Assembly: GCA_963922205.1 (NCBI GenBank)
Contig: CAWUHX010000042.1
Span: 1,426,001-1,490,000 of the forward strand
Origin: Romanomermis culicivorax
Lineage: Eukaryota; Nematoda; Enoplea; Mermithida; Mermithidae
Reading direction: 5' to 3'
Length of the DNA: 64,000 bases
The position numbers and the translations under genes were made by a program. Positions 1-64,000 of this stretch are shown here, in pieces; the stretch's first letter is position 1; each line of letters begins with the position of its first letter. The notes under the pieces were generated by a model. The model was given only the letters and a program-made list of their open reading frames with translations, was not told the origin of the DNA and ran no database searches.

Positions 1-327
1 TGGAAAACGCACTCACAGTATCCTCCTTTTGCGTTGAAAATATCAAATAACTATAAAACAATAGTTATTGACGCTGAAAATTTTCTGCCTTCCATTAATT
101 GGATAAACATTTCATGGGCATAGTCCAACGAAAAAGAAGCCATCTTTTGTTATTTCATGCGATTCATAGAAAGCTTATGAAACTGGGAAAAATCGTTCAT
201 CTGAATATCTTGTAATATACAGGTGTTCTTCTATGTCGAGAAAAACTACTGTCTTAAAAAAGTCGCACTGCCATAAGTATAATTTTGTTGACTTATGAAA
301 TACTCTTAGCAGCTCAAAACAGAAGAT

Positions 328-462
328 TCAATGAGAAAAAAGAGAAAATCGAACAAGAGAAAAGAAAAAACAAAAAGGGAAAAAGAAAAAGAGAACAGGA
401 AAAAAGAAAAAAAAAAGAAAAAAGGAAAAAGAGAAAAACATAAAAAAGAAAAAAGAACATCA
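328..462 (+). repeat. Polypurine tract (A/G-rich low complexity)
   Basis: About 130 bases made almost wholly of A and G on the plus strand, with only a few scattered pyrimidines. The runs are irregular mixtures of GAAA, GAAAA and AAAAAG, not a clean microsatellite. The minus-strand reading frame across it encodes only Phe/Leu/Ser runs and is not a gene. Long purine tracts of this kind can adopt triplex structures; no function is implied. Confidence 0.8.
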
Positions 463-2170
463 TAGTCGAAATAGTCATCAGAGTCAACTCGAGAAAGAAG
501 GTATCAATTGTGCAAGTTAAATTATTTGCACGAGCATCTTGTTTTGTCACCAAGGCATTGCGATTGCAATATGTCGTAAGATAATGACATTTCTGCAGCA
601 TTCACAGCCAAGAACAATATTTAGCGATTATCACACCGGAGAAAACGTTTCATAACCGAAAGTATTGTACTATGAAGGCTACTCCTGTCGTCAGCAGTCA
701 CGCGTGCGTACTAACACGCAGTATCCTAGTGAGAACAATGAATTTGCGGTTTAGTGTCTGAAAAACGGCCCATCAAAAAGTTTGTAGTTTCTCAGCCAGA
801 GATGTTCGGGTCAAGTTCACTTGATAGCCTCCTGTCTACTCTAGTTTATCATCTTAAAATTCGATATCTCTATCTTCACTGCATCATGAGCATATTTTGA
901 GGGAGAGTACCCTGCCTCATATCAGTCGGACCTAGTACCCAAATGTTGGACCCCTCTTCCCAACTCGGAAATTGTGCAAATATGCGTTTTTCGGCTTTTT
1001 TTGGACAATTTTCCGAAATTTTCGGGTTTTTATCCGACGGGTATTCCATCCAACAAATTTGAATTTAACCCTCACCAACTGACTACAAGTCCTACAGCTA
1101 TGACCATGGACTGTACTCATTAAATGTAAATCACTGCCTTTTCTTATCAATTCTTATTCAATTTTCTTATAAAGTAATCATCAGTATTACTGCAACATGA
1201 GTTTATTGCAAAAAGGCTTCACCACTATTGATTTTTCGCTATCATGAATATTTTTCTCCAAATGCAATTAATTTCGTTTCTTGATTTTTATCCCGACAGT
1301 CAAGAAACGGTTTTTTACTTGAAAATTTTTGGCATGTGGTTGATCAATGGGTGGGCGGTTACTTTGGCCATGTGTCAGAAATCACCAAGGAGATACGCGA
1401 CAAAATAATGTTACTGAGCTGCTTGAAACGCTAGGTGCGATTCGGCACTGTCCTTCAAAATTTACCTTTCATTCTTGGTTAGTCAATAAAGTGAGCACTT
1501 TTTTCAGTTATTCAATTAGCAAGCATGTACTGTTTTATTTTGTTATCATTTTCTGCTCAACCACATGTCATATGAGTGGGAACTTTGTGACCCCATCACC
1601 AACAGTTTTCGGTTCAGTCTGTCTTATAGTGTTTGTAAATTAAAAATGACAAAAGATAATATGCACTTTCTTCGAAGTCGTTTCCACGAGGCTTTCCCTA
1701 TAGAATATTTACCCTAAAACAATGTTAACTCAGTAATTGTTATTCTCGCTAATGAATTTTGATGCTCATAAAAACGCTTGGGTTGTTGTGGCTTTAGGCT
1801 TGACAGGAATAACAAGTCAGGAAGTAGTAGCGTTTGACACCAAAAATGCTCAGACTTTCTCAACACAGCAGAAGCATAATTTCTATTAATTTAATAATAG
1901 ACTATGAAATTATGTATGTTGTTCAAATGAGGAGCATAAGTTCAAACCGGTTGTAGATTTTTGAATGTGATTCAGGTTCTGTTCTTGTCTTCTTTTCTTT
2001 TCAGTCTGTTCTTTTCTGAATGAAACCAAAAAGTTAAGAAATGCTTTAGTAGAAGAAAACCTGTGATGCACCTTGAGGCCGGCTGTAATATCCAAACCTG
2101 AGGTTAACAGGATAAAGTTCAGTTTGCAGTAGAAACTTTTCCAATCAGGTTAATGGGCAAAAGCATTAAG
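463..2170. other. Stretch with no recognisable gene
   Basis: AT-rich sequence with only short chance reading frames. I see no splice-bounded exon, no repeat array and no terminal inverted repeat here. It may be intergenic or intronic to a gene outside the window. Confidence 0.5.
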
Positions 2171-2179
2171 TAAAGCCCA

Positions 2180-2250
2180 ATTCAGAAGTGCAGCCGCCGA
2201 CCGTCGCCGATTGTCGCGACAAAAATCCTAGGATTTTTTCACTTCTGAAT
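2180..2250. repeat. Small foldback with perfect 11-bp arms
   Basis: ATTCAGAAGTG at 2180-2190 is matched by its exact reverse complement at 2240-2250. The 49-base loop contains a second palindrome built on CCTAGG and a GC-rich CCGCCGACCG stretch. The size and structure suggest the remnant of a very short MITE or hairpin; no target duplication was identified. Confidence 0.45.
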
Positions 2251-2404
2251 AAGGCATAAGATTTCGTGCTACTTTTATCCCGACATTATGACCTGCAGCC
2301 AATGGGGCAATAAATCAACTTTCAGTTTACCCAAGTCCCATGTTTCAATACTGTTTGCTAGTTTAACTATTTCAGTAAGCTGGAATTTGACCGAGATGAA
2401 AAAG

Positions 2405-2470
2405 GCCGTCTTGGTCCAGTGGTTATCGTCTCCAACTACTAGTATCGAGAAGCAGGTTCGATCTTTGGTG
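2405..2470 (+). repeat. tRNA-like (SINE-head-like) sequence with A and B boxes
   Basis: TGGTCCAGTGG at 2412-2422 matches a pol III A box, and GGTTCGATC at 2455-2463 matches a B box, 43 bases apart start to start. The acceptor and T stems do not pair well, and the anticodon arm has a loop of about 14 bases, so a working tRNA is unlikely. It most resembles a decayed tRNA or a tRNA-derived SINE head. A structure search with a tRNA covariance model would decide. Confidence 0.3.
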
Positions 2471-3439
2471 TAACTCAGATTTTTCTGGTAGCTGGCCTAG
2501 GCAGACGCGGAGTCGACGAGTTGTGTATAGGCAAGCTCGGAATGCTGCTTCTTGCTAGGCCTACTCAGTCTAGTTAGTTTATCTTGGCGATAAGGCGGCG
2601 AATGAGGAGGTGGGCCTATTCCATTTATGAGGTAAGTAGCCGAACAAGTCCTGCTTTGTTAGACAGTGTGTGACATCTACTAGACGGCAAAAGCAACTAA
2701 AGAGCGCCTCTTATACATATATGACCGTATAGTCCTGTAAAACCTAGCATTCTGGCTACAGGAAAATGGGTACAGTTGTAACCGCAAAAATTAACAAAAA
2801 GAGATAGAGTCAAAGGCGATCCAGTTTTTATGAACCACTTTTATATTATTTTTTCAAGTGAACTCACCTCGAAATAAGAAAATTTTGATTGATCGATATC
2901 AGAAAGATGTCGTAATAAGGGAATATCTCAGGGAATCCGACGTCTGATGTTTGACGAGTTAAAAACTTTTGAAACTGAAAACGATTCATATTGTTTTGTG
3001 TGGTCTTATGCGTTTTTTACGAAAGATGTGTTCTCGCTAAGCTAAAGTAAACCGAAGTAGTTTCATGCATACATGATTTTTCTCACTCCTACTGTGTGTG
3101 AAATGTCACTCATTTCACTTCTGAATTTGATACCAGGATGTTAATAATGAAAGACCTAGGCTGCCTATAGTCAATTTAATTTTTTTCCAAATGAGCCTTT
3201 TAATGCAGAAAGATGTTCATGAAAATATACTGTGTACAAGGCACGTTTTTTCTCTAGTTGACTGTGGCAGTTAGAAGAACTTGAGAATGAAAATTCGGTA
3301 TAGGATGCAGATATATTATCCGCTTATCGGTTTTTATTTATTATTTTTCATTCGCTCATTTGAAAATAAACAGACTACAAGCAAAACGTGAAAAATCTGA
3401 AAACAGATTTTAGCTTTGTGAAAACACTATTGGCGAGGC

Positions 3440-3950
3440 TGGAAAATCGATCTTAAGCCTGGCAACTGGCCCTTAAGTCCCAAAAAATTATCTTTGAGTC
3501 AGAACACCCCCCAAATCAGGTCAACTCCCCTTTTAGGTCGGATCAGCTCCCTTAAAATTGGGTACTAGCCATCCAATAAGTCGGAAAACCCCCTTATTTC
3601 AGGTATACTGCCTATTAAGTCGGGAAATATTCCTTATTTTGGGAATATTGACAGATTAAGCTGGAAAACATCCCTTAAATCGAGTCAAATTACCGTAAGT
3701 CATATATCACCCTTATGTGTGATCAAAATTGGATTTATGTGTATATTTAATCGTCTTTATGTGTGTGTACCACCCTTAAGTCTAATAAATTACCCCCAGA
3801 GTCGAGTAAATTTTTCCCTTAGGTCAGGCCTACCCCTAATTGAGGTCAATCTTTCCCAGAGTCAAGTTTCCCCAGAGTCGAGTTTCCCCAGAGTCGAGTT
3901 TCCCCAGAGTCGTGTCATGTTCCCAGGGTCGAGTTTATATATATTGTAAT
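3440..3950. repeat. Degenerate short tandem repeat (unit ~15-18 bp)
   Basis: Repeated variants of CCCTTAAGTCGGGTAAA run across about 500 bases. They become more regular at the right end, where CCCAGAGTCGAGTTT recurs four times between about 3855 and 3920. The spacing is uneven and the copies are diverged, as in an old minisatellite. Reading frames over it are chance products. Confidence 0.6.
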
Positions 3951-4635
3951 CTAATAAATCTCCTCTGAATAATCTTCTGGGTTCTCCATTTTTCTATTTT
4001 GTAATTATTCCCCCTCCTTTTTTGTATTTTTCTCCTCTCTCTTTCTTGTTTCCTCTTTTCTGAGTGGTATACCCTACCCCCTTAGCCTCAGATCAGTTGC
4101 AGTACGCCTGTTTGGAACATGTACTCTAACTACAGTATACCCATACGCAGATACTTAAGTATCAAAGTTCCGGAGGTCTACGACCCCCTGAACTTTGCCT
4201 GGTTCACAACCCCGTGATACAACCCCATGATACCTCCATGTGTGATTCTGAATGTCCTGGATGGCTGCGATCCTGTTATTTGTCTACAGTACTCTTTCTC
4301 AATTTACTTTCTTATCTAAAACTGGGCATTGTCAGAGTTGCTCACTTTTCTGGTCCAAAGTAAATTCAACTGTACTGTTGACACATTTAACAGTATTCCA
4401 TTTCTCTTATCTTTATTTACATACCTTCTTTTATTCTTATTTTTCTGTTCCTCTTTTGTCGTCTGTACGTTTGGTGTGGCCAAAAAAACAAAAAACAACC
4501 GATTTTTTCACACTATCATCATAGTATGACACCCTTACGTAAGTTTCATCTTCTTTCTCTCATTTTTTGCTTACTGTAAGGTCCTTCTCCTGTTTTCAAG
4601 TTGTTGCAGTTGGGTACTGACTTCATGAGTCATGA

Positions 4636-5345
4636 CCCTTGATGTGAACAATAACAACATTACGTGTTGTTGTTGGTAAGTAGTTAGCCTTACAGATGCT
4701 ACCACTGATGTCTGCAACAACCACTTCCCTTGCTGTTGCTTTAAGGGGTGGGTGGCCTCACAGGCTCTATTCCTGATGTCAGCAACAGCGACATTATGTG
4801 TCATTGTTTTGGGTTGGTGATCATGCAGCACCTACCCCTGACGTCGGCAACAGCTGAAGCTCATGTTGTTGCATGAAGATTGGTTGGTCTGCCGAATCCC
4901 ATATTTGACATTAGCAACAGTAATGCAACCTATTACTGTTTCGGGATTTGTAAGTCTCACCGACCCTACACTTGACGTCTGCAACAATCACATCTTGTGT
5001 CATTGCTGTAGGGTGGTCGACCTCCTGTTCTATCTGTGACGTCAGCAACTGCAACACTACATGTTACTATATGTGGATTCTTGGCTTCTGGGCACTATCA
5101 CTAATGTCTGCAATGACAATGTTTCATGTTACCACAGCAGAGTTGAGGCTGCACAACCCTATTCCTGATGTCTGCAATAGAAACATCTTGTGTTGCTGCA
5201 GGGGTCCACTGGCCTTAGGCACTTACCCTTGGCATCTACAACTGTGACATGTTACTTGGGTACTCATATCCCAGGCACCCGCAGTCAACTCTAAGGTCTC
5301 ATGTTGGTTTACACCCCCTACCTCTGATGTCAGCACTGGGTTACT
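4636..5345 (+). repeat. Minisatellite, ~64-68 bp unit, about 10-11 copies
   Basis: The motif GATGTCTGCAACA, with variants GACGTC and GATGTCAGCAAC, starts at about 4706, 4774, 4840, 4907, 4974, 5038, 5103, 5167 and 5231. The period is therefore 64-68 bases, with weaker copies on either side. Each unit continues with a CATTATGTGTCATTGCTGT-like segment and a GGTTGGT-like segment. Units abut directly with no unique spacers, so this is a tandem array and not a CRISPR. Confidence 0.8.
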
Positions 5346-5627
5346 GTCAGTCTTTTGAGTCTCCCACTTGAGCAGTAGATGGTTGTTGGCACATAGCCCT
5401 ATCACCTGCAGCTTTATCAAAGGTTGGTGTCCGTATGAGGCTGATGCCTGGAAAACATCAGTCAACATGCATACACCACTTGAGATGCTCCTTGGCCCGT
5501 GATACTGATGGGTTGATTGCCTGGGAAGTGACAACGTTGATCAGTACATGGCTGCCCTCAAGCTTTAATCACAGGTTTGAATGAGTTACACTTGGCCTCA
5601 GCTGGGTTGGCTTCTTTAAGGGAAGTG

Positions 5628-6015
5628 GTCACTTTACACAAAAAGTTTGACAAGTTTATAGAATTTTGACAGATGTAGTCACTTTACACAAAAAAATTAT
5701 TCTGGGTGTAAACAAGCGTATTTTTAAGATTTTTTGGTGGAAGGAGTTTTAGACTGCAGCAATTCAATGGATGTGGTCACTTTACACAAAAAAAATTATC
5801 CCAGGTGTAAACAAGCGTATTCTAATGATTTATTGGTGGAAAGAGTTTTCGACTGCGGGGTAATCAATGTATGCAGGCACTTTACACAAAAAATTTCTAT
5901 TGTGTAAACAAAGGTATTTCTTGGATTTTTAGGCTGAGAGTTCTTGACCATGGGGAATTCAACAGATATGGTCACTTTACGTTCTGTTTGCAACATGTTT
6001 TACTATGCACTTTAC
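5628..6015 (+). repeat. Tandem repeat, ~98 bp unit, about 3.5 copies
   Basis: GTCACTTTACACAAAAA recurs at 5628, 5678, 5776, 5876 (as GGCAC) and 5971, followed each time by TTAT..GTGTAAACAAGCGTATT and GGTGGAAAGAGTTTT-like segments. The full unit is 95-100 bases; the first copy is short (50 bases) and the last is truncated. It directly follows the 66-bp minisatellite. Confidence 0.7.
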
Positions 6016-6162
6016 ACATCTTTTACTTTTACGGAAAGTGAGCATTTTTAGTTTCAAGATTGTTTTTTATTGTTTCTTCGATGTGAAGATGACCAAATTT
6101 AAAACTTCAATGTGCTTCTATGAAGGTTTTTATACCTGATTGAAGCCCACTAAAAAGAGGTG

Positions 6163-8523
6163 CACTAGTGGTGATATTTTTATTACTGTAAGAGAAAGAG
6201 TTAATTTTTACCATTACAAAACCATGACCAAGTCATGACATCATATATTATTTCACTAGTTTATTAGAAAATACCCCCATGGAAGAGAAAAAAAGAATAT
6301 ACTTGCTTGGATAGTTGGCAAGCTAGAAAAAAGATTGAACTAGATTTTTGAGAACTTGAGTTAAAGTTTAAAAAATCCACTTCACTTATATTGGATTTTT
6401 ATTCTTTCTCATTAAAAAATTTTTCATGTCCGTGAAAAAGTATATTCTGCAGCCGAGTGCATCAGCACAACTACCAACCATTGACGCACATAGGGTGGGG
6501 GAGTATACCTTTCCATTGAGATTCTGGATGCACCATGGCTGGCCTCTGGAAAAACTCAATTGGCCACCCCTGGACTTTTCAAAATCTAAAAACACATGAA
6601 AAAAACAGGTTTTTTGAAGAGAATTAGAAAAATTGAAAGTGTTTTGGAAAATCCATTTTTTGCTTTTTAATTCTCCTTCTCGAAAATTCTTATCATGCAT
6701 CTCTACTTTCAACCATACATGTGCAGCTCTGAAATTTGGGGGGAGAGTGGTTACAGAAGGGGTGGATCTTTGTTATTTGAGACAAAATCCCAAAAAGTTT
6801 ACCAAAAATTCTTTTTCATGCAGGAAAAGACTTCCAATTTCAAAACTCTGGAGGTACATGCCCCCATATCACTGTCGCACATGTATGCTTCAAACTGCAC
6901 TGAGCTTTAACAGATGAGGAAAAGATCTGAAATTCAAAAATAAGATTGACTTGAAGCATTGCCTTACAAATATGGCATTTGCATTCAACAGGCGCTATAT
7001 GTATACCTTTTGTTCAATGTGACATACAATTCAATGCTGAGGTTGATCAAGAAGGACCATAATACATTGAGATTTCATGGCATAGAGCAGAGCAAGTTTG
7101 TTCATCACATTAACAGAGATAGAGATGAGTAATTAGCGAATAGTTGTTTCATATGTGGGTGCCTGATATAATTTTGTTTCATGTAAGATCAAAAATGCAT
7201 TTATTCAGAGGCATAAGTTTGGTGATGATAATTGTGTCAATGTAGCATGTGCATGGCTGAATCAAAAACTTTTTAAAGCTTTATCCTGTTTCCGTGTTTG
7301 GAGGTAGTGCGCAATGACTGTAACCAGAGCACATATCTACTAAAGGTTTAACCTCGAGCTCAAACATAATCTAGAACAAAAAAGCAACCACGTCAGTTTT
7401 AGCAGTTGCACTAACATGTCAATGATATCAAGTGTTTACTATAATTTCGATGTCTTCAGGATTATCTCCATCTCGAGCTGTTGGGTTGCACTATTTTCTT
7501 GAATTTTTCTATTTCTGGACTACAATTCTTGAACCTGGGCTTATTAGATATTAGCTTATCTTAAGCCTGGTGTGGGGATTGTTAGTTCTGCAAGAAAATA
7601 ATCTTGACATTGTGATTAGCTGAAACAGAGGATCAGTGATTAACTCTTTGAAAATCTTATGATCTGGGTTCACAGTACTCATGCTACCCAGGTATTTTGC
7701 TAAGTTTATATCTGACCACATGGAAGTGCTTGAACATTGGAGTATATAAGTGTTTTACCCTTACAATATCTTGTTAGAAATTCGGTTAAATATTGGTCAA
7801 AAATAGGTCACCCGAACACCTAGGTAGCACCCAGGTTTCATTTTTGAAATTGATCTTTGTAGCTATACTTATGTACCCAAAATACGTGGGTACTCAGTAT
7901 GAAACACGGCTGAGGATCAGCAGTTCAATCCAGACGTTCAGATTATTCGCAGATTGGGTTAGTGCAAATGATCATCGATTTTTTATAATAATTTTTCAAT
8001 CACAGTCATAAAGTTGAAAAAAACAAAATGACTATAATATGCCAGTCACTCACTATTTTTCAGCTAGAATTAGAGGCATATATTCGGATCAGTCCGGACA
8101 TACAATGCTATATTGCTATTGGTTTAGCATTTCTCGACATTTGAGTGAAGTCAACCATTAGCCTGCATGTAATTTTCATCCAGAAAAATTTTTTTGTGGT
8201 TAATACAATGTTATGGGGAGACAAAACTCACGAAGCTGCAAAATATACTTTTCCACAGACATGAAAAATTTGTTAATGAGAAAGAATGAGAATCCAATAT
8301 TACAAAGTGGATTTTTCAAACTTTAACTCAAATTCTCAAAAATCTAGTTCAAATTCTTTTTCTAGCTTGGCAACTATCCAAGCATGTATATTCTTTTTTT
8401 TCTGTTCCATCGGGGTATTTTTTAATGAACTAGTGAAATAATTCATGATGTCATGACTTGGTCATGATTTTGTTATGATGAAAATTAACTCTCTCTTTTA
8501 CAGTAACAAAAATAACACTGCTG
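6163..8523. mobile_element. DNA transposon remnant with ~295-bp terminal inverted repeats
   Basis: About 6163-6459 is the reverse complement of about 8228-8523 over nearly 300 bases with scattered mismatches. Shared landmarks, in order from the outside, are TTACTGTAAGAGAAAGAGTT, CCATGACCAAGTCATGACA, TGGCAAGCTAG and TTTTCATGTCCGTGAAAAAG. The 1.77 kb centre has no long reading frame and no transposase motif I can recognise. I could not find a convincing target duplication. It is best read as a non-autonomous element with long inverted repeats; the superfamily is unassigned. Confidence 0.7.
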
Positions 8524-9223
8524 AATGCAGAATTAAATTCTCTACAAGACAGCATAAGGAACATTTTTCCACCTTAATTAGAAGTGGAATTTTATAGGGA
8601 GCAGATAGATTCGCAACATTCCGTATAGTAACTGTGTCTGCAGCTCGAGTTCATATTGCCTACCTCCCAGATGATTGCTCGCCAATATAATCTGATAAGT
8701 TTGAAAGTTTGGCCCACAAAAGTTAGTCTACACTCTCAAGATCTAGAATACGAATTGATTTTTACGGCTTTCCGTTTTTTCCATTTGTAGTATTTTAACG
8801 CCCATGTAAATTTTTACAGTCGAAAAGTTCGCAGATCTAATTGAAATAAGTTAATATTAGTGCTAATTCTTTTTACACACTTGGAAAATGAATGAAGTTT
8901 TAGAACGATAAAATATTGAGTTTATATACGAGCGGTCATCACGGGGCTTCAATTCCACAACTTTTATTTCTAGCTTTCTTGTTCTGTAATGGTTTATTCA
9001 ACACTTCTACTGCAATTCTTTAGTATGATCCCATCGAGTTGTCACGAAAGTAATTTACAGTATCACCTTTGCCATATGTAATTCAACGTCGAACTGGTAT
9101 AGCTTCGAATTGACAACTATCATCAAATATTATAGAAGAATCAAGGTTGAGCGATTTGATGAGAAACTTGAAAAATGAGTGATACAGAATGAGATGAGTG
9201 TATGACAAATATTAAAAATTGTC

Positions 9224-9502
9224 TTAGAAGCTAGCGTCCATCAAAGTCATAAAGTGAGATATGTCTTGTGCATTCTGAGGATCAGTTAAACTGTTAAAGC
9301 GTATGCAATTAATGGTAGAGAAACGTTCAGCTATAGAAAATCGAGGATTTTGGGAGGGTGGTTCACAGCGGGAACCACCAGCAAGAGTATGATGCGAATA
9401 GTGAACTTTTTTCTTCCGTTTCTGGTTCTGGACAACACAATAATGTTGAAGTTTCTCTTCTTTGGCCTTCTCTTCGTTGAAATTTTTTTGTTTTCCATGC
9501 AA
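9224..9502 (-). CDS. Unassigned ORF, 92 codons
   Basis: An open frame of 92 codons with more even codon use than its surroundings. It has a Lys/Glu-rich start, a KRKKK stretch near residue 30 and no membrane segment. A stop codon lies just upstream of its first codon, which is TTG and not ATG, so if it is coding it would have to be a 3'-terminal exon with an acceptor inside the first codons; no strong acceptor is visible. I recognise no family. It may be a chance frame. Confidence 0.2.
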   Translation of the reverse strand: MHGKQKNFNEEKAKEEKLQHYCVVQNQKRKKKVHYSHHTLAGGSRCEPPSQNPRFSIAERFSTINCIRFNSLTDPQNAQDISHFMTLMDASF

Positions 9503-9592
9503 ATTAGTTCAAGATCTCATAAGGCTGACATTTTGTAGTGCGCGTATTTGCATTCTAATTTCCATGTTCACCTGTGCAATTTGAGCCGAAAT

Positions 9593-9925
9593 ATGTTCAA
9601 CGAGCACGTTCATTGGACTTTCAAAAGGGAAATGCGCGAACGTGTTGAGCTGGTGCTTCTATATCACGAGGCCACGCCTAATTCGCTTTCCTTTTCTTCT
9701 TTTCCATCCACTAATTACTATAATTTCCTTTTGTATGTTTTTGCTCGACCTCGAAAATTTGTTGCACTGGTCGGTCTGTATGCTGGGATAGACGTGTACA
9801 TCGAGAACGGAGAAAAATCTGGCGCCATGAAGGATGTGTATTTATCTAACGTGGTGATGATTGATGACCCGAGGTACCGACTGAGAAGCTATAAAATCAT
9901 TCAACACCAGTGCTTGTTTTATTGA
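9593..9925 (+). CDS. Unassigned ORF, 110 codons from ATG
   Basis: An ATG-initiated frame of 110 codons ending in TGA at 9923-9925, open for a further 15 codons upstream. Codon use is balanced compared with the flanking AT-rich DNA. The C-terminal half, from a FVALVGLYAGIDVYIENGEK stretch onward, alternates hydrophobic and charged residues as in a small beta-rich fold. I cannot assign it to a family. It lies 91 bases from, and diverges from, the minus-strand frame at 9224-9502. A translated search against nematode proteomes would decide whether it is coding. Confidence 0.3.
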   Translation: MFNEHVHWTFKREMRERVELVLLYHEATPNSLSFSSFPSTNYYNFLLYVFARPRKFVALVGLYAGIDVYIENGEKSGAMKDVYLSNVVMIDDPRYRLRSYKIIQHQCLFY

Positions 9926-11815
9926 TGCTAGCTGGCCCTTCCGATTGCAAGTATTAGTTGCATTTGTGCGAACAAAGAAATCGTGTTTTCCAGTAAAGTT
10001 AGCAAAGCGAGTTCAAGGTGTCAATAGGTTGCATTATCATAGACTTTTACCACTTGCCATTCCAATTTGTCGCACTGATTAGCATACCTCCATAGGGTGA
10101 TTTATGAGAACGAATAACAGAAGGTTGCATACCCTCTAAAGAGGAGTACAATGGACATAGTTTCAAAAACTTAATTTCAAGGTGTGTAAAGTTTCCAATC
10201 ATGATCGATATTTTAACCTGCACTTTGATCTCATAACTGACAAAACGCCATAACTTGTTGATGGTACAAAATGGATACACGGCGTTCAGCCTGCCGGAAG
10301 CTCATTGATTTTAGAATATCTGTTTCATATTATTACACTATGGCACCTGGTGTCTTGAATACGTTGACCTAATCAAAGAAGATCCATCGGAGAAAAATCG
10401 TCATGTATGTAAGAGTGGCTCAAAAGAATGCGCTTTTTTGTCAATAGCTGTCAATAGCATAGCTGCAAAGCTTCACATCCATGTTTAATTCATTGAAAAG
10501 CTTTTTTACTGTTGTGTACATCCATGCAAATATAGGAGGGTAGGGAGGAGTAACTGGGTACTACAAATACTTTTTTCTGGATTAAAATAAGTGATCAAAT
10601 ACCTCCACCTCAACTTCTAGAAATTGACAAAATATGGCCAAAATATTACGTATTTCTGCCAAAAAATTGGTCTTTTTCAAGTAAATTTTTACCTATGTCA
10701 TACCTCTAACTTAAGTACTCTATCAAATGAAAATTTTTCACGTGCCTCTCCGGTGGTTCAGTTGGACAAAAGTTCCAAAAACGTGATATTGCAGAAAGAA
10801 GTGTGCTGGTAGGGATTGTCTCGCTGAAAGCTATACCGATGAAAAAATGAAATTTCTGTATTCTCAGAAAATCTTACAAGGTACTAGTGAATAATCTTTA
10901 TTTAGCATTCATCGTAATCCACATCAGAGCATTGTATAGTCTACTTTTCCAAAAATGAGCCCCGGAAGGCAAAAAAATGCTTGCAAAAAATAAACTACCT
11001 CAATTCTCGGACACCTTTTTCTCGGATTGACGGTAGCTGTCAAGAGGACAATTGGGAAAATCAACTGTTGTCATACGATGCAGACTTATGATTTGCCTTC
11101 GGATTTTTTTTGAAAAAAAACTTCAAATTCATCATAAATTCTGACTGAAGGCAGAATCATTGTCTACCCGGTGTTTTTTCTGCCTAAGACGTTTTTTGAA
11201 ATATATTTTCCTCTTGATTCAATCAATTTTTTGAAACTTGTGAACAGTACGGTTTTAAAAACAAAAAAATCTTTTTTTGCCAGTTTTGAGCTTTGTACAA
11301 CAAAAGAAGTAGCAGATCGTGAAACTGTAGCGCGGAATACATTAAGTTTGAAGAATCTGCCGTCGTTTGTGGTTGCTATGCTAATACTATGTCACCTTGT
11401 ATAAACGTGTTTAAAATTTTCTACTAGTTCATAGAAGATCTCAACACTTTGCTGACGTCAGGCTTATATCCTATCATAGGAATTCTTATTTTCGAAGAAC
11501 ATGTTCTAGATTCCTGCGGTGCTTTCGAAATAACTTGTCTTCGTATTATCGAGGTTGGTCTAAGTTAAATCATGTTTCCCACCCTAAGCCACGATGAAAA
11601 ATTTTTATGTAATTAGCACGTTGAAATTTTCTGACACCTTTTGTGTTCTATGGCTCCTCCTGATTCTCACCTATTATCCATGAGCTTTCTGACTGATAGC
11701 AGTTCTTGCAATATTTTACCGGGTATACATACGAATAGCCAATAGCTGCATGAGATTTGTTCATGATTCCGCTGATATCTTGCTTAAAGTGTGCATCAAG
11801 GAGACGAAAATTTTA
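9926..11815. other. Stretch with no recognisable gene
   Basis: AT-rich sequence with only short frames (77 codons or fewer) and no splice-bounded exon, array or inverted repeat that I could support. Confidence 0.45.
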
Positions 11816-11891
11816 TATATTGGTATCCCGAATGTATCAGTATCCTGCACAGTGTTCGCAATGAAAAAAATTCTCTGTAGACCGAACGAAA

Positions 11892-11971
11892 TAGGCCTAG
11901 GCTAAGGCTTGGGCCCTGAAAAATGCTTGGGCCCTGAAAAATGTCAGGGCCCAAGCCTTAGCCTAGGCCTA
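11892..11971. repeat. Perfect 27-bp inverted repeat (hairpin), 26-nt loop
   Basis: 11892-11918 and 11945-11971 are exact reverse complements over 27 bases, built from TAGGCCTAGG, CTAAGGCTT and GGGCCCTG. The loop holds a third partial copy of the GCTTGGGCCCTG segment. The outer part of the right arm runs straight into the GCCTAA repeats. Perfect arms imply a recent origin or ongoing homogenisation. Confidence 0.85.
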
Positions 11972-11993
11972 AGCCTAAGCCTAAGCCTAAGCC
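11967..11993 (-). repeat. Interstitial telomere-like repeat (TTAGGC)4
   Basis: Four perfect GCCTAA units followed by GCC on the plus strand, which is TTAGGC on the minus strand, the telomere unit of nematodes such as Caenorhabditis. Variant units (GCCTAG, GCCTTA) lie just to the left inside the hairpin. Much more decayed TTAGGC-like copies occur at about 33930-33985. Confidence 0.75.
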
Positions 11994-12240
11994 CCACATA
12001 AATTTTTAGGCAAAAGGAGAGTGTACAACGTGGACAAAAAATGTGTATTTAGGGATAACGAGAATCAGTCAATGTGACGAAATAAAAAATAAAATTGCAT
12101 GTGTTCGGTATACCGAGAATTAATGCATTACTCGGGATAACGATACGTTCGGTATAAGGATACATTCGGTATACTGATACATTCGGAATACCGATACATT
12201 CGGAATACCGATAGTATCGGGCTACCGATACACAACGAAA

Positions 12241-13315
12241 ATTTTGTCTTGAATTTACCACAACAGGGTTTTTTCGTGATTTTCTGAAGTCCTACGGTAA
12301 TAATGAAAAGTAAAGGTCCATCTATACTTCTTTGTCGAAAATCTATCGCGAGTGATTGCAACAATCAAAATCGAACGGATCTCTTATTTTCCATGTGCGC
12401 AAGAAAGATCATGATGAGTTTTATCAAGTGAAGTATATTGTACAAGAAAGTTTTGCATTTGCAAATATCAGCTATTTTGTACAGCGTTTCTTGCGTCAAA
12501 ACTAGATTTAAAGCAGACTGTCGATACTTGTTGAGCATGTTGGATATCTTTCGATCGGCAATTTCAATATCTACCTTGCGATGTATTATATACTGAAACT
12601 GTTCATTTAATTCAAGAGTAAATCCCTTGCTTCTATATTTTGCGCGAAAGTATAGATGGGCCTTAAGCGATGGACGAATGCATGGCGAATGCTGCACTGA
12701 TAATAGGACCGCGGAGAGCGTAATAAAAATAAACTGCAGAAATTGGTAAGTGCATGACGGAGAAAGAAGAAAACAAACGAATAAAGATAAATCTAAAAAG
12801 GAAGAAAATAAACTAGGATCCGTGTAAAAATCATTAGTTTGTCAGTCATATTTTTCGGAGACTTTGTCATATTTCTGGTCTGACGTCAGCTTATATGCAG
12901 TTTGGAACAATCTGATGCATTGCAATTGTTTCTTTTTATCACTTCATTTCTTATGCACTATCTTTATACAGAAAATTTTATCGCAACACGAGCAAGTCAA
13001 AGTATCATCAATACGTAGATCATATTGAGTTTCTTTGAATATTGTTTGAATTCAATAGTTTATTATGTTCGGACTTACATTCACGTTTTCACAATCATTA
13101 ATATTTCTGCGGATTTACGTTTACACACACAGTGAACCTTCCCCAGCATGGATTCAGAATCCAAGGTAACAGGCGCCTTTTCCAATATTCGCTCAACGGC
13201 TTAGCTATATTTAATTTTCGTTATAGTTTACCCCGCGTCTCATCTCTCTGAATAATAATAATAATCTTTCTGTCAATGTATTTCTGTCGTCAAAATCGAT
13301 GACAGTATCTTCGAA
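12241..13315. other. Upstream region of the GPCR gene, no gene recognised
   Basis: Contains an unassigned minus-strand frame of 110 codons (12365-12697) with Lys/Ile-rich composition and no recognisable motif. The last few hundred bases would carry the promoter and 5' UTR of the receptor gene starting at 13316. No TATA box or other element could be assigned. Confidence 0.4.
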
Positions 13316-16300
13316 ATGTACAGTAATAATAATAATAGCAGCATCGAAAACTGTAATCATACGCCGTACGACGCTTTCGGCTATAGTATTCGACTTTTTT
13401 TGATCATGCCCATCGTGCTGTTCGGTTTTTTGTCCAACACGTTCAACATTTTGATCTACAAACACCCGTCGATGAGGACCAGTATGGTCAATTGGTATTT
13501 GATAGCCTTGACGGTCAGCGATTTGGCCATTTTGATCTGCTCGTTTTTGATGCTGACTTTGCCCGTAATGACCGAAGATATGGGCACTTTAGCCACCTTT
13601 AATTTGGGCGTTTTTACTCAAAGGTGGGTCTACGCCCTGGCCATGATGGCGCAAACGTGCAGCGTCGGGTTGTTGGTGCTAGTGTCGGGTTACCGACTGT
13701 TGGGTGAGTATATTTGACCCTTCAACAATTTTTCTTAGATTTGGAGTCTGAGGGGAAAATGTAACAAGAGGTTAAGAGGTTACAAGAGTGTGGAGTACCC
13801 TGTCTCGGACGAGCAATACTTTTCTACGTTCAAAAAGTTGCAAAATGTGTACCAATTCATATGTGTCTGAGAATGTGACTCAAGTTGTATCATCTCTATT
13901 TTCGACCATTATAAACGGTTCCATATTTTAGTAGTTGAGCTTTCCAGAATTGATTGTCGATTTACAGACAGTCAAAAGTCTGTTTTTCTTTAAATGCTTC
14001 TAAATCATGAAAGTGGAAAGTTTCTGAACATAAAAGATTTGGCAAATTGTGCAAAAAATAGCTTTCAATTTTTCAAGAAAAATTTGAAACAATTTTTTAT
14101 TTATTTCTCTGAACTCCGAGGTATGCGTGCGTTTGTGCCTTGAGGACTTTGCACGCAAGAACAGATATGCTTGCACATACTATCATCTATAGATTAAAAG
14201 TCTGCAATGCACATGGACAGAAAAAAGATTGCCGCGAACGGTTATTGTTTTCTCTCTGCCTAAGAATTTTTTTGCCTTCCAATTCTCACTTAGAAAAAAT
14301 GGACTGTATCAATTGTAAAGAAGGCATTTCACAACGACTCTAGAGTATGAACTTTCTGTAGCTATATTTCTAGGTTAGATCCCCTTTCGACATATTTTCT
14401 GACATTCTCTGCCTCAAAATAAAATTACTGCTAATTTTCTAAAAATCTGACCTGGATTAAAATTATTAATTGGTTTGAGTAGTGATCCTCGCTTTGCCAT
14501 GGAGACTCCCTGGTAAGTTTGAATTTCTTTGTTTCTGTAAAGCATTCGGTCGATAGCACACATTCTTGGCGCATTATTATTGATTTCCTAAGCATTAAAA
14601 TTTTCAAACGTACTTTTCTGACAAGTTTCCATGCTTAATTCATATGCAAATGAATGTATTACATTTGGATGTTAATGTAATAACATTGCATCTGTTCATA
14701 CTTCATTAAGCCGTATTCCGAAAATGTATTTTTGTGTAAAGAATTTTATTCTTGCACGAAAAAAATTGTTTCTCAAAATTTCAATACGTCGATGCATAAA
14801 AACAAATGACTTAGAAAATAAACAAAAGCATTAAAACGAACTAAAACAGTTTTTGACTAAACATTTTCATTCCATTCCCTTCTAAAATTTGTGCGATTTT
14901 CGCACAAGAGCTGACCAAACAGGAAACATTAATTTTCACAACTTTGCTTCGTTCATTAATAAATTTTCTAGTCTAAAATGACACCAATTTTCGCGCACCG
15001 ACGATAATTTTTTCAGGTAAAAAATAGTTAACATCAACTTAATTAATAAACATATAATGAGGCTTCAAGTTTCTTAGCTGTGGAACTGAGACAAAAGTTT
15101 TTGATATTATGGGTTGAAGAAACCGGGATTTTGGGGACAAAGCAATAATATCTTGTGAATTTATGATTTAACTATCGGGGATTCTTCATTAAAATAGATC
15201 TACAACAAGTTTTTCTAATGGTCCCGGATGCAAACGAAAATTTTCGCGTTAGGACTCGTACAAAGGAAAATTTGCGAGTTGAGTACTAAAAATGTACCTT
15301 TTCCTGTATTCTGGATACATAAATTTCAAGTGCGTTTAGGTTTAAATAAGAGCAATACGAAAACTCTATAATCAAGGTACTTATCAAGACAAAAGCAATA
15401 GCAGAGAAAAATTAAATCTATAGATCAAAAGTAAACCACGAAGAATAAAATGTGAAAAAATGAACAAAATATAAGCAATAAAACCTGAAAAGGGACCTAA
15501 AAAAGGAGAATGTGAAAACTTGATGAGAATGCATGTGAAAATATTGATTCAAGAGTTTTGATGAATTAGCAAGAAATTTCGTAAGATAGACAGAACAAAT
15601 AAGTCACGAAAGAATCAGAATCATGACAACACTTCAAAAGTTGTACTTCTTATATTAAAAAAAGAATGAATAATTCGTTACATAACAATTTTTTAACCTC
15701 CCCCCTGCTAATCTCGTATTTTTCTATACTTTGCCGAACAATGTGCGCCTAATTAAACTTCTCGTTTACCGTTTTGATCCTAAGGTAAAAGGTCAAAAAT
15801 AATTATCTAGAGTTCCTTTTCATCGAGAATGACGACAATATAGTGGGCAAAAATGTTGGAATAATAATCAGCCAGAAAAGCTGAGGCCATTTCCAACGGA
15901 CGCATAACTGCGCGAGTGTTTTACCCACTGGTGTCATGAGGTAATTTTCGCAATACACATGAAGGGCAAGGTCTGTAATGAAGTCCAAAGAAAATAGAAC
16001 TTTGACTTCATCTGGCTCTTATTAGGATGTCACGAAAAAAAGTCGTGGTTCTGAAACGTGTCAAAAGATACAGAAGGCAACAGCGAGAGAATAATGAGCA
16101 CCCTCGAGATGAAATGTTCTACATGTTACGAGTATAACAGCGGTAGATGTGGAGCAGTACTTGTGACACTTTCAGTGCTTTAACGTCGATATTCACTTCA
16201 TTTCTTGGGCTAAATCTGTACTAATCCTAATGAAGATGTATTTCAGTCAATAAGATTTTATGAGCGAAAAATTAGGATAATTGTGTGTTCAGCAAATTTT

Positions 16301-19300
16301 GTTATTTTTCTAAATTCTGATAAATGCAATATTATTTAGCCCCAAGAATCTCATTTACCATAGTCATCATGGATTCTTCTCAAAATTTCTATACCAGTTA
16401 GCCTGTTCAAAAATTAGAAATGCGGAAAGCATGCGAAACCGATTGTGCTATTAAGAAATTATGCGAAAAGTTGTAAGTTTCTGTGGCAAGAATATTTGCT
16501 ACGAACAATGAGCTACAGTCATCAAATAGCCTTAGCTCACCAACAATGGAAGGTCATCGAGTGTAAATTACACATGTTCACATGTTATAGAGCGCTCGAT
16601 AGCCAATAGTAAATTTTACATCAGATTGCCTTCCTGTGAAAATGCATTTCTTATGTCAGCGAGTTTTATCCAACGTGATTTTCCATTTGCCCAATGCTAT
16701 TTTCCGAGATCAGGTTTAGATTCTTCATCATTTACGCAACTTTGAGTCCAAAGAAGATCTAGGGGCAAAAATGATAAGTGTAACATTACGCTGTTTGCTC
16801 TGAGCTATCTAATGCACGTGATCTACACGTATAACTTCAGAACATACACTTGGCACCCTACCTCCTAAGATGACATTGATTCGGATGCATGTCAGTAGTG
16901 AGATATGTGCCGAAGTCATCAAAATTTCAATAGTGAGATATGCGCGTGCAGGGAATATTAGAGCGCAGGACAATAGTGCGCGCGGACAATAGAGCGCAGG
17001 GACCATACATGCACGTGGGGGGTTGGGGGGTTTCAACCCCCAGCAGATTATATTGACCCCCAGCAGATTCTTGTTGACCCCTAGCAGATTTGACTCCCCT
17101 AGCAATGATTGAGAAGTTGACGAAGAAAAATGAGCAAGAGAGAAGAGAAAGTCGTCATCAAAATGGAAATGATGCTGTAGTTTAACAATTTTTCCAAACA
17201 AAGCATACATGATTCCAAATGAGCAACATTAAAACTTTAGCGCTGTCTAAGCAAATTATTTCACATAATCTGACTAATATAGGTTGAAGAGTATGCTGCT
17301 TGGATGTTAGAAGACCTTTATTCTCGTTGCTAAGAATGAAAAAACAATTTTGCATTCCACCCCCTGTCTTGGCTGACCCCCAGCAGAATTTCTATGCTGT
17401 GTATGTATGGCAGGGACAATAGGGCACAGGGACAATAGAGCGCAGGGACATTAGAGCGCAGTGACCTAAGGGCGCATGACATGAGAGCGCAGGATTGGAG
17501 TGCATTCCAAAAGAACTGTTTTTTTTTTCAACCGACGTTCCGTGGTCTGCAATGAAAGCGAATTTTAAATTGTTCTAGAACATGGAAAAGATACTAAGCA
17601 AGCAGCTTCATTTTAAAAACTGGCAGAAAACTGCGTTTGTCATTCAGAATGCGAGTTAGAAATTCAAGATGAATTCGAAAATAGCTAAATAAAACAATAT
17701 GATTCGAAGGTTCAAAGGTCAAAATGTCAAATATTTGCGATGTTTGTGCCTATCACAACTTTTGCATGAAAGATTTGCATACCCCATCTTTTTATCAACA
17801 ACTAGAACAAGTGTTGATTTGCCGTTTCTCTACTGGCAAAGTATTTTTACTGAATGGATCAAATGTAAATCCCGTATGAGCGAGTGAATAAAAAAATTAA
17901 AAAAGAATGTCTCTGCGCTCTACTGCCCCGCGCTCTAATGTCTGAGTGCCGCGCGTAAGTCATCAAATATCAAGGGAAATGGACCTTAAAATGTCGTGGT
18001 CATTTTTTAATTGCAGATGGATACAGTTCAGCTTTCACTGTAACGGTGTGTGTCTGTGAAATTAAGGTGAAGTACAGCCAAATATACACAGTTCAGCCTT
18101 ATGCATTCAAAACGTTCAAACTTGATTCCAATCACTTTTCGATTTTGATGAAAGGATTCCACATCACTACGGTTTTTTGATTTTAGCAGTGGCCCGTGTT
18201 AAAGAATTCTTGGAATTTCGGTTCTCTGATTTGATTTAATCCAAAGAAATTAACTTATGAAGTCAATCTCGCCTGTCATCGATTTGCTTCTATTTCAAAA
18301 TTTTGTGAAAACAGCTCCATACGGAGCAAAAAATATATTCGACGTCAAATATTGACACTTTTTAACATTTTTCTACTTCATTCGCCTTGCTGACTTCAGT
18401 CATGTCTAGCTGAATCTAAAACCTCCTCTTTATTTTCTCAGGCGTCAAATACCCATTCTTAGCTCAACGCATATGCACGCCTTTCAAGGTCAAAGCGACC
18501 ACGGTTTTCGTAGTGGCGTTTTCGATTTTTTTCAACATTTTCCGATTTTTCGAATTGGAAACTGGTCCTTGCTTCTCTACTCTCTACTCCGGAACGGGCT
18601 ACAACATCTTTGAAAGCGATTTGAGGAAATTGAATTTAGTCTACTATATTTCTTACATGGTTGGAGCTTATACGTTAGTCAATTTTGCGGCACCCTTCAT
18701 TTTTTTGATCACGACCAACGTGATCATCATCAAAGCCGTTCACGATTCGTATAAATTACGTCAAATGATGGTCATTCCGTCGTCGGCCAAATCGTCGACG
18801 TCGAAGTATGTAAAAAAGCGAGAAATCTTTTATTTGAATAATCTTGATTTTCGGCTTGCCCTATGCAGTAAATAGAATCTGGTTTCCTCATTATTGTTTG
18901 TTGCATGTGGCTAAATATCCGATATTCACGGATTGTCCGACGAAGTACAGGTGCATGCAGCTCACTTATGCATTCATCTGAGAAAGCGATGAAATACGAA
19001 AAAGTTCTATACTTTGGAATAGAAAGATGCTATGAAAAATTTTCTGTTTAACTGTAATCGGATATTCAAGTGTTTTAATAATGACATAAATTAGGAAAGT
19101 TCGACAGATTCACGAGCGTGTGAATTCTTCAGTAAATCAAGGGTGTGCGATTGTTATAAGTTTATTATGAAATTTCAGATGCAGCGAACCGGTGCAAATA
19201 AGTTCAATTCTGTGAAATATACTGAGCTTATTACTGTAATTAATAAGAAATGCTTTCTCGTTCATTAGCGAGAAGCAGATCGACTGGAAATGTTTTCCAA

Positions 19301-22300
19301 TTATCTGGTCAAATGCTCGATACAATTCTATCCAAATCCAAAATGGATAGGCACGATATTGTCTGTTTGATTTTGGTCTCCGCTTTGTCTTGAAGAAATT
19401 CATTCTGCGCTATGAAGTTTCCTACTCTGTAAAAACTGCGTGTCAAGCTGAACCAACTTTGTTGTTATCATTGCGCTGTCATTTCAAAGTGAATGAACTG
19501 TAGAGAAGTGAGAATTTTACAGTTTCATTAACTATTTTTGCATTGATTGAATGCAATTGTGCATAACAAAGGAGTTGTTGGAAAGCCGTCTAGGTTATGA
19601 CACGCAAGTTGATTTTAACTTCAAATTCAGATCAGAACGCGGTACTGTAACACACGCCATTCCTAGATGCGTTTCTTGATACCAAAAAAACCTGAAAAAA
19701 GTTGAAAAGTGTGATACTTTCAGGGTGTTCTAGCTTACCGTCTTAGCCCATGCCTAAAAATCTCATTCCTCTTTTACCTCATCAAAAACTGTACTTTCAT
19801 TAGCCATATTTTTGTCGACGCTACCATCCAACCCGCGGCCGGAGTAGTTTAGCATTCAAATCATTCCTCGTTGAGCTATTACACTGTTAAATTTATATTC
19901 AAATCATAAGATTTGGGCCCGGTTACACCGTTTTTTAGGCTACCCTTCGGGAAGGGAGCACCCTTCGGTCTAATCAACTCCATATTTTTAAAGTCCGGCT
20001 GGCGGTTTAAAAATTATTCAGGTCTAGACTTCTTTCTACAGAGATTATCGCGATAATTTGAAATGTGCAGTGTGGTTAAAAAAACACATACTCTTCTGAA
20101 TATTTCTTAAACCAAAGGAGCAATCAATTTTGCGATTTTTGAAACTGAGCATGAGTTCCATCCTTTGCCAAAACTGTTTGTTCCTTGTTACGGACATTTT
20201 GAATAAGCTTAGGATATAGCATTATTTGGACCAAGCTGAACGTATAATGCACGTTATCTGTTTAACTGATGTGAGTATAGATACCACATTATGAAAATTA
20301 TTCTTTATGGACTGTAATAACCTATAGAATACACCAAATTGCATTGTCTCATGTCATAATTCACACATGAAAACTTACCTTAATAGATTCATGTTCATTC
20401 TACAGATCAACGGAAACAACTCCCAATCTCAAGGCTTCCAACGGCAAGTACCAAACGGACACCCTGTTGACGACAACGGCGAATTGCGTTTCTTGTCCAG
20501 TGTCCAACGCCGACGTCGCTGGTACGACTAGCTCCAAAGAAAATAAGACAACGATCATGCTCATCGTAGTCGTTTTCGTTTTCTTGTTCAGCAACAGTTT
20601 AGCGTTCATAAACAATATTTTGGAAATTATTTTGCGGACTAGAAACACTGAAGACGGGGTTCAAAGCGAATCTTTGGCCAGAAAAGTTTATTTGCGATTA
20701 GTAGAAATCAGTAACCTATTGATCGTTTTGAATTCATCAACCAATTTATTCATTTATTGGGCGTTTAGCAAGAAATATCGCGTTTTATTGCGATATTACG
20801 CAAGTTGTCGGTACAAATTAGGCCCTATGCCTAATAATCGGTCACCTTTCGGGTAAATTAGCATAACCTGCATGCAAATTTTCACTAAAAACTGTCACCA
20901 AAAAGTTAATAGTCCGGCAAGTTGTTTCAAGGATCAAATTTCAGATTTGAAGACCAACGTTTCTGACACTTATTGAGCTTTTAGCAGTGCTGTTTGCTTT
21001 ACTTGAAGATGCATTGTGGTCTCGGTTAGATTTTCTCGAAACAAATCATCTGGCTTGGTCGGAGATTTAAAACTGATTTAAGCGCAGATGAAACGCTATT
21101 CAGTTTTTGAGAAGATATGAGAAGCAACTTACGTGCCGTTTTCAAAATTTGAAAGAAATTTTGGCATGAAAAGGGCTTTTTCAATGCATAGTTATTCAAA
21201 TATGAACCAATCCTGTAACCCGATTTTACGTGGCTTTGTTTCCTCAATTTCTTATGCGATAAGATTTTCAGCCTTCGGCTGTCTGCGTTGCAAGGCGAAC
21301 TACGGTATTATAACGTCGCATTACTCGTATCAGAAGTAGTTTGTGGAACAGCTGAAAAACTGTCTAGTTATTTTTGATCGTATTCATGGTTGCATAAATA
21401 GCTGATTTTTATAGTTGTCGATAGTGACGTGTTAGATCTGCATGTTAGAGTTAACTTGTTTGTTGAAATTTGAAATTGAAACCTTATTCTGTACTTTCGA
21501 AGGCAATTACCAGTTTAGCAATTTTTTTCATTTTCACAATTGGAAAACTGCACTAATACATATTCAAGTTAATGCAGTTCTTATTGATCAACAATGTGAA
21601 AAAAGCTCCGGATAAAATTTTTCTTCGAATGAAAGTTCCATGAGACCCAACATTTCCTGTCACCTGCTTGCTAGTGAAATAATTTAGCTTTTTCGTTTAT
21701 GGGAAATTCGATTTTTTAGCATCATTCAATTTTCTTGTACCGTTCCTGAACCTAAAAATTCATTGTTTTTGCCGACCTTTTCATTCAATTTTTTGCGAAG
21801 GCTTCTTTGCGGAAGGATAGCCACATGAAATGTATGATAATTACTGCGAACATCACGTCATTTGCTCAGATCTTTTGAGAGAAACGAAGTATAATTTTCT
21901 CTAAATAGATTCTCCAGATTTTATCCTTCATTCGACTCATATTCAACACGCATGAAAATAAATCTGAAAGACTCTTGAGAGAACCGACAAGACTAAAGAA
22001 ATCTAGATTAAGATGGGGATTCGGAAATTAAGGCACGAAGCAAAGAAAAATGATTAATTTTTGCCGACTGTACGGTAAATATTACAACTGCTGTAGTAGT
22101 CATATCGTTGTCAAAGAGGCAATAGGTAAACTCATGACCTAAGGACTGAGCCATGAAATCACTGACCCTACTACTCAAAAGCCATAAGCCTAGATTCATC
22201 GCTTAGAAGTTTCTTTTGTACAGGAACCGATGGAAAATAGACATCATTTAACGTGGACCGGTTGAATATCATATATTACTTCAGCATGTTTCGATTTTCA

Positions 22301-23117
22301 AACCACAGGCATTTCACAAAACGTTAATTATCCGTGAATTCCATCTGAATCTACTTGCTAAATTTATCATATTTCTTCGTGAATGAAGACGGTGAATTCT
22401 CTCCGCGAAACAGTTTTAAATGCAATTTTGCAGTGTTACAAATGAGTTACACCCATAAATGGCCATCGAAGTAAATGTGAGGAGGTATTCTGCCTAACTC
22501 CGCCAAAGAAGATATTGTACACAATTACGTTTCCGAATAGATCACAACGAGGTATAGTCAATTTGTTGCTTTTTGGAAGAAACATTCCTGTCCGCCTTGA
22601 AAAGTCCTATTTTGATAGTCGAACACTTTAGAGATTAGAAATTCTCCCGCACTGTTTTATCAGGAGTCTTGCGAATTGTTTCGCAGTAAATGCACAAGTT
22701 TTGAGCGCTGTCACTTTTGAAGGTTTATACATTTTACGCAGTCACTAGTTTACTAGATTTCTATGCAAATTTTACTTTTATGATAGCACTGCCAAAACCG
22801 TCCGAAACTACCTGTACAATGTTTCGCCGTCGTCCAGTCGCCGTCAACCCAAACTGGCCATAACTTCGTCGGCCAGAAGAACACCCACAACAAAAAAGGT
22901 CATTACGTATTCAGACACCGGGCCATGCCAAACGCCGCCCACCAAGCGGCAGTCGCCAGATCACTCGGGCCATTTCAGCAGGCATCAAAAACCTTCACAT
23001 TGGTTGGCGACGGCGCAAGGCAATCGGCAAGGTACAAACGTCGCAGTCGGTGGACATAACGAAAAGGTTGCAGCGATGAACAAAAGACAGCTGTTGTTGA
23101 GCAGAAGTGGGGAATGA
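13316..23117 (+). CDS. Rhodopsin-family GPCR, FMRFamide-receptor-like (4 exons, 495 aa)
   Basis: Exons 13316-13703, 18442-18805, 20406-20810 and 22787-23117 join in phase to 496 codons including TGA. The protein is probably a plasma-membrane neuropeptide receptor. The N-terminus has NxS/T sites (N6, N14). TM1 is about 26-48; TM2 60-83 with Asp69 in LTVSDL; TM3 104-127; TM4 ends in FRFFE; TM6 is about 299-323; TM7 346-371 carries VLNSSTNLFIYW in place of NPxxY. FRFFE, the RICT after intracellular loop 2 and the TM7 form are typical of FMRFamide-type receptors. The DRY motif reads YRL (126-128), so the acidic residue is missing. The 124-residue tail is basic and Ser/Thr-rich. Exon 3 could read on to a stop at 20856, but the GTACAA donor at 20811 joins in frame to the balanced-codon exon 4. 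Introns of 4.7, 1.6 and 2.0 kb carry repeats. The ligand cannot be told from sequence. Confidence 0.88.
17037..17105 (+). repeat. Tandem ACCCCCAGCAGATT repeat, 20-22 bp unit
   Basis: Three to four consecutive copies of a 20-22 base unit containing ACCCCCAGCAGATT, with a further lone copy at about 17375. It is part of the foldback-like element in the first intron of the GPCR gene. Confidence 0.6.
17408..17500 (+). repeat. Tandem GGACAATAGAGCGCAG repeat, ~16 bp unit
   Basis: About five consecutive copies of a 15-16 base unit (GGACAATAGAGCGCAG with variants ACATTAG and ACCTAAG). The same unit marks both ends of the host element and is also found near 37612-37645. Confidence 0.65.
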
Positions 23118-23438
23118 AGGGCTTTGAGGCGAGGTGAAATTGATTTAACAACCACTGTGTCAATTATAATTTTTTCGTGTTTGCCTTACATCAACTTTCG
23201 ATCGTTTTTATGCAGTTGTGTTTTTTGTATATTGTTAAAAATCAAAACATTTGTATTATTCCGAATCTGAAAAGGATCCTTGTTTTATTGTCTTCACCCT
23301 TTTCCTTCCTCCTTCCTTTGCTTCTTTCAATCATTGTTTTCTTTCTTTCTTTTTTTCACTTTGCCTATACAACAAATTTTATCAGGAAAAATTAGAAAAC
23401 TTAGTTTTCCATATTAAAGCTCGGTATCATCGAATTCT
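23118..23438. other. 321-bp convergent spacer between GPCR and choline transporter stops
   Basis: The two genes face each other here, so both 3' UTRs and polyadenylation signals must lie in or beyond this spacer. I see no AATAAA in the expected position for either gene. A T/C-rich block occupies 23280-23360. The 3' UTRs probably overlap as antisense transcripts. Confidence 0.6.
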
Positions 23439-26400
23439 TTATCTAAAGTTAGGATTAGATTCTTGACCAGCTTTTCTCGACGTAACGATCCAGTTACCCG
23501 TTCTCATTTCTACGTTACGTTGTTTGGTCACATCATACTTCTGTTTCTTCTTCTCAACCAGCGTTATGATCGAACTGACTGCCAAACTGACCGTCAAATT
23601 GGAAAACGCGGCAAAAGTTTTAAAAGGAAAAAGTTGACGATTCTGATCAAAATCATAAAAGGGCAATTTCCAAACGACCGGTATACCCAAGGAATGTTCG
23701 CCGCCAAAAATTCGGACCAAAAATCCGGCCGAAGTTCCGGCTAAATAGCCATATTTTTCTATGAAAGGGCAATACAAGACGAGAAAAAATTGCGGGAAAA
23801 TAACGACGAAAACGAAATCCGAACAAAAAACCCACAAATTGTAGACGCTACGGTCCAAAATGGCCAAAAAACAGGCCAAAGCCCCGGCGCACAGGAAGCC
23901 CAATCGGACGACCCACAACAATTCCTTGTTCGTGGCTCGGGGTCGTAGGACGGCGTGGTAGACGTTGTGACAAAACATGGAACTGGTGGAGAGGACTGAG
24001 GCGTCGGTGGACGACATGACGCCGCCGGCTATGGCGCCTAAACCGAGTAAGGCGACGAAAGTTGGGGTCAAATGTTGCAGAACTAAAGGCAGAATTAGCT
24101 GCGAATTTTCCAAGGCGTTTTTGTACCCGTAGCCAATAGCGTCCCAGTCAGTATAGGCTGCAACGTAGCTGAAATATGAAAAATGACTATCGGAAGTTCA
24201 ATTGTGGGGGTACAGTCGTTTAAACTCATTAACAAGCTGAAAAAAATTACTGTAGTTGAAATTGAGAAAATTCAAGTTCCTTTAGTGGAATACTCGTAAT
24301 TTTCAGAAATAAATGCAAGGTGATAAAAAATTGCACACTAAAAATGCTACGACTGCAGTAAACATTATGAGTTTCCGCTTGCTTGCCTTGCAAAAAAATT
24401 TATGGAGCAGCGAACAAAAACAATGAAAATGCAATTCAACAGCATGGTAAAATGATTAAATCTTCTCGAATAGAGCTGAGAGGTTGAAACCAGAGCACCA
24501 CATGGGGGTATGGGGGTATTACCCCGGTCTTAGATTTGGAAATTATTTACTACCCCGGTAAAAACAGCTCACTATAGCAAAAAATTTTAGTAAACCTCAT
24601 CTTCTCCTAAGTAGGATATAGTAATTCGAGGAAAATTGCACAATGTGTGCTTGAGAGGAACGAATTGAAAGGAACCATTGAAGCATTGTTCAACAACAAC
24701 GCGAACACCGCCACAGAGTACAACAAAAGGGAAGCCCAAAGTCACCGACAGGAGCCGGACAGACAGGTTAGACCATGTAGTAGGGGTGCAGAAAGAGATG
24801 ATTGTCTCTTAGCTGAAACATATGCAGGTGTGGGGCCTATTAATAGGCCAGAAGTTAATGAAGGGCAAAGACTAATCTTTGAGCCCAGAAGTTGGAGAGG
24901 TCCAGCTAGAGAAGTTTGATTGGAGGGAACTGAGCAATTCGTAGACGAGTGGAATCAAAACCAACTAGCTCAGCAGCATCAAACTTTAACAAGGGTGGTC
25001 TATAAAGGTAGAGGAAATATTGTTGATCCAAATACCCTTAGACAGGATCAACTGGCATGTTTCCCATATAAGTATTATAGATTTGACAGAGACAATGTAC
25101 CATCAAATCAAGGAGGTGTACCACCACAAAAAGATCCAAACTGAATTATGTTGCAATCATTAAACTCTATATGGATCAAGTTCTTACCACAGCATATGAT
25201 CAGAGGGAGATGCCAACAACTAATTTGGCACAGGAAATTGTTATCAGGAACAGAGCACCCCATGGGGGGTATGGGGGGGTATTACCCCCGTCTTAGATTT
25301 GAAAATTCATTTACTACCCCCATAAAAACAGCTCACTCTAGCAAAAAATTTTGGTAGACTTCATCTTCTCCTCAGTAGGTTATACCAATTCGAGAAAAAT
25401 TGCAGAATGTGTGATTCTGAGGAATTACTCACTGCTATTTTTGACACATTTACTGAGCAAATGATAATGGAAAGTATGCAACTTCTGTGCCATATAACGA
25501 TTTTTAGGAAAGGATATCAGCACATTTATATATACTACTTGTAGAATATCATTCTATATTTAATTGGGAGATCAAATAATGAGTTATGTAAATATGTGAT
25601 TTATTCAAAAATCGCAAGAAAAACATTATGTTCTTAAAATTCTTCCTCATCATACTCTGCTTTCCTTTTTCCAGCTTCTGCATTGGGTCTTCTGTACACA
25701 TATGGTTATATTTCTCCACCCAAGCTGTGGCATACTTTCCTGCTTTGAGTTGAGACATCCGAGGTCCGTTGACGCGGATGCACATGAGTGCAGGAATGGT
25801 ACTTGGCTTCAAACTCGTGATTCATAATCAATTGTGATTAATAATATAAAAGCCCCATTCTGCATCAGCGCTTCCAATTGGAAGCACTGTTGCTACCCTT
25901 ATTAGCGATGGAATGTGCTCATACTCCTGATGATGCTGGTTCAAGTAATGTTTCCAAAAATATGTTGTGCTCGATTTTTGAAATGTGCAGGAATCGGTTG
26001 ACAATCTTCACAAGTCTGACCATTCTCTCCATATAATTAGTACATCCAAGCTGCATGATTGGGAGCCAGAAAATGGAGTTGAAATAGTAAACGTTTTTTG
26101 TCTATAAAAAGCGTAAAGTATGTAGTTTGTAAGTGAGAATTGTTTTAGTACCCACACCACCCCCTCCGCAACAAAATTGAGAGCAAAAAAAGGTCACGGC
26201 ATGGCACGCGGCATATTTCAAGTACTACCCTTACAATTTACGATTTTACCCCTATCTAAATTTACGACCTTGGGGACCTCTGGTTGACACGGTCCCATTC
26301 AAATCAGAAGCGGATTAATATGATGTTCTTTTATGATTTTGGTCTTCCCGTTTTCATGAAAAAACTCGATGTTTTCCTCTACAGTAGTTACAAAGTTTTT

Positions 26401-29400
26401 CAATACGTGAAAGTGGTTTTGAAACCGAACTTACTTTTTCGGTTGTCAGTTCAAAGTAAACGGGCAAAAGATTTTATTTTTCACTTCCATAGCCACACAC
26501 TGATCAAGACATCAAAAAGTGAACCCAGTGAATTTTTTTGTTACAAGTTTTGTCGTCAATTTTAGAAAAATCGGCTTGTTGGAAAGGCTTAGGGGCCAAC
26601 TATACTTCGCCGTACGGTGCCTTACGGCACGTAAGTATAGCAGCTACTTATCATGCGCCGTACGGCACGTTAGTATTGCAGCTACTTATCATTTTCATTT
26701 ACTTATTAACATTTACCACCGTACGGCGTGAAAATAGTCACTCATCGGTGCCGTACGGCACCGCACGGCGCGTGCAGCGAAGTATAGCAGCTCAATGCGG
26801 TGCCGTACGGCACCGTACGACGAAGTATAGTTGGTTCCTTACTGTTCATTTCGTTCGATTTTGGTAAAACCTTTTGGCACTAAAAAGCAGATGTGAATAC
26901 AGCTCCAGAAGTATTGTTATTACTCGAGTGAAAATCTAATGTAAGACCATAGTTATTTTTTTCTAAATGAAAATTGGAATGCAAAAGGATGCTTGCGCAG
27001 AGAGAAATCAAACTATGTTTGTGTACACTTCAATAATTTATTTGTAGCAGATAAGCCTATAACGTGAGAAAAAAGATGTCCGCATGCGTCGCAGATTTTT
27101 TCATTTGCAAGAGAATTTATTTACGTTCCTAGTCTCATATTGAAATGATTGAAATGAGTGTAGAGTAGCTACCTGGAAGAAAAGCGTGGCTTGATCGTGC
27201 GAGTTACTGCAGTACTATCAGGCGATTCATTTTGTGGAAGACCGTACATAGTGGCAAACATGTAACGGAGCCCCGACGTCTGGGGGAGGTCGAGCGACTT
27301 TTTGGAGACGGAGGAGTCTCTGAAGGAAAAAAATCGATTTTTTAACCAAAAAAATCCGAAATACGGTTCACAAAATAGTAATTTTTGTCTAAAAAACAAA
27401 AAAATTTATTCATGGTGCGAAGCGCCGAGTAAATCGACGTTTTTGATCATTCTTGTTTCAAAAACTGACATTTTTTAGTATTTTTCTGACCAAAAGTATG
27501 GGAGTCCCTATGACTACCATATGGCTAGCCATAGGATTGGAACATCTTGGGGAGTCGCCCAATGGCTAGCCATATGGCCGACGATTTCTGGGGACGGGGG
27601 TTCCTATAGCACTTCCCCCCAATCACATGTATGCATAGTGAATATGTCTGCATCAAAGTCGAATGAAAGACGGAACTTATTTTTTGTCATTTTTCAATTT
27701 AGAAGCATACTAAAGCAGACTATAATTTTCAGTCTCCTCTGAGCGTGATTGAGAAAGGAGGAAGAATGAAAAAAACCACTGACTGTTTGAATTTCAGTTA
27801 CAAGCATTCGTAGAAAAATCAGACTATACACATTCAGATTCACAAAAATACAGCTTGAATCGAAAAATCCCAACATACTTATCAATAAATTGGAAGATTT
27901 TGAGCGAAACATTGCATTCAAGTTGAAGAATGACGGAAATTGGTTATGTTGTCAAAATCGTTTGCACAATTCCTTTATAACCATAAGCTTTTTTAATCAA
28001 AAATTCTTGAAGGTTAATTGAGTATGCTCACAAATTGTCAGTGCTATGCGATATATAGTTTAGCGGAAAAACGTAGAAGTATAGCACTAGCTTTTGACAT
28101 TTGACCATAAGGTTAGTTTTACAAACAAAGAAGGCAAAGCTGAAGTATATGTAGGTCTGCGGTCTGCTTTCCTGACTTTCAAAAGCTATAAAATGTGAAC
28201 CTCGCAAGTTAGATCTGGGATCGAGAGTAACTCTACCCTTCCATCATATGTTTTGCATTGCTGAAATCGGCCTTAGCTCGACCCTTGCAATGACGCCTAC
28301 GGTCCGGTTGCAATAAACGAGATAATCGTGAGCTCGAGATAATCGTCAACGTTTTTGTATATGTTTTGTGCGCAAAAAAAGTTCGCAATTACCTCGAACT
28401 CGGGATCCTCCTGTTTATTTCAACCGGCCCAAGATACCTGAATTGCCCGTATAACAGACGTTTCATGGTAAATTTAAGCATACTCGGTTGGGGTAGAAAA
28501 ATTTTGAAAATTTTCCAAAGATTCCAATAATTATGGGATTTATAATTGTGAGGTGGAGTCTATTTTTTATAAAACGGTTTCAAATAGAAAAGTGACACAA
28601 ATCGGTAGGTCGTCAAAATCGTTTACAAGAGCAGATTTGTTAATGTTAAATTTTTCACTCGAAAAATTGTTAAAGGTTAGATAAATATGCTCAAAAGTGT
28701 TATATGGTATATTGTTTACCAGAAAATCGTGAAAACCTGACATACTACTTGCTTTCCACTTTCATTATTTAGAAGCATTTCAAGAAAAACAGACTATATA
28801 AAACTAATCTAAATCATGTACCTTAAATTCCGTGATCAGAATCCAAGAATTCCAGTCACTTTTGATTAACAAGGATTTTGAGTAACTCAAAGCGTACGGG
28901 TATTATTAATTTTCTAGGATATTCATGTGCTCCACAGAAAATTTGAGTCACTAAAATTTTATTTCTTCAACTGAATTGAATAAAGTGCTTATCGGAAATC
29001 TTCTAATGTAAGATACAATCCTTCCTTATTGAATGATGACGTGGGAACTTTTCTGACGTCAAACCTATTTTTCTCGTTTAACCACGACTCCAATTAATAG
29101 AAAAATGAGCTGTTTTCTCCATTATGTTTTACCTACCCCATTATGATAGGCGGTATTGCCAACAGTAAGCAAAAGAATCCGCCAATAATGGACAAAAGTT
29201 GAGCGTTGCGGACACTCCTGGCGGCCAAAACCCTTTGGAAATAGTCTTGCCACGGTATGCCTCCCAAAATAATCAGCGCGTATTCGTCGAAATACCTCGG
29301 CCACTCTTGAACGGTCACGTGACCTAACCAATCAATTCTGTTGGTCGAATTTGGGGCAGCGTCGTTGTAGCTCAAGTTACCAAATGCCTCCCGCGTCAAA

Positions 29401-32400
29401 TTAGCAAAATTTTTAGGTTGAAAAAATTCGTTACGCCATACGTACGGCGTGCAAATTACCAAACCGAAAACGATCATCATCAATTGGGCTACGTCCGTAT
29501 AGCAGACGGAATATTGGCCGCCCAAAAATGTATACAAAACGGCGACCAATGTGCTCAACATGACGGAAGTTTGGAAATTTAGCTCGACGATGACGGCCAA
29601 AGTGGAGCCTAAGGAAGCCACTACGCAGGCCGACCAGAATATTTCGCCCACCAAAGCTGGCAGGTACATTATTGCGCCTAGTTTGGCACCGTAGCGTTGC
29701 TGGAACGGGTCCAGCATGGTGACGTAGTTCCTGGAGCGCATGGGGCCGGCGAAGAATAGGCCACCAACGATAAGAGATAAGGAGTAGCCGATGGGCGCCT
29801 TGAAGATAGGGGAAAATTCATAAGTTGAACTGTGCAGAGAAGGTGGGTTTTCTCCATCCAATTTCTCCACAAATTTTTGTAGGTTTAAGTTTATGTTTGG
29901 AACAGAATTTCATCTGTACTAGATTTTTATGAAGTGAAAACACTTCAACTGTTCTAGTAGTAAGAAAATGGCATGCTGACAGCAATTCTATTCATTCATT
30001 CAGATTTTAACAAAATCTATAAGCAATGCTTCTTAATAAGTTCATATGAATGCTTCTATCTAATTGAAAGAACATAACTCGTTGTGATAAAAATTAGCAA
30101 GACAAATGTTTTCTTCCAAAAAACAAAGTTCGTTCTCCAAAATCAACTGCGATGCCGTCGAATATTCAACATTTCACGATTTTTATGATGATACAGAATA
30201 TTTATAACTGTTCAAAGATTGGCTTTTCAGAGTCAGGTGTGAAATGTCACAGGCTGTCAGGTCAGGACACAATTGATACTCATCAACAAACTGCTGATAT
30301 ATAACAGAATTATGATTTTTTCCATAAAAATGCAATGATTTCATTATGAATTGTTTCCGTTTGACCGCACTTCTGGGGCCTACATCAGTATCAGTAGTTC
30401 AGTTGTTCAGAAGTCCCATAAGCAGTCGTAGATTTTCGTGTCGCACCAATTTTTTGTATTTTAGTGGTACAGTTGCTGCTTCCAGTGGTCCAGTAGTACG
30501 GCATTTTTCGACTGCACAAAAAACTACTTTAGTCCATTTATTAAAACGAGACTAGGAACGTAGAGATAATAGATAAAATTGCAGCAAATTTACGAAAAAA
30601 AGTGTCCGTGAATTTTGGTCTAGTCTGTACATAAGCATCTTTCTGCGTCTCCAGTTTCATTTAGAAAAAATGAAGAATAAATTAATAGGTTTTCTAGTGG
30701 TTCAGCGACTTGATTCGCATTTCTAGTGGTTGAGTAGTTCAGTATTCCCGCCTTAGATAGACCGATGTGTTAGTAACGGTTTTTCATTATGTGAATTTTT
30801 AGTTTTTCTCTTATTACGCTCCGTGGAATGTCAAATGTGCTGCACGGATAAAATTGAAAAATTTTCACGAAAGAAATATTATTTAGATTCCACTAAAAGT
30901 CCATTTTGACAACTAAAAAATTCTAAGCGGACACCAATGCACTCCTGAACCACGAGATTTTTGGTGCAACCGAAGCTTCTCCATAGGCTATTTTTCCAAA
31001 TGAGCATCAGAAAGAAAAATATATATTTATGCAAATAGTAAACAACCTGCGTTCGCGGCCGCCGTTTTTTCAGATTGACTATAGCAGTCAGGACAAAACT
31101 TGAAAAAAGAAAATGTCAGCCTGCGATGCATGGTCATCACGTGTATGAATTTGTTTGCATGTTTTGCATTCCAAGTCACGTTTGGAAATGCATGAAGTAG
31201 TCGTTTTTCGACTACTCTAAAGGTCCGCCGAACCATTAAGCCGCATTTATACTTCACGGCACGGCCACGACCACGGAGGCCGTGACCAATCAGACTGCGC
31301 TAGGAAAAACTGACGTTAAATATGATTGGTTGAACGTCACTTGCACTGAAATTTGATTGGTCACGGCTGCCATGACCGTGGACGTGCCGTGAATTATGAA
31401 TGCGGATTTAAAGCGGTTCAGTAGTTTACTCATTGGCGCAACCGCAAAAATTTGACTACTGAACTACCGAAATTTTAGGATACTGAACCACTTAGCGCCT
31501 AAAGAAGTTCATTAGTCAGGTGAAACCGGCCTCTGACGAAAATTGTATTGAAAGCGTAAAAATTTGGTTTTTTTTCTATCGCGTTCGACTAGTAAACATT
31601 AGTTTAGGACGAATTACGCGTATGTGAATCATGCATAATTATAAACGTTGATTACTTCGTAATGATAGGTTTGGGGACATGACACTGAACGTTCATCTTG
31701 CACAGGGGAACAGTTTTCCACTTTTTTGTCGTAGAAGTTAATATAAAAAAGAAACTGCACTTGGAATAATGACGCCAGGTCAATATCGGTTCGTAAAGGT
31801 CAAGTCTGAATGTCAAAAATTTCCGATATACTAATACGTAGTCGTCTTGAATTTGATGGTCACTCTCATTTATTATCTTTTTCTATTCTTCGCAACATTT
31901 TTTTAAATTTTTGATCATTTTTCTTCTACGAAGCTTCCAAGTTTATTCAAGTTTTTCCTGTTCTCAATTTTTCTTTCCAATAAACAACTTTTAGATGTTT
32001 GAACTACAAAATTTCCTGATTACTTGGTTCAGTTCACACTTCTTTATATCAGACATTGAATTTCCAGGTTATGCTGGTAAAAAATACAATTAAGATTCTA
32101 AGGTTTTCAAAAAATATTGAGCTGCTCGTAAATGATACTGTGAAAGAGGATTTTTGAGTATAACGCAAAATCTATCAACAATGCTTATCTGGGTTGCTGG
32201 AAGCGAATGCCCCTCAAACCCTGACGTAAAATGGTTTGCGGAAATTCCAACTTCTTACTTGCGTCCAAACCAATCCTTGTTTAAAAACTGATTCTGTCGT
32301 GCCCAAAATGTACCCGCCGCCGACCCACACGGCCGTCATGGTGAACATACCCACAACGGTTCCTATATCCCGATTGGCCACGATCATGACCTCGTGGGGT

Positions 32401-35400
32401 GGTGATCGAAATTGTTTGTTGTTGACATCGCATTTTCTCGTTTTCTTCCACGCGGCCCAAAATCCTGAAAATGGAATGTCGTAGAATTTTATTCCGTATG
32501 GTCGTTGGTTGTCATCATACGGATTTCATGTCCCAAATTACTCTATCCTTTTTTTGCTGCATGACATAGGAGAGTTGAACTTGAGAAATAAGATTATGAC
32601 GTTATCAAGTTCATGATTCTACATCGCTTTGCTGTTGTTGAATCTACTTTTTCGGTGCACTCCTATGCTTATTAACGAAAAAACACTTTTCCAGCCAGTG
32701 TGCGTCAAGTTCTCTCGAAGTGTACGAATATTCTAATTATGAGCACACTGCATTTCAATCGTCCCGCATAGTTATTGTAGCAGAAGCATCCTAAATATCC
32801 CAAATGGTCAAAATTTTTTATGTTCTGATATTTTTTGGTCTATGTACATCATTTGATTTCCGGATATGCGTAAGTTTTTAGTGGAAAAATGTTCAAAAAG
32901 TAAATTGAGCCACCGACTGGGACAGCATCACATGCCGCAAACTTTTTCGCTTCTTCATGCATGTAGCTTCTTTAATCCAACAAATATCGTTCAAGATACT
33001 ATAGTTCATTTATTTTCAAATAATGAGCTTCGGAAAGCAAAATAATCCGTAGAAATTGGTGAATAGACAATATACTTACATCGTGGGCTGAAATCATTTT
33101 TTCTTGATTTATTCGTCCATCTGTTATACAGTCTACTCAGAGAGAAGGTGTCCGTATACGCTGGTTATTAACTGCATGAATATCTTTCTGCGCGCGGAAA
33201 AAGATGCACTTATAGGCAGCATTGTTTGTGAAATTTTTGACTGTTGAACCAAAAGTTTCCGGCGATCAACTTCTCGTTCCCCCAAACTAAATGTCCATAT
33301 TACGCTGAGTAACCTTGCAGATGAGGAAAATACTGAACCGATTATTCTGGAAGCATGGCTCTAAAAAATAATATTTATTTTGGCCTTATAAGGCGCTTTG
33401 ATCGTGAATTATCGTCTAAAAACGATCATTTGTCAGATAATTGACGAGAATTCGAGAACGGCCAGTTTATCTCATCAAAAAACTAAAAACAACTCTTTCA
33501 CCGTGTTTTTTGTGAAACTTTCTGTAAAATTATGTACGGGTTGTAGGTTTTGGGTTTGACTAAGACGTTTGAACGCACGGTTAACACGTCGGATTACTGT
33601 AAGTAAATGTATAATTCAGAGTTCAGGACTCATGATTAGTCTAGATATTAGGATTAAATGGAAAACGGCCGATTGATGGTTTGACGTAATCATGGAAAGC
33701 ACAAAGCCCAATAAACATAATAGATCAAATGTTGAATATACGTATAATAAGAATACAGGAACCTCAAGGAAGAATATGGAGCACAAATATCAAAGAATAT
33801 GCTAATATATAATGGAAGGGGGAGACGCGGATACCTATTACTTTACTTATGTGTTTATACTTATGCGTTTTATGCCCTTGGAATTTTTTCAAGTTTTTAC
33901 GCATCGATTGTATAGTTTACACGCACTAGGCTGGTGCTTAGGCACAGACTTAGCCTTGAGTTTAGGCTTAACCTTGGGCTGGCTTATATACCGAAGTGTA
34001 AAAAACTGGGAAAAAATTCGATAAGCCATAAAGTGCATAGGTATCGTTTTATTACCTGTAGATACATATGAAAATTCTACCTGTATTCATAAAATTGGCT
34101 AGACACTACCTAAGGGTAGGATTTTCTAACTACAGGTAGTAATCTGAATGACAAACTTTTTGAATTTTTCACCGCCGAAAACTGTTTGTACAATGTGTTG
34201 AAAAAGACAGAGTGGACGCATTACATTACTGCAATCGGGGCAGATTGGAAGGAAGATCTGATTTTTCGCATTCAATTGGAAAAATCAAACCTCTCCAGCA
34301 TATTAGATTTTCAACCATGTTCAGCATAGATATGACTGATCAATTAAGCCTAAGACCGGACTACTGATTTAAAAAACGCTATTCAGGCGTCATTGCGTGA
34401 TGAATAATTTCAAAAACGACATTCCCCATGATACGGAAATTTTACAAACGGAAAGCAATGAAAAACTGTGACCAATGAAAAAGAATGTCTACTGTTACTC
34501 TGTTGCAGTGTGGTTTATTCAGCTCTTATCTATTGAGTTATGCATATGAACTTTTAATACAGAAAAAGACAGTACAAAGACCATCTGATGAGATACAAAG
34601 TTCGGAGGCAAGATAGACTTTCTGTGTCACTAAATACGAGACATTCAGGCTATCAGTTTGGATCCGATTTCCTGAGCCACTCACAGGAGGTAATTTTTGT
34701 ACAATATTTGAGGCAACACGGACGATTCTAAAAGTACCTTTTTGGCTGTTTTCTTGATTATGTTCCTTCTTTTTCATGATTACTTGTCCTACCTACAGGT
34801 AGATTTCTAATTCATTTCTACCATGTTTTACTACTAATGATTTTTTCCTATAGTCTGTTTTTCTTAAAATGCTTACAAATAATGAAACTGGAAAGCAAGT
34901 AGTGTTTCAGATTTTTGCGATTTTCTGATGAACAAAATATCATGCAGGACTGGAAATTTGTGAGCGTACTGACCTAACGTCTAGGGAGTCTTCGAGTGAA
35001 AAATTTTACAAAAAGAACTTTATGTAAACGATTTTGACGACAGTACTAATTCGTGTCACTTTTCTATTTGGAAGCATGTTATAGAAAATAGACTATAGGT
35101 GCAGATGGAGGTAGAAAACTACCGACAAGTACGATTTTTCCTACCTATAGGTAGGCTTGCCTCCTGTTAGTACTTTATGGATATGGTGTCTGGGAGGAGT
35201 TTAGAATGAGGTTGCTCTAAATAAAAAGAATGTTTGGAGCCTTCTCTGGTAAAGAATATTTGACTAAGGACCATAACTCCAGGAAGACATATAGTTGGAG
35301 AGCAATTCTCGTTTCTAAAGGAAAAGTTATAGATCAAGATGCGGTTTCATCAAAGAGACTTAAGTTCCAGCTGATAGACTTGACTTTATATGTTATACCA

Positions 35401-35758
35401 TGATTGTTAAGGCGCAGCTCAGCAGCAGCTAAACTCATACACACAAAACATACCGCCAAAGTTAAGCTTGTGCTGAGCTGGAGCTTAACTCTGCGTTATA
35501 AAATTTGCCGTTAAGGTGCACATCCGCAGAATTCGAGAATAAGTTTTGATAAAATTGAGAAGTTAGGAGTACATATAAAAAAATAGGGCTGGGTTTCTCC
35601 AAAGAAAAATTTTATAACTTACAGCAAAGTTAAAGTGGAAGTTCAGATTCTTACACTTCCACAATGCATAAAAAATCATCGAAAATCAGTATCTTACCTA
35701 TGGCTAAAATCACCAAGAAAAATACAAACAGTGAAATCAGACTTCCGATGTGAACCAT
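23439..35758 (-). CDS. cho-1: High-affinity choline transporter (SLC5A7/CHT family), 4 exons, 552 aa
   Basis: Minus-strand exons 35758-35698, 32464-32259, 29798-29137 and 24168-23439 join in phase (1, 0, 2) to 553 codons including the stop. The product is a sodium-coupled choline importer of cholinergic nerve terminals, which supplies choline for acetylcholine synthesis. Exon 1 encodes only the start of TM1, from MVHIGSL. Exon 2 has the family landmark [16 protein letters not shown]. Exon 3 has [33 protein letters not shown] and [14 protein letters not shown]. Exon 4 has [28 protein letters not shown] and a 50-residue polar tail. The length suits the family (550-580). NxS/T sites between the middle helices are probably extracellular. 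TTTATCTAAG 12 bases before the ATG could be a cis or trans splice acceptor. The introns (3.2, 2.5 and 5.0 kb) carry at least five MITE-like or hAT insertions. Confidence 0.94.
24647..25250 (+). pseudogene. Broken frame of unknown origin inside the hAT element
   Basis: One reading frame runs from about 24647 to 25250, interrupted only by TGA at 24917 and TGA at 25142. Its composition is protein-like and polar, rich in Gln, Asn and Arg, with no cysteine pattern, zinc knuckle or membrane segment. I recognise no domain. It lies exactly between the two copies of the hAT left end, so it may be captured host or retroelement coding sequence. A protein search of the concatenated frame would decide. 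Confidence 0.4.
25549..25812 (-). pseudogene. hAT transposase C-terminal fragment
   Basis: The minus-strand frame includes [17 protein letters not shown] followed by an aromatic/basic stretch ([11 protein letters not shown]). This resembles the tail that follows the dimerisation region in hAT transposases and in hAT-derived proteins such as ZNF862-like genes (LxALMRIRxNG..L..Y...W). Only about 50 residues are recognisable, with no catalytic core and no BED finger. It matches the orientation expected for the surrounding hAT derivative. Confidence 0.5.
26592..26838. mobile_element. PIF/Harbinger-like palindromic MITE (CCGTACGG-rich)
   Basis: The ends are GGGGCCAACTATACTTCG on the left and its near-perfect reverse complement on the right (GGAACCAACTATACTTCG when inverted). 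TTA sits immediately outside each end, the 3-bp target expected for PIF/Harbinger. The interior is a series of CCGTACGGC palindromes plus two copies of a segment containing AGTATAGCAGCTACTTATCAT. It lies in intron 3 of the choline transporter. There is no coding capacity. Confidence 0.7.
27517..27577. repeat. Inverted repeat of self-palindromic 16-mers
   Basis: CCATATGGCTAGCCAT at 27517-27532 is the exact reverse complement of 27562-27577. Each arm also contains the self-palindrome ATGGCTAGCCAT. The position is inside intron 3 of the choline transporter. Confidence 0.8.
28554..28800 (-). mobile_element. 249-bp-family MITE, copy in choline transporter intron 3
   Basis: A copy of the MITE family with ends TATAGTCTGTTTTTC...AAATGCTTC, here in the orientation that ends AGAAAAACAGACTATA. 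It aligns along its whole length with the reverse complement of 49748-49996, including AAAGTGACACAAATC, TTTTTCACTCGAAAAA and CTACTTGCTTTCCACTTTC. It is more diverged than the two 249-bp copies. Confidence 0.75.
30400..31500. repeat. Scattered GTGGTTCAGTAGTTCAG-type repeats
   Basis: Variants of AGTGGTTCAGTAGTTCAG occur at about 30405, 30470, 30695, 30725 and 31425, and inverted at about 31455-31490 (ACTACTGAACTACC, ACTGAACCACTT). They surround the TTAA-flanked MITE. This may be the decayed arms of a larger foldback element in choline transporter intron 2. No boundary could be fixed. Confidence 0.35.
31236..31411. mobile_element. Foldback MITE flanked by TTAA
   Basis: The left end GCCGCATTTATACTTCAC and the right end (inverted: ATCCGCATTCATAATTCAC) form arms of about 60 bp that share CACGGCACG and CCGTGACCAATCA. 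TTAA lies at both outer borders (31236-31239 and 31408-31411). It sits in intron 2 of the choline transporter. There is no coding capacity. Confidence 0.7.
33930..33990 (+). repeat. Decayed TTAGGC-like repeat
   Basis: Units such as CTTAGGC, CTTAGCC, TTTAGGC and TTAACC follow one another at about 6-12 base spacing. It resembles an old interstitial telomeric array but is too diverged to be sure. The 70-codon frame across it (33812-34024) is therefore probably not a gene. Confidence 0.3.
34849..35097 (+). mobile_element. 249-bp MITE, copy in choline transporter intron 1
   Basis: It begins TATAGTCTGTTTTTC and ends with the inverted form (AAAATAGACTATA). It is the same length and arrangement as 49748-49996, sharing AATGAAACTGGAAAGCAAG, TTTTTGCGATTTTCTGATG, CGAGTGAAAAATTTTACA and GAACTTTATGTAAAC. 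TA borders suggest a Tc1/mariner-type origin. It is flanked by short CCTACCTA..AGGTAG palindromes at about 34790 and 35145. Confidence 0.85.
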
Positions 35759-37610
35759 AACCGGGATTGCCTTAGATAAACAATGTTGAACGAGATTTCG
35801 GCAGTTTTATATGCTATGACAAATTCTAGGGACTGGTTTTCCGACGCAACCATTTTTTCTGCTCCTTGAACCAGTTCCATAGGTAATGTCACAAAAAATG
35901 CTAAATAAACATCAAAGTTGCCAATTAAAAACAGGTACAATTGCTTAATTTAAAAATCTCAGGCGTTTGACTATACTTGTTATGAAGACAAAAGGCACCC
36001 ACTCAACCAAAAGCCGGAATAATCTCAGAATAATGAGTTAAAAAAGCAATATTCCGAGAAACTGTTTCCTCATAAAAGTTCACAAGCGTACCGTTTATAC
36101 GTGTTACACAAATATTGGCCATGATGCCTAAAATTCACTCAGGTGATTTTATGAAAAAAAGGATCTAACTTTCAACGATACACTTCAAATTGATAAAAAG
36201 GACCACTCAGAATAAGTGAAGGTCTAGGAAACGCGAAATGGAATCATTTCTCTCCTTCAGGTCCACAATTTTTCTTTTGTCAGATCAGATCATGATGTCG
36301 TTACCGAAAATAATATGCATTTGTTGGTGGAATCTCGCTTCCTAGCAAACTTTAACGACTTTTCTTCAACAATTTTCCGGGGAAACAGATCATGTCAGAA
36401 AGTGAAAACTTGAGATACATGGAGAAAATCACGCGTAAACTGCGAGGGTTTCCAATTAGTTTTATTTAAAGGAACTAGCATCTAAAAGAATATACTAGAT
36501 ACACGGTTTATCACTAGATAAAAGTATAACTGCTGCGATTACAACATTGGCGCAGATTTCAAGAGAAAACATGCTTATATATAGAATAGCGACAAAAAAC
36601 ATAAATCCGAAAATTTGCAACAAAAACTTTGTCGCGAAAAAGAAAAAGGCGAAAAACATGTTTGAAGAACGAGCCCACGTACGAGTATAGTGAGTAAACG
36701 ATTAGTTCGACGGAAATAGTAAAAGAATACGATTGTTTTCGGAATAACCAATTAATTATTGTAATTATTGCATGTGTGTTACTATGTACATTTTATAACA
36801 TTTACCTGGAAATGATAAAAATAGTATGTTCAAAAACATCGCGACATATACAGCACCAAATCGCAATGAAAAATAAACATTTCATAGAGCATGGAAGGAC
36901 AAAGCCTTGGCACTGGCGGCATTCCATAACAGATTGAAGCAAGAGAAGCTGAAAAATTGGAGAAAAAGTTCCAAGGATTCACGGTACTTGATGTGAGAAG
37001 TAGATGCAATGCAATCATTATTTTACAAATGTTTTGCCAAAATAAATATTACAAAAGATGTTCAAATTTTATGAAATGAACTGATCGAAAAATCAATTTT
37101 GACTTTTTTGTCAACCACAGTCAGTACCTTTAGTGTCAGCCGGCAAGAATTTTCTAAGAGGAAAGTTCTCGAGCTTTTCGAGTTCGGTGAGCAAAAAAAC
37201 AATAAAAGCCTCAAAAGCATGTTTCTCATACAAAACATGCATAAAAATCATCAAAAAACTGTCTTCAAAAAAGTTGGCGATGTTCAACAATTTTTTTCGG
37301 GCCAGAGGGGTGTAATAGAGGGGTGTTTCGGGCCAGAGGGGTGTACCTCAGGTTGCAGGATTTATCCTCTACCACCTATGTGCATGTGTGGTTAGTGTGT
37401 GAGTGAAATGCTCACGATTATGTGGAATGAATTATGATTCTAATTTTTACGAATATAACATTTTTAACGTAAATTTCGATACATCGGGAAAAAGTGAAAA
37501 TGAACGGAAAAGTTTCCGTTTGATCCTCTTTTAAACATTATTCCAATGAAAATCCACTGTCCGTCAAAAATACAATTCAAGAAATCGGTTAACAGAATTC
37601 TCGCGGTACC
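35759..37610. other. Between choline transporter start and the STAR gene, no gene recognised
   Basis: Upstream DNA of the minus-strand choline transporter. One splice-like site, CCAATTTTTCAG, ends at 36949 on the minus strand and precedes an open frame to 36830. That could be a 3' exon of the STAR gene upstream on the same strand, but neither phase nor sequence settles it. No other feature is supported. Confidence 0.4.
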
Positions 37611-39120
37611 GAGATATTAGAGCGCGGGACAATAGGGCACAGAAACATTAGATCAGAGCAAAATAAAAAAAGGAACCGAGAATGAATAACTTGAAAAATA
37701 GCATTTGAGCCAGTGTTTTTTTTTTGTACGGGACAAAGATTTTTTGACGATCTTTGTACAACGTACAAAGATTTTTTCAAGATTTTTTACCGATGATGAG
37801 GTAAAAATATTGTTTTACTGGAATAAATTTTATACCTCGTCTTCATTCTTGCTTCTAAGTTCCAATTTCTAGCTGTATTTGCTTCCTATCTATTCAAAAA
37901 TCATATGTTGCTTCCTATCTATTCAAAAATCTCATCGTATCAAAACCAAAGCTCGCACCAGACTGCACATCAAAGTACTTGATTCTTTAATGCACGTGAA
38001 GCTTACCTCGCCTCCTTACGATCAAATGAACCTATCCGACTCTTACAAGATTTGGATAGAAATGAGTGAACGTGGTCGCTATAATATAGGGTTGCCGGCA
38101 AAAAAAATCCGTCCCAAAGAAACGTCCCAGAATTTGCAAAATGATTTGGAAGAATCTGATTTGGATGACGAGCGAGCTTCTGAATTTTTGAATTGTCTGA
38201 CTTGAAATGCCATATATTTTCGCAATTTAAACACGTTGATGGTAATAAATTTTAAAACTTATAAACTTCATTCTTATATACTTTTTACATGCACTTATGC
38301 TCAAATTCTTTGATAATTTTCATGTAAATTTTTAAGCTCTTTATGCATGCTGCTATTATTACACTGTACAAACAAAAAATCTTGCGTACAAAAATTTTTT
38401 TTTCGATCTTTGTACACGTACAAAGAGGCTCGTACAAAAAAAACACTGATTTGAGCTCAAGAATGATGATTCTTCACATTTTTATGACTCTAGAGAAGTT
38501 TATGTCAATACAATTTTCCACCACGAAGTATTTTTCATATCTTTTGTTCTTTTTCTAATTTCACCTCACTTACTTTTTTCGTCTCCAGTACCTTATGTAA
38601 TATCTTTTTCCTCTTTGTTTTCATTCTTTTTTGTTTTTCTCTTTTATTCTTTGCTATCTCACTGTTCGTCCACCCTCATTTCTCGCATTCTTTCTTTTTA
38701 CATTTTTATTCAGAAACCGTGGGAATTTTTTCTGTCTCTGCTTAATGCGAGTTGGAAATTCAAAATGATAAAATGAAACAATTTGATTTAAAGTTTCAAA
38801 GGTCAAATATTTGCGATTTTTTGTGTCTTTCGTAACTTTTGTATGAAAGATTTGCATACTCTATCTTTTTACAAACTACTCGAACAAGCATTGATTCCGC
38901 CGTTAATCTAATCACAAAATGTTTTTACGGAATGGATTAGCGGTAAATCCCATATGAGCAACTAAATGAACCCGATACCCCAGACCTCGGGGCCCCGTTA
39001 CATGTCTTTATGTTCAAAAACAATTTAAAATTCGCTTTCGTCGGTTCGAAAAAATCAGTATTTTCAAATGCACTATAATTTCGCTGCACTTTATTGTCCG
39101 GTCACGAATTATTGCACTGC
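37611..39120. mobile_element. Composite element related to 16926-17956, carrying a hAT tail
   Basis: It starts with GATATTAGAGCGCGGGACAA (the GAGCGC end motif) and contains, at about 38740-38970, a segment clearly related to 17640-17890, including CAAATATTTGCGAT, GAAAGATTTGCATAC and AAATCCCATATGAGC. A further block at about 39010-39060 matches 17530-17585 in the opposite orientation. A hAT transposase tail (37879-38205) and a segment shared with 27244-27275 are inserted. The edges are approximate and there is no target duplication that I can support. Confidence 0.45.
37879..38205 (+). pseudogene. hAT transposase C-terminal fragment
   Basis: The frame, ending in TGA at 38203-38205, contains RIKTKARTRL, then LDSLMHVKL and YKIWIEMSERGR, followed by a Lys/Pro-rich stretch and an acidic DLEESDLDDE tail. 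The order RxKTxxRxRL - LxxLMxxxL - Y..W matches the extreme C-terminus of hAT-type transposases and hAT-derived zinc-finger proteins. No BED finger or catalytic core lies upstream. Its 5' side begins in a 29-bp tandem duplication (37881-37902 repeated at 37910-37931). Confidence 0.5.
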
Positions 39121-39795
39121 GGATAGTGTTCAAAAAGATATCTGTTTGCATCTTTTTTACAAGATAAAGATAATGATATCTTGATGTTTTCTTATCTCTG
39201 TCTTTATCTTATTGACGTTTTTTTATTCTGCTCAGAAAAATAAGAATGTTTATTTTATAACAGAGCTTCAAAAATTTACATTTCTTATGAATTCGAGCTG
39301 ATTTCATACCTCCTTAGCTGATTGAAAACATCTGCTCATTGCTCAAGTCTGGACAACATTTTAGGCCGAAAGAATTAAACCGTAAACATGGAATAAGTGT
39401 TAAAAAGATTCATTTTGCAGCCTCCGATATGATCATCCAAAAAATTTTCCGGCGCTCCGCGTAAGAAGGATGGATGATTTAAATCAAGTCTATTATTCTT
39501 CATTTTAGCCGAGCACAAAGATAGCAGCAGTGGAATTCCTTGCAAATCAAGGTTTCTTTATTCAGTTTTCTTGTAATCTATTTGATTAGGTACGCAATTT
39601 AATTGATTTTTATTGTTTTATTGGAAATAAATTATCTTGATCAAGATTAAATATATTTCATCTTCATCTTTCTAATTTTTTATCTTTCAAATTGTCTTTT
39701 GATTTTCCGATCTCTATCTTCATCTTTTAGAAAGATAAATTTGTATTACTATCTTTATCTTGCTGAAACTTCTCATCTTTTTGAACAACCTGCGG
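39117..39795. mobile_element. Foldback element rich in AAGATAAAGATA
   Basis: The ends CTGCGGATAGTGTTCAAAAAGATA and TCTTTTTGAACAACCTGCGG are inverted relatives. Both inner arms are filled with AAGATAAAGATA-type repeats on one side and TATCTTTATCTT on the other, so long stretches can pair. About 680 bp in all, with no coding capacity. It lies between the composite element and the next foldback. Confidence 0.5.
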
Positions 39796-39804
39796 ACCAT
39801 CGAA

Positions 39805-40008
39805 ATTGTCTCGAGACAGGGATTTTTTTCCGCTCAGTGCGGATTTTTTTGGGGTCGTGCGGGAAATTTTTTTAGAGTTTTTCGCACGGAACGAAAACTT
39901 TTTAATGTTTTTAGTGGTTTTTAACGGTGGTGCGGAAATTTTTCTGGTCGATTTCCGCAAGGTGCTGAACGACCGGTGCGGAAAAAGAAAACCTTGTCTC
40001 GAGATATC
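39805..40008. mobile_element. ~200-bp foldback with TGTCTCGAGACA ends
   Basis: TTGTCTCGAGACAGG at 39807-39821 is mirrored by CCTTGTCTCGAGATA at 39992-40006. The inner arms pair over a CCGC.TTTTTCC-type segment and the centre repeats GTGCGG followed by AAATTTTT. It directly abuts the preceding foldback and lies just downstream of the last placed exon of the STAR gene. Confidence 0.5.
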
Positions 40009-40289
40009 CGTGAAACAGGAGAAGGAAATGGACGAAAATTCAGAAACTCCGGATAGTTTGGTCAGACAATCACTGTCCAAAGACATATAAAAATTCACAC
40101 AAACTTGGAGCAAAGAAGCTAAATTTGAGTTGTACTCTAATTAACTTGAGCGTAGAAACTGAAAAAAAATTTCAGTAATATTTTCGACAATTATTCAATG
40201 TAGTTTTTATCCAAGTTCTAATTATTATAATTACATTTCTTGCTTAATAAATGATTTTGAAACAGCCAGAAGTTTAGCAAATATCTTAC

Positions 40290-43200
40290 TAACTTGTTAT
40301 TCAAAAAATTCGATTCCATATCCGAACACGAACCGTTCAATAAGGCGTTAACAGACGCTCCCAAGGCGAACGGATTGTCCGTAACGGTCGACGATCGTAA
40401 AGAAGCCGTCAAGGTCATAGGATTAAGCAATCGAGGCGTTTCTGAAAAAGTTGATGATTAAAACCAGGATACTCATACAAAAATTTCAATAAGCCATATT
40501 CCTCACGTGTAGCAATTTTCTTTTGATTGGTCGGGCGATAGGTTCCATTAATAATGGCCAATTCCATCAATTGTTTTCTTTTCAGTTCGTCTTCTCCATC
40601 GGGCTAGAGATGTGCACAGCGGGAAATAGTTAAATTAGATTCAGTTAGAAAAAAATATCGTCAGGTTACTGTAGCCGTCGCAGATTTTCTTTAGCACGGT
40701 GCTAATGAAATAAGCCGTGCTAATGGAAATTTTTGCAAGTTAGCACGCGTGATAATGACTGAAAGGGAGAAATTTTTGAAAAAAATTCGAGAAGAAAGTT
40801 AAGGATAACACAAAATTGTGATGAAAAAATCGCCGTTTTCACAAATAACAACTTCGTCAATATCCTCGTTCTCTTCGTCACTTTTGCGTAGTTAATGACT
40901 GTGGTTCAGTTGTTTTGACATATGCTGGAGTTTAGGCAAATCAGTAATAGTGAGTAGCAAACATAAATGTACGTTTTCTGAAAGCATCAATCGAGAACTT
41001 GTATTGAAGTTGAAGTGCAGTTCCAGATACAATGAAAACATGTGAACTTTTATCCAAACAGAACGGAATTTAGCGATTCCTAAAAGTATTACTGTGAAAC
41101 TAACTATTGAATATTTACCTGACGGTCAACTAATCAAGTGCATAATGTAAGAATGAGCTGATTCAATTAGAATCAGATGGGAGTCTTATTCTTTTTAAAG
41201 TACCAATATGAAGGATGATTTCATTAGTTGATACCATAAAAACATGCTATCAGAATTGACAAACTCACACATTAGTTTGACACCAACAAAGTAACATTTG
41301 CCAACCGTGCTAACTGTGTTAATGACATATTTTTCCATTAGCACGAATTCTAGTGGGACACGTGCTAAAAAGCGTCGTAACCCTTTTCATATAGAGTTGA
41401 AAGATTGCATATGATTCACAGTCAAATGGATTCCATAGTTTCGTCCCTGTTGTTCTAATAAAAGTATAGAAATGTTTTATTCAAATATCACAAAGAATTT
41501 AAGACAAATTTGAAGACGATTTTATGAATATTTCCTCTGCTTCGGTGCAGTAACCAAGTCAGATTCAGTTGACACTGCGTATAACTTATCTCGATTTTAT
41601 GCGAAATTACTTTTTTCAAAAGCTATTTTTCTCCTTACAGGAGATTGATTACTAACAAATCGGTTCTAGATCAAACTTCATATCAACAAAATCATAGAAT
41701 TTAAACAGCACGCAACAGAGATGGCAAAGATATCATAATATCCTTAAAATTGGTACATCTAAGAGGAAATACGAAACTAAATATACATGCACATAGTGGG
41801 GTCAAGGGGAGATGAACTCAAACACCTGAGACCCTCGATACACCTCCCTGGCCCGAAAAAAACGTCAAACACCCTTCCCTAAACTTTTTCGAAGAGTTTT
41901 TTGATGATTTTTTTTACATATTTTGTATGAAAAGCATGCTCTCGGAGCTTTTTCATGATTGTTTGCTCACAAACTCGATGAAAAGTCCGAAGATGCTCCC
42001 CATAGAAAATTCTTGCCGTGCATGTCTGTAGCTTAAGCAAGTAAAAACTTACAGCAGGAACTAGCATCTTCTTCACTTCTTCGACCGCCGCGTGAACTTT
42101 AACTTTGGCCCTATTTTCTGCGTCTTCACATTGAATCAATATGTGCAACTCGTCGTCCAAATGTTCCCAATTAGGTTTTCCGCGGCACATATCTTCCTGA
42201 GATACGAAATGATCCTCATTAAGCAAATTAGTTTTTGAAAACTAAAAATTAATTTACTTTAGCTCTGTCTCGCACGGATCCCTTGCCACGGATCATTATT
42301 TTGCAACCCGTTTCTTGTTCCAACTGCTTGGCGGTCATTCCTCGCGGACCCAAGATTCGGCCGACAAAGTTATACTGTAGAAAAGCAGAACCATAAAATT
42401 TGACCTATGAAACGCACTGAATTGAAAATTGAACATGTGTTTAGAAACAAAAATGGACACGATTTCAATAATTTTCAAATATACAAGATCCTGAACATCA
42501 ACACAAAATATTCACATTTACGTTACAATCTAGATAGACTCTTACATTCGGGTAAGTGCCAACAGGAATATATACTTTTTCTTCCAAAAGAACAACTTCG
42601 CCTTCGGGACGGGGTAAAATCAGTGGAAAAATTTGTTTACGATTAGTCGAACCAGAATAAAGTCCGATTGCGTTTTTCACTTTTAGCAATTCTAAATTTC
42701 GAAATTTAAAACGTAATCAAAATCGATTTGGGACAGAATTCGTCATATTTTTTTACCTTCGTCGATCAATCTCTCCAAATGAGTGAAACATTTTGGTATG
42801 GAATTCAATTCTTGTTTTTCTTTCAATAATTCGAACATATATTCTTTAGTGTATTTCGCGCTGCTGTTATTGTTAGTGCAAAAAGTTCCGGAGGAAAATT
42901 GATGACGATTGCCCAGAGAATGTTGAGCAATAGATGCAGAAGTGCTGAATCGATGTTAAAATTTGTAAACATAAAAACACGGAGTTTCTGAGCTGAATTC
43001 AACTTCATTTCTTCTTAACATCATTTTCCCGTCAGAATTTCACACATACAGTTTTCCGGCAATATGAATTGAAAAAATATACTCGTTTCCTACAATTTTT
43101 ATTATCTGATCATTCCAAAAAATCCATTTTGCAAGAATTCATCGGCAAATTTATAGAACGAAACGTCTAACTCAACACAGTCATTTACTTTAAAGCCAGA

Positions 43201-44111
43201 GCGGCCACTTGAGCTTGACTCAGTTGGATCAGCTCTTGACGGGGAACGAATGGCTTAATTTGATCGATATCCATAGACGGCAGACGGCTCAAACGTTTAG
43301 GTTTGGCGATCACTTTCATATCGATTTTTTCTTCTTGACGACTGGCCAAATCACCGCCAGCTAGGGATGGAAAAGGCACTAGACTAGGACTAACATAACA
43401 GGATATGACGGATACGGTATCAGTGCACCCATCTTATAATGTGTGTAATCAGTGGTGATCCAGAAATTCTTTACGGGGGGGGGCGATGCTCAAAATTAAG
43501 TATTTTTCCAAAAAAAATTCAAAAAATTTTCAAATTTGCCTATGGGTAAGAGTGTATACAGAAAAAATCGTATTTCAAAACTTTCGGGGGAGACGGCCGT
43601 CCCCCCCGCCTAAATCCGCACTTGTGTGTAATGCAAAATGTACCTAGAGTAACTTTAGGCAACAGTACGAACCTGCGGTCAATAGTCTTATGCATAGGCT
43701 TGGGATTAGGCAATCGTTCACCAAGCACGTTACATTAATTATGCCTCCTCAAGTGCCTTTTGCATAACACACGTTATAAGATGGGTGGCCACCAGACGCA
43801 CTAATGCGGATACTGCACTCTAATCACGTCGGTAACTCGCTTCACATAAGAGAAAAATTTCCACAGTACAGTACCAGACCTTGATTATCGTTATCGCTCC
43901 GATCGCCTCCCGCACTACCGTAATAGTCGTTTTCGATCAAGTTACCCAATGGAAAGATCGTACCGTCGTCTCCGCAACATGCGAGTTTCGTAGGCGAATT
44001 CGCGGCTGCTTGTTGACCATCTCCGTTGCTGTTATTGGAAAAAATTTCTTTCAAAAAAGAATTCGTACGCCGATGTTGTCCCAAGAATGGATGTTCAAAA
44101 GGAGATGTCAT
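40290..44111 (-). CDS. STAR-family KH RNA-binding protein (Quaking/HOW/GLD-1 type), 8 exons, 3' end open
   Basis: Minus-strand exons 44111-43880, 43360-43189, 42944-42757, 42691-42546, 42374-42258, 42196-42053, 40603-40507 and 40441-40290 join in phase to 416 codons. STAR proteins bind RNA as QUA1 dimers and control splicing, stability or translation. QUA1 is about 166-198 ([21 protein letters not shown]). The KH domain is about 238-333, with [31 protein letters not shown] and [18 protein letters not shown]2 follows (about 334-356; [18 protein letters not shown]). The N-terminal 160 residues are Gln/Asn/Ser-rich and unlike anything I recognise. The first ATG is at 44111, but the frame is open upstream, so a further 5' exon is possible. 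The exon 1 donor (GTCTGG) is weak. After exon 8 the frame reads to a stop at 40218 (439 aa in total) or splices at GTAAGA; an exon near 36948 is a candidate. Confidence 0.9.
40664..41383. mobile_element. Foldback element with TAGCACG-rich arms in STAR intron 6
   Basis: The left end GGTTACTGTAGCCGTCGCAG followed by TTTAGCACGGTGCTAATG is mirrored at the right end by CATTAGCACG...GTGCTAAAAAGCGTCGTAACCC. The pairing is interrupted but extends about 60 bases. The interior (about 600 bp) has no coding capacity. It lies wholly inside the intron between 42053 and 40603. Confidence 0.5.
43442..43632. mobile_element. hAT-type MITE with perfect 8-bp target duplication (43450-43624)
   Basis: TGTGTAAT flanks both sides (43442-43449 and 43625-43632). 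The 175-bp element starts CAGTGGTGATCC and ends with the inverted form CAAGTGCGGATTT, with runs of G just inside the left end and of C inside the right end. The CAGTGG start and 8-bp duplication are hAT hallmarks. It lies in the first intron of the STAR gene and has no coding capacity. The perfect duplication suggests a fairly recent insertion. Confidence 0.8.
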
Positions 44112-45539
44112 TTTCTCTTTCGCCAAAATATCGATCGATCGGGAGAATTTGAGAGCGCTTACGAAAATTTGTTTTAAAAATTTTCAAACTTCCAGACGGT
44201 ATAAAACTATGCAATCGATAAAATTTATAAAACCAGTAAATAATTAAATTAGTTGCGTTGGATTAGCTGAAAAAGCGAAGAAGTTATTAAACTTGAAAAT
44301 CAAAATTTGACTAGAATAGTCAAAGCGAAGAAAGCCAGGATGGCGAAAAACGCATCAACTTATTATTCCGTCAATAAGGCTGTCTTACTGTGTAATATAT
44401 TCCTACTGTGTAACCCTCTTTTCATTGTTAACCAACGAGATGACGTTCACCCGTAAAATAAATCGACTTTAAGAAATCTATGCTAATTTTTACAGTCAAA
44501 AAATGAGAAGGTGTTTTGCCGCCCTTGTTCTGCAAATATTATAAACCAATGGATAATTGTGGAAGTGAAGATTTGGGATGTGTTGTAGGCAGTGTCAAGG
44601 GAATCTGACTTGGTTACTGGATCGAAAACAGAGATTAGTGCAAAATCGTGGTCTAGTAAATATCATGCAGCACTAAATAGACAGTGGGAGAAAAGATGTC
44701 ATGGAAAAATTTGAGTCAATGTCTTTACGAATCACACCAGTACCATTGTCAAGGGCGATAAACCTTGGAAAATTTTTCCTGAATTTTACACAGGTTATTC
44801 AGTTTTTGACGCTGATTATTATGATAACAATTATTTGACATAAAAACCATTTTTGTCGATGTAACGGGCATGTAAAGTTGCAAAAATTAGCGTAAAACTG
44901 CAAAAGTGGTTGATGTTGCATTTTCACTTACAGTTCTGTCAATTTGTATTATATTTCGTTCGAGTTTTATTTAAATGATGGAGTGGCTGTAGTGCTACAT
45001 TTATATTGAATATTTACGATAAAAAACTGTTCGTTAAATTTTTTTTGAACAAAAGAACGCATAAATTTAAAGATTTACGTGTTAAAATTTTGCACATTTT
45101 TGCCTACGGTAACCCAGATAGGTTCGGTGCGAACTCCAAATTTTGGCAGCAAGCAACAACCATAAAGCCTTCAATGAGCCGAAAATCAGGAAAATTAAAA
45201 ACGCTTCTATTGAGCTATATCTTTATCTTGCAAAAAAAAAATTTTGAACACAGATTGCTGACTTCAAGACATCATTTCTGGTAGGATTCAGATTAGTTGT
45301 AAAATGTGAAAAATTAACCCCACCTGAAAATAACGCATTTAAGATGACTTGATGAGCTAGGAACGAAAATGGTATTCATTCCATCTGAAAGTCAAAATTC
45401 GCAGAGCTACAAAAGTTGAGAATTTCCGAATTTTTTGATTTTTGATATTTCTTTCAACTTCTCCACGTTCATGCGCATCAAAAATCATGTTCTATAGACT
45501 TACTGAATATTTGGCGAATCGTAGAAACGACGAGTGTGA
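44112..45539. other. 5' flank of the STAR gene, no gene recognised
   Basis: Upstream DNA of the minus-strand STAR gene, AT-rich, without recognisable exons. It may hold the promoter or a 5' non-coding exon of that gene; no element could be assigned. Confidence 0.4.
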
Positions 45540-47760
45540 GCTGAATTATTGAGACTACAACAGTGCTCGAAGCATAACATTTTACGTGCAACATTTGCAG
45601 ATTTTTTCACAAGAATCACCAAAAATTTTCGCATAGAATAGATAGCTTACAATGTCTTCTGCCACCATCAAAAAAATAGAAAATTCCTGCACTGCTAAGT
45701 GATGATCGCTGGACTTGGAGGTTGAAAACCAGTCTATCATAGCATTTTCTGAGAATGCAAACCTCTACCGTACAAAATTACAAATTGATAAATTTAAAAA
45801 ATGAGAAATTATGGAAAGTTTCATATGCGGAATAATACAGTAACAATCGCACAGCATAAAAACGGAATTCGCATTGCTACAGTACCCAAAAGTTGGGCAT
45901 TTTTGCATTCGTTTGACTTTTTTAGTCTATAACGGGACTTGAGGTATATCAGTCTGGGAATAACGAAATTTTACCACTGAGATTTCATTAATACAATGCT
46001 TTATAGTATGATGTATGAATATTCCCCATTTTACATCCACACTTTTCATGAAATTTTACAGGAAAACAGAGAGTAAAAAAGCGAAAAGGATAATTGAGGG
46101 CATTTCGAAGCGTCTCCAACCGCGATGTCTCAGATACTGATTCAATATACGTGTAGCTTTTTTGGCCAAATGTTCTGCAGAAGTTCCAATCAGATCTGCA
46201 TTTGTGGAGCTGTGACTATTGGTTTGCACCAAGTTCATACTAAAATGATATAAAGTGTCAATAAATCTCCTAGAAATCGTTTGCCGATGGCATTAGAAAA
46301 GGTTTCACCACAATTGCAATCAGAAGAGACGCATTTCAAAATACTAGTTAAGATGAATTGCCATGATTACAATAGCTGTTGAACGGGGGTGTCTCAAATG
46401 AAATCCAGCCTTTTCTGTTCAGTACACTGAAGGTGCTCGATACAATTCGACTAATCGAAAGAAAATATTTGAGTAAATTCAGTCGGACAATAGTATTGAT
46501 TCTTTAGCAGGTGGTAAAGAATTGTCTCATATGACATTAGAAAATCCAAGAATTTTCGAAATTGTCTAAGGAATTTGGCTGTATTTCCACTTTCATTTGA
46601 TGAATGCCACAAGAATTCTTGTGATCCTCCCCAATGCACTAAATTCTGCCTGGGGAATGTTATTCTCTACTGAATTTTGTTGAATTTAAAACTAATTTGC
46701 ATCAAATGGGGTGTTTCTTATTGTAACCAATTTGTTTTACAGTATTCGAAATGCCCGAGAAGCAGACCCATCTATCTGTAACTGACGAACTAGTTCTAGG
46801 AGACATCCCGTTCATCAGCCATTGTACTCTATGTAATGCACTTTGAAGACTCAAGTTTGTGTCAAATGGTCTTTCTAATGAAGGAAAATCTGGTCATAGT
46901 TGTTCTTTGATATTATTTTCTACATGTGATCTACTTATTTATAATGCATTAAAGGAAAATCTGATGTTCTAGAGAAAACACAGTTTTGTAGATCGAAAAT
47001 TAAAAATTAAGGTTTTCCGACTGAAATGGTGTGTAGTTTTTTGTAGATTTAACCCGTAGTAGTAAAATAAAAATTTTGACCATATTTTGTCAGCAACTAT
47101 AAGATGTAGGCTGTAAACTGCATTCTATTCTTTTGAGCTTCAGCTATAGATGCAGCTATTTTTTGAATAAACTTTCACAGTTTTTAACGGTTTTATTTTG
47201 ACATTTTAAAATTTCATGGAAAAGTATAAAAGATAAAACAGAATAAATATTTTCATATCACATTATGGAGCGGAGTGTTGCATCCCACATTTATTGATTG
47301 CTTAGTGATAAAGTTTCGTCATACCCAGGCTGTTATTTCTCAAGTCTCGTTACAGACTGAAAAACGCCACAAAACGCAAAAATTCTGAAATTTGGAGTAC
47401 TGTAGCTATACGAATTTTATTTTTTGTGCAAGGTGGTTGTTAACCTGATATTCAGCATATGAAACCTTCCATAACGTCTCATTTTTGAAATTTATCAACT
47501 TGTAATTTTTCACAATAGAGGTCTCAATTCTCAGCAAATGGTATGACAGAATGGTGCTCAAGCCCAATTTTCGTAATTTTTAGCAGGTGGAAGACACCGG
47601 AAGCTATATGTAAGCAATTTGTTGCATACGGAAATTTCTGGGGCTTCTGAGCTTTAGCAGTAGATATTGTGATTTTTGTGAGAAAATCTGCCAGTTCTGC
47701 AATAAAAATTTCGTCATTCCAGCTTTGTCGTATCCTCGATATACACTTTGCACTCATTGT
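45540..47760. repeat. Large inverted repeat, ~500-bp arms, ~1.2 kb spacer
   Basis: About 45540-46045 is the reverse complement of about 47258-47760, at roughly 70% identity by eye. Landmarks include CAAGTCCCGTTATAGACTAA against CAAGTCTCGTTACAGACTGA, GCATATGAAACTTTCCATAA against GCATATGAAACCTTCCATAA, and TTTATCAATTTGTAATTTT against TTTATCAACTTGTAATTTT. The diverged arms suggest an old element with long inverted repeats. The spacer contains one balanced 60-codon frame. Confidence 0.6.
46056..46238 (-). CDS. Possible small tail-anchored protein, 60 aa
   Basis: An ATG-initiated frame of 60 codons ending TAA. Codon use is even for this region. Residues 1-47 are polar to basic (Ser/Thr/Asn-rich start, then AKKATRILNQYLRHRGWRRF) and the last 13 are strongly hydrophobic (PSIILFAFLLSVFL), the layout of a tail-anchored membrane peptide. 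It starts inside the spacer of the large inverted repeat. I recognise no family; chance or element-encoded origin remains possible. No Kozak-like context decides it. Confidence 0.3.
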   Translation of the reverse strand: MNLVQTNSHSSTNADLIGTSAEHLAKKATRILNQYLRHRGWRRFEMPSIILFAFLLSVFL

Positions 47761-49747
47761 TTCTACAATATATTATAGCCTATGCATTCGCTTATCAGGA
47801 GCACAAGTGGAACAGATGCTCCAAGATTGCTCCAGCATCTACTCGGACTCTGCTCATGCTCTTTTTTGCTTTGCTCTGCCAAGCTGTGATTTGGCATTGA
47901 AAACGGAGTTGAGTGGCGTCACTAAATTTTAGTTCCATATGACGTACGGCTTGGCAGAAAATGCTGGAAATATAAAATGGTACTTGCTTTCCAGATTCAT
48001 TATTTGGAAGCATATTGAAGAACAAACTATAATGAAGACCAATCAACGATAACGTAGGTTTGTTCGACGAAAAGAAGAAAATTATGAAACAGAAACGAAT
48101 ATTCATCTTTTGGAAGGCGCTGATGTTCGACGCCCAATGCTCAATATATTGGCTTGCTGGGCCATCCAACATGGTCATCAAACATTAGGAACAGTTCCCA
48201 TTTGATTTCGGTTCATTTCCTCGCCCGATGGTCTACCAATCAATGATCGGAAGCGCCGATGTGTAGAGCCGGCACATATAGCCAGTTTTTTATTAAATGC
48301 ATATCTAAACTTGAAAAATGGCAAAAACTCGAAAATTTACTGTTTTTATATTATGACCAACGATTTCGCGGCGAATTATTCAATGTAAAACAGTACTTGG
48401 TTTCTGGTTCGATTTTTTTAGAAGCATCTCAGACTATAAAAGAGCATTCGTTGCACTGAATCAATCTGAGAATGTTTAATATACAATTTTTTCATCACAG
48501 TATTCAACGAGTAAAGCTGTGAGCACATATTATCGTAATTATAGAGATCAAATTATGAAAATTATTCTTTTCCAAAATGTTGTTTGATTTTCGTGCCTGC
48601 ACTGACTCCAACTTCAACCGTGAGCTACATACCAAGAAATAGAACGACTTCATTTTCTGACACTCCTTTTTATCGCTGCCTTATATTTTCAACCACTGTA
48701 ATTTTCTAAGAGGATCATTGTAGAAAAAATGCCTGCCCTCACATGCATATTCCATATTTCGGAACTTCTGCAAATCACACCTATCGTGAATTGACGCCAA
48801 CAATCTTCATGGCGTACGTTGCTCCGGACACGCATTTTACGAGCTCGAAGCCTTTTTTTTCTTCTGTGAAAAACGACCAAAACATTAATTTTTTTCGATA
48901 CAGGCTTTACTATGCTTGTGCATTCTGCGGACCATTTTTCGCTTATTTATTAAGTTCTATCGATCATTCCACTATTGCTATACCAGTACAGGATCTCATT
49001 TATTGATTTTTATTTTCTTTAAGGCCAAAGAACATCGTAGCTGCGTCGAAAAACCAAGCCAATGTTTAGGTATGTTAGCCGTGTTCCCAGATTCTAGATT
49101 TTATCTTCTATTTTCTCGAAAAAACTGGATTTGTTCCGATAATCTATGTTTTGGAGACGCCATAGCTGCGGCATTAGGAACAAAATTTTGTTGATGTGCG
49201 GGAAGAATAAGTTTTATGTGAAATAAATTATACAAGCGTAGCTAGGGAGGACTGGCCCGCCCTTGCCTTTATTGCGAAACGAAGGATAAGTTGAAACTTT
49301 CGAGTACTTGATGGATCAGAAACCTTTTCTTTTTGGCTCATTTACGAGTACTTCAACTCCCAAAAATTTACACCTGCGAACTGAGTCTCCAGCAACGCCT
49401 CTGATCAGTTACTGTATTTTCAATAATCGTTTTAGTGATATTCACGTTACTGGCAAATGGTGATGTATTTCGGTTCCGTAATGGAACGCTCTATTCACAC
49501 TAAAATGTGTATCATAGTTGTAATAGACGACAATTTTTCCCATACCTGGTTTCCACAACCAAGCAAGTTCCACTTTTTAACAAACTGATGCAAATTTGAC
49601 AGTCAAAGAAATTAAGATATAGATCGTTTCGAAGTCAATCGAGCGAAAAATAAATCTGTCACTTTTTGGAGTATCATGGAATTTCTGAAGAAGCTTGTAT
49701 TTTCCTCGAATGTGTGTGTTTACACAAATTCAGTCTTTCTCGATATA
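47761..49747. other. No recognisable gene; MITE end fragments
   Basis: Contains an isolated MITE end at about 47985-48034 (TACTTGCTTTCC...GGAAGCAT...CAAACTATA) and another at about 48393-48436. A minus-strand frame of 128 codons at 47795-48181 runs across one of these fragments, so it is not supported as a gene. Several shorter frames at 48.7-49.2 kb show no family resemblance. Confidence 0.45.
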
Positions 49748-49996
49748 TATAGTCTGTTTTTCTTGAAATGCTTCCAAATAATGAAAGTGGAAAGCAAGTA
49801 GTATTTCAGATTTTTGCGATTTTCTGATGAACAAAATATCATGTAGGGCTGGAAATTTCTGAGCATACTGGCCTGACCTTTAGCGATTTTTCGAGTGAAA
49901 AATTTTACAGTAAGAACTTTATGTAAACAATTTCGACGGCAGTACTGATTTGTGTCACTTTTGCATCTGGAAGCATTTTATAAAAAACAGACTATA
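49748..49996 (+). mobile_element. 249-bp MITE, best-preserved copy
   Basis: TATAGTCTGTTTTTCTTGAA at the left is mirrored at the right by TTTTATAAAAAACAGACTATA, giving inverted ends of about 30 bp. The length equals that of the copy at 34849-35097, and the two can be aligned end to end. No coding capacity. TA borders point to a Tc1/mariner-type parent. Confidence 0.85.
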
Positions 49997-50093
49997 GGTT
50001 TGTGCTCGTGGACGTTACTAATACTGCACTGGAACATCTTTGGTATTCTGAATCAACCAAAGAATCTCATATCACCTTGTTAATTGGTCATCT

Positions 50094-50282
50094 ATAGTCT
50101 ATGTTTTTATCGTTTGCACAATGCTTTCAATGCAGAATTTTCTCCCAAAAATAGCTGAAGTTCAGTTGAGTATGCTCACAAAGTTGCAGTCGTACGTGAT
50201 ATGTGATTTAGCAGAAAATCGAAAAATATTGAATAGTACTTATTTTCTCTTATTATTTAGAAGCATTAAAAAACATACTATA
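50094..50282 (+). mobile_element. Shortened MITE of the same TATAGTCT family
   Basis: It starts TATAGTCTATGTTTTTATC and ends AAAACATACTATA, with TATTATTTAGAAGCATT before the right end and GAGTATGCTCACAAA in the middle, as in the longer copies. At about 189 bp it has lost some 60 bp. A further, poorly bounded relative spans about 50490-50705. Confidence 0.65.
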
Positions 50283-50705
50283 GCAATTGTTATACAATGA
50301 CTTTGTAAAACATTGATATTTGACTTTTACTTTAGCTGAATTCCCCTAGGTGGAAAACTCTGGCCCGATGGAAATGAAATTGAAGAGCGATTTTTGAGAA
50401 CGATGTTTGCTAAGTATGTAAATCGAAAATAAGAGTTCTTGAACCGAAAAAATAGATTCACGGGTATTACAGACAATCAATTTTTATTTTGTTTTTTATG
50501 AAATTCTTCCAAATCGGAAAAGGACAAAAATAGCACTGCAATCGGAATCGCTTACAGAAAGCTTTTACACTAGGTTTTTTTCTAAAAAAAAATTATTGAA
50601 GAGTATGCTTACAAATTTTATGTCCCATGTGACATATCATAAAAGCGTAAAAATATGAAATAGTACTTGATTTCCTCTGCTGTTATTTGCAAGCATAACA
50701 AACAT

Positions 50706-51259
50706 TAGTTGGAAAGAAATCCTGATCCGAAGTTCCTTATGTAGACTTTACCAACATCTATTGACCAGAGAAAAAGTTTCCACGTTTTTGATGTCTAAAA
50801 ATTTGCACGGTTAAAAAGACAAGATTCTCTTATAATAAAGAAACGGATTCAAAATTGATATCTGGAAATTTTATACATACATTTGTATTGATCCTTGCAA
50901 CGCCGCAAAAATTTTCAAGTTTACTTTTTTCTACTTGATAGCTTCAGTCTGTGTTTACTCAATAATCATCAAGCAAACATATTCCACTGAAAGCATAGGA
51001 AAAAAGTTTGACGAAAAGAATGCATACAATAAAATGACCAGTTTTTGAAATTTGATCTGACAGATCGATTTTTACGAATTTTAACGGTGCCCTTACCCCG
51101 TTTCACGTATAGGATGCTTTTTTCCTCTATTTTGTCAAAACTAGTTTCCCAAAAAAGACGCAAAATGGAGATTTTGTGAAATTTCATGTCTCATCCTATC
51201 CAGATACTTTTAGATGCTCAATTTTTCAGACGGAGTCATAGATATAACTATCATCAATT
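50706..51259. other. Upstream region of the DUF229 gene
   Basis: AT-rich flank with no gene. An in-frame TAA lies five codons before the ATG at 51260, which supports that start. CCAATTTTTCAG-type acceptors are not obvious, although TCAATTTTTCAG at 51219-51230 could be a cis or trans splice acceptor for the first coding exon. Confidence 0.45.
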
Positions 51260-54200
51260 ATGCCAATAAGACGGGGTATTTTCACCATATCGACTTGCTT
51301 CAACTTCCACAATATATTACGGTACTTTTGCTGTTGTTCCTTTTTGCTAATTATATTCTTAATTACTTTCACGTCGTTTCAACCGTCCGACCACGGAGAA
51401 TTAATCGACAATTTTCGAAGGCTTTACCCGAATCTACACAAAAATTCACTGAACGATGATGCAGCCAAAAAATGTCACTTCCCCGACCTGAATCCTTGGG
51501 ACCCTAGCATTTCAGATTATATCAAAAACGGCGGTGATTTGTCGTGCAAAATGTTACAGTACGATCTGACGTTTATCAACGAATCGAATTTTCTCATTTT
51601 GAACAGAACGGCCTTGACATTATCCGGTTTTGGAAAATCGAGCATTGATTGCCAGTATCGATGTTTCAACAGTCAAGACGATGTGTCAATTTCAACAAGC
51701 GAAATTTGGCACAATTTTGAGTGGGAAACCCCATTGTCGAATGAATGCGAGTTTTTAGAAGTCGATTGTTCCAGGAAAATTTCCTCTTTGTTAAGCGTTT
51801 ATTCCAATATTCATTTTCGAATGATAGCGAAACCGTCCAATACTGTAACGATGAATGACCAAAACCAAGAAAGACCAAACGTGCTACTTTTCGTGATAGA
51901 TTCTCAGTCCAGATCGAACGTCGAACGATATTTGCCAAAAATGTCGAAAATTTTGAACGATAGCGATTATATGTCGGTTAGAATGGACGGATTTGTTAAA
52001 ATTGGAGACAATAGTTTTCCCAATGCTATCGCTTTTTTGACTGGTGAGAAATACTAAAAAACGTTGATAGGTGGGAACTTCGGATAAATTTTCTAAAATT
52101 CGGAATCGAATCAATTTTACCTGGATATGGTTCATGCGATGATATGAGAATGTAACTTCAATAATACAGTTTTGCATTGTTTCCTTTTCAGTAATTAGTA
52201 CAAATATTTATAAGAGTTCATGGACTGTTTAATCTCTACCTGAAGCCTGCAAAATGCTGGCTGTGCACCTGACATAAATAATTTTTCGAGTAAAAATATG
52301 AAAATTATAATGCGATTCCAATATTCAAAGACTTCATTTTCGTGAAGTCCGAGCTTACAATCTAAAAGATTAATCTCATTTCATAGTACCCATGTAAATC
52401 TATTACCGATATACTCATGTGTCTAAGATGATGAAGATGGTTTTAGGCATTCACTGTTAACAATCATGGCCTATGAAAAATCCGTTGTATTTGTGAAAAA
52501 TCTGCTAAATGTTTAAAAGTGAATTCGGCGTGATTGATACTTATCTTCACTTCCACACTACATCCGCCCTTAGGAAACTACCTTCCAGGCAAAAGATCCT
52601 GCGTCTCCGGTTACCCCGACGAATTGCCTTGCTACATGGGCGACAAATATTTTGACGATTGGCCTTTAATTTGGCACAATTTCAGCATGGCCGGTTATAG
52701 GACTTATTACGCCGAAGATCACCCTGATTTTAATCTCTTCCAATACACGTACAACGGTTTCAGGAAAAAGCCCGTCGATCATTACTTCAGGCCCTATTGG
52801 TTAAAAGTTTGGCAAACTTTTTTGCATCGCCGCAGTTCGCATTTGTGCTACGGTAATACACCCAAACATTTGATCCAACTGAACTATTTGGAGAGATTTT
52901 TCAAAGCTTATCAAAAGTGAGTGACGTTTGCATACTGTTATTTTATTATGCTAATCCTCAATTTGGCCGTCGTTAAATAGCTCTCAAAATAAACTGACGT
53001 GATTAGCAGTTCCATGGCAACGTGTGTGCTGATATTGATCTTTCACATCAGTTCACAATTGAACTGTCAAATCTGAAATGATGTTGACACGCATTTGCGC
53101 AGCAGTTTTCGGGAATAAATGCTGACCTTCCCATGATGAACTGTACTCCATTTTTTGCAAATGAGACTGAACACAAAAAGATGTTTAGGCAGGGAAAAAG
53201 GGCAGAAAATCTAAATTTGCGGACACTTTTTCGCAATTTGGCTGTAGCAGATGTACCAGCAACTTGAGAGAAAAATACGTGCACTGCGAATTTTTTATCT
53301 GCAGAAGCATTCCTCCACGTTTATTTAAAATAAATGGAGTATAGTGGATGTTGTTTGGAGTAACGAAACTGAAGTGCAAAACTTCGCTTTTTTGTTATTT
53401 TCCGTGAAACCGCACAAAACTGTAAAATTAGCTCACTCTACTCGATGGGACAGTTGCAGCCATTGAAGTGACGTTTCTTTATGATCAGATAAAAAAATGA
53501 ATGTTTTCGATCTCACGACGATACCAGACAGTGATTCTCTTATGAGGTTTTCCAGAGTAAAGAGTGATGTTCTCACCATCTTTATATAGCTGTGTTATTA
53601 AAAATGAGCAAACCCTCTTTCCTTTGCTTTCCTGTCAATTCGAATAAGTTCGTTTGGCAATTTTACATGCGACAGTTTTGATGGAAACTTTGAATTTCAT
53701 GAGCACATGTTCAACAGATTTAAAAAGCAGCCAATTGCATTTTTCCTGTATTTACAGTTATCTATTTGTTCCAATATTTATATCGTGTTAGATTTTCTAC
53801 TGATGACAATATATACTACGAAGCCTAATACGGCAAACTGCATCAAGAATTGTGGTACTGAAGAGAAACGACGATCCATTTTGGGACACCCTGTAGAAAT
53901 ATAATTTACTTTATGCAAATTCCCATTCGAAATTGAATTCCACGATAAAGACTTTCATTGTTTTTGATGTGTGTTATGCCACTGATCTCAATGACTCTCC
54001 GACATCGCATCCATTTTTTGAGAATTTTATAAAATATTTTCGTTGGAAAATTTATTAGTTCAATAAATCCTACCTACATGTAGAACATGTCTCACTTTTC
54101 AATTTTTCGCGTTCAATTCAGAAATATTCTAATATTGAATGACAGATAATTTTGTCTGTTCTGAGAGTTTCAAAATCTCCCATTGGAAGCTGGAAACCGC

Positions 54201-56293
54201 AATAAGTACCAATTTTCACGTGCGTTAGTCTAGGGTCGAAATGTTGTTGGTCTAGAGTAGGCCCTGATATATTTCACCGGCCGGCGCCGGTCGGCGACGG
54301 ACGGCGCCGGATGAAATATTTTTAAACCGGCGCCAGTTGCAAATTTTCGCTGCAATACTTCATCCGGTGTCGTACCTACTGCAAACCTACGGCCATAAAA
54401 CCCCAAGATGCATTTTTTGCATCACAATTCATATGTTATAACATGAGCGACGGCTAGCGACGGTTCAGAAATTCCGATGAAGACGAAGTATAGCAGCTCG
54501 AAACCCAGCGCCGGCTACGAGCTGCTATACTTCTAACAGTGACGGCCGGCGCCGGCCGGCCGTTCCAAGTATAGCAGCCTAGGCTGTAATCAGAATCTCG
54601 ACGCATAGTTATTCATTTGCAGCAATGAAAAATTTTTCAACATGAAGAATTTATTTTTAAAAAATACTTTGTTTTACGCTCGTACAATTAAATTGGGCAA
54701 TTCTGCTGTGAGATCATACCTGTAGATGGCGGTGATTAGGGAGGAGGGTTCCTCCAATATATTCAATCGTATAGACCATTGTACTTCCCAGCCGGCCAGA
54801 AATCGACGAAAAATACCAATTTCTTGGTCGAAAATGACGTTTCCGTGGCAAAAATCAATCGAAAAGCCAGAAATTTTTGAAATAATGCTCAGTATCAAGT
54901 TTAAAGCGAAAACACATTGGTTATGGGCACGTTTTGCTAATTTTTTATTGAAAAAACACATTTTGTAACCATTTACTCTCACCCTTACAGTTTTGATAGT
55001 CAGCTATTCCTTCCCCTTAAAAATGGCCTTTACCCTCGGGAGCAATTCGCTGGAGCTCTTACAGGTATGTGCAAGATAGGCATAAATCAGTATCTTTTCC
55101 TCCGATTAACAATGGAAGAATGGCGCACAAGGCTGTTCACTGTAGAGTAAAAAAGTTACTGTAGCTGCATGGAATTTAAAACAAAAAATACAGTAGGTAG
55201 ATGAAAGCTACACAAATCAAAATCTGAAGGCTCAAAATAAACATGATTTTTGAAAGGTTTCTTTGGATTATCTTGTAGCTTTGCTTGTTGAAGAGAACCT
55301 TTTCTGTTATTGATTCCGATGATGACTTATCACATCTCTAATAATTGTTTTCTATTCATTTTGAGGCAAAATCACAGTCCAGTTTTTGCCCTAAATTGGT
55401 TGACAGAATTAGGCCACGATTGGTTGGGTCAAATTTCTCTGGGTGATGAAGATTTCGAACAATTTTTTCAACGTATGAAAACCATGCTGCTCAAAAATAC
55501 TATAATTTTTACGTTCAGTGATCACGGACATCGTTTTGATTCTATAAGGAAAACTTTGATCGGCCGTTTAGAAGAACGTATGCCATATTTATCGATTTCA
55601 TTACCGAAAAAATTTCGGACCAAATTTCCCAATTTGAGAAGAAATTTATTACTAAATTCGAAACGTTTGATAAGTCCGTTCGATATATACGCCACTTTGA
55701 TAGATATTTTGAATTTAAATTTCGAAAGTGCGGCTCCGAAAGATAACTCTTTGTTCGGAAATTTCGGGAAAAGTTTATTTAGACCAGTGTCGGAAAATCG
55801 TCAATGTACCGAAGCCGGCATTCCCCAAGAATATTGCGTTTGTGAACGGGAAATTTCGATTCCGGAACCATATAACGATCGACTTGTAATTTCAGCGGCA
55901 AAACATTTGATCAACTACCTCAACGACCAACTTTTAGCTAGTTATGCAAATATTTGCGCTAAATTAACATTGAAGCGTATAAATAACGCTAACATTTTTG
56001 CCGACGGATTTAACATCGAAAATATGAGGCGAAAGGAGAGGTCGATTTTTCCTTATTTTAATAAACTTTTCGACGGGAAAAGCTTGGAGCCGAGAACGGC
56101 AAATTTTCGAATAACGATCGAAAGTGATCCAAGCGGGGCGATTTTCGAAGCACTTTTTCTATATTCGTTATTGGAAGATACATTCAAACTGATCGGAGAT
56201 GTTAATCGGATCAATATGTATGGGAATCAATCGATTTGCATCAATTCACCTTTGTTGAGGAAATATTGTTTTTGTACAGATAAAATTTTATAA
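51260..56293 (+). CDS. DUF229 (PF02995) alkaline-phosphatase/sulfatase-fold membrane protein, 3 exons, 684 aa
   Basis: Exons 51260-52043, 52574-52916 and 55366-56293 join in phase (1, 2) to 685 codons including TAA. DUF229 proteins are metazoan, expanded in nematodes and insects, and belong to the alkaline phosphatase/sulfatase superfamily; substrates are mostly unknown. A short basic N-terminus precedes a single membrane segment at about 20-38 (CCCSFLLIIFLITF), giving a type II topology with an extracellular or luminal catalytic domain. RPNVLLFVIDSQSRSN (about 205-220) holds the metal-binding Asp214 and a following Ser215, the likely nucleophile position. DNSFPNAIAFLTG, WPLIWHNFSMAGYRTYYAED and FRPYW follow. 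SDHGHRFDSIR (427-437) holds Asp428 and His429 plus His431, typical metal ligands. Cysteine pairs such as YCVCE and YCFCTDK lie near the C-terminus. The 2.4 kb second intron holds no exon I can support. Confidence 0.93.
54260..54579. mobile_element. PIF/Harbinger-like palindromic MITE (CCGGCGCCGG-rich)
   Basis: The left end GGCCCTGATATATTTCACCG and the right end (inverted: GGCTGCTATACTTGG) are imperfect inverted repeats, each followed inward by CCGGCCGGCGCCGG palindromes. The interior has a second hairpin with GAAGTATAGCAGCTCG against CGAGCTGCTATACTTC. It shares the AAGTATAGCAGCT motif with the element at 26592-26838. It lies in intron 2 of the DUF229 gene. The target duplication is unclear (TA). 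Confidence 0.55.
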
Positions 56294-56389
56294 AGGAAAT
56301 TTTGTGATATGCGTAGAGCTCATAAATTTTTGACTCTGTGAGAATTCCGCATCAGAAGAGGTATTTTGGTAGTTCCGATAACTACATTA

Positions 56390-56395
56390 AATAAA
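56390..56395 (+). terminator. Polyadenylation signal AATAAA of the DUF229 gene
   Basis: A canonical AATAAA lies 97 bases after the DUF229 stop codon, the first such hexamer downstream, and is followed by a T-rich stretch. The 3' UTR would be about 110-120 bases, ending before the retroelement LTR at 56638. Confidence 0.55.
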
Positions 56396-56637
56396 CCAGA
56401 GGACGCAAAGTTGCCGTATCTGTTTTTTTCTTCATAATAATGAAACTGGAGAGCAAGAACAGTTTCTTAATGTTACAATTTTCTGTTAAGCCATGTGTCA
56501 CAACGAATGAAATAAAAGGATTTCGGAGAAAGTATTATTTTTTTCAGTTCTTTAGTTTTGAAACTTTGTTCGATACAGTCCTATCCAAGTCAGATGTGAA
56601 TAAGAATGATGTTGTTTTTATTATATTTGCTTCCTAG

Positions 56638-57532
56638 TGTAACGACCAGATTTGTGTGAGGTACTTTACTTCTAACCAATCGGTCGATACGGCAGGGAAA
56701 AAGGGCACGGGCGGTACAATACGGGGCGATAATATACCGCTTTACAATACTCGACGGCTGCTTTAGACGTCGATACGACAACGATAACGATAAACGCGGC
56801 GAGTACACACGGCTTAATTGCTTCCAAATAAAAAATGAGACTCGCTCTCAAAACAATGCTTGCAAATACGGGGCGCGGGGTCGAAAAATTGAACGATACA
56901 AGAATGATCAAATCACGCTTTGCTTCTTCTTTTATACGGCGATTTTGGCCACTCCCTGGGCGTCACGGGAGGTCGAGCTTCTGTCCATCTTCTTCCGCCA
57001 ATCGTCGTTTCCTGCCACGCTTTTTATGCTTACCTAGTTACGCCTCTCTAATGCTTTCCTGGTACTGTATGCTTTTTGTGCTTCACTTGCTTCTTACGGT
57101 GGGCTTAGCCACACCTCTGTGCTTCTGTGCATGCTTCCTGTATCCGTTTCTCTGTATACACATGTTTTGTGGGGCCGCTGCTACCATTACACTTGAGACT
57201 ACTGTCTGGCGGGGCTTCTACGTATTTTACTGTGTGCAGGTGTTGTTTACGATTTTTTATGGGGGATTACAGTAGCTGTGGAATGTGTAGTTTAGTGTAG
57301 GTTCTAGGGGAACAGCTGCCGTTTGTGCAAATTAATTAGGGCATCTTAATTGGGCTACCAGGGTGTGAACGGATCAGAATAAAGTACTTCACGTAATTTT
57401 GTAGGAATGTTTGGGTGTGAATCCCAGACACCCTTGAGACTATAAAATGTGAAAATAAAATAATATCTAATAAATGTATATCACATACAGTATGCTACAT
57501 ATTTACAGTACTGCTTTAGCAGGTACGTTACA
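56638..57532 (-). repeat. 3' LTR of the Ty3/gypsy element, 895 bp
   Basis: Bounded by TGTAACG and its inverted form CGTTACA, the 7-bp terminal inverted repeat expected of an LTR. A purine tract abuts the internal side, on the minus strand. A TATA box lies inside. The 5' LTR and the primer-binding site are outside the window, so target duplication and LTR identity (hence age) cannot be assessed here. Plus-strand reading frames across the LTR are chance. Confidence 0.8.
56930..56937 (-). promoter_or_regulatory. TATA box in the LTR
   Basis: TATAAAAG on the minus strand, about 595 bases into the LTR from its U3 end. If used, transcription would start near 56900, leaving about 600 bp of U3 and about 260 bp of R plus U5. 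No exact AATAAA was found in the R/U5 part. Confidence 0.5.
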
Positions 57533-57545
57533 TTTCCCTCCTTCC
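57533..57545 (-). promoter_or_regulatory. Polypurine tract (plus-strand primer) of the retroelement
   Basis: GGAAGGAGGGAAA on the minus strand lies immediately before the TGTAACG that opens the 3' LTR, the position required for priming second-strand synthesis. It comes shortly after the integrase stop codon at 57564. Confidence 0.75.
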
Positions 57546-57563
57546 GGAGTTGAACGTCCTCGT

Positions 57564-60500
57564 TCAAGGCTTTCGAGGTTGAGGAGGGGTGGCGGTAGAT
57601 TCGTTAGCTGCTTTCCAAGGGTAGAAAGGGGTTGTCTCGTTTACATGCACCGTAAATGTAATATTCTTATGGGGGTGTTTAAGTGTAATGTTGGGGTACA
57701 TGAAACTTGTAACTGTATAGGGCCCGTTTTGGCGAGGGAGGAATTTCGGAGTCAACCCTTGTTTACACGAATGATTTTTATAAAGAATAAGATCACCTGC
57801 CTTGTAATGTATGTTCTGAGCATGCTTGTTATACTGACGGGTATAGTGGGCTTGGGCTTTTTGCAGACTTTTCTGCACGGTTGAGAGTGCTTCTGTAAAA
57901 TGCGATTTTACACGAAGGGCGTAATCGTCTAGATCAACCATGTAGGACATGGGGAAAAAGTTTAAGGCTGCGTCTGACAGCAGATTAGCTTGCCTACCAT
58001 GGAGTAATTCAAATGGGGGATACGAAGTGCTATCATTTTTATGAATGTTGATTGAAAAAACGGCGTACGGGAGATAAGTATCCCAATCAGTGTGATTTGA
58101 ATTGATGTACATGCGGATACGGGTGGCTAAGGTTTGGTTGCAACGCTCAACTTCCCCATTGGCAATGGGATGATATGAGGTAGTGTGAATTTTCTGAGTA
58201 TTGCATAAACTGATGATCCGTGAAAAGAGATCGGATACAAAATCGGAGCCACGATCACAATGGATGATTTTTGGGGACCCATGACGGCAAACAATTTTGG
58301 TTACGAATAGCTTGGCAATAGTGGCTGCAGTGATGTCAGGGGTCGGGAATGCCTCTACATACTTTGTGAAATAGTCGATGAAAACGACAATGAATCGGTT
58401 GCCGTCTTCAGTGAGGGGTAACGGTCCCATGCAATCAACACCAACTCTATCAAATGGGCCAGTCGGCTGAATTGGTACCAAATTTGCATGAACCTTGTGT
58501 CAGAGGGCTTTCTGTGTCTGGCATGGGTGACGAGTTTTGCAGTACCGTTTGATATCACGGCTCATTTGGGGCCAAAAATATTTCTGTCTGAGCAAGTGTA
58601 AAGTTTTTCGGGCTGCAAAATGACCTGTGAATTTGCTGTCATGATGAGAGGCGATGAGATGCTGGACTTGCGACTTGGGAATGTATAGTTTTGCCTGTTT
58701 GTCGACTATACGGAAGAGAATGTTTTGATGCACTGAGAATTTGATCAGAGTAAGGGGGTGTTTTTGGGCGATTTTTGCTAAAATACTTTTGGCAGTTGGA
58801 TCAGTGTGTTGGAGTTCGGCAAAATTTTTTTGTTGCTCTTCTTGTTCTTCTTGTCTTCTTCTTCTTCTTGTTCTTGCTTCAGCTTCCAAAACCGAATTGA
58901 TAGTGGATATTTCGGGGCGGGTTTCGAGTTGCTCAATGTCAAAGGATTGCTTTGCTGTCTGTGAGGGGAATCGAGAAACAGCATCTGCGTTGCGGTTAGC
59001 AGTGCCTTTTTTAGGTCGAATGTCGAGTTGAATACCTGAGAGGGCTTATCCCCAACGGGCAATGCGAGGGGATGGGTTTTCCTTCTGTAGAACTGCTTGA
59101 ACTGCTGTATGGTCAGTGTGTACAATAACATGTTGCTGGAAAAGATAGGGGCGAAAATACTTGACAAATTCGACTACTGCAAGGGTTTCCAACTCAGTGA
59201 TTGGGTAGTTGCGTTCTGCGGGTTTCAATGTGCGGCTCCCAAAAGCAATGGGGCGATCCTGACCTTTACTGTCTAGCTGACTGAGAATGGCGCCGATTCC
59301 GAGTTTCGAGGCGTCAGTTTGCAAAATAAATGGTTTTGTGAAATCGGGGTGCTGCAGTATTGGGGCATGAATGAGTAATTCTTTTAGCTTAGTGAATGCA
59401 TTTTGCTGTTCAGGGCCCCAGGAAAATTCTGAGTTCTTTTTGAGTAGCGATGTGAGTGGGCTAGAAACTTGAGAGCAATTTGGGATGAATCTGCGATAAT
59501 ATGAGGGTAGGCCAAGGAATGACTTAACTTCTTTTGAGCTTTTGGGTGTGGGTATGTCATAGATGGCCTGTACCTTATGGGGATCTGGTGAAATGCCTTG
59601 CTGAGAAATGACGTGGCCTAAGTATTGAACTTGGGGCTGGCAGAATTTGCATTTTTGTATGTTTAGCTTAAGGCCTGCTTGTGAGAATCGGGCAAGAATA
59701 GTGTCTAAACGTTCCAGCATTTGGGCATGGGAGTCTGCAAATACCAAAACATCGTCGAGATACACAAGGCATGTGTTCCATTGTAGACCCGAAAGAATAA
59801 CATCCATTAACCTTTGGAATGTGGCTGGGGCATTGGTGAGTCCAAAGGGGAGGTAATTGAATTGATACTGGCCGGCTGAGCAATTAAAGGCCGTTTTTTC
59901 TCTGTCTGCTTGTGCTATGGGAATGGAATAGTATGCATTGGATTGGTCAAGGGACGTAAAATATTTCATTCCACGCAGGGTGTCTAGAATTTCGTCTATA
60001 CGGGGCAAGGGGTATGTATCTTTTTTGGTTACTTTATTGAGGCCTCTAAAATCAATGCATAAACGATGGCCTCCGTCTTTTTTGGGGACTAAAACTGTAT
60101 TGGTACACCATGGAGAATTGCTTTGGCTTATGACACCTGCTGCTGCGAGTTGCTCAACTTCTGCTTGTATGATTTGCTTTTCTTTTGGGGAAGTCCGATA
60201 AAGTTGTTTACGTACGGGTTGGGAGCCATTGGTGTCAATTGCATGTGAAACAAGGGTGGTTCTACCTACGTCCATTTTGGATTTAGCATATAATGTAGGA
60301 TACTTCGATAGGGCGCATAGGAGTTGCATTTTCTCAGTTTCTGTGAGGTCACTGGAGGTTAAATTGACATTTTCTTTTAACCATGTGAATGTATCAAAAC
60401 GGTTGGGCTGGTTTTGCGTGGAGGGGGTTACGCTAGCGGGGGCGTTTTGTTTTGCAATGTAACATGAGACTGTACCAATGCATGTTCCAGGGTAAAGAAT

Positions 60501-61330
60501 TTGGGCTGTTTCTTGTGTGTTTAGAACGGATATGCGTATGCGACTGTTTTGGTTTTCAGAGATACATGCTGCGAAATGGACTTTGGGGTTCTGCTTGGGT
60601 TTCGGAGTGAATTCGAGCTGTTTAACTTGTAGGTACGATTTGGGCAAGGGGACAGTAAATTCGGTTACTGTACGGGGTGGTAATTCTAATTTCTCGTCTA
60701 AATAAGTTCCACCACGAGTTGAAAGAGGGCTATATTCTAGGCCGTCACAGGGTAATATGACATTGCCAAATTTGACCTGAGATTTTTGATTGTTGATAGT
60801 GTATTCCGAAAATCGACTGAGAAAGTTTTTGCCTAGAAGGATGTCTGCTGTGCAATCTTTTTGGACATGGACCATGATTGTTTCCTGGATTGTTTGGGCT
60901 GTCACTGTGACAAAAGTGGTCCCTACAAAGTGAATCGGAAGATTATTTGCTGCTTTTGCTTGGACTAGCGGAGGTTTCATGTCTAACTGTAGGATTTGAG
61001 CGATTCGGGAATCAATGAGTGAGTAAACTGCACCAGTGTCAATCATGCCTTTTGTCATTAATTTGCCGTTAAGTGTGATTGGAATATGAGGGGTATGTTT
61101 CTCAGGTACATTTTGGGGTGGCCTATTTGATGCAGATTGGTGAATTTGATTAATGAGTTTGATTGCAGGAGTTCGAGGGGTATCAATATCGACAAGGACG
61201 TATTTCTGCTGCGTTTGTGCCCCACGACGATTTGCTAGTTCTAAGAGAGCATGGCCGAATGATGGGGGTATGGTCTCATGTAAATATCTGTTGTTTGATG
61301 GTATTTCGTATGCATGTTCATGTGTGACCT
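57564..61330 (-). pseudogene. pol: pol: aspartic protease, RT, RNase H, integrase (two in-frame stops)
   Basis: This part of the env-pol frame begins after the envelope membrane segment. The protease has the DTGA active-site loop at about 61040-61029. RT shows the fingers-palm landmarks VPKKDGG and LPFGL, then the catalytic YLDD at about 59762-59751. RNase H follows with QTDASKLG and HTDH. A Glu/Arg/Gln-rich linker encoded by TTC-type repeats (about 58845-58880) separates it from integrase. Integrase has a His-His zinc region whose Cys pair is altered (CKTRHPC), then a DDE core with VGVDCMG, CDRGSDF and NGEVERC. TAA at 59046-59048 breaks the RNase H end and TGA at 58500-58502 breaks the zinc-core junction. 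The rest is collinear with active families. The C-terminal domain is short, ending at 57564. Confidence 0.88.
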
Positions 61331-63152
61331 GATGCTTTGGAGAGGGGAAATACTTTCGAAGAACGAGAAACAAATAAAAGACGCCTGCAATAACTACAGT
61401 GATAACGGCTAGATTGATAATGATTTGCAGGGGTCCTTTGAGTAAATTGTTTAATCCGTCCGTGAGACTTTGGGTGGTACCAGTAATTACATGTTCTATG
61501 CCTTGACCGGTGCCAGAGAGTGTATTCCCGAGTGCTTGGCCAGTGCCTGAGATCATGTTGTAAACTGTATCGGAATTGAGAGACATTTGGGCGGTGTAAT
61601 TGACGAGTTTTTGGACAATGTTTTCGAGTGTGTGAGTTTTGTAAATGTATTGTTTCAAAAAGAGTAAGTTGGTTGAAATAGTTGCAAGTTGATCATGAAA
61701 AATGGCGGGTGTATTAAAATGAAAAAGGGAGAAATTTTAGTTCCAGACGATTTCTAACAGTAAATTTGTGACATGCGGGGATCCTGTTTCACTTACCCAT
61801 GTATTATTCTGTTTGTAAAGGGCTACATGCATGTGATGGCAGTCAACGGTTTGTGAGAAAGGGGTCAAATCGTTGCCTCCTGGGTTTGAAAACATGAGTT
61901 CGGTTCCTACGAGAACGGGCAAAAGTTTGTAGCATGTTTGGTTGATTTTATGATTGTAAAAGACTTTGGATGCGTTTACCTGCTTGCAGGGCCAGACTGT
62001 GAGGGCTTCTCCTGTAAATTCTGCTATGATGTCAATTCTCTGTAGGAATGCACGGGCTCCAAGGGTTGCATCAAGACGCAAAATTTGCCATATGAGATCA
62101 AGGTGACGCTGTGCCTGTCTGCATAATTCATTCCATACATTTTTGAAATTTTGAATTTCGAATTCCTGGATTTTGTCTGCTAGATAGTTTAGTTTTGCAT
62201 TAATGGGTTCAAAATCGTCAAAATCGTATAGTGTAGTATGAGTTTCGTTGGTTTTTGGGGTTAAAAATGCGTTACGATGTGGGGTGCTTTTGTCTAATTG
62301 TACGATAATGCCTTGTTCGGTTAGAATGCTGTCTTGGATTTCTGGGCAATTGGGGTTCGGAAAAACTGTATTTTTAACCGAGAATGCACTTTGTAGCTCT
62401 TCTATTATCATGTGTGTTTGCGTGAGTTTGATGGGATGTGTATTTTTGTATTCGAAAGGGCATAAGTTTTCAAATGCTGTTTCATTCCAGATAATGGATC
62501 CCTCGGCTGTAACACAATGACCTGATGTCGGTTAGCATGACCCCAGGTCACCTAATGTACCTGTCATAGATTTTCCATTCCAAGATGCTATTTGTCCTAT
62601 TTCTATGATGACGTTAGTGACTGAGGTACAATGGTCTGTACAACACCATGTGTATTCTATGCTTAGGGAGTTGTTTGTTGACCAAAATCCTGGTTGGGTT
62701 TCGTATAATTTTTGACCGTTGTGTTCTTTGTCTATAACGACTGCCTTACAAACATGTGGGGTTAGATTTTGCATTTCGGTTTGGTCGAAGACAATACCTT
62801 TTGATCCAAAAAATCCTGTATTAGTACAAATTTTGCGTTTGCGAACACTGCATTTGTATGCGTCTGTAATGTGGGGCTTAGTGGAGGGGATATAGATTTT
62901 TCCGAGTGTCTGTACGGGTTTGTCTACTGTGGAAGGGGGCATGCATGATACAAGTTTCAGTATGCTGACTGAGTGACCGCTCAATGAAGTTCCACACATC
63001 TGAAATTGGGCACTACACAATGTGGGGATTATTATGCAAAGAAAAATACGAAACATCGGCCAATAGAATGTTTTAGTGGAGGCGTATGTTTTCGTTGTGG
63101 CTGTATGTTTTCGTTGTGGCCGGTTTGGTGTTGGGGCTTTTGGTGTTATCAT
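61331..63152 (-). pseudogene. Envelope-like glycoprotein region located upstream of protease (two in-frame stops)
   Basis: The frame opens with ATG at 63152, which overlaps the gag stop in ATGA. A signal-peptide-like segment (FRIFLCIIIPTLCSA) lies about 35 residues in. A cysteine-rich ectodomain with several NxS/T sites follows, carrying a GFFGSKG motif and a CC..C cluster, then a Gly/Thr-rich stalk with SGTGQ repeats, and a membrane segment of about 25 residues (about 61433-61359) ending in basic residues. Reading continues without a stop into the protease. TAA at 62532-62534 and at 61737-61739 interrupts the ectodomain. The cysteine spacing is compatible with class III-type glycoproteins of mononega/chu-like viruses captured by other retroelements, but this is inference. 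The function would be membrane fusion or entry in an intact relative. Confidence 0.7.
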
Positions 63153-64000
63153 TTTGCGATTTTGAGCTGGGGGGGTGGCTGGTTTGAAATCCGAACATTC
63201 TGTAAAACTTTAGAAGTTGAGTTATGGGATGGGGTTTGGACTTGCTTACTTATGGGGGTCGGTAGAAGTGTTTGGCGGGGGCGGAATTGGTAGGGTTCGG
63301 GGGTCAGGCCATGTAGAAGGGATAACAAGTTGCGGCCTGTTTTCGACGGGGTTTCGGGGGCGGTGGTTGGCGTAGTGTCTTGCTTGCAGGGGATCTTGTA
63401 GCCTACGGGGATGGTGGGCGGCGATTTTTCGATTTTTGCGGCTTCAGGCGTGGGGGGTGGTGACATGGCGCACCAATCGGGTACATCCAGGTCGAGGACG
63501 TATTCGTCACTACGGCCGTGGGTGTTGGGCATAATAGTTCCTAAAGTAGTCTGAGGGCCGTTAGTTATGGCGGGTAATTTTGAGTAAAATGCGGGATCGT
63601 CAATGTCCATGAGGGGTTGGGGTTGCCTGTACTCAATGCAATTTTGAATATTACGACTCTGCTGATTTGGACAATACCTGCTTGTATGACCTCTCTGCTT
63701 GCATATGAAACATTGAAAATTGGAGTAGGGTTTTGAAAGGCAGTTATCTGATATATGTCCTGTTTGGGAGCAGTGGATGCATCGGCTTTTACAATCACGT
63801 GTACTGTGATTATTACGGAAACAGATTTCACATGATTTTCGGGTGCCTACTGATTTACAATTACGAGCTACGTGTCCGATTTGTCCACACTGGAAGCATG
63901 TGGGTTGCCTGGGGGTGGTATTGTTCCTGTAAGCATTATTCCTGCTGAAAGTATTGTTACTGAAATTGTTGTAGCTACTCTGTTGTGGGGGTTGAGGTTT
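63149..64000 (-). CDS. gag: gag C-terminus with four CCHC zinc knuckles (partial)
   Basis: Open from the window edge (64000) to TGA at 63149-63151. Four consecutive CX2CX4HX4C knuckles are readable: CFQCGQIGHVARNC, CEICFRNNHSTRDC, CIHCSQTGHISDNC and CFICKQRGHTSRYC (about 63900-63690). These are nucleocapsid-type RNA-binding motifs; most Ty3/gypsy gags have one or two, so four is many. A Pro/Thr-rich tail of about 160 residues follows and ends with the stop codon that overlaps the next ATG. Matrix and capsid portions lie outside the window. No stops or frameshifts are seen in this part. Confidence 0.85.
   Translation of the reverse strand, partial: KPQPPQQSSYNNFSNNTFSRNNAYRNNTTPRQPTCFQCGQIGHVARNCKSVGTRKSCEICFRNNHSTRDCKSRCIHCSQTGHISDNCLSKPYSNFQCFICKQRGHTSRYCPNQQSRNIQNCIEYRQPQPLMDIDDPAFYSKLPAITNGPQTTLGTIMPNTHGRSDEYVLDLDVPDWCAMSPPPTPEAAKIEKSPPTIPVGYKIPCKQDTTPTTAPETPSKTGRNLLSLLHGLTPEPYQFRPRQTLLPTPISKQVQTPSHNSTSKVLQNVRISNQPPPQLKIAK

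Follow-up and report, generated by a model that had tools for sequence, protein, structure and literature searches.

An envelope-like gene between gag and pol in a Ty3/gypsy element family of the nematode Romanomermis culicivorax

A 64,000-nt stretch of the Romanomermis culicivorax genome (hereafter, the window) contains, on its minus strand, a decayed Ty3/gypsy LTR element in which an envelope-like gene, at 61.3-63.1 kb, stands ahead of protease-RT-RNase H-integrase and in the same frame. The locus raises the question of whether this order belongs to a lineage or to a single damaged copy and, in the first case, of how Env and Pol would be made and brought into a particle. A coat-spike gene in the middle of a polyprotein, between capsid and enzymes, suggests an unusual way to build an infectious particle. 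Retroviral enzymes are, as a rule, packaged through Gag-Pol, and the arrangement offers an alternative that can be tested; in this nematode, class III-type fusogens also appear as fixed parts of a Ty3 lineage.

The window element and its classification

All features described here lie on the minus strand. The 5′ LTR is found beyond the window end, at the window-equivalent positions 65071-65962, and the element thus continues past the window. The 3′ part of gag, with CCHC zinc knuckles (PF00098, three stretches) and a proline-rich tail, occupies 63149-64000 and runs on past the window end. It is followed by the gag/env junction (63095-63210), with an acceptor-like TTTTACAG at 63207-63200 and an ATGA at 63152-63149 that is private to this copy. 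The N-terminal part of env (62535-63094) includes an internal signal-like segment (about 63056-63009) and the first part of the ectodomain, whose core, of putative class III type, lies at 61740-62531 (PF24664 Monjiviricetes_fusion, E 2.9e-18). The stalk, the membrane anchor (about 61425-61355) and a linker into the protease follow in the pol frame (61241-61736), so that signal-like segment and anchor stand on either side of the ectodomain. Downstream are the aspartic protease, reverse transcriptase and RNase H (59049-61240; PF13975, PF00078, PF17919/PF17917), the integrase zinc-binding domain (58503-59045; PF17921, E 3.1e-19) and the integrase core with the C-terminal part (57567-58499; PF00665, E 7.4e-9). 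The integrase stop ends at 57564, leaving a gap of 31 nt in the window copy before the 3′ LTR (56638-57532, TGTAAC...GTTACA), which is 97.4% identical to the 5′ LTR over 895 columns. The element is flanked by a 4-bp target duplication, CTAG. The env-like pieces 62535-63209 and 61740-62531 share a single frame with 59049-61736, 58503-59045 and 57567-58499, a frame broken in this copy by four stops (62532, 61737, 59046 and 58500). No Rfam family was matched in the window.

The assignment to Ty3/gypsy (Metaviridae) follows from the order protease-RT-RNase H-integrase with a Ty3-type RT, the closest solved relative of the window pol being the Ty3 RT 4ol8 (E 2.7e-91), and from TG..CA LTRs with a short target duplication. 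Such duplications (GACT and AAAC) were also found in two of ten other copies, those in which the alignment reached both LTR ends. Errantiviruses and other env-bearing Ty3-gypsy elements (gypsy, ZAM; Metaviridae) likewise combine a Ty3/gypsy pol, LTRs and an env. However, the errantivirus env is a separate ORF downstream of pol, whereas here it precedes the protease, and a baculovirus F-like (class I) env was not found among 12 env members. In PMC12992720, the env of such elements is a third ORF expressed from spliced RNA; that of the window family lies inside the frame it shares with gag and pol. The belpaovirus combination of a BEL/Pao pol with env in last position is not found here either.

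Gene order and reading frame across copies and relatives

Scoring covered 145 env copies out of 3245 candidates in this 359-Mb genome, and each matched the window env at 96% or more. In 77 of the 145, env stands inside an open frame of 2450 codons or more (exactly 2486 codons in 26 of these), a length sufficient to hold gag, env and pol. The env pieces are free of stops in 144 of the 145. The order gag tail-env-protease is kept in all 20 family copies that were fetched, the window copy included; in 10 of the 19 others the three parts share one frame, and the other 9 carry a frame shift, located in gag, in env or at the joint between them. We read these shifted copies, and the shorter frames of the other 68 scored copies, as decay. 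An open-frame survey of 11 loci likewise showed gag and env sharing a frame in 9. Env precedes the protease in every copy read, and in none of these was it seen after integrase. In our reading, the window element is a decayed copy of a Ty3/gypsy element that belongs to an old clade, reached high copy number and was active until recently.

The same arrangement extends to relatives. In loci outside the window family, the protease follows env in 19 of 19 and in the same frame in 18. P0006 (2604 aa, from a JGI contig) reads PNMA-like gag, CCHC, fusogen (1012-1406), protease, RT, RNase H and integrase, and P0005-P0007, from other sources, all keep env before pol. The initial annotation had placed an envelope-like gene between gag and pol and fused it in frame to pol; both points are borne out, stops apart in the window copy. 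It had also taken env and pol to form an Env-Pol unit of their own, and here only the shared frame stands, as the frame of the family is Gag-Env-Pol.

Some relatives call for separate mention. In lineage F, no CCHC was found within 1.2 kb upstream of env in C94, C85 and C69 (Pfam was run on one of the three), so that in this lineage the long open frame alone places gag ahead of env. A protein, P0001 (NCBI contig), is an env homologue with 33% identity over 92% of the query. Its N-terminus weakly resembles DUF5641 (E 0.015, under the cut-off), which we take to be a domain of the BEL/Pao pol C-terminus, and its env would therefore probably follow integrase, in contrast to the order of the window family. 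No relatives were found in the viral_contigs, genome_contigs and phages collections, and a protein search with region 1-540 of the 896-aa piece gave none at E <= 0.001 among 7998 scored candidates.

Mean pairwise dN/dS over the 20 copies was 0.23 for envN, 0.11 for envM, 0.17 for the anchor/linker and 0.12 for the protease, values that blend selection with post-insertion drift and include two near-identical copies. Additionally, the env and protease-RT trees show the same splits for six lineages. In endogenous elements env is often the first gene to be lost, according to PMC9094657. With env inside the frame that makes the enzymes, a stop or frame break in env would also remove Pol, and this sharing could explain both the many open env copies and the agreement between env and pol trees.

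The envelope as a putative class III-type fusogen

PF24664 was matched at E up to 0.001 in all 12 env members and lies above its curated cut-off wherever a score was shown (the window piece, the L038 piece, P0001-P0003 and P0005-P0007). The other families reaching that E value were Borna virus G (5 members) and Glycoprotein_B (4), and no F-type family did so in any of the 12. In the window itself, the piece 61740-62531 matches Glycoprotein_B at E 0.002, under the family cut-off, and 62535-63209 matched no Pfam family; the corresponding N-terminal region from a natural family copy can be aligned with P0001 and P0002. The best profile matches were herpesvirus gB structures (best whole-sequence E 4.3e-6, best single stretch 1.3e-4), and a single-sequence search of the PDB gave no match for env. 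In the window family the fusogen match is confined to roughly the central third of the ectodomain. By sequence, then, Env qualifies as a class III-type fusogen, through PF24664 and, by profile, gB, in agreement with the fusogen-like product that had been anticipated for this region. Class III viral fusogens have a five-domain fold.

The env lineages have in common 12 invariant cysteines, and they retain 6-11 glycosylation sequons. A hydrophobic scan of seven lineages placed one segment ahead of the first cysteine of env and another ahead of the protease, as expected from the signal peptide, ectodomain, stalk and anchor originally described ahead of the protease, and consistent with a predicted signal and anchor. 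The scan also located an anchor before the protease in a natural relative of the window family. P0003 is without a signal segment.

Comparable envelopes are known from other systems. The chuvirus/Jingchuvirales glycoprotein and herpesvirus gB have the PF24664/gB signal in common with the window family, but are stand-alone virus glycoproteins. F-type and gB-type envelopes have reportedly been described in Ty3 elements across animals by Chary and Hayashi in 2025. Type III fusion glycoproteins are mentioned for some mosquito gypsy elements (PMC13172572), and PMC10084718 saw no clear capture by Gypsy elements of envelope glycoproteins of the kind at issue. Belpaoviruses with env (Atlas, Tas, Cer7, Anakin) have a BEL/Pao pol and the order Gag-Pol-Env, whereas the window family has a Ty3-type pol and Env before the protease. 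The env of Anakin, of mosquitoes, is chuvirus-derived (PMC7642597), and herpesvirus-like envs are attributed to Tas (PMC9094657) and Cer-7 (PMC7642597). The closest parallel in layout is Atlas, with Env, like that of the window family, within one polyprotein, of 2828 residues (PMC9094657). In the descriptions available for Cer1 of C. elegans, no env is placed between gag and pol. We found no published precedent for that position in a comparison that left the gene orders of Chary and Hayashi 2025 outside.

Expression and packaging of Env and Pol

As a whole, the explanation that we favour, with moderate confidence, is an old Ty3/gypsy clade whose fusogen is internal to one Gag-Env-Pol frame and whose product would be a membrane-threaded chain. 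Gene order, shared frame, low env dN/dS, signal-like segment with anchor, and congruent trees are read in the sequence, and packaging of Pol through the membrane is what we infer from them. The signal-like segment would send the ectodomain into the secretory pathway and the anchor would stop transfer, while Gag upstream and protease-RT-RNase H-integrase downstream would remain cytosolic. Signal peptidase would cleave on the lumenal side, and the element's own protease would release Pol after the anchor. Pol could thus be carried to the place of budding as the tail attached to an Env held in the membrane, in a chain whose opposite end is Gag, and its delivery would not depend only on Gag-Pol fusion. 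Additional Env-Pol, free of Gag, may come from a spliced RNA that begins shortly ahead of the signal segment.

Making Gag, Env and Pol in equal amounts would be costly if neither splicing nor cleavage corrected the balance. The 68 shorter frames, the 9 shifted copies, the partial extent of the fusogen match and the order in P0001 also count against this explanation.

A more ambitious version, which we advance tentatively and hold to be somewhat doubtful, is that an old and diverse Ty3-type clade swapped Gag-Pol for a membrane-threaded Gag-Env-Pol, with the enzymes loaded as the cytosolic tail of the fusogen; the loss of Env would then be impossible without breaking Pol. This would represent convergence with the flavivirus-type polyprotein, in which capsid, internal signal, glycoprotein, protease and polymerase follow one another in one frame, a layout analogy only, with no homology.

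The most serious rival, to which we give slightly less than an even chance, is that Env-Pol comes mainly from a spliced RNA (cis-spliced or leader-trans-spliced) with a 3′ exon starting just before the signal segment; unspliced RNA would then serve mainly as Gag messenger and genome, with Pol still fused behind Env. In all seven lineages, the 200 nt ahead of the signal contain acceptor-like sites, 9 in total where the remainder of these loci predicts 1.94, but both pattern and region were picked after the window site had been seen. In window-family junctions, TTTTACAG is retained in 38 of 40, and among Met-type copies 21 of 22 have an in-frame ATG as the first one to follow the acceptor. These observations suggest that Env-Pol may start from spliced RNA, in which case the Gag-Env-Pol chain may not be the main source of Env. 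According to PMC12992720, Metaviridae Env is typically made from spliced RNA, with the upstream exon supplying the start in some clades. By contrast, none of the 16 Leu-type copies that keep the acceptor has an in-frame ATG after it, and the open frame from gag into env in many copies would be needless under pure splicing. A donor-like GTAAGA follows the PBS at a distance of 112-114 nt in all six leaders examined, but a stricter donor pattern was absent from the same six. An earlier 300-nt acceptor scan anchored 5 of 12 window-family pieces, four of them with a site (later scans used other pieces), and an RNA family search for SL1 gave no matches, as did its controls.

It is unlikely, in our view, that the env module is past infection and has been retained for intracellular or vesicle-borne particles, as their membrane anchor or as a scaffold in their assembly. 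The many copies spread inside one genome would fit such a role, as would the finding that six of the seven env lineages have no RX[KR]R site of furin type, though class III proteins are not known to need one; the retained ectodomain, cysteines and sequons, and the low dN/dS of envM, which falls in the fusogen-matching part, argue against it.

The ATGA overlap at 63149-63152, rejected as a stop-start (re-initiation) signal for Env-Pol, exists in the window copy, but of 19 other copies fetched, 16 can be aligned at this place and all 16 read ACGA, and gag and env are in frame in the copies and survey loci counted above, which makes such a signal extremely improbable. The env ATG at 63152, which overlaps the gag stop and had been proposed as the Env-Pol start, is thus an accident of the window copy: the equivalent of 63095-63210 reads in frame from gag into env in many other copies. 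Met is absent between gag tail and signal segment in 17 of 40 window-family junctions, a point in favour of the Gag-Env-Pol reading. The idea that the locus is a unique chimera, a nested insertion or an assembly error, with a breakpoint near 61.3 or 63.15 kb such as the initial annotation had itself listed among its refuters, can be rejected with near certainty, as nothing was found in its favour beyond the decay of the window copy itself and the same order recurs in the 20 family copies, the 19 outside loci and the other-source proteins P0005-P0007.

The element in the window and its known relatives

Most of an LTR retroelement occupies the minus strand of the window from 64000 down to 56638, with its 5′ end outside. 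Comparison of the LTRs, both on the minus strand, placed the 3′ LTR at 56638-57532 and the 5′ LTR, outside the window, at window-equivalent 65071-65962; the pair is 97.4% identical over 895 columns and is flanked on both sides by the target duplication CTAG. A Pfam scan finds env after the gag zinc knuckles, with protease, RT, RNase H and integrase coming next, an arrangement of the Ty3/gypsy kind; the best solved match of RT plus RNase H is the Ty3 RT (E 2.7e-91). The env-pol pieces lie in a common frame interrupted by 4 stops, and this copy has a frameshift at the gag-env joint, where an ATGA is private to it. The inter-LTR stretch has room for about 2512 codons; only 31 nt separate the integrase stop from the LTR, which leaves no space for an env behind pol in this copy. 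The env proposed by the initial annotation between gag and pol, fused in frame to pol, was borne out: the gene order and the fusion are both genuine, and they are old and shared across the family.

Strand asymmetry is strong across the element (window 58001-64000; GC skew 0.26-0.29, AT skew -0.10 to -0.21), its coding strand being A- and C-rich. A split DUF229 sulfatase-like host gene (51260-56290, plus strand) ends about 350 nt ahead of the 3′ LTR.

In the env-bearing Ty3 elements described in PMC12992720, env is a third ORF, whereas here it lies inside the gag-pol frame. Atlas, a hookworm BEL/Pao element, has Env fused at the end of Gag-Pol (PMC9094657). Chuvirus-type env is known from mosquito Pao elements (PMC7642597) and type III env from mosquito gypsy elements (PMC13172572). 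No published element with an env placed in frame between gag and protease was found in the literature covered. As that literature does not include the most relevant survey, that of Chary and Hayashi, this layout can be considered new only provisionally.

Conservation among copies and lineages

The 359-Mb assembly that holds the window has 50 loci above the cut-off for the cuticle collagen N-terminal domain, a hallmark of nematodes, against 0 in 14 control genomes. An RT probe of this assembly gave 1045 candidates, and the 40 scored were all at least 95% identical. With an env probe, 145 of 3245 candidates were scored, all at least 96% identical to the window piece; the env piece is free of stops in 144 of these, the open frame around it reaches 2450 codons or more in 77, and the commonest frame length is 2486 codons (26 of 145). 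Among the first 20 copies of the RT list, which include that of the window, the order gag tail, env, protease is kept in all, and 2 carry a deletion of about 0.7 kb. A single frame spans gag, env and protease in 10 of the 19 other copies, and the remaining 9 are shifted, either within gag or at the gag-env interval (7) or inside env (2). A single frame was also found in 9 of 11 env-probe loci, one of which, L035, is the same copy as L015. LTR pairs from 10 copies differ at 0 or 1 positions over 396-904 aligned nt (the alignment did not reach the LTR end in 8), so the family has recently been active; 9 of these copies, as well as all but one of the 40 junctions discussed below, were selected among those with frames of 2450 codons or longer; the exception, common to both sets, has a frame of 2164 codons. 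Loci L019 and L020 (G000:C268, 73.7-86 kb), near-identical, 7.7 kb apart and sharing a 0.7-kb gag-env deletion, are probably a tandem duplication.

More distant elements share the layout. When the env of P0001, a database protein, was used as query in the same genome, 61 of 3921 candidates were scored (32-39% identity); all 8 loci fetched have gag knuckles, env, protease and RT on one strand and in one frame, and their protease-RT is 39-44% identical to that of the window element. The flanks of 13 additional env loci were read, 2 in the window family and 11 outside; protease or protease-RT follows env in all 11, in one frame in 10, L131 being the outside locus with a frameshift. In total, env precedes protease in 19/19 outside loci, partly non-independent, and shares its frame in 18/19; upstream sequence was covered for 12 of these loci, and gag knuckles lie there in 9. 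The loci were sorted into seven named lineages, A-G, with the window element in A. Identity to the window element falls to 26% for protease and 30-31% for protease-RT at the distant locus C538. The env and protease-RT trees have identical splits for 6 lineages, which fits one old capture followed by joint descent. Additionally, a protein search found env relatives from other sources (P0005-P0007; JGI, NCBI), and P0006 is a single protein of 2604 residues with PNMA-like gag, CCHC, fusogen (profile 251-638 of 653), protease, RT, RNase H and integrase.

Some side observations concern individual lineages. In lineage F (L110 1-1400, L112, L114), a second aspartic-protease-like stretch with a DTG motif follows the env anchor, ahead of the usual protease; in L110, the one scanned, it matches RVP at E 0.0017, under the cut-off of that family, and gag-asp_proteas at E 4.8e-7, and the lineage may have two proteases. 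The protease motif of lineage E (L106/P0004) is DCGA, not DTGA. In P0001, a homologous env seemingly lies behind the integrase of a BEL/Pao-like element, which suggests that BEL/Pao and Ty3 elements have exchanged env. P0003, another env relative, comes from a contig of 1383 bases that is catalogued under a Gammaproteobacteria MAG but is probably misbinned animal DNA.

Fusogen class and constraint

The window env core matched PF24664, the Monjiviricetes fusion glycoprotein family, as did 12/12 env members at E up to 0.001. Herpesvirus gB structures were found with a 4-member env profile (best E 4.5e-6) and again with a 12-member one (best whole sequence 4.3e-6, best single stretch 1.3e-4), where gB accounts for 18 of 19 matches at E up to 1, including structures named ORF8, BALF4 or GP110, which we take to be gB. 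By sequence, env is class III. Across the 12 members, 47 invariant columns were listed, 12 of them cysteines. Mean pairwise dN/dS over 20 copies is 0.23 in the env N-part, 0.11 in the env core and 0.17 in anchor plus linker, compared to 0.12 in protease, 0.17 in gag knuckles and 0.36 in gag tail; the env core is as strictly constrained as protease.

Proposed topology and expression of env

A scan found two hydrophobic segments in 7 lineages: one immediately precedes the first cysteine of env, and the other precedes protease. With the gag tail ahead and the enzymes behind, the simplest topology would leave Gag and Pol cytosolic and the ectodomain lumenal. Such a Gag-Env-Pol threaded through the membrane is plausible but unproven. 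The start codon of the signal segment is not conserved: Met is absent between gag tail and signal in 17/40 window-family junctions, and lineages C, D and F each have at least one locus with no Met in the sequence covered. The 40 junctions (L041-L080) fall into two subfamilies, WPMFC (Met-type, 23) and WPLYC (Leu-type, 17), which differ in the possibility of a Met start for the signal segment.

There is also evidence, at the level of sequence motifs, for Env-Pol being made from a spliced RNA rather than purely as a polyprotein; Env of published Metaviridae usually comes from spliced RNA (PMC12992720). In 7/7 lineages, acceptor-like sites occur no more than 200 nt ahead of the signal, 9 being observed where the remainder of these loci predicts 1.94, but the acceptor pattern, a consensus form, was picked after the site had been seen. 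In the window family, TTTTACAG is retained in 38/40 junctions; for 21 of 22 Met-type copies, the first ATG downstream of it is in frame, but an in-frame ATG follows it in 0 of 16 Leu-type copies. A donor-like GTAAGA lies 112-114 nt past the PBS in all 6 leaders examined, but a stricter donor pattern has no match in them. Whether through splicing or as Gag-Env-Pol, Pol would remain fused behind Env, since open copies have no stop between anchor and protease.
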